A stretch of DNA of 64,000 nucleotides. Origin: Chrysemys picta bellii. Taxonomy: Eukaryota; Chordata; Testudines; Emydidae. The stretch spans positions 558,001-622,000 of the forward strand of contig NC_088801.1 of assembly GCF_011386835.1 (NCBI RefSeq), read 5' to 3'. Position 1 is the stretch's first letter. Every line of letters starts with the position of its first letter. Made by a program: the position numbers and the translations under genes. Below the pieces are notes generated by a model that saw only the letters and a list, made by a program, of their open reading frames with translations, was not told the DNA's origin and did no database searches. Below, one piece after another: positions 1-64,000 of the stretch.

Positions 1-62
1 TCCCAGCACACTCCCCTGTCAGCATTCACAGACCACAGTGAGAACAGGCCCAGTTCGTCACA
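1..62 (-). mobile_element. Gypsy LTR fragment (terminal 62 bp)
   Basis: The stretch matches, base for base as far as I can read, the last part of the minus-oriented LTR at 1990-2051 and ends in the same cgtcaca terminus. Only the U3 start of the LTR (in element orientation) is present, cut by the window edge. Gag sequence on the + strand follows directly at 63, exactly as it does after 2051. Confidence 0.85.
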
Positions 63-133
63 AGTGCATCATGGCCCCATACAAGGAGGGGGAGGACATG
101 GATGACTTCCTGGATGCCTTTGAGACGGCCTGC
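63..133 (+). pseudogene. gag: Gypsy gag fragment, sense strand
   Basis: It encodes a short piece of the capsid start (CIMAPYKEGEDMDDFL) in the + direction and matches 2052-2122. After the codon for the Cys in ETAC, at about 133/134, the sequence jumps to the complementary strand of a later part of gag. The fragment therefore marks an inversion or duplication breakpoint and is not a gene. Confidence 0.8.
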
Positions 134-1265
134 TCCTTTGGGACTCCTCCCTTTTATCTCCTGACCGGCTCTTTACGAACTCATCGGCCAGCCGGCCTGC
201 CTGTCGCGGGTTCTCTGGCTTTCTGTCCACCAACCACAGCCTCAGGTCAGATGGGCACCGCTCATACAGTTGCTCCAGTACCAGCAGTTTGACCAGGTCC
301 TCCTTCGTCTGGGCCCCATCAGCCCACTTGCTGGCGTATCCTTCCATGCGGGCGGCTAGTTGCAGATATGAGATCTCAGGGGTTTTATCCTGACTCCGGA
401 ACCTTTCCTGGTACATCTCAGGAGTCAGCCCAAACTCTCGTAGCAGGGCCTTTTTGAATAGTTCGTAGTCCCCTTTCTCTGCCTCTTCCAGTTGGCGGTA
501 CAATGCCACGGCTTTGGGGTCCAGTAAGGGGGTAAGGACCCGGAGTCTGTCCGCGGGATCAACCTGGTGCAGCTCGCAGGCCGTCTCAAAGGCCTCCAGG
601 AAGTCATCCATGTCCTCCCCCTCCTTGTATGGGGCCATGATGCACTTATCAAAGCTCCGTGCAGTCCTGGGTCCCCCCTCACTCACCGCAGCCGGGGGTT
701 CGCTGCCCTTCAATCTCGCCAGTTCCAGGTCATCCTGACGCTGTCTCTCATTCTCCTCCCGTTCATGCTGTCTCTGTCTCTCTTCACGCTGATGCTGTCT
801 CTTTTCATGCTGTCTCTGTTGTTCACGATCCTCCAGCTCTCTCAGTTTTAGCTCTTTCTCCCATTCCAGCCAATTCCGCTCCACGGATGCCGAACGTTGC
901 CGGGAGGATCCTCTGCTGGCCGGCGGGCTTCGCCGGGGGGATCCCCTGCTGGCCGGGAGGGTCACGGCGCCTTCGGTATTTGCTGGGCTCCTCCCCACCC
1001 TTCCCCTAGGCATAGGAAGGAGGGGTCTCGGGAAGCCCTCAGCAGCCGGCTGACCACTCCCAGCTGGGACAGACACTGGTGCCTGCGCTGCATTTGCCAG
1101 GCTGCTTCCCTGAGACACAGGGATCAGTTCATTCGCGCGATCTTCCGCCTCCAGCTGGGCAATGAGCTGTTCTTTGGTGCGCCTCCCAATGCGCAGCCGC
1201 CTCTGCTTGCACAGCTCCACCAGGTCGCTCTTAAGCCGCTTGGCATACATCTTCCTGCTGGCCAC
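134..1265 (-). pseudogene. gag: Truncated Gypsy gag, SCAN-like capsid
   Basis: The minus-strand reading frame starts with MASRKMYAKRLKSD and stays open to the inversion junction, then runs to position 69 through unrelated sequence (398 codons in total). An N-terminal SAP-like helix pair (about residues 8-42) is followed by a Pro/Ser-rich linker, a long Arg/Gln/Glu coiled coil (about 130-190) and a capsid region. The capsid region (about residues 270-365) contains the FRSQ...KEDLVKLLVLEQLYE pattern seen in SCAN domains. Zinc knuckle, protease and pol are missing because the copy is cut at 134. The start codon is supported by the parallel intact copy starting at 20005. In Gypsy elements Gag builds the virus-like particle. 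Domain calls are by eye. Confidence 0.85.
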
Positions 1266-1570
1266 TCACCGGCCTGTGTGCTCACAGCTCCCCACAGTTC
1301 CCAGGGGGACCCCTAGTGTGCCAGCCCTTCTCGAGGTCACCGCCTCTCTGCCAGGGTCGAGCTGCAGACTCCTCCGCCCCTGGGACCACTCGCTGCGATC
1401 CCCCCGGGGGACCCTGTTACTGCAAAAGTCCTTCTCGCTGGTCACACACTCCCAGGGGTAATAACCGTCTCTCTTCCACTCTTCAGCAGGCCTGGTCCCC
1501 GTCAATCCTCCTTCGTTTTACTGCTCCCCAGTCACTTACTGCAGGAAGCGCCGTCCACGGGGTGCAGTAG
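1266..1570 (-). other. Gypsy 5' untranslated leader
   Basis: This lies between the primer-binding site and the gag start of the minus-strand element. It holds no conserved frame. The first part next to gag (to about 1368) is also present in the copy at 20006-20106, where the remainder has been deleted. Confidence 0.7.
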
Positions 1571-1588
1571 ATCCCACCGCTGCCACCA
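1571..1588 (-). promoter_or_regulatory. Primer-binding site, tRNA-Leu type
   Basis: Two bases inside the LTR the minus strand reads TGGTGGCAGCGGTGGGAT. This is complementary to the 3' end of vertebrate tRNA-Leu (AAG/TAG type, ending ATCCCACCGCTGCCA plus CCA). The tRNA identification is from memory of the tRNA-Leu acceptor and T-arm sequence. The TGG start and the 2-nt spacing to the LTR are read directly. Confidence 0.75.
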
Positions 1589-1590
1589 GT

Positions 1591-2051
1591 TGTCACGGAG
1601 TATTGGGGAACTCAGGGCCCCGCACCCCCGGCTCCCTGCGATTCACCATGACTCTCAGCCAGCCAGTAAAGCAGAAGGTTTATTTGGATGACAGGAATAC
1701 AGTCCAAGACAGGTCTTGCAGGCACTGACAACAGGGACCCCCTCAGTTAGGTCCATCTTGGGGTCCCCGGGCATCCCAGCCCAGCCCCCCTTGGGAGGTC
1801 AGAGCCATCTCTGCCTCCCAGCCATCTCTCCAGCCTGCTTCCACCCCACCGCCTTCAGCGACCCCTCCCACAGCCTTTGTCCAGTTTCCCGGGCTCAGGA
1901 GTCACCTGGCCTCCAACCCCTTCCTGGGTTCTCATGTTACACACTCAGGAATGCGCCCCCGGGCAGATCCCATCCTCCAATGCAGACTATCCCAGCACAC
2001 TCCCCTGTCAGCATTCACAGACCACAGTGAGAACAGGCCCAGTTCGTCACA
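1591..2051 (-). mobile_element. Gypsy LTR, minus orientation
   Basis: The 461-bp LTR has ends tgtcacgg and cgtcaca on the + strand (TGTGACGAAC...CCGTGACA in element orientation). It carries a polyadenylation signal AATAAA in element orientation. The PBS at 1571-1588 shows it is the 5' LTR of the minus-strand element. On its other side it abuts + strand gag at 2052 instead of host DNA, so it also sits where the 5' LTR of the + copy would be, but the wrong way round. Confidence 0.9.
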
Positions 2052-2800
2052 AGTGCATCATGGCCCCATACAAGGAGGGGGAGGACATGGATGACTTCCT
2101 GGATGCCTTTGAGACGGCCTGCGAGCTGCACCGGGTTGATCCCGCGGACAGACTCCGGGTTCTCACCCCCTTGGTGGACCCCAAAGCCGTGGCATTGTAC
2201 CACCAACTAGAAGAGGTGGAGAAAGGGGACTACGAACTATTCAAAAAGGCCCTGCTACGTGAGTTTGGGCTGACTCCGGAGATGTACCGGGAAAGGTTCC
2301 GGAGTCAGGATAAAACCCCTGAGATCTCATATCTGCAACTAGCCGTCCGCATGGAAAGATACGCCAGCAAGTGGGCTGATGGGGCCCAGACGAAGGAGGA
2401 CCTGGTTAAACTGCTGGTACTGGAGCAACTGTTTGAGCGGTGTCCATCCGACCTGAGGCTGTGATTGAGGGACAAAAAACCAGAGAACCTGCAACGTGCA
2501 GGCCGGCTGGCCGATGAGTTTGTAAAGAGCCGGTCAGGGGATAACAGGGAGGAGTCCCAAAGGAACGGTCCCACCACCACGCAGAGAGAGAGTCACCATG
2601 CGGACCTCCCCGTGGGACAATACGGAAAACCCCCATCAAAGGGGAACATCCGGCGTCAGGACCATCCGACCCACTCGAGGGGACCCATGGGACATGGGCT
2701 GCTATCACTGTGGCCAGAGAGGCCACATACGGGCCCAGTGCCCCAGGCTCAGGACAGACTGAGCAGACCGAACCCACAGAGGGTTGACTGGGTAGAGACC
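2052..2800 (+). pseudogene. gag: Gypsy gag (capsid and zinc knuckle), broken
   Basis: The capsid reads openly from 2052 to 2461. The Trp codon of the conserved LRLWLVD stretch is a TGA stop at 2462-2464, and the frame continues after it. Near 2600-2700 the frame shifts again: the CCHC knuckle (CYHCGQRGHIRAQC) at about 2698-2740 is in another frame from the sequence before and after it. N-terminal SAP-like and coiled-coil segments are absent. Compared with the 653-codon copy at 18044-20005 it is clearly a dead copy. Confidence 0.85.
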
Positions 2801-2919
2801 CAGCCAGGCGAGAGGCAGCATTCCCAGGGAAGGGGGGCTGGCAGAGTACCACCTGCTAAGGAGGGAGGAGAGCTCCAAGCCAGCCCCTCTGGGGGGCTGG
2901 ATGCTCCAGACTCAGGGTT

Positions 2920-3300
2920 TTTGGTTTATACGGTGGGCGCGGGGCTGTCCCTCCGGAGAGAGTACCTTGTTCCCCTGGAGGTGGATGGGAGGAAGGTCAA
3001 TGGATACTGGGATACGGGCGCAGAGGTGACGGCTGGCCCGGCCCGAGGTGGTGGCCCCAGATCAGGTGGTGCCCAACACCTACCTGACCCTGACGGGGGT
3101 GGGCGGGACACCAGTCAAAGTGCCCGTGGCAAGGGTACACCTGAAGTGGGGGGCCAAGGAGGGCCCCAAGGATGTGGGGGTACACCCGCATTTGCCCACT
3201 GAGGTGTTGATGGGGGGGGACCTGGAGGAGTGGCCAAGCAACCCCCAGAATGCACTGGTTGTGACCCGCAGTCAGAGCCAGCAAGGAGCACTGCGCCCTG
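2920..3300 (+). pseudogene. Gypsy aspartic protease, frameshifted
   Basis: The retropepsin active-site motif WDTGAEV is readable at about 3007-3030. A frameshift directly after it splits the protease between two frames, and the C-terminal part continues in the frame open from 3048. The flap and C-terminal segments (HPHLPTEVLMGGDL) are otherwise conserved against the copy on the minus strand at 18150-18480. In the intact element this enzyme would process the gag-pol precursor. Confidence 0.8.
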
Positions 3301-3399
3301 GCCTTGGGGAGGGTGCCTTGCCCGAGGCGCAGGACCCTAACCTGGTGGGGAGGGAACGCCCAGGGACACGGCTCAGGGAGGCTGCAGCTTCAGACCCAG

Positions 3400-3900
3400 C
3401 CGGCGAGAAAGAGCAGGTGGCCATCCCTGTCCCAGCTGCTGAGTTCCAGGCCGAGTTGCAGAGAGATCCCTCCTTGCGGAAGATAAGGGACCTGGCTGAC
3501 CTCAATGCGGTACAGACCATGGGACAAGGTGGCCGGAAAAGGTTCCTGTGGGAGAAGGGGTTCCTGTACCGAGAATGGGCTCCCCCAGGGAAAATGGAGT
3601 CAGGGGGGATCAGGAGGCAGCTGGTGGTTCCCCAGAAGTATCGCCGCCAGGTGCTGTGCCGGGCCCATGACATTCCCCTCTCAGGGCACCAGGGAACCTG
3701 GCGTACCCAGCAGAGGCTGCTACGGAGCTTTTACTGGCCTGGGGTCTTTGTTACCGTCCGACAGTACTGCGGATCCTGTGACCCCTGTCAGAGGGGGAGG
3801 AAGGCCTGGGACAAGGGGAAAACAGCTTTAGGACCCTTGCCCAGAATAGAGGAGCCTTTCCGGAGGGTGGCCAAGGTTAAAAGGGCGGCTCTGAACCAAG
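3400..3900 (+). pseudogene. Integrase N-terminal H2C2 zinc finger, truncated
   Basis: The frame open from 3048 to 4136 contains HDIPLSGHQG...SFYWPG...CGSCDPC, the His-His-Cys-Cys zinc-binding module that opens retroviral-type integrases. It comes straight after protease, with no reverse transcriptase between them. That fits the protease-integrase-RT order known for Gmr1-like Gypsy elements. The catalytic DDE core is missing: after PFRRVA the reading passes into unrelated 3' sequence. Confidence 0.8.
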
Positions 3901-4188
3901 AGAGCCCAAAGCACAGACCTCCAGACTGGAGCGCTGGGAGAAGACCACAGCCCAGTTGGAGCCCCAGAGGTATCGGGGTGGGAAAAGGGCACAGGGCGCT
4001 TAAACCTTCTCACATGCGAACTGCGAGTGCCATCGAGCACCCCCGACCTAAGGGGGGGCGTGAAACTGGAAGGGCCTGGTGTAATTCTCACCAAGGAATG
4101 GGAGGGATGCGGGGGCATCCATGGGAACGGGGGTAGGTTCGAACTTCCCCAGGTCACTGGTTAAAGTGACCCCACTCAGTTCGGTCTC

Positions 4189-4202
4189 AAAGGGGGGAGA
4201 GA
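4189..4202 (+). promoter_or_regulatory. Polypurine tract
   Basis: The purine run aaaggggggagaga lies immediately before the 3' LTR start TGTGACGA. This is the expected site for plus-strand DNA priming. The complement of the same tract follows the LTR at 17203. Confidence 0.85.
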
Positions 4203-4656
4203 TGTGACGAACTGGGACTGTTCTTACTGTGGTCTTTGAATGCTGACAGGGGAGTGTGGCTAGGATAGTCTGCAATGGGGGGATGGGAGACTGACCTACG
4301 GAGAATATCTGAGCATGTAACATGAGAACCCAGGAAGGAGTGAGAGGCCAGGTGACACCTTTGCCGGGGAAACTGAACAAAGGCTGTGGGAGGGGTCGCT
4401 GAAGGGGAGTCTCAGAAGCTGGCTGGTGAGGTGGCTGGGAAGCAGAGAGGGCTCTGACCTCCCAAGAGGGCTGGGGCGCCCGAGGACCCCAAGATGGACC
4501 TCACTGAGGGGTATCCTGTTGTCTGTGCCTGCAAGACCTGTCTTGGACTGTGTCCCCATCATCTAAATAAACCTGCTTTACTGGCGGACTAAGAGTCATG
4601 GTGAATCGCAGGAAGCCGGGGGGGCACGGCCCTGAGTTCCCCCACACTCCGTGACA
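4203..4656 (+). mobile_element. Gypsy 3' LTR
   Basis: The 454-bp LTR has ends TGTGACGA and CCGTGACA, with an AATAAA signal near 4565. It follows the polypurine tract, so it is the 3' LTR of the + copy. The five bases after it are gcgcg. The matching target duplication would lie outside or in the rearranged left part and was not found. Confidence 0.9.
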
Positions 4657-4845
4657 GCGCGTACTCCCACCTCGTCAGGAGGAGTAAGCGCTGTCGACGG
4701 GGGAGCTGCGGCGGTCGATTTGCCGCCATCCTCACAGCGGGGTAAGTCGACTAGGATACGACGAATTCAGCTACGCTATTTGCGTAGCTGAATTTGCGTA
4801 TCTTAAATTGATCCCCCCAGTGTAGACCTAGCCTAGGACAGACTG
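4657..4845. mobile_element. DNA-transposon MITE fragment with hairpin
   Basis: The sequence ends in agtgtagacctagcct, a terminal pattern typical of short non-autonomous DNA transposons in reptiles. It contains a perfect inverted repeat: arms aattcagctacgc at 4764-4776 and its complement at 4782-4794, with a 5-base loop. The left end is not clear because the Gypsy LTR abuts it. Superfamily not determined. Confidence 0.5.
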
Positions 4846-5950
4846 GGCGTAGGCGCCACCTGCCAAACACGTTTTAGGAACGTATTTCCAGCACACACCT
4901 ATCAGCTTTATATGCTGCCCGTACAGAGATCACATGATAATATTAATGACCAGCGTGTTACCAGTGTGCATATGACACCTTTTAGATACAGATTATGACA
5001 AAGGTGCATTGGGTCAGTGAGTGTGTCAGGCCTGATGGTATGGTGTGGCCTCTGCCAACTGGCATTTGAGGGGCTCCTGGGTCACAGTAACATAGAATAT
5101 CAGGGTTGGAAGGGACCTCAGGAGGTATCTAGTCCAACCCCCTGCTCAAAGCAGGACCAATCCCCAACTAAATCATCCCAGCCAGGGCTTTGTCAAGCCA
5201 GGCCTTAAAAATCTCTAAGGATGGAGATTCCACCACCTCCCTAGGTAACGCATTCCAGTGCTTCACCACCCTCCTAGTGAAATAGTGTTTCCTAATATCC
5301 AACCTAGATCTCCCCCACTGCAACTTGAGACCATTGCTCCTTGTTCTGTCATCTGCCACCACTGAGAACAACCGAGCTCCATCCTCTTTGGAACCCCCCT
5401 TCAGGTAGTTGAAAGCAGCTATCAAATCCCCCCTCACTCTTCTCTTCTGCAGACTAAACAATCCCAGTTCCCTCAGCCTCTCCTCATAAGTCATGTGCCC
5501 CAGCCCCCTAATCATTTTCATTGCCCTCCGCTGGACTCTCTCCAATTTGTCCACATCCTTTCTGTAGTGGGGGGACTAAAACTGGACGCAATACTCCAGA
5601 TGTGGCCTCACCAGTGCCGAATAGAGGGGAATAATCACTTCCCTCAATCTGCTGACAATGCTCCTACTAATACAGCCAAATATGCCGTTGGCCTTCTGGG
5701 CAACAAGGGCACACTGCTGACTCCTATCCAGCTTCTCGTCCACTGTAATCCCCAGGTCCTTTTCTGCAGAACTGCTGCTTAGCCAGTCGGTCCCTAGTCT
5801 GTATCAGTGCATGGGATTCTTCCTTCCTAAGTGCAGGACTCTGCACTTGTCCTTGTTGAACCTCATCAGATTTCTTTGGCCCAATCCTCTAATTTGTCTA
5901 GGTCACTCTGGACCCTATCCCTACCCTCCAGCATATCTACCTCTCCCCCC

Positions 5951-6407
5951 TGTCACAGAGTATTGGGGGACTCAGGGCCCTGCACTCCCGGCTTCCTGTG
6001 ATTCACCATGACTCTCAGCCAACCAGTAAAGCAGAAGGTTTATTTAGATGACAGGGACACAGTCCAAGACAGGTCTTGCAGGCACAGACAACAGGACCCC
6101 CTCAGTTAGGTCCATCTTGGGGTCCTCGGGCATCCCAGTCCCCCTTGGGAGGTCAGAGCCATCTCTGCCTCCCAGCCATCTCACCAGCCAGCTTCTGAGA
6201 CTCTGCCCTCAGCGACCCCTCCCACAGCCTTTGTTCAGTTTCCCGGGCAAAGGTGTCACCTGGCCTCTAACCCCTTCCTGGGTTCTCATGTTACATGCTC
6301 AGGTATTCTCCCTCGGCCAGTCTCCCATCCCCCAATGCAGACTATCCTAGCCACACTCCCCTGTCAGCATTCACAGACCACAGTAAGAACTGTCCCAGTT
6401 CGTCACA
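5951..6407 (-). mobile_element. Solo Gypsy LTR inside CR1
   Basis: This 457-bp solo LTR has tgtcacag and cgtcaca ends, of the same family as 1591-2051. It is flanked by a ccccc target duplication (5946-5950 and 6408-6412), although a poly-C target makes the exact boundary ambiguous. CR1 reverse-transcriptase sequence continues on both sides. It arose by recombination between the two LTRs of an insertion younger than the CR1 copy. Confidence 0.9.
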
Positions 6408-8394
6408 CCCCCATCTTAGTGTCATCTGCAAATTTGCTGAGGGTGCAATTAATCCCATCATCCAGATCATTAATTAAGATGTTGAACAAAACCGGCCCCA
6501 GGACCGACCCCTGGGGCACTCCACTTGATACCAGCTGCCAACTAGACATGGAGCCATTGATCACTACCCGTTGAGCCAGACGATCTAGCCAGCTTTCTAT
6601 CCACCTTATAGTCCATTCATCCAATCCATACTTTTTTAACTTGCTGGCAAGAATACTGTGGGAGACCGTATCAAAAACTTTGCTAAAGTCAAGATATATC
6701 ACATCCATTGCTTTCCCCTCATCCACAGAGCAAGTTATCTCATCATAGAAGGCAATTAGGTTAGTCAGGCATGACTTGCCCTTGGTGAATCCATGCTGAC
6801 TGTTCCTGATCACTTTCCTCTCCTCCAAGTGCTTCAAAATGGATTCCTTGAGGACCTGCTCCATGATTTTGTCGGGGACTGAAGTGAGGCTGACCCGTCT
6901 GTAGTTCTCCGGGTTCTTTCTTCCCTTTTTTAAAGATGGGCACTATATTTGCCTTTTTTTCCAATCGTCCAGGACCTCCCCCGGTCGCCACGAGTTTTCA
7001 GAGATAATGGCCAATGGCTCTGCAATCACATCAGCCAACTCCCTCAGCACCCTTGGATGCATTAGATCTGGATCCATGGACTTGGGCATGTCCAGCTTTT
7101 CTAAATAGTCCTTAACCTGTTCTTTCACCACTGAGGGCTGCTCACCTCCTCCCCATGCTGTGTTGCCCAGTGCAGCAGTCTGGGAGCTGACTTTGTCTAT
7201 GAAGACCGAGACAAAAAACCATTGAGTACTTCAGCTTTTTCCACATCATCTGTCACTAGGTTGCCTCCCCCATTCAGTAAGGGTCCCACACTTTCTCTGA
7301 GCTTCTTCTTGTTGCTAACATACCTGTAGAAACACTTCTTGTTACCCTTCACATCCCTTGCTAGCTGCAACTCCAGTTGTGCCTTGGCCTTCCTGATTAC
7401 ACCCCTGCATGCTCTAGCGATATTTTTATACTCCTCCCTAGTCATCTGTCCAAATTTCCACTTCTTGTAAGTTTCCTTTTTGAGTTTAAGCTCACCAAAG
7501 ATTTCACTGTTAAGCCAAGCTGGTCACCTGCCATATTTGCTATTCTTTCTGCACTTCACAACGGTTTGTTCCTGCAACCGCAATAAGGCGTCTTTAAAAT
7601 ACAGCCAGCTCTCCTGGACTCCTTGCCCCCTCATATTAGCCTCCCAGGGGATCCTGCCCATCAGTTCCCTGAGGGAGTCAAAGTCTGCTTTTCTGAAGTC
7701 CAGGGTCCGTATTCTGCTGCTCTCCTTTCTTCCTTGTGTCAGGATCCTGAACTCGACCATCTCATGGTCACTGCTGCCCAGGTTTGGCACCCACTTTTAC
7801 TTCCCCTACTAATTCTTCCCTGTTTGTAAGCAGCAGGTCAAGAGGAGCATGGCCCTTAGTCGGTTCCTCCAGCAGTTGTACCAGGAAGTTGTCCCCAACA
7901 CTCTCCAAAAACTTCCTGGATTGGCTGTGCACTGCTGTATTGCTCTCCCAGCAGATGTCAGGGTGATTGAAGTCTCCCATTAGAACCAGGGCCTGTGATC
8001 TGGAAACTTCTGTCAGTTGTCCGAAGAAAGCCTCATCTAACTCGTCCTCCTGGTCTGGTGGTCTATAGCAGATGCTCACCACGACATCACCCTTGTTCCT
8101 CTCGCCTCTAAACTTAACCCAAAGACTCTCAACAGGCTTTTCTCCAGTTTCAAACTGGAGCTCTCAGCAATCATACTGCTCCCTTACATACAGTGCAACT
8201 CCTCCACCTTGTCTCCCCTGCCTGTCCTTCCTGAACAGTTTATACCCACCCATGACAGTACTCCAGTCATGTGAGTTATCCCACCAAGTCTCTGTTATTC
8301 CAATCGCATCATAGTTCCTTGACTGTGCCAGGACTTCCAGTTCTCCCTGCTTGTTTCCCAGGCATCTCGTGTCTTGGCTCCGGGAAGGCAGCAC
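6408..8394 (-). pseudogene. CR1 ORF2 (endonuclease-reverse transcriptase), broken
   Basis: Adjacent minus-strand frames together cover an APE-type endonuclease (8394 down to about 7770) and a reverse transcriptase. RT motifs include [28 protein letters not shown] and KFADDTK. ORF2p would nick target DNA and copy the element RNA. The reading is split among at least six frames and is interrupted by the solo LTR; the RT tail continues at 5168-5554. Confidence 0.85.
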
Positions 8395-9448
8395 ACTGTC
8401 CTGTTGTCCATCTGTCTCTTGACGAAAGTTCTTTCCATTCTTCTGAGTGCTGAATCCCCAAAAAGGATCATCTGTATTCCATGGATGGTTGGAGAACTCG
8501 TTATGGGGAAACTTGATTTTTACACAGGTTGGACCAAGCTGCCATCCTCACGTGTCCCACATACATCTCTCCATTCCCTTGGACCAGCTGGATCTTGCGA
8601 GGTCTCTTCCACGGTTTCCACGATGAGGATCTGGTACCAACTGGAAACCTCTAGCTGTGTGAATTCCTCCCAGTCCTCCTCCCTCCGGTGGCCACAGCCT
8701 GCCCATCCTCATTTATCTCAGCCACGCAGAATGTCCTGTGACCTCCTGCCTCTGGTGGTTACGAACTGCCAGGCCTCCTCTCCGACTTCCTCTCTCCCCA
8801 TGATGCCGTGGTGGCCAGCTCCTTTCTCCCTCGAACCTGGGAGACTGGTGTTTCCTGGCCTGGCTGTCTGGGAACGCCTCAGCTTCTGATTCTCTGTAGC
8901 GTCTCTACTTGCCCCTCCAACCCAAGAATCTTCTCCTCTCGCACAGCCACCAGCGTGCACAGGAAATCCCTTCTGGCTTCAGGCGGGGAAGAGAACACGG
9001 CACGTCCATTGCAGATCCCCACTGTCCCGTCACTGGCCAGCTGGATTCATAGATTCATAGATTCTAGGACTGGAAGGGACCTTGAGAGGTCATCGAGTCC
9101 AGTCCCCTGCCCGCATGGCAGGACCAAATACTGTCAGACCATCCCTGATAGACATTTATCTAACCTACTCTTAAATATCTCCAGAGATGGAGATTCCACA
9201 ACCTCCCTAGGCAATTTATTCCAGTGTTTAACCACCCTGACAGTTAGGAACTTTTTCCTAATGTCCAACCTAGACCTCCCTTGCTGCAGTTTAAACCCAC
9301 TGCTTCTTGTTCTATCCTGAGAGGCTAAGGTGAACAAGTTTTCTCCTTCCTCCTTATGACACCCTTTTAAATACCTGAAAACTGCTATCATGTCCCCTCT
9401 CAGTCTTCTCTTTTCCAAACTAAACAAACCCAATTCTTTCAGCCTTCC

Positions 9449-11071
9449 TTAATAGGTCATGTTCTCAAGACCTTTAATCATTCTTGTTGCTCTTCTCTGG
9501 ACCCGCTCCAATTTCTCCACATCTTTTTTAAAATGCGGTGCCCAGAACTGGACACAATACTCCAGCTGAGGCCTAACCAGAGCACAGTAGAACGGAAGAA
9601 TGACTTCTTGTGTCTTGCTCACAACACACCTGTTAATACATCCCAGAATCACGTTTGCTTTTTTTGCAACAGCATCACACTGTTGACTCATATTTAGCTT
9701 GTGGTCCACTATAACCCCTAGATCCCTTTCTGCTGTACTCCTTCCTAGACAGTCTCTTCCCATTCTGTATGTGCGAAACTGATTTTTTCTTCCTAGGTGG
9801 AGCACTTTGCATTTGTCTTTGTTAAACTTCATCCTGTTTACCTCAGCCCATTTCTCCAATTTGTCCAGATCATTTTGAATTATGACCCTGTCCTCCAAAG
9901 CAGTTGCAATCCCTCCCAGTTTGGTATCATCCGCAAACTTAATAAGCATACTTTCTATGCCAATATCTAAGTTGTTGATGAAGATATTGAACAGCGCCGG
10001 TCCCAAAACAGACCCCTGCGGTACCCCACTCGTTATGCCTTTCCAGCAGGATTGGGAACCATTAATAACAACTCTCTGAGTACGGTTATCCAGCCAGTTA
10101 TGCACCCACCTTATAGTAGCCCCATCTAAATTGTATTTGCCTAGTTTATCGATAAGAATGTCATGTGAGACCGTATCAAATGCCTTACTAAAGTCTAGGT
10201 ATACCACATCCACAGCTTCACCCTTATCCACAAGGCTCATTATCCTATCAAAGAAAGCTATCAGATTGGTTTGACATGATTTGTTCTTCACAAATCCATG
10301 CTGGCTGTTCCCTATCACCTTACCACCTTCCAAGTGTTTGCAGATGATTTCCTTAATTACTTGCTCCATTATCTTCCCTGGCACAGAAGTTAAACTAACT
10401 GGTCTGTAGTTTCCTGGGTTGTTTTTATTTCCCTTTTTATAGATGGGCACTATATTTGTCCTTTTCCAGTCTTCTGGAATCTCTCCCGTCTCCCATGATT
10501 TTCCAAAGATAAAAGCTAGAGGCTCAGATACCTCCTCTATTAGCTCCTTGAATATTCTAGGATGCATTTCATCAGGCCCTGGTGACTTGCAGGCATCTAA
10601 CTTTACTAAGTGATTTTTAACTTGTTCTTTTTTTATTTTATCTGCTAAACCTACCCCCTTCCCATTAGCATTCACTATGTTTGGCATTCCTTCAGACTTC
10701 TCGGTGAAGACCGAAACAAAGAAGTCATTAAGCATCTCTGCCATTTCCAAGTTTCCTGTTACTGTTTCTCCCTCTTCACTAAGCAGTGGGCCTACCCTGT
10801 CTTTGGTCTTCCTCTTGCTTCTAATGTATTGATAAAAAGTCTTCTTGTTTCCCTTTATTCCCGTAGCTAGTTTGAGCTCATTTTGTGCCTTTGCCTTTCT
10901 AATCTTGCCCCTGCATTCCTGTGTTGTTTGCCTATATTCATCCTTTGTAATCTGTCCTAGTTTCCATTTTTTATATGACTCCTTTTTATTTTTTAGATCA
11001 TGCAAGATCTCATGATTAAGCAAAGCTGGTCTTTTGCCACATTTTCTATCTTTTCTACCCAGTGGAATAGC
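9449..11071 (-). pseudogene. CR1 copy A reverse transcriptase
   Basis: This is the longest RT frame in the window: 602 codons open to 11257, of which the part below 11072 is genuine RT. Visible motifs are [51 protein letters not shown] and [11 protein letters not shown] (the catalytic FADD box). The thumb and tail end at [20 protein letters not shown], and a frame change then leads to the C-terminal piece at 9134-9433. The first part of the open frame is not CR1 but readthrough of the MITE and the wrong frame of the linker. Confidence 0.85.
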
Positions 11072-11206
11072 CAGGAGCGCTGCCAGCTTCTTTGCTGCCC
11101 TAGGCGGCGGAAGGTCCCACCCCAAAATGCCGCTGCGGTCGCCGCCCCCCAAATTGTAGCTCCCTAGGCGACCGCCTAGGTCACCTAATGGGTTGCACCG
11201 GCCCTG
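11072..11206. mobile_element. hAT MITE in CR1 copy A (135 bp)
   Basis: It begins caggagcgctg and ends gcaccggccctg. It is flanked by an exact 8-bp target duplication ggaatagc (11064-11071 and 11207-11214), the hAT signature. The 143-bp net insertion is not a multiple of three, so it breaks ORF2 between the linker region (frame ending at 11185) and RT. An equal-sized MITE occupies the same site in the CR1 copy at 54414-58474. Confidence 0.9.
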
Positions 11207-11214
11207 GGAATAGC

Positions 11215-11669
11215 TTGCTTTTGGGCCCTTAATAGTGTCCCTTTGAAAAACTGCCAACTCTCCTCAGTTGTTTTTCCCCTCAGTCTTGATTCCCATGGGA
11301 CCTTACCTATCAGCTCTCTGAGCTTACCAAAATCTGCCTTCCTGAAATCCATTGTCTCTATTTTGCTGTTCTCCCTTTTACCCTTCCTTAGAATTGCAAA
11401 CTCTATGATTTCATGATCACGTTCACCCAGGGTGCCTTCTACTTTCAAATTCTCAACGAGTTCCTCCCTATTTGTTAAAATCAAGTCTAGAACAGCTTCC
11501 CCCCAGTAGCTTTTTCAACCTTCTGAAATAAAAAGTTGTCTGCAATGCAGTCCAAGAATTTGTTGGATAGTCTGTGCCCCGCTGTGTTATTTTCCCAACA
11601 TATATCCGGATAGTTGAAGTCCCCCATCAAATCTTGGGCTTTGGATGATTTTGTTAGTTGCTTAAAAAT
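11215..11669 (-). pseudogene. CR1 copy A endonuclease-linker fragment
   Basis: Minus-strand frames at 11185-11484 and 11487-11669 encode the C-terminal part of the CR1 endonuclease and the linker before RT ([40 protein letters not shown]). The N-terminal endonuclease is absent through 5' truncation at about 11669. Confidence 0.8.
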
Positions 11670-12740
11670 CACCTGTAGAGCTGTACCTGGGAGAAAAGCC
11701 TCTCCCACTCCCTCCTCAGAGATACTCCTTCTCTTTGCGGCTCCTGAGTTCACCTAGCAAGTGACTCTTTACACCAACTCTCCCTGCTTTGCCCAGCTCT
11801 GCCCCTCCCCAGCAGGGAGCGATTAACCATGGAGAGACGTCAGACAGCTGGGCTGGTCAAAGCCCCAGGGTTAGAGCCTCGTGGCCTTTACCAAAGCACC
11901 AACACACAGGCCTGTCTCCGCTGCTTACGCAGGGGCCATGGCCCAGCCACAGTCCGTACACAGAGAGCAAACAAAGAACCTACAGACAGACCAGGCGCCA
12001 CTCACCATGTCCCGCTACCCCCAAGCACAGTCACAGCTACACCCTCGGACTCTCTGCTGTGAGCTGCCTCTGTTCACAGCCCCGGGAAGAACATGGCAGC
12101 GCAGCTACCCCTGCCGTGGGAACCAGCGAGGAACTCTGAGCTGGGCCCAAGAGCCCCTGCTCTGCAATGTGAGAGAAAGGTGAGCAACCGAGATTGTCAA
12201 CAGGCCTCCACATGACACTGGCAGACCAGCTGCCAGTTCATGCCAAGGCCTCAGCTGAACCCTGACAAAACCAGCCCGGCTCACCTGTGTGGGAGTGTTG
12301 TGAAAACAGATGTGAAGCTTCGTGTTTAGACTCTATGGAATGCTGGTGAGTTGCTGCCTGCACCAATCTCACTGCTCACATCTGTATCCTGCGCTGTGAG
12401 GTAGTAAAGTGAGAAATACTAGTTTCCCGGGGGGGTTATCTCCTGCCCAACAAAAGAAAACCCAGAGACACCAGACAAGCCATTGTGGAACATCTAAGGA
12501 CCCAAGACTTTGCTAATTGCTTCCCCCTCCCAGCCATGGAGAGGTTCGTGCTTGTGGACACGTCCCATCAGCTTGAACTCTGGGGAACAGAAACATGAAA
12601 ATGCCTCACAAGACGACAGTTATTTTTATGCAACTTGGACTGAACAGGGCAAGAGCTACTAAGCACAGGCAACAGAGAGCTGTCTGTGACTCCATGGTGT
12701 TATGGTATCGGAGGTTTTCATATTTGACGCTGGGTTGGTG
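11670..12740. other. No recognisable gene
   Basis: Several short open frames occur on both strands at 11789-12183, but none has a recognisable domain, a good start context or a splice pattern I trust. I searched here for an exon resembling the peptidase at 59468-60225 that could belong to APOL copy A and saw none. Confidence 0.5.
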
Positions 12741-12742
12741 AG

Positions 12743-12825
12743 ATTCATAGATTCTAGGACTGGAAGGGACCTTGAGAGGTCATCGAGTCCAGTCCCCTGC
12801 CCGCATGGCAGGACCAAATACTGTG
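12743..12825 (-). mobile_element. CR1 3' tail fragment
   Basis: This is an isolated CR1 3' end (attctaggactggaaggg and following, ending ggaccaaatactgt), nearly identical to 9056-9130. Only the 3' terminal 80 or so bases are present, as is typical of extreme 5' truncation. Confidence 0.8.
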
Positions 12826-13319
12826 TAAGATCTAAGTACAGAGCCCACACCCAGTCTGGGGTTTGCACTGTCTCTGGCTGTCTGCCCGGGGGTTGGGACT
12901 CACGCCCTGGAGCCACTCCAGACAGTGTGACAGGGTGTTTCCTTCCTGTCCCAGGGACCCCTGAAATTGGTGCAGTGTAGTCCCAGTGCCACGGGCTTGA
13001 CAGTCCCCAGTGGTCACGTGATGCCAATCACTGCAGAACCCAGACACCAGACACTGAACAACCACCTCAGGGCATTTTGTAATTTGTGACTCATCTGTCA
13101 AGCAAGTCACGAGCCGCCGCTGGAGATAATTCATAGGTGACTTGATCACAGCTTATAAGCACCTACGCAGGGAGAAGAATTCTGCTAGGAAGGCACCCAA
13201 CAGCCTTAACTCTTCCCTAGAACGATGCCATGCAATAAACTGATTTCTAAAGACATTTAGGTTTGTTTCATTCTTTCCTCATAGAATCACTACAAGGCAG
13301 AGTTAAGGATTCTTAGGGC

Positions 13320-14510
13320 CCTGACTGTGCAGTTCCCGACCTCACCCTGTTTGGATTTCTTTTAACTTTAATTTTACCTCTCGATTTCCTAGGTTTATAC
13401 TCTCAGTCTTAACTCCAATTTAATATAGTGTTTATCTGTGAATATAGATGAAGAGAATATCCACCATTAAATTAGATAGGATAAAACATCTGAAAGGGAT
13501 ATAAACCTTCCTGCTGGGAAAATGCAGCAACTTAACCTCTGGGCCTGGTATTCCATAATTGCCCCTTATGAGGGGTTTCACCTTCATTTGAATCATCTGT
13601 TACTGTCCCTGTTAGGGGGCTTATTCCTTCACCCTCCCGTTCCCTGGTCCTTCTCACATGAACAAAGAGCAGCAATACCCGAAGTCCGAAGGCGCAAACA
13701 ATTCGATGTTTATGGGGATGAACTTCCAGCAAGCATGATTCCAGTTTCCTTCCTCAGTGTCCCCCTTCTCAGCTATGACACCACAGAGCCTTGCCTGTGT
13801 CCCTGTTCCCATCCCCCCCCCCCTTAGCAAAACAGGATTCCAATTCCCCTCCGCATACTTCCTGATTGACTGCAGACTATATAGTAAAACTTGAGTTCTG
13901 CTTAGCTATACCTTAACCAATCATTTTACTGAATTTTAACTAACCAATCCTAAAATATTGTAACATGATTACCTATCCAATTATATTCCACCACCTTAAC
14001 TGGTTTACACCCAACAAAATTAATTATACAGCAGACAAAAACAATCACAGAACCAGACAGAGATTCTAAGACAAACAATAGGGAAGTGGATAGAACAATA
14101 CAGAAATGAGGATTTCACATCCCAGCTATTGATAAGTGAGTTCTTGCCAGACAGGATGCTACCAAATGAAGTTTCCTTTTACATCTTCTAGGCTCTTCCC
14201 TTTCTCTGGATGTGATAGATCAGATCACCTTCCTAACAGCCCCAGATTGATTTATTTCAATGTGACGGGTTTGGGATGTGAGGATGTGACCATTCACTTC
14301 CCGGTTTATGGCTGCCCCTGCTGCTTAGCCAAAGGCCTTAGCCTAAGAACCAGGCCTCAGACTGTCACAGTACGAGAAGGCCGTTACACAGGCAAACCGT
14401 GATTTTGATTCTCTCTTTTATACCTCTATAACTAGCTAAATGATAAACATATACCTAAATACTTAAAGTATAGGCCTTTGCAGACAGGCCTGAATATCTA
14501 TATCCTAATA
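13320..14510 (-). mobile_element. Probable LTR-element remnant
   Basis: This AT-rich stretch has no gene. It includes a sharp break at about 14512, where homology to the APOL copy B upstream region begins. The sequence has the look of a degraded retroviral LTR (for example tgtgacgggtttggg at 14261), but no pair of ends or target duplication was found. Confidence 0.3.
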
Positions 14511-14787
14511 GTCCCCAGTGGAGACAGAATACCAGTCAACTGCAGATGGGCCATTGATCTGATCCAGTGTGGCAATTCCTACGGTCCTAAATTAAATGTT
14601 GTGTGTTTATCCAAATGAAACCTATTGAGGTTCACCCATCACCAAGGACCAAACTCAACCCTGGTGTAAGTGGATGGAGCTCCCATGGAAGTCAATGGGA
14701 GCCAGTCAAGACTGCCCAAGAAGGTGCAAGAGCAGGGATTTTAGACCTGGAGACTAATTTTTTTTATTTTTCTCCCTTTTCTGTCAG

Positions 14788-15547
14788 TTTTCCAGGAAGG
14801 AAGAAGATCAATGAAGTGGTGCAGTCATTATTGAGGGCAAGAGACAAATTGCAGAGACACTTCCCTGAACTTCGGAAAACTGCAGATGATATTGACTGGG
14901 TCCACAAAGGAGCGACAATAGCAAATGTTACTGGAGGGACAGTGGGAATTGCCGGGGGGATAACGACCATCGTAGGCCTCTGTCTCGCTCCTGTTACATT
15001 TGGAGCATCCCTGATAGTCTCTCTTACAGGGCTTGCTGTTTCTACCGCAGGGGGACTGACCAGTGCTGCCGCAACCACCACAGATATAGTGACAAGTAAA
15101 GTCAAGAAGGAGACAGTAGAGAAGCTCCTTCAGGAGTGTCAGACTGAGCTGGATAATATCGAAAAGGCTATAAAACTCTTGGAAAGTTATGGAGACATTG
15201 CTTTTGTGTTTGCAATCCCACAGATAGGTTCAGGGGCAGGACGAGCTGTTCTTAACATCATGAAAATGGTCAAAGCTGGGCAGCTCCTGGCTAATGTTGG
15301 TAGAATTGCAAAATTTGCAGGAGCTGCGACCCACATTCTAACAGGTGTCACCCTGGGGTTAGATATTATCTTTGTAGCAAAGGATTCTGTGGATCTCCAC
15401 AATGGCGCAAAAACGGAGCTGGCAGCTAAAATCCGAGAAGCCGTCAATGAAATGGAGCAAGTGATTGGCCAAGTCAATGAAATGGAGCAAGTGATTCACC
15501 AAGTCAATGAAATGTACAAGGCACTAACTGCAGATAAACAAGAGTGA
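14788..15547 (+). CDS. Apolipoprotein L-like terminal exon, copy A
   Basis: The coding exon follows a strong acceptor (tttttctcccttttctgtcag ending at 14787) and runs to a TGA at 15545-15547, about 253 codons. The reading frame is open upstream to 14603, but that part is intronic by comparison with copy B. An amphipathic start is followed by a long Gly/Ala/Thr-rich hydrophobic hairpin (GGTVGIAGGITTIVGLCLAP onward). A charged segment and a second apolar stretch (GAATHILTGVTLGLDIIFVA) follow. This is the arrangement of the APOL family, whose members act at intracellular membranes and in some mammals form ion channels. The exon starts in phase 2. The C terminus has a 30-bp tandem repeat. No matching upstream coding exon was found in the window, so it may be incomplete. 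Confidence 0.8.
15443..15515 (+). repeat. 30-bp tandem repeat in APOL copy A C terminus
   Basis: The unit gtcaatgaaatggagcaagt plus ten bases occurs twice, followed by a partial third unit. It encodes VNEMEQVI(G/H)Q repeats. Copy B has one unit less, and its stop codon falls where copy A reads Tyr-Lys, so copy A is longer at the C terminus. Confidence 0.85.
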
Positions 15548-15559
15548 ATTTGGGGCAAA

Positions 15560-15565
15560 AATAAA
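15560..15565 (+). terminator. Polyadenylation signal of APOL copy A
   Basis: AATAAA lies 13 bases after the stop codon, and the same signal follows copy B at 62546. Closeness to the stop is unusual, but it is conserved in both copies. Confidence 0.5.
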
Positions 15566-15944
15566 TGGCTCAGTCCTGCAAGATGCTGAACGTCCGTCCC
15601 CACGGCCTTCCCCAGGGACTGGAGGGATTCAGCACCCCACGTCATCCTGCTCTTTAGCCTAGAAAAAGTGCTGTTCCTACAGAATATCCCCACTCCCAGG
15701 CCCCACTCTTTTTATTTATGCACATTCATGATTATTACATTTTACACATATTAAAACCAGTCCTAAAATTAGTCACTGAATTTCTTAGTAGCAGCCGTAG
15801 TTAAAGACTTTTTCCATTAAAATGGTAACAGGTGTGGATAGTGCAAGCTAGAAGTTCCAACTTGCTTCTTAACCTCATTCCACCCCCAGCATTGTTGTTT
15901 TGTTTGTTTCTTTCTTTCTAGCCAATTGTGGGTCTAATGAGGTA

Positions 15945-16739
15945 ACATAAGTAACACCCACAACTAGCTTGTCAGGTACAACAATGGAGAAGCCAGACAG
16001 TGCCAATGGCTCATCGACAACGACAATAAACCACGGAGGAGCTTGGCCTTCCTGGGAACGTTTCAGCCCGTCTGTGAGTAATGGCTGCTAGGACTCAGCA
16101 AGGGCATGTGACCAGATCACATGACACGGAACTCCATTTTGGTAGCTGTATTTTTCTACCAACTGGGCTTGGAACAAAGAGTCCCGCCCAATGGAAAAAC
16201 TATATAAGGTGGGGAGTGACATCATCTCGGGGCCTCCCTCCCCACACAAGAGAATTCCTGGAAACACCTGAGGAACAAAGACTGAACTGGGGGGAAGGGC
16301 TGGTCACAGGCTAAAGGGATTTCTAGCTTGTGTATGGAAACCTGGTGGACGGCTTGTATCATCAGTCAGGGTGAGAAATTGATAATTTAACTCCTATCTA
16401 TCTAGTATGTTAGGCTTAGTTTGCGTTTTTGTTTATTTGCTACGTAATCTGCTTTGATCTGTTTGCTATCACTTATAATCACTTAAAATCGATCTGTCTG
16501 TAGTTAATAAGCTTGGTTTATGTTTTATCTTAAGCAGTGTGCTTTGAGTGAAGCATCTGGGAAAATCTCTGCTCTGTAAACAAAGGCCGTTGCATACCTT
16601 TCCAACATCGAGAAGAAAGCGAACTACATTAACAAGCTTGCATTGTACAGGTCCCTGTGCAGTGCAAGACAGTATAATTCTGGGTTTATACTCCAGCAAG
16701 GGTGCAAGGCTGGGGAGCTGGGAAATTGGCTTCTGTCTG
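15945..16739 (+). mobile_element. Older LTR-like repeat, left part
   Basis: This has promoter-like organisation, with a TATA box at 16201-16207 (tatataa) preceded by a basal-looking GC/AT transition. The sequence continues after the Gypsy insertion at 20205 (gtctgtccttgagtggctca), so the Gypsy element landed inside it. It resembles a dispersed LTR repeat I associate with turtle genomes, but no complete ends were fixed. Confidence 0.5.
16201..16207 (+). promoter_or_regulatory. TATA box in LTR-like repeat
   Basis: The sequence ctatataagg stands within the older LTR-like repeat about 30 bases upstream of a plausible transcription start. It would have been the promoter of the element. There is no evidence that it is active. 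Confidence 0.45.
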
Positions 16740-17202
16740 TGTCACGGAGTATTGGGGGACTCAGGGCCCTGCACCCCCGGCTTCCTGCGATTCACCATGA
16801 CTCTCAGCCAGCCAGTAAAGCAGAAGGTTTATTTGGATGACGGGAATACAGTCCAAGACAGGTCTTGCAGGCACAGACAACAGGGCCCCCCTCAGTTAGG
16901 TCCATCTTGGGGTCCCAGGGCATCCCAGCCCCCCCCACTTTGGGAGGTGAGAGCCATCTCTGCCTCCCAGCCATCTCTCCAGCCCGCTTCCAACACTCTG
17001 CCTTCAGCGACCCCTCCCACAGCCTTTGTTCAGTTTCCCGGGCCAAGGTGTCACCTGGCCTCCAACCCCTTCCTGGGTTCTCATGTTACAAGCTCAGGTA
17101 TGTTCCTTCGGGCAGACTCCCATCCCCCAATGCAGACTATCCCAGCCACACTCCCCTGTCAGCATTCACAGACCACACTAAGAACAGTCCCAGTTCGTCA
17201 CA
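16740..17202 (-). mobile_element. Gypsy 3' LTR (minus strand)
   Basis: The 463-bp LTR has tgtcacgg and cgtcaca ends. The polypurine tract complement (tctcccccctt) begins at 17203, so this is the 3' LTR. Confidence 0.92.
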
Positions 17203-17266
17203 TCTCCCCCCTTCGAGACCGAACTGAGCAGGGTCACTTTAACCAGTGACCCGGGGAAGTTCGAAC

Positions 17267-18081
17267 CTACCCCCGTTCCCATGGATGCCCCCGCATCCCT
17301 CCCATTCCTTGGTGAGAATTACACCAGGCCCCTCCAGTTTCACGCCCCCCCTTAGGTCGGGGGTGCTTGATGGCACTCGCAGTTCGCCTGTGGGAAGGTT
17401 TATGCGGCCTGTGCCCTTTTCCCACCCCAATACCCCTGGGGTTCCAACTGGGCTGTGGTCTTCTCCCAGCGCTCCAGTCTGGAGGTCTGTGCTTTGGGCT
17501 CTCTTGGTTCAGAGCCGCCCTTTTAACCTTGGCCACCCTCCGGAAAGGATCCTCTATGCTGGGCAAGGGTCCTAAAGCTGTTTTCCCCTTGTCCCAGGCC
17601 TTCCTCCCCCTCTGACAGGGGTCACAGGATCCGCAGTACTGTCGGACAGTAACAAAGACCCCCGGCCAGTAAAAGCTCTGTAGCAGCCTCTGCTGGGTAT
17701 GCCAGGTTCCCTGGTGCCCTGAGAGGGGAATGTCATGGGCCCGGCACAGCAGCTGGCGGCGATACTTCTGGGGTACCACCAGCTGCCTCCTGATCCCCCC
17801 TGACTCCATTTTCCCTGGGGGAGCCCATTCTCCCACAGGAACCTTTTCCGGCCACCTCGTCCCATGGTCTGTACCGCATTGAGGTCGGCCAGGTCCCTTA
17901 TCTTCCGCAAGGAGGGATCTCTCTGCAACTCGGCCTGGAACTCAGCAGCTGGGACAGGGATGGCCACCTGCTCTTTCTCGCCCGCTGGGTCTGAAGCTGC
18001 AGCCTCCCTAAGCCGTGTCCCTGGGCGTTCCCTCCCCACCAGGTTAGGGTCCTGCGCCTCGGACAAGGCACACCCCCCCAA
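17267..18081 (-). pseudogene. Gypsy integrase zinc-finger region, two frames
   Basis: Frames 17572-18081 and 17267-17836 together encode the region downstream of protease and the H2C2 module (HDIPLSGHQG...CGSCDPCQRG). One frameshift separates it from gag-protease near 18070, and another lies near 17820-17860. As in the + copy, the sequence after PFRRVAKVK is not integrase core. A functional enzyme is therefore impossible whatever the frameshifts. Confidence 0.8.
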
Positions 18082-20005
18082 GGCCAGGGCGCAGTGCCCC
18101 TCGCCGGCTCTGACTGCGGGTCACAACCAGTGCCCTTTGGGGGTTGCTTGGCCAGTCCTCCAGGTCCCCCCCCATCAACACCTCAGTGGGCAAATGCGGG
18201 TGTACCCCCACATCCTTGGGGCCCTCCTTGGCCCCCCACTTCAGGTGTACCCTTGCCACGGGCACTTTGACTGGTGTCCCGCCCACCCCCGTCAGGGTCA
18301 GGTAGGTGTTGGGCACCACCTGATCTGGGGCCACCACCTCGGGCCGGGCCAGCATCACCTCTGCACCCGTATCCCAGTATCCATTGACCTTCCTCCCATC
18401 CACCTCCAGGGGAACAAGGTACTCTCTCCGGAGGGACAGCCCCGCGCCCACCGTATAAACCAAAAACCCTGAGTCTGGAGCATCCAGCCCCCCAGAGGAG
18501 CTGGCCTGGAGCTCTCCTCCCTCCTTAGCAGGTGGTACTCTGCCAGCCCCCCTTCCCTGGGAATGCTGCCTCTCGCCTGGCTGGGTCTCTACCCAGTCAA
18601 CCCTCTGTGGGTTCGGTCTGCTCAGTCTGTCCCTGAGCCTGGGGCACTGGGCCCGTATGTGGCCTTTCTGGCCACAGTGGTAGCAGCCCATGTCCCATGG
18701 GTCCCCTTGAGTGGGTCGGATGGTCCTGACGCCGGATGTTCCCCTTTGATGGGGTTTTTCTGTATTTTCCCACGGGGAGGTCCCATGGTGACTCTCTCTC
18801 TGCGTTGTGGTGGGACTGTTCCTTTGGGACTCCTCCCTGTTATCTCCTGACCGGCTCTTTACAAACTCATCGGCCAGCCGGCCTGCATGTCGCGGGTCCT
18901 CTGGCTTTCTGTCCACCAACCACAGCCTCAGGTCGGATGGGCACCGCTCATACAGTTGCTCCAGTACCAGCAGTTTGACCAGGTCCTCCTTCGTCTGGGC
19001 CCCATCAGCCCACTTGCTGGCGTATCCTTCCATGCGGACGGCTAGTTGCAGATATGAGATCTCAGGGGTTTTATCCTGACTCCGGAACCTTTCCCGGTAC
19101 ATCTCAGGAGTCAGCCCAAACTCTCGTAGCAGGGCCTTTTTGAATAGTTCGTAGTCCCCTTTCTCTGCCTCTTCCAGTTGGCGGTACAATGCCACGGCTT
19201 TGGGGTCCAGTAAGGGGGTAAGGACCCGGAGTCTGTCCGCGGGATCAACCCGGTGCAGCTTGCAGGCCGTCTCAAAGGCATCCAGGAAGTCATCCATGTC
19301 CTCCCCCTCCTTGCGTGGGGCCAGGATGCACTTATCAAAGCTCCGTGCAGTCCTGGGTCCCCCCTCACTCACCGCAGCCGGGGGTTCGCTGCCCTTCAAT
19401 CTCGCCAGTTCCAGGTCATGCTGACGCTGTCTCTCATTCTCCTCCCGTTCATGCTGACGCTGTCTCTCTTCACGCTGATGCTGTCTCTCTTCATGCTGTC
19501 TCTGTCTCTCTTCATGCTGTCTCTGTCTCTCTTTCTCCTCCCGTTCATGCTGTCTCTGTTGTTCACGATCCTCCAGCTCTCTCAGTTTTAGCTCTTTCTC
19601 CCATTCCAGCCAATTCCGCTCCCCGGATGCCGAACGTCGCCGGGAGGATCCTCTGCTGGCCGGCGAGCTTCGCTGGGAGGGTCCCCTGCTGGCCGGGGGG
19701 GCCACGGCGCCTTCGGTATTTGCTGGGCTCCTCCCCACCCTTCCCCTAGGCATAGGAAGGAGGGGTCTCGGGAAGCCCTCAGCAGCCGGCTGACCACTCC
19801 CAGCTGGGACAGACACTGGTGCCTGAGCTGCATTTGCCAGGCTGCTTCCCTGAGACACAGGGATCAGTTCATTCGCGCGATCTTCCGCCTCCAGCCGGGC
19901 AATGAGCTGTTCTTTGGTGAGCCTCCCACTGCGCAGCCCCCTCTGCTTGCACAGCTCCACCAGGTCGCTCTTAAGCCGCTTGGCATACATCTTCCTGCTG
20001 GCCAC
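18044..20005 (-). CDS. gag: Gypsy Gag-protease polyprotein, 653 codons
   Basis: This is the best preserved retrotransposon frame in the window. It has a SAP-like N terminus (residues 8-42), a Pro/Ser-rich linker (50-128), and an Arg/Gln/Glu/His coiled coil (130-200, with more HEER repeats than the copy at 134-1265). Next come a capsid with SCAN-like C-terminal domain (about 225-390), a CCHC knuckle (C441, C444, H449, C454) and a retropepsin with DTGAE at 545-549. Gag would assemble particles, the knuckle bind RNA, and protease cleave the precursor. The last 20 or so residues are out of frame with the family after a frameshift. The ATG is shared with the copy at 1265. It is probably not a host gene because LTR, PPT and TSD surround it. 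Confidence 0.85.
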   Translation of the reverse strand: MASRKMYAKRLKSDLVELCKQRGLRSGRLTKEQLIARLEAEDRANELIPVSQGSSLANAAQAPVSVPAGSGQPAAEGFPRPLLPMPRGRVGRSPANTEGAVAPPASRGPSQRSSPASRGSSRRRSASGERNWLEWEKELKLRELEDREQQRQHEREEKERQRQHEERQRQHEERQHQREERQRQHEREENERQRQHDLELARLKGSEPPAAVSEGGPRTARSFDKCILAPRKEGEDMDDFLDAFETACKLHRVDPADRLRVLTPLLDPKAVALYRQLEEAEKGDYELFKKALLREFGLTPEMYRERFRSQDKTPEISYLQLAVRMEGYASKWADGAQTKEDLVKLLVLEQLYERCPSDLRLWLVDRKPEDPRHAGRLADEFVKSRSGDNREESQRNSPTTTQRESHHGTSPWENTEKPHQRGTSGVRTIRPTQGDPWDMGCYHCGQKGHIRAQCPRLRDRLSRPNPQRVDWVETQPGERQHSQGRGAGRVPPAKEGGELQASSSGGLDAPDSGFLVYTVGAGLSLRREYLVPLEVDGRKVNGYWDTGAEVMLARPEVVAPDQVVPNTYLTLTGVGGTPVKVPVARVHLKWGAKEGPKDVGVHPHLPTEVLMGGDLEDWPSNPQRALVVTRSQSRRGALRPGLGGVCLVRGAGP

Positions 20006-20106
20006 TCACCGGCCTGTGTGCTCACAGCTCCCCACAGTTCCCAGGGGGACCCCTAGTGTGCCAGCCCTTCTCGAGGTCACTACCTCTCTGCCAGGGTCGA
20101 GCTGCA

Positions 20107-20204
20107 GATTCGGGCAATCTCCCATCCCCCAATGCAGACTATCCTAGCCACACTCCCCTGTCAGCATTCACAGACCACAGTAAGAACAGTCCCAGTTCGT
20201 CACA
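20107..20204 (-). mobile_element. Truncated 5' LTR of the Gypsy element
   Basis: The leader sequence stops at gctgcaga (about 20106) and joins LTR sequence beginning ttcgggcaatctcc. It ends in cgtcaca directly before the target duplication. Confidence 0.85.
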
Positions 20205-20209
20205 GTCTG

Positions 20210-21240
20210 TCCTTGAGTGGCTCAGGTAAAGCACTCAGGTAGCTCAGTTGGGTGTGTGGTGCCACCTGCTGTCATGTTGGAGGATAACAGGGCGGGGGGG
20301 GGGGCGGCGGCTGGCTGACTCACCAGCAGAGCAGTGAGAGAGACCAGTTCAGCTGTATGGTTGGGGGCAAAGCAGTTCCCACAGCTCCCAGACTGCAGCC
20401 CGGGGGAGACAGCCCGTCACAACTTGTGCTCCCCACAACCTGGGGGAGTTACAGTTCCATCTACTTAGGAATGTGCTAATGTGGCACCAGTCAGCATGGG
20501 GTCAAGGTTAGTCTTACTGTGAAGGGGGCTGGATTCTGGGGGAAAGATGGAAAGTTCACTCCCACCCTGGAACCATAAACATTATTTATTAAAAAAAAAA
20601 TTGAAGTGAGAGCTGGATGCCTTTACTGAGCTGTGATTAGTGAGTTTCAAGTTTCTCATGAGCTATAGCTACTAGCTGAGACATTGTTCCGATAAGTGCC
20701 CATACATGGGACCGCCAGAGGCTGGCTTTGATTCTCTTTGAGGGGCAGGGTTTCTGCTCGGTTTACAGCCAGCTTTTTGGGAGGGAGCACTTGACAACTT
20801 GCTAGGGAGCAACAATACGAAGGTGCTGCTACATTTTAATGAGTTTCACCTTCGTAGCTGTCACCACCACCAATTGCTGAGCCCCTGGATTTACCGTCAT
20901 CGTATCTTCCAGATCCTGGTGAGAAGGAACCAGATGGGTCAGGAAGAGTGGCTTTGTGGCTGTTCCCTTGACTAGGAAGTGATCGAGAATCTATTCCTAG
21001 CCTACCACAGACACCCTGTGTCACTTTGGACACGTTGCACGGTCTCGCCTCAGTTCCCATCTGTAGGATTTTACCTGTAAAAGAACTTAAAGGAATAACA
21101 GAAATTACTAAAAGTAAAGTTTTACTTAACTGTATTGGTTTCAAGTGCTTTGAGAGAGAGAGAGAGAGATGATTATAGTGATGATTTGCAGTGGGAGTAG
21201 GCAGTGTAACTTTATGCAAACTCCAAACCACAGCTGCCCA
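20210..21240. other. Right part of LTR-like repeat, then no gene
   Basis: About 20210-20430 continues the older LTR-like repeat. The rest has no recognisable gene. A (GA)n tract lies at 21152-21169. Confidence 0.45.
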
Positions 21241-21249
21241 AAAAGCCAC

Positions 21250-21870
21250 AATCAAGAAAGGTCAGATTTGTTAAGAAAGGAACCTGGCTTAAAGTGGAAA
21301 TTAATGCCCTGTAAAATAATAGATTTTATATAAAACAAATGGAAAAGGGGGGAAATGGATAGTAATGAATATAAATCAGAAGCTAGGAATTGTAGAAAAC
21401 TGATAAGGGGAGCAAAGGGACGCAAGAAGGAATCTATGGCCAACATAGTTAAGGACAATAAGGAGGTTTTTAAAGTTTATTAGGAACAAAACGAATCCTG
21501 ACAATGGTATTGGCCCATTACTAGATGGAAATGGTAGAACTGTCAATAATAATGCAGGAAAGGCAGAAGAGTTCAATAAATATTTCTGTTCTGTAGTTGG
21601 GGAAAAAAGCAGATGTCATCACATCATATGAGGAGGAAACACTTTCCATTCCAATAGTAACTGAGGAGGATGTAAAACAGCAGCTACTAAAGTTAGGTAT
21701 TTTTAAAATCAGCAGGTCCAGACAATTTGCATTCCAGACGATTAGAAGTGCTGGCTGAAGAGCTCACTGGCGCATTTATGTTGATATTCAGTAAGTCTGG
21801 GCACACTCGGGAAGTTCCAGAGGACTGGAAGAAACCTAACGTTGTGCTAATATTTGATTTTGGGTTGTTG
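21250..21870 (+). mobile_element. LINE reverse-transcriptase fragment
   Basis: Decayed + strand LINE sequence of CR1/L3 type is readable across frames, with RRLEVLAEELTGAF and REVPEDWKKPNVV near 21740-21850. A related fragment lies at 40095-41165. It is not the same subfamily as the CR1 copies on the minus strand. Confidence 0.65.
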
Positions 21871-22019
21871 GGACACTGGCCATAAATTGAGGGTTAAATC
21901 AGCTGAAATAAGGGCTGTTGCAAACATGACACTTCTTGTTGTGATGGTGATTTGTTTCAATATGTAATTTTTTATTTGGAGTATTTGGTTAATTGTCTTG
22001 TTTTTATGACAATTTTTGA

Positions 22020-22170
22020 TGTCTGCATGTGGCACACGGACTGCCCCCACCGTCCACAGCGGCAATTCGGCGCGCTGCTTGGGGTGGCAAAAACACACGG
22101 ACTGCCGCCCCTTACAGATTGCCGCCCCAAGCACCTGCTTGGAATGCTGGTGCCTGCAGCTGGCCCTGCA
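22020..22170. mobile_element. hAT MITE fragment
   Basis: The right part contains ccgccccaagcacctgctt and ends in agctggccctgc, matching the right end of the MITE at 36632-36868. The left end is degraded. Confidence 0.6.
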
Positions 22171-22639
22171 AGCTATAAAACATAAGTGTATTTAAACACA
22201 CAGACACAATGTTTTACCTGCACACGCAGTGTGTATATGTAACCCGCAAGGGCATTTATAACAATGTAACTGCTTTCAGCTGAAGTGATGCAATATTATG
22301 CAATATACAGCGTGTGTTTTAATTTTATTGTGTGAGTTTCGTAACACTGTAACAAGGAGCTTTGCCAATGGGGTTTCCATATTTCATAATGGAATGATCA
22401 TTATATTAACCTGTATAACCAATAACCATGATCCAAGGTGTAACTGCTAAAATGAACAGTCTCATTCATCCCAGTGAGGGGTTAACTCAGCCCCGGTCAT
22501 GATTATTTCATTGTCAACAATTTAATTTCTCAGGAAACCAGCTGAGAAAGGAGCGGGACGGTCACAGGTCGGTGCCGTCTACTGTGAGTGGAGTCTCATT
22601 TCAGTGCCACAAGCATCTGGGAGATCCCACTACTTAGTC

Positions 22640-22730
22640 TCCACCCCATGAAAACATAGGAATGTAGGACTGGAAGGGCCCCCGGGTCACTGAGTCCAGT
22701 CCCTGCTATCACCGGCGACCCAGGCATAGG
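22640..22730 (-). mobile_element. CR1 3' tail fragment
   Basis: Diverged CR1 tail (ggaatgtaggactggaaggg and following agtccagtccctgc). Confidence 0.65.
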
Positions 22731-23520
22731 ATCCCATTCATAAACTCCTCAAGAGTCAAGTGTGAGGAGCCCAACAGAGCCCAGGGCCATATTCGAGCCC
22801 CCGAAGGGGAGCCAAGCTCAACGGCCCTGTGGAGCTGGGAGCTGCTCGATCATTTCTGAACAGCTGCAGCGTCTGTGAGCCAACGCCTCACTCTGTGGAC
22901 TCCCACGAAAGGAGTTGGTGTTGTGGGAGGGCCAAGGGAGAGGGGACTCGGTCAGGGTCTAGAAGCCCCCACACGGGAAGGAGATTTCTGAGCGTAGCCG
23001 GCTCTTTAAGAGTAAAAGGCAGAACAAGAGCCAGTGTCTGGAAGCTGAAGGTGGATACAGTCAGACTAGGAACCAGGTGTAAATATTTAACAATAACGCT
23101 CACCTGCCACTGGAACCGTTGGCCTAAAAGTGGGGGGGGCTACAAGTGCCCAAACCGGGGCCCCACCTCCCACCCTGCTCCCCAAGGCACCTCCCCCACA
23201 CTGCCCCTTCTCCCTGAGCCTTGCCTTTGTGCCACTCCTATCCCCCAAAGCACCCCTCCCCCAAGCCTCTGCCCCACCCCTTCCCCCCAAGGCCCCGCCC
23301 TCACGCTACCCATTCCCTGAAAGGTCCCGCCCCCACAGCACCCCTTCTCAGCAAGCCCTCGCTCCTGCACCGTCCCCCACCCCCAAGACCCTGCCCCCCA
23401 ATCAATCCCCCCTATGCCCTCCCCCCCCCCCCCCGTCGCTCGTGTTTACAGCTGGTAAGAAGTGGGAGAGCGTAGCCATGGCCTGCTGGTCCCCCCCGTT
23501 CCGGTGCCCCTGATGTAGGG
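22731..23520. other. No gene; C-rich low-complexity tract
   Basis: From about 23130 to 23450 the + strand is dominated by irregular cccc/gccc repeats, giving long proline-rich frames with no domain. Nothing else was recognised. Confidence 0.5.
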
Positions 23521-23712
23521 ACATGGTGGATTCTCCATCACGTGAAGTCTTTAAATCCGCCCTGGACGCCTTTCCTGGAAGCTCTGCTCTAGCCCAACCA
23601 GCTGTTACTGGGCTCGATGCAGAAGTTACCGAGTCAGTCTCTGGCCGGAGTTATACAGGTCAGACTGGACAGGCAGAGGGGTCACTTGAGGCCTTAAATC
23701 TAATCTGTGTGT
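23521..23712 (+). mobile_element. CR1-like 3' end fragment, + strand
   Basis: The phrase ggtggattctccatcacgtg and the following gaagtctttaaatc are the 3' region of CR1-type LINEs read in the sense direction. It ends near ggtcagactgga. A similar fragment lies at 27255-27625. Confidence 0.65.
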
Positions 23713-24465
23713 AACCCGTCTGCCAGGTGGAGCCAGCAGCACCCAGGGCCGGGTTCAGAGGTTCTAGGGGTTCCTTTCCATCGATACAACACAGAACCGG
23801 CTCGAGCCCCCACCCAGTGACCTGGGAAATTTACACACTACCCCCGGGCGCCTCTGAGGCACAAAACTTCCCCTCTAGCAAGCACAGAGTCTGAGCGTAG
23901 AAAATAAACTTTAATTAAAGGAGAGAAGACACACCGCAAACAGGGCTCAAACATAAACCATGAGTAAAAGACCCACCCCCACATAGGTTGGGCAGTGTCC
24001 TTTTCCCCTCAGGTTAAGTCCAGCTACCCAAAAGTCCCTTTCACATGCCTGACCCTTCTCTGCCCCTCACTCACAGTCGCTGTCCTTGGTCAGTGCAGAC
24101 CCAGAGTTCAGAGGGGCATCTGCAGAGTTCAAACCCCCCCCCCCAACCGACTGGGGTAAAGAGGAACCTTACTCGCTCCGCTGCTCAGGCAATCACTCAC
24201 TGCCCTCTGCCAGCCACCCTCCCAGCGTGCCCCTCTGCCACTCGTTCACCAGCTGACTGTCAGTCACCGTCTGCTGCCTCTCTGCAGAGACCACTGCACA
24301 GCTCCTAGTAACGTTCAGCTCTTTGCAGGCTGGGCAGACACACAGTCCTACCACAACTGAGTCCAGCTCTGATTGGGCATTGAACATAACAAAGAAGCTC
24401 CTAACAAAGCCTATCAAGCCCTACTCTTTGAGCAGGGGGCGGGGGTTCCTTGAGGGCTTAGCAGC
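23713..24465 (-). mobile_element. LTR family B, partial copy
   Basis: Aligned by eye with 44320-44990 (ccggctcgagcccccaccca, cttcccctct.gcaagcacag and many more blocks), in the same orientation. The best-defined member at 44289-45475 starts and ends like an LTR on the minus strand. Only the 3' part in element orientation is present here. Confidence 0.55.
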
Positions 24466-24765
24466 CTCCTGACTAGGGATACCTGACATTTGAGCCCCTG
24501 GTTTAATTTAATTTGGTTCAATTTAGGATTGAATAAGGACTGGGAAAGGCTGAGCCATTACAAACATTGAATCTATCTCCCCTTGTAAGTATTCTCACAC
24601 TTCTTATCAACCTGTCTGTACTGGGCTAGCTTGATTATCACTTCAAAAAGGTTTTTTCCTCTTACTTAATAGGCCTCTCAGAGTTGGTAAGACAACTCCC
24701 ACCTGTTCATGCTCTCTGTATGTGTGTGTATATACCTCCTCAATATATGTTCCATTCTATGCATC
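24466..24765. other. Intergenic, nothing recognised
   Basis: No open frame of note and no repeat boundary identified. Confidence 0.4.
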
Positions 24766-24838
24766 TGAAGAAGTGGGTTGTAGCCCACAAAAGCTTCTAA
24801 TAAATTTGTTAGTCTCTAAGGTGCCACAAGTACTCCTG
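24766..24838 (+). mobile_element. Half-copy of palindromic short retroposon
   Basis: The sequence gcatctgaagaagtgggttg with the following aaagcttctaataaatttg, gttagtctctaaggtgccac and agtactcctgtt is one arm of a dispersed fold-back family with at least six other members here (25145, 28041, 39956, 42197, 54083, 58832). Confidence 0.75.
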
Positions 24839-25144
24839 TTGGTTTAATGAGGTTCTTTCCACTGACGGTGGCCGCCTCATTTGGGACAGGTTAAGGACTA
24901 TCCTGCTTTCCTGTATTCCTACAATAATTACAACATTGGTAACTGTATTTCCCTACCCTGCATTCAGTACTAAAGGTGATTTCTACCAACACCAGCCTAA
25001 GTTGATCACTGACACCGCTGTATGTGCTGAATATGTAAACCGAGCAGGAGCAAACTATTTACATAAACACACCCATCGTCTCTTCCCCTCCCAGCCAGCT
25101 GTCAGGGAAGCATTCGTTCAGACCCGGCTTACACATGAACTACT

Positions 25145-25346
25145 AAAAAGCAACAGAGGGTCCTGTGGCACCTTTAAGACTAACAGATGTATTGGAGCAT
25201 AAGCACTTTTTTGGATGCATCACCCGAAGTGGGCATTTCCCCATGAAAGCTTATGCTCCAATACGTCTGTTAGTCTTAAAGGTGCCACAAGACTCTGTTG
25301 CTTTTTACAGATCCAGACTAACACGGCTCCCCCTTTGATACTTGAC
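25145..25346. mobile_element. Two-armed palindromic short retroposon
   Basis: Left arm 25145-25204 (aaaaagcaacagagggtcct onward to gagcataagc) is the reverse complement of right arm 25249-25305 with few mismatches. A short spacer lies between them. The transcript could form a hairpin with a stem of roughly 60 bp. The right arm continues into the agactaacacggct tail. This is the only complete two-armed member seen in the window. Confidence 0.8.
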
Positions 25347-25351
25347 ACATG

Positions 25352-26543
25352 TGTGACGGGTTGGATCACAGAAACCCCCTTGGGAGCTGCCACCCGATGT
25401 GCAAAGACTACCCCTGCTTCTGCTTTCCCTGCCAGCTCAGGACTCCAGCACCCTGTCTTGCTGAACACAGATCCAGGGTCTGAATCACTTGTCCCAAAGC
25501 TGCAAGTTTACCCGAAAACAGCTCACAGTAGCGCGCTTGTCTTTAGCACTCAGATGCCCAACTCCCAATGGGGTCTAAACCCAGATAAATCCGTTTTACC
25601 CTGCATAAAGCTTATGCAGGGCAAACTCATAAATTGTTCACCCTCTATAACACTGATAGAGAGATATGCACAGTTGTTTGCTCCCTCAGGTATTAATACA
25701 TACTCTGAGTAAATTACTAAATAAAAAGTGATTTTATTAAATACAGACAGTAGGATTTAAGCGGTTCAAAGTAGTAACAGACAGAACAAAGTAAGTCACC
25801 AAGCAAAATAAAATAAAATGCGCAGATCTATGCCTAATCAAACTGAATACAGATAATTTCCTCACCAGTTCCAGAGTGCTCCCTTTTACAGGCTAATCTC
25901 CTTTTAGCCTGGGTCCAGCAATCACTCACACCCCCTGTAGTTACTGTCCTTTGTTTCAGTCTCCTTCAAGTATCCTGGGGGGCGGGGGTGGAGAGGCTCC
26001 TTCTTTAGTCAGCTGAAGACAAAATGGAGGGATCTCCCACAGGTTTAAATAGACTCTGTCTTGTGGGTGGAGACTCCCCCCTCCTCTCTCCTATGCAAAG
26101 TCCAGCTCCAAGATGGAGTTCTGGGGTCACCTGGGCAAGTCACGTGTCCCTTCATGACTCAGTCTTTGCAGGCCGACGCCATTGTCCACATGGTATCTTG
26201 CATGTCTCCAGGAAGACTTCTCATGTGGATTGGAGCATTCCAAGATGCATTGTTCCCTAAGTGTCTCCTGATCAGGTACTTAACCTGGCGAATTCCTTCC
26301 TAAAGAAGCTGACCAAATACCTCACAGACCTTACTTAGAAACCAAGCCAGCATACAGCCCAAATTCTTAACCTCGAGTAGAAAATGATATATGTGTACAA
26401 ATAGGATGAATAGATATAGTAGACCATAACCTTTAGGGAGATATGTTACATGGCACAGGCAGCACAAAACATATTCCAGCTATGTCATACATACATTTAT
26501 AAGCACCCCCTCCCCATAAAACCTTATGGGGTACACTGTCACA
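25352..26543 (-). mobile_element. Solo LTR, 1.2 kb, with TSD
   Basis: It begins tgtgacgggt and ends actgtcaca on the + strand. It is flanked by acatg on both sides (25347-25351 and 26544-26548), so ends and insertion are well supported. In element orientation it starts TGTGACAGTGTACCCCATAAG. A relative in the other orientation starts at 50925. No internal coding sequence is present, consistent with a solo LTR of an endogenous retrovirus-like element. Confidence 0.88.
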
Positions 26544-26548
26544 ACATG

Positions 26549-27254
26549 AACTACTGTTACAATGTGGGGCGCTAGCACAGTAAGACATAAGAAGATGACA
26601 GTCCTCGCCCAAAGAGCTCATGGTCCAGTGTAAGCGATGCTACATGCTCAGCTCAACAAATGGTTACAAATGATCAATTCGCTTTGGCTGTGGGATCTGA
26701 GTGAAGGGACCCAAAGGACTGGATGGAGCCTGTTCTAGCTTAGAGAAGGTGGCAGGCTGCCGCTAGCTCACCCCCAGCCCAGCTCTCTGCAATCAGGAAC
26801 GCCGTTAGCCGGGAGACAGAGGGATTCCTGGGAACGGATTTAAATTTACCTGAGACTGGGAGCTCCCTGGGGCAGCGACTGTTTCCTCATTGGTTTGAAT
26901 TGTGCCAGCCCTTTGAAATAGTAATTCCTCAGCAACTCCCACAACTGTTCTCGGGCCTAACTGACCAGGTAACTGGAGATTGGAATTAGCTTTTCTGTCC
27001 CTACTTCAATTCTGAGATAATTTGAGCAGATCAAAGCTCACGAACGGCTAGAGCCAAGATGGAGGTTGGGATGTTCAAAGGCACCGCAGGGAGCCAGGCC
27101 CCCAAATCCCACGGAAGCCAGACAAATCCCAGCTAGAATTAGGCGAGAGTTGTGACCAGGGCGGGTCGTTACCCATTGGCACAGACTCCCCAGGGAACCG
27201 GGGGCTCCTCCATCTCCCAAGGGCGGCGGATCCAGCCTGGGGCCCTTCTGGCAG
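26549..27254. other. No recognisable gene
   Basis: Only short unsupported frames on the minus strand (27038-27287). No repeat family was assigned. Confidence 0.4.
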
Positions 27255-27625
27255 ATGCTTTAGCTGAACACAAGTTATTGGGCTCAATACAGGGCGACTG
27301 GCAGGGCCGGCTCAACCCATTAGGTGACCTAGGCGGTCGCCTAGGGCGCTAACATTTGGGGGGCAGCGACCGCGGCAGCCGGAGCTTCGGCTGCCCCGGT
27401 CATCGGCAGTATTTCGGGGGCAGGACCTTCCGCTGCCTCTGTCGGGGGCGGGACCTTCCGCTGCCTCTGCCGGGGGCGGCATTTCGGGGGCGGGACCTTC
27501 CGCTGCCTAGGGCGGCTGGCAGCACTCCTGGCGACTGGTGAAATTCTCTGGCCCAGGCCAGACAGCAGGTCAGACCAGATGGTCTAATGGTCCCGTCTGG
27601 CCTTAGAACCTCTGAATGTGCCACC
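27255..27625 (+). mobile_element. CR1-like 3' fragment split by a MITE
   Basis: The sense-strand LINE tail (ttattgggctcaatacaggg, then gaaattctctggcccaggcc and agaccagatggtc) is interrupted by the hAT MITE at 27302-27530. Confidence 0.65.
27302..27530. mobile_element. hAT MITE with internal tandem repeat
   Basis: Terminal cagggccggctc is paired with an end in agcactcctg. The exact 8-bp target duplication gcgactgg is at 27294-27301 and 27531-27538. The interior repeats a unit of about 31 bp (gggcgggaccttccgctgcc...) roughly three times. Its left end (acctaggcggtcgcctaggg) matches the complement of the MITEs at 11072 and 56447. Confidence 0.9.
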
Positions 27626-28040
27626 TAACGTCCTTAGGCCCCTACACCCTAAGGACCCTGGGACAAGCTGCTCCCGGGCCATAGAGCTCTGCTTTCTAGG
27701 GCAGCGATTTTCTCAACGGCTGCTAAAGGCCATAACGAACCTGCCGGGCGGGGGGAGGGGGAGCGAGAGAGATGTAAATCAGACTGATTTTTAAGGGCCG
27801 ATATCCGATGACCTACCAAGGACACTGCTCTACCAGCCCCTCCCCAGAAAGAGGAGAATCCGCTGTCCGTGGCAGTGCTTAATCTTGGTAGTTCATGGAG
27901 AAGGGAAGAGGACAGGAAAGTCTCTTGTCCCTCAGCCCAGCAGGCCTTTCGGGCCTGGGCACATGACTCTGGCTTGATCCAGACCTGGGATCCGGGTGAT
28001 TTTCAGTCACTGGCTTTGCAGGAGGATGTTCACATTTGTT
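27626..28040. other. No recognisable gene
   Basis: One + strand frame at 27869-28105 runs into the retroposon at 28041 and has no domain. Confidence 0.4.
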
Positions 28041-28168
28041 GCATCCGAAGAAGTGAGGTTTTTACTCACGAAAGCTTATGCCCAAATAAATCTGTTAGTC
28101 TTTAAGGTGCCACTAGACTCCTTGTTGTTTTTGTCGATACAGACTAACACGGCTACCCTCTGATACTT
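28041..28168 (+). mobile_element. Palindromic-family short retroposon, one arm
   Basis: Reads gcatccgaagaagtgaggtt, acgaaagcttatgccc, gttagtctttaaggtgccac and agactaacacggctaccctc in order. Confidence 0.8.
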
Positions 28169-28519
28169 CATAAACACAGTGATAGATTTAGTGGGTGCCC
28201 CTCCCATCCCCCCAGGGCCCAGCTAATCCCCACTGATGAGCCTACAGGAACAATGGGGTGACCTACGATAGCCCGGCTCCCCGCAGGGCCAGGCCTTGTG
28301 CCCTCAGGCACCCACATGCAAGGGCTCTTGTACTTGTGGCCCAGATGCAAGACACAGGTAAGCAGTTTCCATGGGCGGGGTGAGAGCTGGCCAGGTAGGA
28401 CCCCACCTCCCCCTCCGACTGAACACTGTGGGAGAGGGAGAACCCTGGGCTGGATGGACCCAGCTACTCCACCCACTCCTGGGAACCCCTTGGGCACCAG
28501 AAATCCCCAGCACTTGCTG

Positions 28520-28693
28520 CTAGGGGCAGGCCCAGTCGCCCAGGGAAAAACGGCTCAGAGCAGGAGCAGGGCTCAGCGCAGCCATGGCTGACGTCAGCAG
28601 AACAAGGCAGGCAGAGAACAGGACCAGCATCTCCTCCTGCATCAGCCGTGCCAACATGAGAGCCAGCAGCCGAGTGGCTTTCGAACCGTTCAT
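28520..28693 (-). CDS. Short ORF with signal-anchor-like segment, uncertain
   Basis: A 57-codon minus-strand frame starts MNGSKATRLLALML and contains a strongly apolar segment (LVLFSACLVLLTSAMAAL) ending in Ala residues, like a signal peptide or membrane anchor. I saw no convincing splice donor, partner exon or homologue. Chance hydrophobicity in GC-rich DNA is a real alternative. Confidence 0.15.
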   Translation of the reverse strand: MNGSKATRLLALMLARLMQEEMLVLFSACLVLLTSAMAALSPAPALSRFSLGDWACP

Positions 28694-28888
28694 CGCTGTG
28701 GAGGGACGAGCACTGGGACGGGGGAAGAGCAGAGGGTTTCCCGTCAGTCACATTTGATTCCAATACTGCAGGGAGGGGGTGGGGCCAGGTGAGCGATACA
28801 GAACAGGTATGAAAGTGAAGGGCTGGATGGGGACAGACTAGGGGCATGCAGGCCAAGGTAAGAACAAACAGAAATGGGGATGCTCTAG

Positions 28889-29100
28889 TCCAGGGGTTCT
28901 CAAACTTCATTGCACCGCGACCCCCTTCTGCCAACAAACATTGCGACGTGACCTCCGGACAGAGGACTGAAGCCCGAGCCTGCCTGTGCCCCACCAGCTC
29001 AGGCGGGGAGGCCAAAGCTAAAGCCCTTGGGCTTTGGCCCTGGGTGGTGAGGCTCACGCTTTGGGCGGTGGGGCTCGGACTTCAGCTTCGGCCCTTTTGC
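28889..29100. mobile_element. hAT-like MITE fragment (ggggttctcaaac family)
   Basis: It starts ccaggggttctcaaacttca and continues with the gaccccc...ccaaagc...gggctttgg pattern known from short hAT elements in amniotes. The right end is not resolved. Confidence 0.6.
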
Positions 29101-29453
29101 CAAGAAGGAACCATCTTCAGGATGATCTGTTGGAGATGACGTGCTATGGAAGAAGAATGCCCATTGCGTGGAATGAGATGCGGTCTGTGCACTATAGTGT
29201 CACACACACACACACTTGTACTTTTATATATAAATACGTGAGCAACACGATTTCCACACCAGACTTGTCCCCGTATTTGTAAGTACTGAAGTGTAAGTGC
29301 CAAGGGCACCGTTCCACGAGTCCTGTCTGTCGCTCACGGCAGGGCTGGCACTGAGGACATGTTCCAGCCCCCAGTCGCCCCCAGGCCACTCCTCCCAGCA
29401 GGGGCACGGATGCAGTTTACTCAGGGTAGCAGCAGCGACGCCCCAGTCCCAAC
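29101..29453. other. Intergenic with small CA/TA microsatellite
   Basis: A short (ac)n stretch near 29200-29215 is followed by ttatatataa. No gene. Confidence 0.4.
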
Positions 29454-29458
29454 CCACC

Positions 29459-30221
29459 TGTAACACCTGCAGACTCACCACCGCGGCGCCTCCTGCTGGC
29501 TGCTCCAGGAATTAGCTCTGTCCAGCCATGGAGCCACCCCTGCAGGTGGCGTCTCACCCATTGCTCTGCGGTGCTGTCTGGGACCCATGTTGTTCCCTGA
29601 CTTGCGGCCTCCTCTTCTGGACAGAGCCCTCCGGCTGTGCCCCGCTCAGTTCTCCCCCTTCCGGGGGCATCCGCAGTCCTCAGTCTGGCCCTGCCCTCGT
29701 GGCCAACTGCAGCCCCAGAGTCTAGCCCCCGGCCTCAGGGCCAGCCCCAGTCTGCATCGGACCAGGCTCCTCCACAGCCAGGGGCAGTGTAAGGGGGGGA
29801 CCCAGGCCCATCCACTACGCTGGGTCCCGGCCCAGGGACCCTCTGGCAGCAGCCATGTCCTGCCCTGCTTCTCTCCCCTCTACTGCTCGCGCTCCCTGGG
29901 CCACTTCCCCTGGGACTTCCTCGGCCCTTCCTTCCAGGGGCCTCAGCCCGGCAGGGACCAGGCTGGAGCTTTCCCTCCGCTCCCCTGAGCCTGCCCAGCG
30001 CTGCTCTATCTCAGGGGCTATCCCTGGGGGCCAGTCCCCCTCCTCCCTTGCTTGTCAGGGAGAGACTGCTCTTGCCTCTGCTTTGCAGCCTTTATATAGG
30101 GCCCAGCCTGGCCCTGATTGGCTGCCTTTCTTCCCTTCTCTGATTGGCCGGGTTCTGCGCAGGCTCCCTCCAGCCTGCTTTAACCCCTTCTCTGCCAAAG
30201 TGGAGCAACTGCCCCACTACA
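29459..30221 (-). mobile_element. Probable solo LTR with TATA and CCAAT-type boxes
   Basis: Ends tgtaacac and ccactaca on the + strand give TGTAGTGGGG...GTGTTACA in element orientation. The flanking 5-mers are ccacc (29454-29458) and ccatc (30222-30226), one mismatch. In element orientation CCAAT boxes (complement attggc at about 30117 and 30143) stand upstream of a TATA element (complement of tttatatag at about 30091), as in a retroviral U3. The long Pro/Ser-rich + strand frames here are by-products. Confidence 0.55.
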
Positions 30222-30934
30222 CCATCTCGCCGTAGCCAAGAGAGAAGAATGTTGCTCTTTAAATAGCCGCGCTGAACCAATCAATGAAATTAATGTTTTT
30301 TTTTTTAAATGAGTGGGATGGCCAATCATGTGCCTCTGCTCACTTTTTAAAGGAATCATTGCAGCCCATTGGCAGAGGCGAGGGTGGGGTTAGAGAGTGG
30401 CAAAGGGGTGGGGGGTGTCAGTCAGTCATCCTGGGTGGGGGCAGGGCACGATCGAAGCACACACACAAAAGTGCCCAGAGGAAGAGCAGCCCATTAGCAT
30501 TAAGCACAAAAACCTGCAACTTGGCTAAAAATAACCTAACAAGGCTTCAGAAATGTACGTTCCCGTTGGCTTTGTGCCCTCAGGGAGCTGCCGTGTCTGT
30601 GAGCCCAGTTCTCAGCACAGACACCCCTCACCTCCTTGTTCTCCCGACCCAGCCTTGCCGTGTTCACACCACAGCTGCCCCTGCCGCTCGGTGTTCGTCA
30701 CTGGTCAGCGGGTGCCCATTGTCTCTGCAGGGTCTCAGCTCCTCACAGCCAGCGCTCCAGTGTCTCCCCGGCCTGCAGACGCTGGTGTGAGCCAGGCCAG
30801 GCCCCGAAGCTCTGTGCCGTCAGTGCCACCCCCAACCCCGCCAGCTGGGCAGGAAACAGCAGCAGCCTGAGCGGGAGCTGGGCGCAGGGCGAGCCAGGCC
30901 CCGATCCCTGCCCCGGGCTGGCCCATCCGGCGCC

Positions 30935-30979
30935 ATGTTGCTGATGTACGCACTGCACTGGCTCTCGCTGCTCGTCCAG
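30935..30979 (+). CDS. Possible signal-peptide first exon, uncertain
   Basis: An ATG in a good context (gcgccATGt), after GC-rich sequence, begins a 15-codon apolar run (MLLMYALHWLSLLVQ) that ends exactly at CAG/GTGGGG, a good splice donor in phase 0. This is what an exon coding for a secretory leader looks like. No downstream exon was recognised, and the pattern can arise by chance. Confidence 0.2.
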
Positions 30980-31755
30980 GTGGGGCTCAGCCCCCCACGC
31001 CCCAGGACAGGACCCGCTTGCCCCTCCCTGTCCCCTCCAGGAGGGGACCAGCCCAGTGACGCCCCACGAGCAGCCACCGCCTCAGCACCGGTGCAGAAGC
31101 AGGGATGTGCACTTCCACCTCCCCCGCATTGGAAAAAGCTGCGGAATTCCGCTAATGCCGCTATTTCCACGCAGGCCGTGAAATCAGTGTCCTCAGGGCC
31201 CTGTCACCAGCGGGCTCATGCCAGGGCGACCTTGCTGCCCTACTGGATACGAGGGAGGACATGTACGTTACCCCGCAGCCGGCTCCGTTCTTTCCCCCTC
31301 ACTGCAGAGTCCTGCCGTTGACGAGAACACCGAGGCAGAGAGGGAGGGGACGGGGCGAGGAGCCTCTCTGCTTTGGGGGCTGAGGTGCTTTCCCCCTGCA
31401 GGGAGATTAGCAAGCAGTGCCCCACCCGACGGATGGTGGGCAGGGAGCTCTAGGTCAGCGTGGCCGGCACGTCGCACTCCCACACTGCGCATCGGCGCAC
31501 AATGCTAAATCCAGAGTGAAAACAGGCACCACAGTCCAAGATGCCACTTCCCCGTTTTCCCCCAGAGAGCTTCCCTGCGGCACAGCACGGCTGCTGCGGT
31601 GGCTCTTACGGAGCCGTCTGTAGCCGGGGGGAACCGGCTTTCTGCCTCGGGTGTAAGTGTTCGTGCATTTCCTCATCCTGCCTGGCGATGGGTTCTCCCT
31701 GCCACAGCTCCTCGCATGCTGCAAATAACCTGCTAGATTTTGTTAAAAGGGGTGG
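30980..31755. other. No recognisable gene
   Basis: GC-rich at the start, with short unsupported frames. If 30935-30979 is an exon, this would be its intron. Confidence 0.35.
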
Positions 31756-32411
31756 TGTGACGAAGTGGGACTGTTCTTAATGTTTCCTCTGAATACTGTG
31801 TGGGTGCCTCAGTTTCCCCTATGCATTTCTTAAGTCTCCAGTGTGCATAAATGGCCGACACTCTGTCTCCCTGGCAACAAATGGCCAGGGCCCTTCCCCC
31901 CTGCAAGGAAATAGCTAAAAGTGAACAAAAAGATCAGGTGACCTCCTGGCCCGGGAAAGGGACAAAGCCCAGAGGAGGAGGGGCTGGAGGGGGGTTCAGT
32001 TTGAAGCTGGCTGGGGACGGGAGTGAGGGCAGACGGGGGGGTGTCTGGCTCGCTGGGCCCCAAGATGGACCCGGCTGAGGGATCCCGTTCTCTGGACCTA
32101 CAAGCTCTGTTTTAGATCGAGTTCCTGTCATCGAATAAACCTCTGTTTTACTGGCTGGCTGAGAGTCACGTCTGACTGCGAAGTGGGGGTTCAGAACCCT
32201 CTGGCTTCCCCAGGACCCCGCCGGGGCGGACTCGCTGTGGGAAGCGCACGGAGGGGCATATGCTGAATGCTCCAAGGTCAGACCCAGGAGGTGAAGCCGT
32301 GTGAGCTTCTTGCCCTGAAGACAGTCTGCTCCGAGGTCAAGGAGGCTCCCCAAAGTCCTGACTGGCTTTGTGGGGAGCAGTTGCGGAGCATCGCCCGGGG
32401 ACTCCGTGACA
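31756..32411 (+). mobile_element. Solo LTR, Gypsy-like family C, with TSD
   Basis: The 656-bp LTR runs from TGTGACGAAG to CTCCGTGACA with target duplication ggtgg (31751-31755 and 32412-32416). An AATAAA lies near 32134, followed by ctggctggctgagagtcac. Its termini and the post-poly(A) block match those of the Gypsy LTRs at 4203-4656, so the two families are related although the middle differs. Confidence 0.9.
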
Positions 32412-32545
32412 GGTGGTCTTTTCTAGGTAAGCACAAGGCCCCCTTCTCACAGCCAGGGATGGAGCAGGGCTGTGGTGGGCAGGCTGGTGTCTTGCTAAGA
32501 ACTAGGGCAGGAAGGTGCTTTGGGATAAGTGGGAATCTGAGATAA

Positions 32546-32645
32546 GGTGACCAGACATCCCCTTTTGGCCGGGACAGTCCCTGTTTTAAGCCCTGTCCTG
32601 GCCGTCCCGACTTTTTTGGCAAAAGTAGCCTTTTGTCCCGTTTGC
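32546..32645. mobile_element. MITE fragment (gtgaccagacatcc family)
   Basis: It begins aaggtgaccagacatccc with gggacagtccc, matching one end of the complete element at 34025-34148. The other end is missing. Confidence 0.6.
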
Positions 32646-33350
32646 GTTTGCTGACTGGATCAGCTGGCAAGAGCAAAGGGACAAATGCCCGGGAAGTGGC
32701 GATGCCAGCCCCGCACAGGGGGGAGACAGGGCTCGGGCAGAGGGCAGACAGCGCTCGAGAGAGCAGCAATGCCACCCCCAGCCTCACATGGGGGGGCAGG
32801 CAGGGCACAGGTGAGCAGCGACACCAGCCCCACCTGGGAAGGAGGGGGCAGGGCTCGGGTGAGCGGCTCAGGCCGGCTCCACATTGTTTGAAATGGGCCA
32901 CCCTGATTATTCAATTCAATTTGGTTTTAAAGAACCACTCATATTTAAATCTAGTGTTTTCGGTGGTAATACAAGGACTGGGATGTCTAAGGAAACTGCT
33001 TTTATGACTTTTTGTTAGGCAGTGTGGTGAAACAGACGTTTACTTTTGTTGCTGGTTTGGTATATCCTATGGGAGACTAACCTCCAGTGTTGGGGTGTCT
33101 CTGCCCTATTTCTCAGCAGTTTGTCCTGAATTTGGTATTCTCAGTTGTGTCCCACAAAGGCACAGTTACAGACACTATTACATGTTCATAGAGTGGGGTG
33201 GGAAAGGAGAAGGAATGCATGTAGTCCACAATTGCAACAGAATACTTGGGGGGAGGGGCCTTGAACAAGGGCACTCCTGGTTCTCTCTCTCCGTCCCTTC
33301 AGTCAGGCCGTCACAGTGACAACTGACAACAAGATGGGACACTTTCCCAC
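32646..33350. other. No recognisable gene
   Basis: Between 32690 and 32890 a GC-rich segment repeats variants of gggcaggg...cagcg...cacc. No coding signal. Confidence 0.4.
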
Positions 33351-33816
33351 TGACGAAGTGGGGTTTTCCCCTTGTTATGTTGTATGTGAGTTTTACTATT
33401 TTGCATGAATACTGTGTGTGCCTCAGTTTCCCTGTGTATCGCGCCAGTGTCTAGGTGGTGGGGATAAGGGTGTGTGACCTTTGCTGAGACCTGAGGGCAG
33501 GTGAGGCTGCCCAGCTGCCTGCCTGTAGACAATGGCTGAACCGGAGAGCCAGGAGGGAGATGCGAACAGGTGACACCTTGCCCGGGAAGCAAGACAAAGG
33601 CTGGAGGAGGGGCGATGGGCATGTCGGATGTCAGGCCACTGGAAGCGGGTCAGTCTCCTGTTTGGGAACTTGTAGGGGGGAGTCCGGAGCACCAGGCTCC
33701 CCCCCGCCCAAGATGGACTTTACTGAATGGTCCTGATTTCTGTGCTAACAAGCTCTGTTCTACGCTATGTTCCTGTCAACTAATAAACCTTCCGTGTTAC
33801 TCGCTGGCTGAGAGTC

Positions 33817-34678
33817 TGTCGCGGAGCACAGGCCCAATGCGCCGGACCTGCTCTGTCTGAAGCCAGCCAGGACTCTGGGGTGGCGTGTCTCCCCACAGGG
33901 CACGCTGCCCAGAGCAAACAGCCTCCTCGGCTCTCGCCTTCCTGGGTCTGACCTCGGAGCATCCAGCATCCCTGTCCACCATGAGCCTCCCCTTGGCGGG
34001 CTCACCTGAATGGGACCCCTGGGGTAGGGGGACCAGACAGCAAATGTGAAAAATCAGGACAGGGGATGGGAGGTAATAGGAGCCGATATAAGAAAAAGCC
34101 CCAAAAATCGAGACTGTCCCTATAAAATCGGGACATCTGGTCACCCTACCCTGGGGAAGCCAGAGGGTCCTGCACCCCCACTTCGCAGTCAGCCGTGACT
34201 CTCTCAGCCAGCAGGTAAAACAGAAGGTTTATTAGTCGACAGGATCACAGCATAGAACAGAGCTTGTTAGCATAGAAATCAGTGACTTTAGCCTCATCCA
34301 TCTCAGGGGAATCCCAGGCGAGATACCCGGGATCCCCCCCACTCTTCCAGTCTCCCAACACGACTGCCCAGCTTCCAGCCACCCGGCCTCCAACCCGCTT
34401 CTTGTCCCTCCTCCAGCCTTTGTCTCACAGTCACCCGGTCGCAGCCCCCTTCTGGGCTCAGGTTACGAAGGGGCCATAGCCTATGTGCAGGCAGCTGGAG
34501 CAGCCCCCATGGAGTCACACTCCCCTATTCCCACCACCTAGACGTTGGTGCAATACACAGGGAAACTGAGGCACACACAGTATTCATGAGTAACAGTAAG
34601 ACTCACATAGGCTCACGTACAACATACAACACAGGCTCACATATAACACAACAAGGGGAAAATCCCCACTTTGTCACA
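33817..34678 (-). mobile_element. LTR family C nested in family C
   Basis: The minus-oriented LTR runs from tgtcgcgg to ttgtcaca and carries a MITE at 34025-34148. The target duplication is gagtc/gggtc (33812-33816 and 34679-34683, one mismatch). Confidence 0.85.
34025..34148. mobile_element. Complete hAT-type MITE, 124 bp
   Basis: Inverted termini tagggggaccaga and tctggtcacccta. Exact 8-bp target duplication ccctgggg (34017-34024 and 34149-34156). Confidence 0.88.
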
Positions 34679-35029
34679 GGGTCACAGCTGAGTGTGGAGT
34701 GGAGTACAGGGCCCTCTAGCTTCCCCAGGGGTCCTGTCCAGGTGGACTCCCTGCAGGAAGCATTTAGTGAAAACAGGGGGCTGAATGCTCCGAGGTTAGG
34801 CCCAGGAAGGCCATAGTCGAAGTGGCTCCTTGCCCTGGACAGTAGCGTGCCACGAGGGGAGTCACGCTACCCAGAGCCCTGGCTGGCTTCAGACAGCAGT
34901 TCCGGAGCGCCGGGCCTGTGGCTCCGTGACACCCGCGCTACTCTGCAATGAGTTCAGCTGGCACCACTGTAGTAAAGGGCTAGTGGCACACGGGCCTGCG
35001 TGGCTTCAGGACACCAGCAGGAGTTGAGC

Positions 35030-35660
35030 TTTCTGTGCCTTTGTTACCCTCAGCAGGGAGATGAAGCAAAAGGGTAGGAAGATGACAGGAGCTGCTCAAT
35101 GCCTACTTCGCTTCAGTCTTCTCACTAAAATAACATGTGACGGATGAGTAGTGACGTTACCACAGACAATAAAGGGGAAGAGATGCAGATCGGGATAAGG
35201 AAAGAACATGTCAGATCTTCTGGCCAATTTGAAGGAATTAGCTGAAGAAATCTTGGAGCCACTGGCAAGGATATATACAAACTCCTGGATGACAGGAGAG
35301 GTCCTGGAAGACTGGAGAAGAGCTAATGTTGTGCCCATCTTTAAAAAGGGGAGAAGGAGGAGCCGAGGAACTACAGACCAGTCAGCCTGACCTCCATACC
35401 TGGGAAGCTACTAGAGCCATGTATAAAACATTCAACTTGCAAATATCTGGAGGATGAGGGGTGAGCACTAGCAGCCAGCCTGGATTTACTAAGAACAAAT
35501 CATGCCAAACCAGCCTGATTTCCTGCTTTGACAGGGTAACTGGTTGGTGGATGAGGGAATGCAGTGGACATAATATACCGGGACTTTTGCAAGGCTTTTG
35601 ACACATTTTAAATAAAGTTTGGTAAACTGAGGAATAAAGTGTTAAGCTAGAAATACGTTA
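35030..35660 (+). mobile_element. LINE reverse-transcriptase fragment, + strand
   Basis: Broken frames encode an RT fingers/palm region (LAEEILEPLARIYTNSW, GEVLEDWRRANVVPIFKKG) of CR1 type. The following part (TNHAKPA...FDRV) shows the continuation near 35490-35540. Frameshifts and stops throughout. Confidence 0.7.
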
Positions 35661-35925
35661 ACAGACCTTTATAGAGAAAAAAATAATGTTTATGCATTTA
35701 AGTTGATTTAAAACAAAGTTTGAATGACAGACATCAGTAGAGAAAAATAATTGTATTTTTTTTAAATAAAAACATTAAATATTAGTAACAGAACATGTAT
35801 TTTTTAGAAAAAAGATTTATGCATTTAGTTTGTTTTGAAATAAAGTCTGAAAAATAAGTGTTTTTTTTTAAATAAAGGCATGAAATATTAGTAATGGAAC
35901 ACGCATTTTTAGAGAAAATGGGGGG
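35661..35925. other. AT-rich intergenic sequence
   Basis: Contains two imperfect copies of an AT-rich unit of about 130 bp (aaaataa...gtattttttttaaataaa..., near 35680-35790 and 35810-35910). No gene. Confidence 0.5.
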
Positions 35926-35929
35926 AGAG

Positions 35930-37260
35930 GAGGCTGGTTAAAGAAGACGCAAAGTGAGAGAGGTTGTGAAACAGCCAAGAAAAGCAAAAGCCGTTCAGCC
36001 CGTTACACAGAGAGAGAGAAATGAAGGGAGGGAGGCTGCAGAGAACGCTTTCAAACAATAGGACAGGCAGAAAGCCTGTCTCACTGACCAAGAAGTGTTA
36101 GTGTTCAACCTTGTGAAAAAGTACAAAATGCAAAATTCTTGGGAAGGCCCTTTTGAGATAATGAAGTGGTAAATGAAGACACATGTCATGTTGGAAAGCC
36201 TCATGGTGACACTGTCCCACAGCTAGTACATGTAAACAGACAGCCTGTCACAGCAGGGAAGCCATGGTAAACATGCTCTGCTGTGTGCAAGGGGAAACTG
36301 AGGCACACAACCTCATTGATCCGATGGCTGAATGCCAAACTGACTCATCTCTGGAAAGCATCAATGTCTGGAATGTGTTAACACCAGCTGAAAGGGAAGA
36401 GGTGTTCTCTGTGCTGCAAGAACACGAAGAAGGGTTTTCAAGCCAGGGAAGACACACTTGCTGACCCATAAAATCACCACAGAAGAACCAGAGCCACCCC
36501 CCAGCAGATCCTACAGGGCTACTGGCAAGGTGCAGGAACAAATTCGTACAGAAATGCAAAACGTGTTAGACTGAGGAGTAATTAAAGAGTCTGACAGCTC
36601 TTGGGCATCACCTGTGGTCTGAGTCCCTAAGCAGGGCTGGCTCCAGGTTTTCTGCCGCCCCATTAGCGGGGAGAAAAAATAAAAAAAGCCGATTGGTGGC
36701 ACGTTCTTTGGTGGCAATTTGGCGGCGGGTCCTTTGTTCCTGAGGGACTCGCCGCCAAAATGCCGCCAAAGATCCGGAGGGTCGCCCCAATAGTGGATGG
36801 AGCGCCGCCCCTTTGTATTGGCCGCCCCAAGCACCTGCTTCCTTCGCTGGTGCCTGGAGCCGGCCCTGCCCCTAAGAAAGGGAGCACTGTATGGTTTTGT
36901 GTTGATTATAGAAAGCTCAGGTCTGTCACGGTACCAGATGCGTGTCCCAGGCCTAGAACTGATGATGTGCTGGACGTTTTAAGCAAAGCAAGTATCTCAG
37001 CTCTTTTGATCTACCTCGAAGTTATTGGCGGATTCCTTTAGATATGGATGCCCAGAAAAAATCTGTGTTTATCACTGATACTGGGCTCTATGAGTTCATA
37101 ATGTTACCCTTTGGGTTAATTAATGCCAGAGTGTTAAATGGTTTACAAAACTTTGCAATAGCACATGTGGACAACAACACAGTGTTTAGCAACACCTGGG
37201 CTGATCATGAAAAATACTTGGAGATTTTGAGCTTTGACAGCCCAGAGGACAAACTATAGA
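35930..37260 (+). pseudogene. Gypsy pol remnant: integrase C-terminus then RT
   Basis: An integrase C-terminal (GPY/F-like) segment, WEGPFEIMKW, is readable at about 36133-36162. Downstream follow the pre-RT segment (LTPAEREEVFSVLQEHEEGF, 36378-36437) and RT proper (FCVDYRKLRSVTVPDA, DMDAQKKSVFITDTGLYEFIMLPFG, 36895-37115, then NNTVFSNTWADH). RT normally copies element RNA and integrase inserts the cDNA. Integrase lying upstream of RT fits the Gmr1-like Gypsy order. Stops, indels, loss of the DD catalytic box (VDNN here) and a MITE insertion show a dead copy. Confidence 0.75.
36632..36868. mobile_element. hAT MITE inside Gypsy pol
   Basis: Termini cagggctggctcc and ggagccggccctg form an inverted repeat. 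The 8-bp duplication is tccctaag/cccctaag (36624-36631 and 36869-36876). The interior carries the ccgccccaagcacctgcttc block shared with 22020-22170. Confidence 0.9.
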
Positions 37261-37529
37261 AGCCTCTAAGTGTAAAATTGGAGAAGCCAGAGTTCCTTAG
37301 GGTTGGGTCTGGGGGAAGAGCAGTGTCAAATATCCCCTGATCCCTTCAAAGTTGAAGCCATTGCAAATAGGCCTGTACCCCAACCACAAAACAGGTCCAA
37401 TCTTTCATAGGTCTGGCAAACTGTTACAGAAGGTGGGGGGAGGGGGTTCAGTGACTGTATCTGCAATCACAGCTCTATGAAAAAGATTAAATTAACAACG
37501 TCATATGTGTGAAGGCATCTCAGGAAGAG

Positions 37530-38720
37530 TTTGATAAGGTAAAAAAATCTTGTCTACCACAGCACAAACGACTACACAATGGTTGGCGCCTGTGACGAAC
37601 TGGGCCTGTTCTCACTATGGTCTGTGAATGCTGACAGGGGAGTGTGGCTGGGATAGTCTGCATTGCGGGATGGGAGTCTGCCCGAGGGCGCATACCTGAA
37701 TGTGTAACATGAGAACCCAGGAAGGGGTTGGCGGCCAGGTGACTCCTTAGCCTGGGAAACTGAACAAAGGCTGTGGGAGGGGTCGCTGAAGGCAGAGTGC
37801 TGGAAGCGAGCTGGAGAGATGGCTGGGAGGCAGAGATGGCTCTGACCCCCCCCCCAAAGGGGGGTGGGCTGGGATGCCCTGGGACCCCAAGCTGGACTTA
37901 ACTGAGGGGGTCCTGCTGTCTGTGCCTGCAAGACCTGTCTTGGACTGTATTCCTGTCATCCAAATAAACCTTCTGCTTTACTGGCTGGCTGAGAGTCATG
38001 GTGAATCGCAGGAAGCCGGGGGTGCAGGGCCCTGAGTCCCCCAATACTCCGTGACAGCACCGCTTACAGACAAACATTGCCGTGAACTGACTCCACCCCA
38101 CCCAGGCAGACCCACCCTTTCAAATAAACCAGCTGATTTCTGGGCAGTGAGGTTTTACTTTTGGCCTCCCACAGCTGGCTAGTGCCCCACTGCGGCTGCT
38201 GCTACGTTCACAGCTGCATGACAGGAAATACACGTTTTCAAAGTCAAAGGCTGAGCCCCAAGATCACCAGCTCTCCTGATCTTATCACTGTTCTCCTGCT
38301 GTGACACGCAGGGTCCAGCCACCCCAAGGGGAGAACGGGGGGGCTCTGAACCCCCAGGAGGGAGCAGTTGGTGTCTGCAACGTTAGTGGGTATAAAATAT
38401 GTCAGGTGAGGTCTGTGATGAACACTTGTAATGTTCTGAGCTGGGTGGTCATTAGGAGCTCTGTACAGACCATGGTGCTGAGTCCGTGTGTCCCTGTACA
38501 GAGAAGGCTTCGCTCGTGATCTGTACCACCATTCCAAGTGCACCTCCCAGCAGGGAGGGGCTGCCGCAGACTAGCTGTTTAGACAAAACTAACATCAAGT
38601 TCCCATTCATTGTCCAGCCAGGAAGAGGCAATGGGGGGCCCTGGAAGTTACTGGGAAAAAAAACCCAGTCTTGGAAATCTAAGAATGGAGGGAGGTGCCC
38701 CCACTCCGTGTAACCAGGAA
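37530..38720. repeat. Dispersed segment X, copy 1
   Basis: Shares long blocks with 41170-42110 (inverted) and 46960-47850 (same orientation): gcagacccaccctttcaaat, aaccagctgatttctgggca, cagctggctagtgccccact and others. It is interrupted by the solo LTR at 37591-38056. Its 38290-38505 part matches 41190-41415 inverted. Nature unknown; it may be an old LTR or a low-copy duplicate. Confidence 0.7.
37591..38056 (+). mobile_element. Solo Gypsy LTR
   Basis: TGTGACGAAC to CCGTGACA, 466 bp, same family as 4203-4656. Flanking 5-mers gcgcc (37586-37590) and gcacc (38057-38061), one mismatch. AATAAA lies near 37962. Confidence 0.9.
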
Positions 38721-39955
38721 TCTCCATCCTCTGAGAGAAAGAGAAAAGAATTGCAAACCCTTAAAAGGGGAGGGCTGTGAAGTGACGGGTGTCCAGAACC
38801 TGAGGGCCAGCGTCTAAGGGGGTTATTGCCTGTGAAACACTAGATCCCCTCTAGGATGCGGGATGGGGGGTAGCATGCTGGGAAACCAGTAGATAAATTC
38901 CCTTTTGTAATACAGCCTAGCTAATCCGGGAGTGTAAGGCCTGAGGTTGGGTCTTTATATTCATTTCCTGTGTGACTTGTATGTGTTGCGTCCCCTCCCT
39001 ATTTTGTCTTGGAATCTGTGATTTTTCTGTTAAAGAACCTTTATTAATTTGACCCCAAGCAGGTTTCTGTTGTGCAAACTGTGCAGAGCACGTGTCACGG
39101 TGAACTGATAATGGGGTGGAGGGGGGCTGGTTTCACACATTCGGGGGTGACAACCCAGAGGGGAAGAGTCCGTGTGTCTGAACTCAGGGTAGATGGATTT
39201 GGGGAGTGTAACGGGGACTGACTCAGTCACTCCAATCCCCACCAATATACGTTAATTGAGACCCAATTAGAGGATCAATTAACAAATGGAGCTACAGCTG
39301 AAGGGCTAATTAGAGGGGGAAAGAACCCCAGGTCCTGGGAGCAGATAAATGGAGAGGAAGAAAGCCCTGGAAGCAGGGGGACCGGGACCCTCCAAGCAGG
39401 GCAGAGATGGCTGCTGCTAGTTCTGTTCCCGTCCCACAGAAGGAGGTGGGGGAGCTGGCTGGGACGTGTAACTTTGTAAGCAGCACCACAGGCGCTGGCC
39501 ACTGGCACAGCCCAATAAAGCACCGTGGTGATGAAGGAGCCCTGGAGTGGGTGTGGTCTGTGCCATAGGTGAGAAAGAACTCCCAGGTGATCCCCACCGT
39601 GACAGGGACACTTGGGACAGGAAGGTCTGTTGGGGTCACCCTGCAAGGAGTAGCTAGGCTGGTAGAAGCCAGGGGGAGACCTCGGTGCCTGTGGGCTGGC
39701 TGCTGGGGTCAGGGCTCGGTGCCATCGCAGCACAGCGCTAAGGCACTGGCTGTTACAAGGCAGGTGGTGACAGAACCACACACTGGTCTGGTGATCCCCA
39801 AAACATCACACCCACTAGTTAGTGTTTGTCTTAAAAACCCAGCTCCTCTCCCCCTTCCTCCCCACTCAAGGGATGATGTGAGGATCTTGGCTTTCATTTA
39901 AAAGTGGAAAAAACCTAAACAAAATTACTTTAGTAGATATGCAAAAAAAAACCAA
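38721..39955. other. No recognisable gene
   Basis: Several long frames at 39275-39901 on both strands overlap each other and lack domains or homology I know. Part near 39000-39100 (cctttattaatttgacccca) has the look of an LTR end, but no boundary is clear. Confidence 0.35.
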
Positions 39956-40078
39956 CAGAAGTGGGCTGTAGTCCACGAAAGCTTATGCTCTAATAAATTT
40001 GTTAGTCTCTAAGGTGCCACAAGTACTCCTGTTCTTCTTTTTGCAGATGCAGACTAACACGGCTGCTACTCTGAAACA
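39956..40078 (+). mobile_element. Palindromic-family short retroposon, one arm
   Basis: Reads acagaagtgggctgtagtcc, cacgaaagcttatgctctaa, ctaaggtgccacaagtactcc and agactaacacggctgctac in order. Confidence 0.85.
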
Positions 40079-40094
40079 ACCCCACAATTGAGGA

Positions 40095-41165
40095 AGAAGG
40101 CTGTGCTGGTTAAAAAATGGCCTGGATAAGAGGGGAACTGACAGTCTCTCTCTATATCTATAAACAAATAGAAGAAATGGGAAATTGATGGTAATTAATA
40201 TGTCAGATGTTAGGAACTGTAGAAAATTGATCAGAGAAGCCAAGGGACATAAGGAGACATCTAAGGCCAGCTGAATTAAGGATAATAATAAGAATAGGTT
40301 TTTTTTAAGTATATGAGGAACAAAAAGAATCCTGATAATGAGATTGGTCCTTTCCTAGATGGAAAAGGTAGAATTATCAAAAGAAAAGGCAGAAGTGTTC
40401 AATAAATATTTCTGTTCTGTGTTTGGGGGAAAAAAGATGGTGTCGTCATAGTGTATGATGATGAAAATACTTTTCTACTAGTACCTCAGGAGGATGTTAA
40501 ACAGCAGCTACTAAGGTTAGACATTTGTAAATCGAAGGTCCAAATACCCTGCATCCAAGAGTTTTAAAAGAGTTGGCTGAGGAGCTTGCTGGAACATTAA
40601 TGTTGATTTTTCAATAAGTCTTGGAGCACTGGGGAAGTTCCAGAAAACTGGAAGAAGGCTAATGTTGTGCCAATACTTAAAAGGGGTGAAATGGAATATT
40701 TTTAAAAGGATGAGCTGGGTAATTATAGGCCTGTCAGTCTGACATTGATGCCAGGAAAGATAGTGGAGCAGCTGATGCAGGATTCTATTAAGAATTAAAG
40801 GAGGATAATATAATTAATGCCAATCAACCTGGGGTTACGGAAAATAGATCTTGTCAGACTAACTTGATCTTTTTTTTGATGGGATCATGAGTTTGGTTAA
40901 TAAACGTAATAGTGTTGACAGATTCTACTTTGACCTGGCACCACACAACATTTTTAGTACAAATCTAGAACAATATAAAATTGACCTGGGACATGTTGAA
41001 TGGCCTGAAAGCTGCCTGACTGATAGGTCTTCATGTAACTGTAAAGGGGGAATCGTAATGGAGCTGGGCTGTTTCCAGGGGTGTCTCAGAGCAATCAGTT
41101 GTTGTTGTTTTTTATCAATAACCTCAAAAAAATCAAAAATCCCTGTAAAATGTACAGATGACACA
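40095..41165 (+). mobile_element. LINE reverse-transcriptase fragment, + strand
   Basis: Decayed CR1/L3-type LINE. Readable pieces include GEVPENWKKANVVPILKRG and [20 protein letters not shown] near 40625-40780. It is the same subfamily as 21250-21870. Confidence 0.7.
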
Positions 41166-42196
41166 AGCTGCAGAGGAGAGGTCACTTGGTAAACAGGGAC
41201 ACACAGGCTCAGCCCCACGGTCTGTACAGAGCTCCTAATGACCACCCTGCTCAGAACATTACAAGTGTTCATAACTGATCTCACCAGATGTATTTTATAT
41301 ACGCTAACATTGCACACACCAGTTGGGTCAGCTGCTCCCTCCTGGGGGTTCAGACCCCCCCGTTCTCCCCTTGGGGTGTCTGGACCCTGCGTGTCACAGC
41401 AGGAGAACAGTGATAAGATCAGGAGAGTTGGCAATCTTGGGGCTCAGCCTTTGGCTTTGAAAACATGTATTTCCTGTAAGTCAGCTGTGAACGTGACAGC
41501 AGCCGCAGTGGGGCACTAGCCAGCTGTGGGAAGCCAAAAGTAAAACCTCACTGCACAGAAATCAGCTGGTTTATTTGAAAGGGTGGGTCTGTCTGGGTGG
41601 GGTGGAGTCAGGGCGAGGTCGATGTTTGTTTGTCTGTTAATGGCACCAGGAACCAGTGACAGTAGGTTTATAATTAACTAACAAATCTTTAAGTGCAAGT
41701 TGGCAAATAACACAACCATTGTGTATTTGTTTGTGCTGTGGTGGCATCTGCGGAGGCCCCAGTTGGGCTCAGGGCTCCTCTGCGCCGGGTGCTGCACAGA
41801 CACTGGGAGACCCGGTCCCTGCCCCACAGAGCTCACGGGCTAGTTGAAACCAAAAGACAAGGAGAGAGTGATGGAAATGGGAATCAGTTCCCACGGTTAC
41901 GGTGGTCAGCTGGGTGCACAGCTCGATAGTTCACATTTAAACCTGAATCTCTGGCTCCCAAGCCACCGCCAGGCCTGGGGGAGCTGGGTGCTTACCAGCT
42001 GGGCGGCAGCAGTGGGCCTGGAGCGGGGATTGACCAAGTGGCACGTGGAAGCATTGTGGGGAGGGGACGTGGACTGTAGTTGAATCCCCTGGGCAGGTTA
42101 GTTAGAAAGTCTCAGTGTCCCCTGGAGCAGGGCTGCCAGAGTTACTAGATAGGTTCAGCAGCTGTTTCTGATGCTGGAAAGTTTCCATTAAGGACT

Positions 42197-42325
42197 TGCA
42201 TCTGAAGAAGTGAGGTTCTTACCCACGAAAGCTTATGCTCCCAATACTTCTGTTAGTCTCAAAGGTGCCACAGGACCCTCTGTTGCTTTTTACAGATTCA
42301 GACTAACACGGCTACCCCTCTGATA
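42197..42325 (+). mobile_element. Palindromic-family short retroposon with TSD
   Basis: Reads tgcatctgaagaagtgaggt to the cggctacccctctgata end. Flanked by cattaaggact on both sides (about 42187-42197 and 42327-42337). The other arm of the inverted repeat lacks this insertion, which fixes its borders. Confidence 0.88.
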
Positions 42326-42697
42326 CATTAAGGACTAGCAGTTTTGCAGAGGTGCATCTGCTGTGAAGGCTGAGTCCCAAACCTGTACCGCTCTGTACCA
42401 CCCCCCCCCCCCCCCCGTTTTCTGTACTTGCTCAAAGTTCCCTCAGCCGGAATGGGCCTGAACGCTTTTAAGCAGTGGTCCTGAACTGAGTCAGGAGTAG
42501 GGTCACCACCTGGCTAGTATTTGACCAGCCTGGCCCCATTTTTTTATGGATTTGTGAGTTTGCAAGGGAAATAATTTAATCTGCCAGGGTTTTTTATGTG
42601 GGTCTAAAGATCATAGAATCCTAGAACTGGAAGGGACCTTGAGAGATCATTGAGTCCAGTCCCCTGCCCTCACAGTAGGACCAAGCACCATCTAGCT

Positions 42698-43254
42698 CAG
42701 GGATCTCAAACTCAAATGACGACAAGGGCCACATGAGAACTAGTACATTGGCCCGAGAGCTGCATTACTGACACCTCCCGGCGTGCCGCCCTCAGCCCCG
42801 CCCCCACTCCACCCCTTCCATGAGGCCCCGCCCATTCCCTGCCCCCATTCCAACCCCTTCCCCAAAATCCCCACCCCAACTCCGCCCCCTCCCTGCCCCC
42901 AGGGGGTACAAGAGGGGTGTGGGGTGTGGCAGGGGCTCAGGGCAGGGAGTTGGGGTGTGGGGTGCAGGAGAGGTGAGGGGTGCGGCAGGGGGTCAGGGTG
43001 CAGGAGGGGTGTGACAGGGGGCTCAGGGTAGTGGGGGGAGCTGTGCAGGGTGCAGCAGGGGTTTCAGGGCAGGGGGTCAGAGTGCAAGGTGCGGCATGGG
43101 GCTCAGGGCAGGCAGGGAGCCTGCCCTGCCCCCGCTGCGTGTCGGGCCCGAGCCGCTCTAGGTAAATGCGGGGGGGGCGTGAGGAGCTCGCGGGCCGCAG
43201 AAAATAACCCCGTGGGCCAGATGCGGCCCCCAGGCCGCGTGTTTGAGACTCCTA
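42698..43254. mobile_element. hAT-like MITE, 557 bp, GC-rich interior
   Basis: Starts cagggatctcaaactc and ends gtgtttgagactccta. The 8-bp duplication is atctagct/atctaact (42690-42697 and 43255-43262). The interior is G/C skewed with gggg-tg repeats at 42900-43170. Confidence 0.8.
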
Positions 43255-43554
43255 ATCTAACTCATCCCTGATAGATGTCTATCCAGCCTGCTCTTAAATA
43301 TCTCCAGAGATGGAGATTCCACAACCTCCCTAGGCAATTTATTCCAGTTTTTCACCACCCTGACCCAGGGCCATCCTTAGGCATACGCAGAATACGCGGC
43401 TGCATTGGGCACCATGTAATTTGGGGCACCAAATTTCATGATGCCTGTTGCAGGGCCGAATGATGGACGAAGCCGGGTGGAGTGGTAAGAAGTGATTTAT
43501 TCGGTTACAGCATCCAGACCACTCGTTCCCCTCCGCCTTGCGACCAACAAAGTG

Positions 43555-43870
43555 AGCCCCGCCACCCCCACCCCACCTTCTCCCATGCCCCCCTGCCCCA
43601 CCTCTTCCTGCCCCTGCTCCCCCACCCCCCCACCCCCACCCCACCTTCTCCCATGCCCCCCTGCCCCACCTCTTCCTGACCCTGCTCCTCCACCCCCCCA
43701 CCCCCACCCCACCTTCTCCCATGCCCCCCTGCCCCACCTCTTCCTGACCCTGCTCCGCCACCACCCCACCCCCACCCCACCCCTTCTCACATGCCCCCCT
43801 GCCCCACCGCTTCCTGCCCCTGCTCCACCACCACCCCACCCCCATTCCACCCCTTTCCCCAGGCCCCCTC
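43555..43870. repeat. C-rich minisatellite, about 62-bp unit
   Basis: About five copies of a unit containing ccccaccttctcccatgccc and cctgccccacctcttcctg. It produces spurious Pro- and Gly-rich frames on both strands. Confidence 0.9.
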
Positions 43871-44288
43871 CCCCGAGCAACGTGGCCCGCGGGATTAGCG
43901 GGGTACTGGAGCCGGCAGAAGGGGTCGGGCCCGCACTCACCGGCGGTGGAGGCAGGAAGCACTCTCTATGCCCTGATCTAAATTGTTGCTGACGACATTG
44001 AACAGAACCGGACCCAGAACCGATCCCTGCGGAACCCACTGGTTAATAACGACTCTCTGAAGACGGTTTTCCAGCCAGTTTTGCACCCACCTTAGAGTAG
44101 CCCCATCTAGGTTGTATTTCCCTAGTTTATTGATGAGAAGGTCATGTGAAACCGTATCAAATGCTTTACTTTAGATGTGCATTATTCTCACAACAGACTG
44201 GGATAGCTAATGTTCAAAGTTTCTGTGCCGAGCTAACGATGCTGCATGTTCCCCCTTCCGCAGTTTAAGTGATAACAGATCAAACATG

Positions 44289-45475
44289 TGTTACCCTCCT
44301 GCCTGTCAGAGTTGGCAGCAACAAGGGCCGGGTTCAGTATCTAGGGGTTCCGTTTCAATAACGCAATGCAAAACCGGCTCGAGCCCCCACCCAGTGACCT
44401 GGCACAATTACACAACACCCCCCGGGTGCCTCTAAGAGGCAATACTTCCCCTCTCGCAAGCACAGAGTCTGAGTGTAGCAATAGCCTTTTAATAAAGGAG
44501 GGAAACAATGCGGCATTATGTGGGTAAACACCACAAACAGGATTCATAACACAAACCATGAGCAAAAGACCCACCCCCAAGTAAGTTTGGCAGTGTCCTT
44601 TTCCCCTCGAGGTCTTAAATCCAGCAACCCAACAGTCACCCCACCCACAGTTTCTGTCCTTGGTCAGTGCAGCCCCCAGAGTTCAGAAGTTCATCTGCAG
44701 AGTTCACCTCCCAGCCTGGGTGGAAGTGGGGGGAGGTATGGGGGGGGGGCAGCTTACATGGTCCGCTGTTCGGATTGACGGATGATCGATCGCCAGACCT
44801 CTCCGCGGGGTTCAGCTGCAGTCTTCACCACCAGCTGCACCCCTGCCAGCTGCCCTGCTATCCGCTCCTCTCCACCCCGTGTGCCTCTTCGCTATCCACT
44901 CCCCTCCACTAACCATCCTCCTAGCTGCTCACAACTTGTTGTCAAGCTCCCCACTCTTAACACAGCTCTCAGGGATTCCAGCTCTTAGTAGGGGGCCCTC
45001 AATGCTGGCGTACTCAGAACCACTCGCCCAAAGCAGGTCTAAAGCTTAGATCTAGGAATCAGTGATTGCAGCACCTAACCTGACTCAAAATTAGCTTTAT
45101 GAGCACTATGGCACAAGAAGCCAAAATAGTGTTTGTGGCCAGAACCACTATCCCAGACATGCCCCTCATAGTGCTTTGGAACCCATGTCCCTTCACTAGC
45201 GAGTACTACTAAGTTGAGGTCGAGTCCCTCCTTCATAAAATGTCAAGTACAGTTCACATTACAATTCACACAACCGGGATAACAACCCTCCATTACTGCT
45301 GCCCCAATAACAAAGAGACTGGGGGTCCCACAGCAGCCAAAGTGACCATTTAGGCCAGCAGTCCATCATGCTAGGCAGGGTGGGTGGGCCCATGCAAATG
45401 AGATCAGCCCCTGAGGTCCTTTTCCACAGCTCACCACCACATGTCAGGGGAGAGCCCGTTCTGACTCTGCTTACA
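44289..45475 (-). mobile_element. LTR family B, near complete
   Basis: It runs from tgttaccc to gcttaca on the + strand (TGTAAGCAGAG... in element orientation). The intact right arm of the inverted repeat shows what was interrupted. Partial relatives lie at 23713-24465 and 53214-53870. No clean target duplication was found. Confidence 0.65.
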
Positions 45476-45540
45476 CTTGTAGAAAATACAGCAGCCGTCT
45501 GCCCAGCACCACGCAAGTGACTGCACATGTGCGTGCGAGA

Positions 45541-46456
45541 GGGTTTGACTCACGTGAGTGAGGAGACCTGCGATGTTCTCAGTTGTAGCTATCTGCCTTA
45601 TCTCTCTAGACGGCTGTTGAAGGGGAAGTTGCAGAGAGGCCTGGAGGATGGGGTTGCGGTGGGCTTGCTTTGGGGGTGGGGGGCTGGGTTTTTTGCATTT
45701 CAATGGTGGTAACGCTACGCCGGAGCGGTCTGGAGGGTCGCTCTGGCTTCACAGTCCTAACGCTACAGTAATTTGACTTGGCTGGAGACCACTCGCAGGG
45801 TTGCAACATCACTGAAATTGGCCCGGACGCCCTTCCATCCAGCCCAGCCCAGCCCAGCCCAGCCCAATGGTGCTGCGAACTGGTGCATGGGGCTCGTCCT
45901 GTCCAGCAGAGTGCAGGGACCCTGCAGAGAACTCAACTCCTGGCGCCACCCGCTGATGCCCTGTGGGTAAAGCAGAGGGGAGACTCCCCGGCCAATGGGG
46001 ATGGGGGGAAGAGCAGGGACCAGAAGGGGTCTCTGCCAGGGGAGGGGCAGGGACTGGAATTTGTCCCCCCAGGAAGTATTGGAATTGGCACCTCTGCTTT
46101 GGAGACAGGCTGCAGATTCCAATCTCAGTAGACACTGAGCAGGGGTGGCAGATATCATAGGCCAGGTCAGGCTAAGCCGCCCCCAATCCGGCCATGGCCT
46201 GGCCCATGCTCCACCCCGAGGTCCCACCGTAGCTCCCTCTCTCCCCTGAAGCCGGTCCGGACTCAGATCCAGAAATAAGTCTAGAGAGACGTAGTTAAAA
46301 GTTCTGATCTCTTCTCGGGGACCCCTGGAGCTGAACTCACCATGGGGTGGAGTGCTGGGCCTTAGGGCTGGTTCCAGAGGAGACAGTGGTGCTGCCCGAT
46401 GAAGTCATTAGAGGTGAAATTGCTAAGAACTGGGATAAGTGATGACACCTCCACCC
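45541..46456. other. Spacer of the inverted repeat, no gene
   Basis: Contains a (cagcc)n run at about 45840-45865 and a GC-rich stretch. The frames at 45763-46227 have no recognisable domain. Confidence 0.45.
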
Positions 46457-47850
46457 CGAGGCCCCACATGTGCAGTCGCTTGCGTGGTGCTGGGCAGACG
46501 GCGGCTGTATTTTCAACAGGTTTGATCTGTTATGGCTGAAACGGCGGAAGGGGGAACATGCAGCATCGTTACCTGGGCACAGAAACTTTGAACATTAGCT
46601 ACCCCAGTCTGTTGTGAGAACAATGCACTTCTTTAGTCCCACGTAAAAAACCCTGGCAGATTAAATTATTTTTCTGGCAACTCAGTAAAAAAAAACGGGC
46701 CAGGCTGGTCAAATACCAGTCAGGTGGGGACCCTCCTCTGGCCACAGTGGTGCTGACTCAGTACAGGACCACTGCTTAAATGCACTCAGGCCATGGCATC
46801 CCGGCCTAGGGAACTTTGAGCAAGTACAAAAACCAGGAAGGGGGGATGGGACCCCTCTTAGCCCTCCTTCCTCCACCAACAGAAACCACTGTCCCAGAGC
46901 GGTACAGCTTTTGGGACACAACTTTCACAGCAGATGCACCTCTGCAAGACCGCTAGCCCTGAATGGAAACTTTCCAGCATCAGAAACAGCTGCTGAACCT
47001 ATCTAGTAACTCTGGCAGCCCTGCTCCAGGGGACACTGAGACCTACTAACTAACCTGCCCAGGGGATTCAACTACAACCCACGTCCCCTCCCCACAATGC
47101 TTCCACGTGCCACTTGGTCAATCCCCGCTCCAGCCCCACTGCTGCCGCCCAGCTGGTAAGCACCCAGCTCCCCCAGGCCTGGCGGTGGCTTGGGAGCCAG
47201 AGATTCAGGTTTAAATGTGAACTATCGAGCTGTGCACCCAGCTGACCACCGTAACCGTGGGAACTGATTCCCATTTCCATCACTCTCTCCTTGTCTTTTG
47301 GTTTCAACTAGCCCGTGAGCTCTGTGGGGCAGGGACCGGGTCTCCCAGTGTCTGTGCAGCACCCGGCGCAGAGGAGCCCTGAGCCCAACTGGGGCCTCCG
47401 CAGATGCCACCACAGCACAAACAAATACACAATGGTTGTGTTATTTGCCAACTTGCACTTAAAGATTTGTTAGTTAATTATAAACCTACTGTCACTGGTT
47501 CCTGGTGCCATTAACAGACAAACAAACGTCGACCTCGCCCTGACTCCACCCCACCCAGGCAGACCCACCCTTTCAAATAAACCAGCTGATTTCTGGGCAG
47601 TGAGGTTTTACTTTTGGCCTCCCACAGCTGGCTAGTGCCCCACTGCGGCTGCTGCCACGTTCACAGCTGAATGACAGGAAATGCACGTTTTCAAAGCAAA
47701 AGGCTGAGCCCCAAGATTGCCAGCTCTCCCGATCTTATCTCCTAACTAACTTCAAGTCCCATCCATTGTCCAGCCAGGAAGAGGCAACAGGGGCCCTGAA
47801 AGTTAGTGGAAAGACTTTGAAACTGAGAAAAAAACTCAAGTCTTGGAAAT
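46457..47850. repeat. Right arm of large inverted repeat (segment X copy 3)
   Basis: Uninterrupted arm matching the left arm at 41400-45540 in reverse complement. Beyond about 47740 it continues to match segment X copy 1 (tccagccaggaagaggcaa, caagtcttggaaatctaag) and then meets a CR1 fragment. Confidence 0.85.
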
Positions 47851-47854
47851 CTAA

Positions 47855-47951
47855 GTCCAGTGGAAGGCAATGAAAAGGATCAGGGGGCCGGGGCACATGA
47901 CTTATGAGGAGAGGCTGAGGGAACTGGGCCTATTTAGTCTGCTGAAGAGAA
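47855..47951 (+). mobile_element. CR1 fragment, + strand
   Basis: Sense-strand RT tail (ggcaatgaaaaggatcaggg, acttatgaggagaggctgag). It resumes briefly after the SINE with aagagtgaggggtcatctat. Confidence 0.75.
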
Positions 47952-48157
47952 ATAATAAATAAATAAATAATGGAGATATCCCATCTCCTAGAACTGGAAG
48001 GGACCTTGAAAGGTCATTGAGTTTAGCCCCCTGCCTTCACTAGCAGGACCAAGTACTAATTTTGCCCCAGATCCCTAAGTGGCCCCCTTAAGGATTGAAC
48101 TCATAACCCTGGGTTTAGCAGGCCAATGTTCAAAGTACTGAGCTATCCCTGCCCCCC
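47952..48157 (-). mobile_element. tRNA-derived SINE (tortoise Pol III type)
   Basis: On the minus strand it opens ggggggcagggatagctcag (A-box region), followed by ggttatgagttcaatcc (B box). The 3' tail agrees with the CR1 end (ccttccagttctagg) and terminates in an attattt-type repeat. It is flanked by aagagaa on both sides. Polymerase III promoter plus CR1-like tail is the known design of the cryptodiran turtle SINE, mobilised by CR1 enzymes. Confidence 0.88.
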
Positions 48158-48247
48158 AAAGAGAAGAGTGAGGGGTCATCTATGAGGTGAGCAGCAGTGT
48201 GGGCAGCTCCCGCCGGCCTGTGTGTGGGGGTGGAGGGAGGAGGCACA

Positions 48248-48585
48248 GACAGACAGACGCACACAGCCATGCAGCCCCCAGGGGATGGACAGAGAGATAC
48301 CAACAGCCATGCGGTCCCTGGAGGACGGACAGATAGACGCACATGGCCATGCAGTCCCTGGGGGATGGACAGACAGATAACAGGAATAGGGTTCCTGGGG
48401 GACGGACAGACAGAAGCATGTGGCCATGCGGTCCGAGAGGGACGCATAGACAGATGCACATGGCCATGTGGACCCTGGGGGATGGACAGACAGACACATG
48501 CGGCCCCTGGGGGATGGACAGACAGAAGCATGTGGCCATGCGGTCCAAGGGGGATGGACAGACAGACACACACAACCCTGGAGCC
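48248..48585. repeat. Minisatellite, about 55-60 bp unit
   Basis: Six or so units built from catgcggtccctgggggatg and gacagacagaagcatgtggc, with variable length. On the minus strand this reads as CLSIPQGPHGH-like repeats with no real protein behind them. Confidence 0.9.
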
Positions 48586-49313
48586 TGTGAGGGGCGAGGT
48601 CCTGGGGGAGGGGCGCAGTCACCCCATTGTTCTGCTGAATGTCAGAGATGCGAGTCCCCGTTTTATAAATGTACAAACTGCTCCGTAATAAAGAGGCACA
48701 AGTAGACCCCGAGCCGGGCGCGCCGCGTGGTGTCCTGCCACGGAGCTGGGCTGGCCGCGAGGGCAGCGCCCCGATGGCACCGGGGGGTGATCCAGGTGCC
48801 CGTAGAGCGTGGGGCGAGGGGGAGACCAATGCCCCAGCGCCCATCAGGGCCCTGCCCCATGTGCAGGCTGCCTGCTGCTGCAGCCGCTCCCACCCAGAGC
48901 CAGCAGCTCCCTGCCCGTTCCCCGCCCCACGCTCCACCCTAGGGCAGCCGGCTCCAGCTGTGTGGGAGAGAGCGCCCCCCCCCCCCGCATTGGGAAAGTG
49001 GCCCCTGCCCAGCCTGGGATGTGTGAGAGGGTGTCAGGCTCCTGGGGGGTGCCCAGGGGACCCCACGCTGCCAAACCAGGTTTGCCTGGACAAAGGAATG
49101 GGACGGGGGAGGCTGCCAGGGCCCCTCCTTGTGCTGAGCTCAGTGGGGGCCCCGAGTGTGTGCAGGGAGGAGTGACCCCCATTGCCCTTCCGCCATGTGA
49201 ACACGCTGCCGTCACACACACATACACACACCCCACACACACGGCTATGAGGAGGGGAAGCACCGACACCCCTAATCACAATTCTGCCCCCCACACACAC
49301 GCACACACAGGAG
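48586..49313. other. No recognisable gene; CA microsatellites
   Basis: Short (ca)n runs at about 49213-49241 and 49293-49308. The frames at 48669-49408 are not supported by homology. Confidence 0.45.
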
Positions 49314-50924
49314 CAGGGCCGGCCCACAACATTTTGGCACCTGAGGCGGGGAGCTCAAATGACGCCCCCATGTCCCCTCGCTCGGGCCAAAACTTTGAAA
49401 GATGTTAATTCTGCCTTCTTCCTGTTCTACTCCTCTCATGGTACTGCTCTGCTACCTATCCCAATAAAGGAGAACTAACAACTTAAAATGCCTTGTTCAA
49501 AAATTGTAAGTAACTCTTAACTTTCAAACGCCTGAACAGCAAATGTAACTTGTCTTGTCTGCATAGTAAACACTGGCATTTTTATCTGTTTGAATAATCA
49601 AAGTGGTGCTTTCCTGGCCTTCTTGGTCGCAAAGATTTGAACTGCTTCCTGCTGAAGGTCCACAGTCTGGGCCAGCTCATGCTCTACTGAGATGGTTTCA
49701 AGGCCGACCAGCCTCTCCTGTGTCATTGTGGAGCGTAGATGTGTTTTTATTAACTTCAGCTTGGAGAAGCTGCGTTCTTCACTGGCAACTGTTACAGGAA
49801 GTGTTAGAAGTATGCGCAGAGCAACAAAAGCATTTGGAAAGAGGGTGGTCATCTTATTTGTGCACATATATTCCAGAACAGCCTTTGGAGTTGATCCTGC
49901 TGAAATGTGTCTTGAAAGGGCTTTCAGTTCATCCCCTAAATCACTCGCATCAATATCGCGCATGTCATCATGTGTCAACACTGTCTCTAGTGCCCTGCAT
50001 TGCTGGTGTAGGTCTTCTTCGGGTATAGTGAGGAGTTTTGGAATATCATACAACATCCCAAATATATTACGGTGTTCCTTGAGCTGCATGAAACGTTCTT
50101 CAACTGACTGTGTTGCACAGTCTAGCACCTGGTTAAAGAATTCAATTTTGAATTGTTGTTTGGGGTCTCTTATGAGATTATCCCGTGCCTTGTAATTAAA
50201 AGGTCTTCTTCTTTGGTGACTCTTGTATTCTTGAATGGGTGGAAAATCGCTTCAGTGTGAAGTTCCTCTGCCAGCTTCTGTGCACTCTTCAGAATGTTTT
50301 GAAATCCCTCATCTGACCGGTAAGACTGTAGGTATGACTTCGCTATGTCTAGTTGTTCCATTGTTCCAGATATATCAAGGTCAACACCTTGGAGTCTCTT
50401 GCTTACAACATTTATTTCAAACAGTATGTCATGCCACAACACTAAGCCACACAGAAGTTTGAAGTTATGTATGTGTCTGGTGATTCCATTTCCCTCTGCC
50501 ACTGTTCTCCCACGAACAGTTCCTGTCATAGCATTATCCTCCATAATGGCAACTATGGCATCATCTATCTTCCCAATTTGGTGTTTGATCGGTTTTATCA
50601 CCTCTACTCGACTTTCCCATCATGTGGCACTCAGTGGTTTCAGTGTCAGATGTTCCCAGATGTTGCTTCAAAATTTGCCATTGATGAGTTGATGCAGAGA
50701 AAAATACAGAGATGCTTTGACTTACATTAAAAAAACCAGCAGCCTCACTAGCAGCTGATGCTGCATCACTGACCACCAAGCTCAGTGAATGAGAACTGCA
50801 TGGGACAATAAAAGCTCCAGGGTTTAACTCTCAGATCCGTGTCTGCACTCCTCTGTTCTTTCCTCTCATGTTGGCACCATTATCATAGCCCTGACCTCTC
50901 ATGTCAGCTATCGCAACTCCCATT
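49314..50924 (-). pseudogene. hAT transposase relic, ZMYM1-like
   Basis: The 3' terminus cagggccggccc at 49314 is the hAT-type end shared with local MITEs. Minus-strand frames encode MRGQGYDNGANMRG (about 50850-50910), HSLSLVVSDAASAASEAAGFF (about 50735-50800), a middle helical region (50170-50601), and the C-terminal dimerisation domain (49598-49900, RILLTLPVTVASEERSFSKLK). Transposase would cut and paste elements with 8-bp duplications. At least two frameshifts and a stop break it. The N terminus is lost at 50924, where an LTR begins. Confidence 0.85.
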
Positions 50925-51507
50925 GTGACGGTGCCCCCCATAAGGCTTTATGGAATATGTTTTATGCTACGTATGCCATGTAACATATCTCTGTAAAGGT
51001 TCTGATCTACTGAATCTATTCCTCCTATTTGAATGCATGTACCATTTTCATATTCGAAGTTATGAATATTGGCTGTGTACTGGCTTGATTTTAACTAGCC
51101 TAGTAGAGCATTTGGTCAGCTTCCTGAGAAAAGTGCACATTAAGTGCCCAATCAAAAACCACTTAAGCCAACAATGCACTTGAAGATGCCAGTTCACATC
51201 GGAGCCTTCCCTGGAATGTGGCTTGGCTGGTAGAAACTGAGCCATGCCCCCCACTGCCCCCCAACCCCCTGACCTGAGCCCCTCCTGCATTCTGCACTCC
51301 CTCCCTGTGACTTTATGAGTGTAATATCATATCTCATTGGAAGGTGACAGGGCCAGAAAGAGTTAATTAACTGACCTGACCCATGGCCGAACTTTAAAGA
51401 CTGGTTAGGAAGATCTTTAAATAAATAGAGCTTTGAAATGCAGCCTGCATTGTTAGAGGTAGAAGGGTAGGTGTTTGCTCAGGTCTTGTGATGTAAGCAA
51501 ACAAGTC
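50925..51507 (+). mobile_element. LTR fragment related to the 25352 LTR
   Basis: Starts tgtgacggtgccccccataa; together with ggctttatggaatatg it matches the start (element orientation) of the LTR at 25352-26543. It extends to the N gap. The 3' end was not found. Confidence 0.65.
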
Positions 51508-51517
51508 NNNNNNNNNN
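51508..51517. other. Assembly gap of ten N
   Basis: Ten unresolved bases. The true size of missing sequence is unknown, and repeats on either side may be wrongly joined. Confidence 0.99.
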
Positions 51518-52800
51518 CACTGTTAAGTTACTAGATCCCCTCCGAGTAAGAGTCACCAGGCTACAGCAGGCAGCTGGAGCTGCAGGAAGGGTCAGGACAG
51601 GGAGAGGAAAGCCGGAGGGATGGACACTAAGGGCTGGTCTGCACTGGCAACGCTAAAGCAGTTTCACCGCAAACAGAAAACCAGCTCCACGAGAGGAGGA
51701 CAGCTCTTATCGCGGCTGCTTTTGCGGTGATGTGCAAGTGAAGACACGTTCTTCTGTTTACAGGGCGTTTAGCCTCTGCAGCATCTCCCACAGTGCCTGG
51801 GTGACCACTCTGGCCAGCAGCTCTGAGGCCAGGCAAACAGACATCCACCCTCCCCTGTAAAGCCCCGGGAACTTTGAAACTCGGAGCAAAGGATCCCCTG
51901 CTTGGAGCAATGCTGAGCTCCTGGGCTGATCAGTGTCTGGGGAGAGGGGGCCCTGCAGGGACCAGGGTGCCTTGATCACCCTCCCCCCTTCCCACAAAAC
52001 CTGTCGTCAAACTGGAGCGAGCTGCACTGTGGGACAGCTGCCCTAGAGCGCTGCTCTCATCCCCGATGGAAACACTCTCTGATGCCTGAGGAAGTAAGTG
52101 AGTACACAAACCAGCGCTTCACTTTCACCGGTTCACTATCACTGGTGAAACTGACAGTGCAAAAACCCTGCAAAGTGTAGCCATAGCTTGTGTTAACTGT
52201 CCCTTCGCACCCTTGACGAGGGCTGCAGGAAAAGCCTCCACCCATGAGCTTGAGTTCTGGAGGAAGGAAATAAAAACAGCTGACAAGAAAATGTTTCCTC
52301 TCTTCTGCCCTTTGGAGGCTCCCAGGGCGGAGCTACCAAACTGAAGCAGAGATCCCCGGGGTCAGCCCCGAGGGGGAGTGTGGAAGTAGCCCGGGGGCAG
52401 CCGACCCCAGTCTGGCTGCAGCACTGCCAGAGCTGATGTCAGTGTGTTGCTGCCAGGATCTGACAGCAGCGAGTTTCCGTCACTGCTAGGGCCCCGGGCT
52501 AGGACGCAGTGGAGTGGGAGGGCCTGCGTCCCCCCTGGGGTTCCCCCTTTCCCAGGCCTGAAGAGGCTGGGACTTCTTGTTTGGGCTAAATATTCCTGTG
52601 TGTTGCTCAGCCCGACTGAGGGCTTGAGCCCTGACATAACATTGGTGCCCAGCCTGCCGCCAGGGCCGGGCTTCCTGTGTCTTCCAGAACCACAAGGGCT
52701 GCTGAGGGAGACCCTGCGGCCGGACGAAGTACCGCAGCCCCAGTGGTGTAGTGAGCTAGTGTGGCTCCTTGCCGCCCGGAGAGGGTCGAGCCCCGGCAAA
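51518..52800. other. No gene; one MITE-like stretch
   Basis: At about 51630-51790 a segment beginning agggctggtctgcactggca looks like the left end of a short DNA transposon. A possible right end (agtgtagccatagct) is near 52180. Frames at 52362-52839 on both strands are unsupported. Confidence 0.4.
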
Positions 52801-52809
52801 CCCTTGTAC

Positions 52810-53213
52810 ACCCCCTCACTCTTCTCTTCTGCGGACTAAACAATCCAGTTCCCCTCAGCCTCTCCCCAAAAGTCATGTGCCCCAGCCCCCTAATCATTTT
52901 CGTTACCCTCCGCTGGACTCTCTCCAATTTGTTCACATCCTTTCTGTAGTCGGGGACCCAAAACTGGACGTAGTAATCCAGGTGTGGCCTCACCAGTGCC
53001 GATTAGAGGGGAATAATTACTTCCCTCCATCTGCTGGCAATGCCCCTACTAATACAGCCCAATATGCCATTGGCCTTCTTGGCAACGAGGGCACACTCCT
53101 GACTCATATCCAGCTTCTCGTCCACTATAACCCCCAGGTCCTTTTCTGCAGAACTGCTGCTTAGCCAGTGGGTCCCAGACCTGTAGCGGTGCATGGGATT
53201 CTTCTGTCCTAAG
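52810..53213 (-). mobile_element. CR1 fragment (RT C-terminal region)
   Basis: Minus-strand frames give [20 protein letters not shown] and [20 protein letters not shown], similar to CR1 copy 1. It is cut at 53213 by an LTR start. Confidence 0.85.
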
Positions 53214-53870
53214 TGTAAGCAGAGTCAGGATGAGCTCTACCCTGACATCTGGTGGTGAATTATGGCAAGTGTGGAAAAGAACTCCAGGGGCTGATCTTGT
53301 TTGCATAGGCAGACCCCACCCGCCTGGCACAAGACAACAGCAACTGATAGTGGTTACTTTGGCTGGGGTGGATCCCCAATTTCTCTGTTATTGGGGCAGG
53401 AGGAATAAAGAGTTGTTACCCCTGATTATGTGAATCAAGGATAGTGAAACTGTTTTATGACAGAGGATCTCACCATCACCCAAGTTAGCACTCGCTAGAC
53501 AAGGGACATGGGTTCCAAAACCCAGTGAATTGAAAGATGGGGATGTGTATTTGTACCTGATAGTATGTGTGCCCCCTTCCTCCCTCCCTTTGAGTGCCTG
53601 AAACACCAGTTGTACCACCTCCTCTCTCCACCGTTGAATGTCAGAGCTAACTTTGATTCCTTCAGGAGTCTAGTTACAGGCTGCTGAGCTGAATTCACTT
53701 TAGGCCAATGGTGCACTAGCACTGGGGCTCCCCTACTACGAGCTGAAATCACAAAAGAGCTAAAGTTACTAAGACTGAGATCACTGAGTGCTGTGTTAAC
53801 TAGTGGGGGAGCCTGAAGCTATATTGCTAAGTGGCTGGAGAAGCAGTGAGTGGTGCGGAGGCTTGAGTGG
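53214..53870 (+). mobile_element. LTR family B, 5' part
   Basis: Begins tgtaagcagagtcaggatga inside the CR1 fragment, opposite in orientation to 44289-45475 and sharing many blocks with it (actcgctag.caagggacat). The right end is not defined. Confidence 0.65.
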
Positions 53871-54082
53871 CTCACAGGTCAGGGAGCGGAGACATTTGTG
53901 GGGATGGCTGGAGTGGCTCGTAGAGCAGAGCAGTTTGTGGGACGGCAGGAAGTGGACTGGCTCGTGGTGAAGGCTGCGGTGGAACTCACGGAGAGGCGGC
54001 CGGTCGGCCTCGGATCACATAAGGTGCCCCTTAACACCCTGCGTGCCCCCCCTTTTACTCTGGGGCTGCACTGACCAGGGGA

Positions 54083-54137
54083 CAACAAGGAGTCTGGTGG
54101 CACCTTAAAGACTAACAGATTTATTTGGGCATAAGCT
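54083..54137 (-). mobile_element. Palindromic-family short retroposon, truncated
   Basis: Contains acaaggagtctggtggcacc, ttaaagactaacagatttat and gggcataagct. Only part of one arm is present. Confidence 0.75.
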
Positions 54138-54492
54138 GATGTGGTTGGGTCCTCTGATGGTGTCGCCAGAGTAGATATGGGGACAGAGTAGGCAACGAGG
54201 TTTGCTACAGGGATTGGTTCCTGGGTTGGTCCTGGAGGACACAAGAATTGCAGCATCTGCACTCGCATTGCAGTGACCTACGTAGGTGGCCGTGGCTTTT
54301 CGCCGTTCGGGACGTAGTGTTACTGCAGCTCTGAAACCGGGAGTTCATGTCAGTGGGAGGCAAATGTTAGTGTCGATAAATGCGTAACGAGGTTGATGCA
54401 AGTTTTTTGTTTTTCATAGATTCAAGGGCTGGAAGGGACCTCAAGGGGTCATCGAGTCCAGTCCCTGCCCTCATGGCAGGACCAAATACTGT

Positions 54493-57360
54493 CTAGACCA
54501 TCCCAGATAGACATTTATCTAACCTACTCTTAAATATCTCCAGAGATGGAGATTCCACAACCTCCCTAGGCAATTTATTCCAGTGTTTAACCACCCTGAC
54601 AGTTAGGAACTTTTTCCTAATGTCCAAGCTAAACCTCCCTTGCTGCAGTTTAAGCCCATTGCTTCTTGTTCTATCCTTAGAGGCTAAGGTGAACAAGTTT
54701 TCTCCCTCCTCCTTATGACACCCTTTTAGATACCTGAAAACTGCTATCATGTTCCCTCTCAGTCTTCTCTTTTCCAAATTAAACAAACCCAATTCTTTCA
54801 GCCTTCCTTCATAGGTCATGTTCTCAAGACCTTTATCATTCTCGTTCCTCTTCTCTGGACCCTCTCCAATTCCTCCACATCTTTCTTGAAGTGCGGTGCC
54901 CAGAACTGGACACAATACTCCAGCTGAGGCCTAACCAGAGCAGAGTAGAGCGGAAGAATGACTTCTCGTGACTTGCTCACAACACACCTGTTAATACATC
55001 CCAGAATCATGTTTGCTTTTTTTGCAACAGCATCACACTGTTGACTGATATTTAGCTTGTGGTCCACTATAACCCCTAGATCCCTTTCTGCCGTACTCCT
55101 TCCTAGACAGTCTCTTCCCATTCTGTATGTGTGAAACTGATTGTTCTTTCCTAAGTGGAGCACTTTGCATTTGTCTTTGTTAAACTTCATCCTGTTTACC
55201 TCAGACCATTTCTCCAATTTGTCCAGATCATTTTGAATAATGACCCTGTCCTCCAAAGCAGTTGCAATCCCTCCCAGTTTGGTATCATCCGCAAACTTAA
55301 TAAGCGTACTTTCTATGCCAATATCTAAGTTGTTGATGAAGATATTGAACAGAGCCGGTCCCAAAACAGACCCCTGCGGAACCCCATTTGTTATGCCTTT
55401 CCAGCAGGATTGGGAACCATTAATAACTACTCTGAGTACGGTTATCCAGCCAGTTATGCACCCACCTTATAGTAGCCCCATCTAAATTGTATTTGCCTAG
55501 TTTATCGATAAGAATATCATGCAAGACCATATCAAATGCCTTACTAAAGTCTAGGTATACCACATCCATCGCTTCTCCCTTATCCACAAGACTCGTTATT
55601 CTATCAAAGAAAGCTATCAGATTGGTTTGTTTTGACAGGTTTTGTTCTTTACAAATCCATAATGGCTATTCCCTATCACCTTACCACCTTCCAAGTGTTT
55701 GCAGATGATTTCCTTAATTACTCGCTCCATTATCTTCCCTGGCACAGACGTTAAACTAACTGGTCTGTAGTTTCCTGGGTTGTTTTTATTTCCCTTTTTA
55801 TAGATGGGCACTATATTTGCCCTTTTCCAGTCTTCTGGAATCTCTCCCGTCTCCCATGATTTTCCAAAGATAATAGCTAGAGGCTCAGATACCTCCTCTA
55901 TTAGCTCCTTGAGTATTCTGGGATGCATTTCATCAGGCCCTGGTGACTTGCAGGCATCTAACTTTTCTAAGTGATTTTTTAACTTGTTCTTTTTTTATTT
56001 TATCTGCTAAACCTACCCCCTTCCCATTAGCATTCACTATGTTAGGCATTCCTTCAGTTAGGCATTCCCTCATTTTCGGTGAGGACCGAAACAAAGAAGT
56101 CATTAAGCATCTCTGCCATTTCCAAGTTTCCTGTTACTGTTTCTCCCTCTTCAATGAGCAGTGGGCCTACCCTGTCTTTGGTCTTCCTCTTGCTTCTAAT
56201 GTATTGATAAAAAGTCTTCTTGTTTCCCTTTATTCCTGTAGCTAGTTTGAGCTCATTTTGTGCCTTTGCCTTTCTAATCTTGCCCCTGCATTCCTGTGTT
56301 GTTTGCCTATATTCATCCTTTGTAATCTGTCCTAGTTTCCATTTTTTATATGACTCCTTTTTATGTTTTAGATCGTGCAAGATCTCGTGGTTAAGCAAAG
56401 CTGGTCTTTTGCCACATTTTCTAAATTTTCTACCCAGCGGAATAGCCAGGAGTGCCGCCAGATTCTCTGCCGCCCTAGGCGGCGGAAGGTCCCACCCCAA
56501 AATGCCGCTGCGGTCGCCGCCCCCCAAATTGTAGCTCCCTAGGCGACCACCTAGGTCACCTAATGGGTTGCACCGGCCCTGGGAATAGCTTGCTTTTGGG
56601 CCCTTAATAGTGTCCCTTTGAAAAACTGCCAACTCTCCTCAGTTGTTTTCCCCTCAGTCTTGATTCCCATGGGACCTTACCTATCAGCTCTCTGAGCTTA
56701 CCAAAATCCGCCTTCCTGAAATCCATTGTCTCTATTTTGCTGTTCTCCCTTCTACCCTTCCTTAGAATTGCAAACTCTATGATTTCATGATCACTTTCAC
56801 CCAGGCTGCCTTCTACTTTCAAATTCTCAACGAGTTCCTCCCTATTTGTTAAAATCAAGTCTAGAACAGCTTCCCCCCTAGTAGCTTTTTCAACCTTCTG
56901 AAATAAAAAGTTGTCTGCAATGCAGTCCAAGAATTTGTTGGATAGTCTGTGCCCCGCTTTGTTATTTTCCCAACATATATCCGGATAGTTGAAGTCCCCC
57001 ATCACCACCAAATCTTGGGCTTTGGATGATTTTGTTAGTTGTTTAAAAAAAAGCCTCATCCACCTCTTCCACCTGGTTAGGTGGCCTGTAGTAGACTCCT
57101 AGCATGACATCTCCCTTGTTTTTTACCCCTTTTAGCCTAACCCAGAGACTCTCAACACTTCCGTCTCCTATGTCCATCTCTACCTCAGTCCAAGTGTGTA
57201 CATTTTTAATATATAAGGCAACACCTCCTCCCTTTTTCCCCTGTCTATCCTTCCTGAGCAAGCTGTACCCATCCACACCAACATTCCAATCATGTGTATT
57301 ATTATCCCACCAAGTTTCAGTGATGCCAACAAGGTCATAGTTGTATTTATTTATTAGCAT
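54493..57360 (-). pseudogene. CR1 copy B ORF2 (endonuclease-RT), broken
   Basis: Endonuclease is at 57360-56604 ([27 protein letters not shown]), then the MITE, then the RT start at 56446-56054. RT motifs follow at 55928-55617 and 55364-54816 ([11 protein letters not shown]), with the C-terminal part at 54915-54493. Frame changes near 57050, 56046, 55640, 55430 and 54850 separate the pieces. Confidence 0.85.
56447..56581. mobile_element. hAT MITE in CR1 copy B (135 bp)
   Basis: Same length, same ends (caggagtgccg...caccggccctg), same 8-bp duplication ggaatagc (56439-56446 and 56582-56589) and same position in ORF2 as the MITE at 11072-11206. Confidence 0.9.
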
Positions 57361-57514
57361 CTAAGATACTGATTTGATCTTGCCTCCCAGTTTTGCCCTG
57401 ACCCTCCTTTTTTTCTGCCATTATAGCCCACGCTCCCTCCTATTTCCGACCCATCTCCCAGGTCTCCATGTTCCCCACTTACCTGTGGGCTTTGCTCACC
57501 TGTCCCCATCGAAC

Positions 57515-58474
57515 CTAGTTTAAAGCCCTCCTCACTAGGTTAGCCAGTCTGTGTCCAAATAGGGTCTTTCCCCTCCTTGAAAGGTGAACGCCATCTCTGC
57601 CTAGCAGTCCTTCCTCGAATAGCATCCCGTGGTCTAGGAAGCCAAAGCCCTCCTGGCGACACCATCTTCGCAGCCAGGCATTCACCTCCATTATGCATCT
57701 GTCTCTGCCCGGGCCCCTAGCTTTGACAGGAAGAATTGAAGAGAATACCACCTGCGCTCCAAACTCCTTCACCCGTACTCCCAGAGCCCTGTAGTCACTC
57801 TTGATCCGCTCAGTGTCACACCGCGCAGTATCATTTGTGCCCACATGGATGAGTAGCATGGGGTAGTAGTCAGAGGGCTGGATAATCCTCGACAATGCCT
57901 CCGTAACGTCTCGGATATGGGCTCCCGGCAGGCAGCATACCTCCCAAGATGAAATGTCAGGGCGACAGATGGGTGCCTCCGTCCCCCTCAGCAGAGAGTC
58001 TCCGACCACCACTACCCTACCTTTCCTATTCGCAGTGGTGGCAGCAGACCTCCCAGCCTTAGGGGTACGAGGCTTCTCCTCCTTTACTGTAGGGGGTGAT
58101 TCCTTCTCTCCTGTATCAAGAAGAGCATAACGGTTACCTATTACCACGGCAGGAGGGTTCGGAGCAAGGGTGGAGCACTGCCTGCTGCCAGAAGTAACCA
58201 GCTTCCAGTGTCCACCCTGAGCCATCTCCTCCTCCACCAGTGGTGTGTCAGCAGTCCTGTGTACTGGGACAGCTACCTCAGCTGTCTCCACATGGACACT
58301 GTCGAGGAATTGCTCGTGGATTCGGATGCTCCTCAACCTAGCCACCTCCTCCTGTAGCTCTCCCACCTGCTGCCTGAGAGATTCCACCAGCAGGCACCTC
58401 TCACATTGGATGGTCCCTGCAGCCTGGATATCAGTAAGTGGAAATTGCAAGTTACAGTCCCTGCAAAACCACAC
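57515..58474 (-). CDS. CR1 ORF1 protein, intact, GDSL-esterase type
   Basis: The 319-codon frame is undisturbed. It has an N-terminal paired CxxC zinc module (C4, C7, C24, C27), a short leucine-rich coiled coil (about 28-50), a low-complexity linker, and an SGNH/GDSL hydrolase domain (about 152-319). The hydrolase has GDSLL (Ser160), HVGTND (210-215) and DGVHL (Asp294, His297), the expected catalytic set. ORF1 proteins of this CR1 type bind RNA and may act on lipids or membranes; the exact role is not settled. Its partner ORF2 downstream on the same strand is broken. An open ORF1 suggests recent activity of the family or chance survival. Confidence 0.88.
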   Translation of the reverse strand: MWFCRDCNLQFPLTDIQAAGTIQCERCLLVESLRQQVGELQEEVARLRSIRIHEQFLDSVHVETAEVAVPVHRTADTPLVEEEMAQGGHWKLVTSGSRQCSTLAPNPPAVVIGNRYALLDTGEKESPPTVKEEKPRTPKAGRSAATTANRKGRVVVVGDSLLRGTEAPICRPDISSWEVCCLPGAHIRDVTEALSRIIQPSDYYPMLLIHVGTNDTARCDTERIKSDYRALGVRVKEFGAQVVFSSILPVKARGPGRDRCIMEVNAWLRRWCRQEGFGFLDHGMLFEEGLLGRDGVHLSRRGKTLFGHRLANLVRRALN

Positions 58475-58504
58475 CAGGATCTGGGTAGATCCTGTTGGTT
58501 GATG

Positions 58505-58815
58505 TCAACCTGCCTTTGGAGTGTAGACCAGGCCTCAGTTCAGTTCTGTCCCCAGTTTTGTTCACCAAGGATAGAGCAGAGATAAAGGAGGTTAAGATGA
58601 GTAACAAAATCACTTGGGTCTGGAAAACCCACTGTGTGACGAGAGATTAACAAGAGGGGGCTGTTTAGTTTAGAGAGACAATGATAAATGTACAAACTAA
58701 CGAATGGCAGAGAGTAGGTCGGTCAGGGCTTCTCTTTACCCCCTCTCATAATGCAAGAACAATGGGACACGCGATGAAGTGGAGGGAAGAAAAGGTAAAA
58801 CTGACACACGGACAC
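58505..58815. other. Intergenic, possible LINE tail
   Basis: Sequence near 58640-58800 (ctgtttagtttagagagaca) looks like a diverged LINE 3' region on the + strand. No gene. Confidence 0.4.
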
Positions 58816-58831
58816 CCATGTACATAACATG

Positions 58832-58960
58832 TTTCAGAGTAGCAGCCGTGTTAGTCTGTATCCGCAAAAAGAAGAACAGGAGGACTTGTGGCACCTTAGA
58901 GACTAACAAATTTATTAGAGCATAAGCTTTCGTGGACTACAGCCCACTTCTTCGGATGCA
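58832..58960 (-). mobile_element. Palindromic-family short retroposon with 15-bp TSD
   Basis: Reads tttcagagtagcagccgtgt to the ccacttcttcggatgca end, and is flanked by exact copies of catgtacataacatg (58817-58831 and 58961-58975). A 15-bp duplication means target-primed reverse transcription and not DNA transposition. Confidence 0.92.
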
Positions 58961-59408
58961 CATGTACATAACATGTAACTCCGCTGTAGAACTCATGGCC
59001 ACAGGTTGTCATGTGCGGGATTCAGAGGAGAATTGGAGACTCAGACAGGCAGCACCTCCACGGTTACACGAGAGAGAATGAAAACACAAAACCAAGTCTC
59101 CAATGTTTGGAAGGGATCTAAACTCTCCCCCTCAGGGCACAAGCCTCCCAGACACTAACTATCTGGAGTTAGGAAGAAAGTCTCTCTAAGGGTGAATTAT
59201 TCTGCACTTGTCCATTGGGGGCGTATCTTGCCCCTTCCCCTGAACCAGCTGGTACCAGCCAGTTTCAGAGAGAGAAGAGGGGGCTAGATGGACGCCTGGT
59301 CTGATCTGGTCGGGTGTTTCCTGTGTTCCCATTAGAGTGAATCGAAATGTGTCAGACACTTCACCTCGAAAGGCAACGTAATCAAAGCCAAATCTTGTGT
59401 TTTAACAG

Positions 59409-59467
59409 AGAGAGCTCACCTGGAGAATTACTCTTGGCTGAAGTGAACGTGCAACGTAGGTGCAAAG
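59409..59467 (+). other. Likely 5' untranslated part of the peptidase exon
   Basis: An acceptor-like ttgtgttttaacag ends at 59408, suggesting an upstream non-coding exon. An in-frame TGA at 59444-59446 precludes coding continuation from upstream, so translation most likely begins at 59468. Confidence 0.5.
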
Positions 59468-60225
59468 ATGAGTTGCCAGGAAATAATCACTAGCAGCATG
59501 ACATCACATGGAAGAATGTGCTCTACTTCTAAAGCAAGTTACTCTTCCAGTAACTACACATCCCTACCTGAAGAAAGGAGACAAATTGCAGAAGCAGCAA
59601 AGCGGAGAGCAATTGAGATTCTGAGAGATGCCCTGAAGAAGAAGGACCGAGTGCTGATGGAGAAACCCCAGGGTCTGTTTTTGGATGATAGTGGAGATCC
59701 CAAATCGTGGATGAAACGCCATGTGATACTGACAGAAGAGTTAGTTCGAGATCTCATCTCAGAGCTGGAAGCTGTGAAGTTTAAGGAGGATCTAACCAGG
59801 GAAAATAATGACGCATATATTTATTCGGAGTCTGGTGACAAAACAGTGTATTTGTGCCCACGGTTCTGGAAGGCTTCTACATATCTTGGAGAAGGGTCTC
59901 AGCCAGGGACTCTTATCCATGAAGCGTCTCACTTCCTGGGGATACGAGATATCAACCATTCCAAGGAGAGTATCCATGTTGCCTTTGCCTGGAGAGGGAA
60001 GTTGGCAAAGTTGAAAGTTGGTTCAGAACCCAGTGTCCCAGATCTGAATTCCCTTGCGAAAGCACTATTAAATGCCAACAACATTGAGCGTGAATTTGAA
60101 ATTACCCTAAATCACAAAGGAAAATACAAGAATGGAAAATACACCTGCTGTGGGGAAAAAGCCGTGAACTCAGTTTGTGAGAGAGCTGTGCCTGATGAGT
60201 TTCTTACCTGCAATTTCCAGGGAAG
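59468..60225 (+). CDS. Aspzincin (M35)-like zinc metallopeptidase exon
   Basis: The ATG at 59468 is the first Met after an in-frame stop and opens 253 codons to a TAA at 60227-60229. That TAA overlaps a strong splice donor (AAG/GTAAGC at 60225/60226), so coding probably continues by splicing. Residues 33-110 are helical and charged. The peptidase core (about 115-175) has AYIYSESGDKTVYLCPRFW, then TLIHEASHFLG with zinc ligands His151 and His155 and catalytic Glu152. Asp161 is the likely third ligand. A Cys-rich tail follows (C227, C228, C237, C248). M35 enzymes are small zinc endopeptidases best known from fungi and bacteria. The HExxH-to-Asp spacing is shorter than in deuterolysin-type enzymes, so activity is uncertain. 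No signal peptide is visible. Confidence 0.75.
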
Positions 60226-61779
60226 GTAAGCAACTCTCCTTTCCCCTGGGCAGTGCATGTTGTGTGTGGTTCCCTCACTATTCACTGTATGGCAGTAGTG
60301 CCTAGGGACCCCACACAGGGATTGTGTCCCCATGGTGCTAGGGGCTGTACTCATGGTGGAGAGACAGCCCTTGCCCCAGGGCGCTCGCAATCCAGGATTA
60401 TCATAAGGTGCAAGTGGGTGGAAGAAAGACAACCAGGGCAAGGGGTGAGACGGTGACAGTAAAACGAACACCATGTGCCAGCCCCTGAGCTGGTGCAGAC
60501 CAGGGTGGCATAGCTCCATTTACTGCAATGGAACCAATTGCACTAGCTGAGACCTGCTCACACCTCTACGTAACAGCTCACACATCTCAGCCATTGTCAT
60601 ACAGCCATTGTTTCACTGGGCACCAGGGCAGGGGTAAAGCTGAAGGAGAATTGCAGAGGACGAGGTGGGAGTTTAGGAGATGGTATGAAGGTGCTGGTGG
60701 ATGAAAGACCAGCCGGCAGTAAGGGATGAAGTAACGGGTAGAGGGAAGGCCGAGGTCAGCGCTGTGGTACTGTAACTCAGGGGTTCTCAACCTTTTTCTT
60801 TCTGAGCCCCCCCCCCCACACACACACATGCTATAAAAACTCCACGGCCCCCCTGTGCCACAACAACGGTTTTCCTGCATATAAAAGCCAGGGCCGGCCT
60901 TAGGGGCACCAAGCAGGACAAGTGCCCAGGGTCTCACATCACAGGGGGCCCAGCAAAGCTACATTGCTCCGGCTTCAACTTCAGCCCCGGGGTTCAGCCC
61001 CGTGCAGTCGGGCTTTGGCTTTCTGCCCTGGGCCCCAGCAAATCTCATGCTGGCCCTGCTTGGCGGATCCCCTGGTTGAGAATCACTGCTATAACTGACT
61101 GGGGGGGCGGGGACTGAACAGGGAAGGGCCCAACCAGCGAAGGCCAGGAGCTGGGGTTTGACATGGGGGAGGAGAGAGAACCAGGGGAGTGACACAACAG
61201 GGTGATGTGGTTGGAGCAGAGAGCCGGGAAGCTCATCCCAGGAGGAGGGTTTGAACGAGCCTGAGGGGGAGATGATCAGGCCTGGGCCCCACAAATCAGA
61301 ACGTCTGGTTTCTTTTTTAAGTTAATTTTTAAAGCGGTGTGTGTGTGTGTGTGGGGGGGGGGGGTTGTTTGTGTTCCCCTACCTGGGTGTGTGTTGGAGT
61401 CGAACCCTCTCCGTGGAATCGACTCTTAAGTTAACCTTTGGGCAGTTTATTCCACAATTTTCCCTTAAGGGTGTTTTCACATTCCTGTAAATCACCGGCT
61501 ACTGGTCCCTCTTGGAGACACACCACAAGTCTTCTGCAGCTGTGCCGTTGATCTGATCCAGTGTGGCAATTCCAACGGTCCTAAGTTAAATTCTGGGTCT
61601 TTATCCAAATGAAACCTACTGAGGTTCACCCGTCACCAAGGCCCAAACTCAGCCCTGGTCTAAGTGGACGCAGCTCCCATGGAAGTCAATGGGAGCAAGT
61701 CCAGACTGCACAAGAAGGTGCAAGAGCAGGGATCTTAGACCTGGAGACTAATTTTTCCTTTTTCCCTCATTTCTGTCAG
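60226..61779 (+). other. Predicted intron between peptidase and APOL exons
   Basis: The donor GTAAGC at 60226 and the acceptor tttccctcatttctgtcag ending at 61779 are both strong. The donor exon leaves two bases of a codon and the acceptor exon supplies one, so the frame is kept into the APOL-like sequence. The intron holds MITEs (60778-61087) and a (gt)n/(g)n tract at about 61337-61366, and no other gene. Confidence 0.6.
60778..61087. mobile_element. Nested hAT-type MITEs in the intron
   Basis: Outer element: tcaggggttctcaacctttt at the left, ccctggttgagaatcactgc at the right, an inverted pair. A second sequence starting cagggccggccttaggggca at about 60891 is inserted or fused inside. Confidence 0.65.
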
Positions 61780-62503
61780 TTTGTCAATAATGAAGGACAT
61801 TGATGAAATACTGACGGAGTCGTTATTGCCAGCAAGAGACAGAGTGAAGAGACACATAGATGAGCTTCGGGAAATTGCAGATGATATTGACAAGATCCAC
61901 AAAGGAGCGACAATAGCAAACATTGCTGGAGGGACAGTGGGAATTGCCGGGGGGATAACAACCATCGTAGGCCTCTGTCTCATTCCTGTTACATTTGGAG
62001 CATCCCTGATAGTCTCTCTTACAGGGCTTGCTGTTTCTACCGCAGGGGGACTGACCAGTGCAGCCGCAACCACCACAGATATAGTGACAAGTACAGTCAA
62101 GAGGGAGACAGTAGAGAAGCTCCTTCAGGAGTGTCAGGCTGACGTGGAACATATCCAAGACTATGCAGAAAGAATAGCTGAAAAAATCGAAAACTTGAAA
62201 GATAATGAAAAGAAAGGTTTTGTGTTTGCAATCCCACAGATAGGTTCAGGGGCAGGACGAGCTGTTCTTAACACCATGAAAATGGTCAAAGCTGGTCAGC
62301 TCCTGGCTAATGTTGGTAGAATTGCAAGATTTGCAGGAGCTGCGACCCATGTTCTAACAGCTCTCACCCTGGGGTTAGATATTTTCTTTGTAGCAAAAGA
62401 TTCTATGGATCTCCACAAAGGTGCAAAAACGGAGCTGGCAGCTGAAATCCGAGAAATAGCCAATAAAATGGAGCAAATAATTGACCAATTAAACGAAATG
62501 TGA
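61780..62503 (+). CDS. Apolipoprotein L-like exon, copy B
   Basis: About 240 codons run from the acceptor to TGA at 62501-62503. There is no ATG at the exon edge; the first internal Met is at 61790, so the exon is best read as a continuation of an upstream exon. Content matches copy A: amphipathic start (DEILTESLLPARDRVKRH), Gly/Ala/Thr-rich apolar hairpin (GGTVGIAGGITTIVGLCLIP onward), a charged helix with three residues more than copy A, and the second apolar stretch (GAATHVLTALTLGLDIFFVA). APOL proteins act on intracellular membranes. The preceding exon codes for an M35-like peptidase in the matching phase. Translation from the internal Met as a stand-alone APOL is the alternative. Confidence 0.8.
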
Positions 62504-62545
62504 ACAGCCCTAACTGCAGATAAACAAGAGTGAATTTGGGGCAAA

Positions 62546-62551
62546 AATAAA
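62546..62551 (+). terminator. Polyadenylation signal of APOL copy B
   Basis: AATAAA in the same aligned position as at 15560. The sequence after the stop still aligns to the longer C terminus of copy A (ctaactgcagataaacaaga), so the early TGA in copy B is a derived change or copy A gained codons. Confidence 0.5.
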
Positions 62552-64000
62552 TGGCTCAGTTCTGTAAGATGCTGAATGTCCATCCCCACGGCCTTCCCCA
62601 GGGACTGGAGGGATTCAGCACCCCACGTCATCCTGCTCTTACACCTAGCGAGAGTGATGTTCCTATAGAACACACCCACCCCCAGTCCCCACACGCTTTT
62701 TATCTATTCACATGCAGAATTATTACATTTTATGTAGATTATTAAAACAAATTCAAATTACTCCTTGAATTTCTTAGTAGCAGCAGTGGCTAAAGAAGTT
62801 TTCCACAATTAGAATTGTAACAGGTGTGCACAGTGCATGTGATAGTTAATTTCCAACTTCCTTTTTAACCCCATTCTCTCCCCAGAACAGGTTTGTTTGT
62901 TTACAGCAAATTCTGTATGTTTCCTTTTTTTTTTTTTTTTTTGGTTCAAATTTGGCTTGCTTTATAGATCTCATTGAGATTTAACAGCCAGGTTTGAAGA
63001 AAGTAAGTTACAGTCTTAATGTTATGACCATTTACCATTGCTCATAATACCCAATAAGATGTTTTATTCCCTCAAAGGAATTACCATGCAGTCAACTCAC
63101 TGAGTGGATTTTTCAGACAAGAGCTTAAGCTGAAGTCTTGCCTGCTCTGCCTGACTGTTAAAGAGAGCAGATGATGCCTCTCATACGCAGCTGTTTGCCC
63201 AATGCCATTGTACAACGTTTCCTTTGCTATTGTGCAGCGTCCTGAGGGCCAGTTGACTGCTGCCCTCGGACCAGAGGCCACTGCAGTTCAGTGGTTCTGC
63301 ATTTAAACAATGTCAACTGCTTCAGGACGAAACATCACATGAACATCAATATCACTGTAACTCCACTCAGTGAGGAACTGTTGACCCTGGATGGCTGCTT
63401 TAGGGCTTGATCCAGCGCCGAGCACTCTGGGCCAGGGAGGGCAGTGGGACCACATGGATGCTGGAAATTAAACACACACTTGAATGCTTTGTTGGATCAG
63501 GATCAGAGCGCTCTGGACTGAGCCCTTACTGAGAAGCCCATAGAGGAAATTGTTTTATCCTGATACTAGCACAACTTCCAACCACAGGGAATTAATTTAC
63601 CTCATTGCCGAGTAGTTCAATGGAGTTCAAAAAGGAATTTAATAGTGTGAAATTCTATGATCTGGTCTTTTAATACACCTATTGCCAAATAAAGATGAAG
63701 GACCTGATCTGAAGCACGTGGCTTGGTTTTTAAGCCTTAGAGAGCTTTATAAATGAGTCAGATACATAGTGTCTTGGAGGTCTCCCCGGCTTTCTTTCTC
63801 CAGTTGTACCTTGCTCACGAGGTGCAATGAGGCACGATGCTACTGGAGGCACTGTCGCTGTCTGTCAGGAGAGGTAAAACCATTCTGTCTCCAGGTGGCT
63901 AAGAGACTGTTCCAGCCTGGTGGATGATGACCTGGCCTTAGTAATACAGGACTGTGTCAGCTCTCGGATGGATACAGCAATGCAACATCCCTGGGCATGA
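62552..64000. other. Duplicated 3' flank, then no recognisable gene
   Basis: To about 62850 this aligns with 15566-15850. A poly(T) run lies at 62926-62942. Beyond it I see only short frames and no repeat I can name. Confidence 0.45.

Follow-up and report, generated by a model that had tools for sequence, protein, structure and literature searches.

The window, by which we mean the whole 64-kb stretch of Chrysemys picta bellii DNA analysed here, carries at 59409..62503 on the plus strand two exons, one peptidase-like and one APOL-like, separated by a phase-2 intron. The features to which the text refers are the following (window coordinates, all on the plus strand).

14788..15547, plus strand: APOL exon of copy A, with its M35 exon assigned at C11:548803-549555, upstream of the window
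59409..59467, plus strand: predicted 5' UTR of the M35 exon, preceded by the acceptor-like ttttaacag (59400-59408)
59468..60225, plus strand: coding region of the M35 exon (252 codons and 2 bases)
59918..59932, plus strand: HEASH zinc-binding motif, residues 151-155
59948..59959, plus strand: third-ligand Asp (residue 161) to His at residue 164, from the 56-row alignment
60113..60178, plus strand: BTK-like H-x10-CC-x8-C zinc motif, residues 216-237
60226..61779, plus strand: phase-2 intron, 1554 bp, GTAAGC...TGTCAG
61780..62503, plus strand: APOL exon to the TGA stop, Pfam PF05461
61790..61792, plus strand: in-frame ATG within the APOL exon, ten bases from its edge, with an in-frame TAG upstream at 61736-61738
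61922..62044, plus strand: long hydrophobic segment, residues 301-341, the presumed membrane-insertion region (Kyte-Doolittle 19-residue means over 1.6)
62339..62395, plus strand: second hydrophobic segment, residues 440-458, with the Asp of LGLD at 62378-62380
62504..62533, plus strand: codons TALTADKQE-stop, used by relatives, behind the TGA of the window copy (tblastn of P0005: NEM-stop-TALTADKQE)

Exon structure and reading frame

Read without splicing, the M35 frame runs from the ATG at 59468 for 253 codons to a TAA at 60227-60229. Re-reading of the sequence confirmed that this stop overlaps the near-consensus splice donor AAG/GTAAGC at 60225/60226, and that the APOL-like exon follows on the same strand after the acceptor ccctcatttctgtcag/TTTGTCA at 61779/61780, both as given in the original prediction. 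The overlap is trivial in itself, since GTAAG after an exon that ends in AG in this phase is read as AGG-TAA. The two bases left by the donor and the one supplied by the acceptor do join without a stop: AG+T makes Ser, and the frame stays open to the TGA at 62501-62503. The joined product of 493 aa reads CNFQG/SLSIMKDIDE across the junction and has the domain order M35 (aspzincin) peptidase, BTK-like zinc motif, APOL membrane module. Copy A was said to keep the same acceptor phase, and it does (exon start 14788). The statement that the APOL exon lacks a start codon at its edge is true of the edge itself but has to be qualified, as the in-frame ATG lies ten bases further in and makes an APOL-only start compatible with the sequence.

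Traces of mobile elements were also seen in the window. LINE-like frames (reverse transcriptase, endonuclease and GDSL-esterase) lie upstream of the M35 exon at 54816-58501 on the minus strand, and a frame for the C-terminal dimerisation part of a hAT transposase lies at 49598-50251, minus strand.

The gene cluster in Chrysemys

A genome search with the M35 exon found at least ten intact exons and one broken exon, all on the contig of the window (C11, of which the window covers 558001-622000) at 36-618 kb (14 rows, four of them pieces of the broken exon; the best candidates were scored and counts are lower bounds). The search with the APOL exon also gave 14 rows, which stand for eleven loci within that part of C11, one of them split over two rows, and for two loci on contig C1, again as lower bounds from the best candidates scored. 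M35 and APOL exons pair one to one, on the same strand and with M35 first, in 11 of 11 cases; the window gene is one of at least 11 tandem or inverted copies. Elsewhere in the Chrysemys genome there was no M35 match at E 1e-3 among the best candidates scored.

The exons are ∼1.6 kb apart in six intact pairs and ∼23-24 kb apart in two; one pair is broken, and two have a partial APOL partner (at C11 52410 and 116195, the latter assigned to M35 copy 94513). All ten intact M35 exons have the donor GTAAGCAACTC with the overlapping TAA, and in all ten TTTTAACAG stands upstream of the ATG at a distance equal within one base. The acceptor CTGTCAG/T is found in all six short-intron pairs, the five sister introns being 1611-1665 bp long with the same ends as the window intron. 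Joined frames are open in the six short-intron pairs (window included) and in the two long-intron pairs; the first copy, too, can be joined in frame to its partial partner (431 residues, acceptor tcttag/C). Copy A, whose APOL exon has no ATG at its edge, gives an open join of 503 residues with an M35 exon ∼23 kb upstream, outside the window; no M35 partner for it was found inside the window.

The broken sister pair (L033, C11:499606-502734) has stops and shifted frames in both exons, with splice sites intact. The two APOL loci on C1 (L047 at C1:96483142, which covers ApoL profile positions 45-297, and C1:88939654) lie on a contig without an M35 match. Within 1.5 kb upstream of the coding start of ten copies, a scan for interferon, GAS and NF-kB patterns found one NF-kB-like site (L017) only; distances were measured from the coding start, and the promoter position may differ.

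Protein records and short forms

We compared seven joins with the fetched proteins (one representative per 90% cluster). Four sister joins were identical to NCBI records of Chrysemys picta bellii, namely P0001 (508/508), P0002 (509/509), P0003 (508/508) and P0005 (503/503), while no identical record was found among these proteins for L027, L028 and the window join; NCBI models may rest partly on homology. The splice read in the window thus reproduces on four sister pairs the NCBI models residue for residue, in support of the single protein that had been proposed. The one-in-three chance that the frames agree by accident, raised in the original prediction, is rejected, with sister copies in frame and identical proteins at NCBI.

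Short forms are annotated too. Record P0087 (Chrysemys, 249 aa) is an M35-only reading that ends at the donor-overlapping stop, and the M35-only P0074 (Alligator) ends at the matching place; APOL-only are the UniRef record P0026 and the kiwi Apteryx rowi isoform X2 P0081 (234 aa), which starts inside APOL. Isoforms P0037 (Rhea, isoform X2) and P0071 (Apteryx rowi) miss 33 residues shortly before HExxH, which suggests a further intron in birds. The fused gene might, then, also yield short products that matter, M35-only by intron retention and APOL-only from the internal start. The annotated alternatives P0081, P0087 and P0037, with its 33 M35 residues missing, speak for this; all records, however, are predictions, and we hold functional short products to be a possibility with the odds against it.

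The peptidase part

Exon one matched Pfam PF14521 Aspzincin_M35 (8.9e-9, 36.4 bits, cut-off 30), and the fold of the peptidase part matched 2x3a and 1g12. A hydropathy scan found no hydrophobic leader in residues 1-252. Conservation was read from a 56-row alignment chosen from the window protein and 98 listed proteins (three rows are outgroup M35 proteins; P0002, with His at 164, and P0024, with Arg for the first His, are left out). In HExxH the Glu and the second His are present in 56/56 rows and the first His in 55/56. Third-ligand Asp161 is present in 54/56 and aligns to outgroup M35 with a three-residue gap. Residue 164 is Tyr in 52/56 rows and His in the window copy, which thus lacks the typical Tyr. 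The roles of Asp161 and of the active-site Tyr position are presumed by us to be those of the Grifola enzyme. His164 in place of Tyr makes a weaker case for activity of the window copy and leaves the family match unaffected.

The ligands of the H...CC...C motif are kept in 53, 52, 53 and 53 of the 56 rows. The Pfam BTK profile scored 16.6 bits on the window protein, below the cut-off of 24, and 36.7 bits on an Anguilla relative; Foldseek listed BTK PH-TH structures with E above 1 only. A conserved junction lysine was considered for self-cleavage and rejected: lysines near the junction vary across the family, which speaks against Lys-directed self-cleavage at a fixed place.

Instead of a protease, the M35 part could be a sensor or a pseudoenzyme. 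Both alligator rows P0022 and P0024 have Arg in place of the first His, P0022 lacking the Asp as well; His and Asp stand three residues closer together than in outgroup M35, and the window type has exchanged Tyr for His. On the other side, HExxH and the Asp are kept in at least 54 of 56 rows, dN/dS in the catalytic core is 0.55, and the fold matches M35 enzymes. We consider this reading rather unlikely.

The APOL part

Exon two matched Pfam PF05461 ApoL with 3.8e-34 and 118.9 bits (cut-off 25.9), the best stretch of the window protein corresponding to profile positions 63-183 of 298. No N-terminal helical domain of the APOL1-6 type was found, M35 preceding profile position 63 of 298. As M35 stands in place of the APOL N-terminal region, the window protein is not filed as APOL1-6 type. 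The Asp of LGLD, which we take to be the equivalent of D348, is present in 23/26 family rows, and a 57-residue membrane segment is uncharged in 16/26. In passages of PMC8358165, APOL3-6 are described as being without APOL1's membrane-segment charges, APOL3, 4 and 5 as inserting into bilayers at neutral pH, and a conserved Asp is stressed for cation selectivity; an excerpt of PMC10937811 describes APOL3 as killing intracellular bacteria by a detergent-like action.

The window copy stops about ten codons early in comparison with its relatives. The C-terminus of five sister copies is another tail, ...PSLTKPWLG, and an 11-residue stretch similar to it occurs at window 5176-5208 on the minus strand (E 0.14), so this tail may derive from a repeat. 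Sequence searches of the PDB for APOL relatives returned five weak matches (best E 0.066), none of them an APOL. The full-length fusion model was poor (pLDDT 50.6); for this reason its matches to helical bundles, a pore former included, were set aside.

Divergence among the copies

Pairwise dN/dS among seven joined copies (21 pairs) ranged from 0.33 to 1.90 and was mostly near 1 in both exons. By residue, in six pairs of four representative copies and with small synonymous counts, it was 1.73 (1-30), 1.21 (31-85), 0.55 (86-125), 0.55 (126-168), 1.24 (169-200) and 0.96 (201-252), with 0.92 overall. We read this pattern as a core under constraint whose flanks change fast, as happens in defence genes, though relaxed constraint may account for it instead.

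Under drift, one would expect ∼8 nonsense changes across the ten intact M35 exons and 3 across the six APOL exons, which gives P(0) = 1.8e-5, or about 2e-4 for at most one if the window's late TGA is counted as a nonsense change (broken copy left out, sequences cut at the stop, half of the changes taken as transitions, gene conversion ignored). These numbers bear on whether the window copy is decaying, a member of a real family on its way to losing function. The TGA that shortens its C-terminus, His at residue 164, dN/dS near 1 and the existence of a broken sister all point that way. Exons and splice sites are undamaged apart from this, though, and no nonsense change precedes the late TGA where ∼8 and 3 were expected with the broken copy left out; we find decay improbable.

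Relatives in other vertebrates

Single entries with both domains were found in turtles, alligators and birds: 28 of 65 rows in one protein list and 19 of 35 in another, 12 being common to both. The hosts are hidden-necked and side-necked turtles, two alligators, ratites, game birds, ducks and a screamer, the birds thus being ratites and Galloanserae. No M35-APOL rows from mammals, snakes or Neoaves occurred in the protein lists, which come from a search with a word-sharing limit and do not imply loss. P0075 and P0078 (source tag 'lgn', presumably Logan contigs), which by eye most resemble the proteins of game birds and ducks, break off with PQR and PER; at this place spliced P0070 and P0072 continue PQS and PKS, which suggests that the intron position is common to birds and turtles.

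Lizard proteins appear to carry a diverged APOL-like tail. Five lizard tails, each including about 20 residues of the peptidase side, scored 98.5% (E 2e-15, 149 columns) against a fused-APOL profile and 97.8% against standalone APOLs. These five came from seven split lizard proteins, the tails of P0039 and P0080 being left out as unrelated-looking or short. Column-shuffled controls scored under 1%, while reversed controls reached 21% (fused) and 62% (standalone), so the comparison with standalone APOLs is less clean. Pfam ApoL was seen, below cut-off, in two of four scanned lizard proteins. Fish and salamander M35 proteins have the H...CC...C motif and no listed ApoL domain; in P0048 (Anguilla anguilla) three such motifs in tandem were noticed by eye, and two stretches pass Pfam BTK alone. 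In four fish proteins (P0059, P0060, P0062, P0063) a kinase precedes an APOL part that starts at profile position 43-62, the kinase match being partial in P0059.

In the APOL tree, the standalone APOLs from frog, fish and one lizard cluster with support (95/96). A weaker cluster (80/70) brings together the turtle and alligator APOLs and reptile records without an M35 part; birds and one side-necked turtle attach at an open fork, with the lizard tails apart on long branches. Such a tree would be compatible with one origin or several. The simplest history, in our view, would be a single fusion before reptile diversification; the arrangement would date from at least the turtle-archosaur ancestor and probably from the reptile ancestor.

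Proposed explanation

Could the exons belong to two adjacent genes, with M35 ending at TAA 60229 and APOL starting at its own ATG 61790? The M35-only records P0087 and P0074 end at the matching place, P0026 and P0081 are APOL-only, and the ATG at 61790 is in frame. Against this stand four exact NCBI joins, 11 of 11 co-oriented pairs (two with introns of about 23-24 kb), the same donor in ten of ten intact exons, no other M35 match in the genome at E 1e-3 among the best candidates scored, and copy A with no ATG at the exon edge; taken together they make separate genes very improbable. An assembly or annotation artefact, conceivable as far as gene models may copy each other between species, has a negligible chance with the exon pair seen 11 times in DNA and the other turtle, alligator and bird entries placed on other contigs by several annotation sources.

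We conclude that the locus holds a genuine gene with two coding exons that makes one peptidase-APOL chain, and we give this explanation as a whole, its proposed working included, a probability of about 0.75; that the gene is fused, taken alone, we hardly doubt. Counting against the explanation are the short records P0087, P0026 and P0081, dN/dS near 1 over whole exons, the exchanged Tyr and the early stop of the window copy, the varying lysines at the junction, the Arg of P0022 and P0024, and the scan upstream of ten coding starts that found no interferon-type motif. From what precedes we infer the expression, catalysis, location, membrane action and immune role of the protein, as follows. The peptidase would stand where APOL1-6 have their N-terminal region, and the protein, having no hydrophobic leader, would stay inside the cell. 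At neutral pH its APOL part would insert in membranes, in the way of human APOL3-5 in bilayers; the tethered peptidase would cleave a substrate at the membrane, or its own chain; self-cleavage would switch membrane insertion on. The setting would likely be cell-autonomous defence, given gene multiplication and fast change outside the catalytic core. Together with the insertion of APOL3-5 and the killing by APOL3, the uncharged segment favours a defence protein inside the cell, with a peptidase that works at its own membrane module or on it. On balance we lean slightly towards a defence effector, whereas protease gating of the membrane part is a tentative proposal that may well prove wrong. The wording of the original prediction, in which the peptidase feeds into the membrane module, would be one way to describe such a working.

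Comparison with known systems

The combination had been thought not to be known from described vertebrate proteins. It is not new to databases, where single both-domain entries exist, mostly without a functional name; no paper on the M35-APOL combination was found in the open-licence literature, and three APOL papers, searched by term, held no mention of a reptile, bird or fish. Since the records mostly lack a functional name, the family is easily overlooked.

The closest peptidases are the M35 aspzincins, the Grifola peptidyl-Lys metalloendopeptidase (1g12) and Aeromonas AsaP1 (2x3a). The turtle protein differs from them in having no hydrophobic leader, a His-Asp gap three residues shorter, an extra BTK-like motif and a fused APOL. 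Like mammalian APOL1-6, it has the ApoL Pfam domain and an Asp in the second hydrophobic segment, and the uncharged membrane segment of its family resembles that ascribed to APOL3-6 in parts of PMC8358165; unlike them, it has its best match to the profile from position 63 of 298 onwards, with a peptidase in place of the N-terminal region. Fish and salamander M35 proteins (Anguilla, Albula, Arapaima, Ambystoma) share with it M35 and H...CC...C, with no ApoL listed. Gasdermins are pore formers activated by a protease, in which proteolysis is coupled to a membrane-acting domain; in the turtle protein protease and membrane part would make up one chain, any such activation being hypothetical.

The fish kinase-APOL proteins (Conger conger P0059/P0060, Pseudorasbora P0062, Garra P0063) likewise have a catalytic head before APOL, with a nearby boundary, the head being a kinase where turtles have a peptidase. 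The two sets together suggest one design principle, with the head swapped and the membrane tail kept. Speculatively, APOL might be a transferable membrane-attack module whose catalytic head was exchanged, being a kinase in fish and a peptidase in reptiles and birds, and the cluster of the turtle a fast-evolving set of one-chain, protease-controlled membrane-lytic defence proteins. To our knowledge, APOLs are non-enzymatic membrane-active proteins of mammalian defence and disease. A zinc peptidase linked covalently to APOL in many fast-changing copies offers a test of how APOL insertion is controlled and of what APOLs do outside mammals, and points to a so far unstudied protein that unites enzyme and membrane part and probably belongs to innate immunity.
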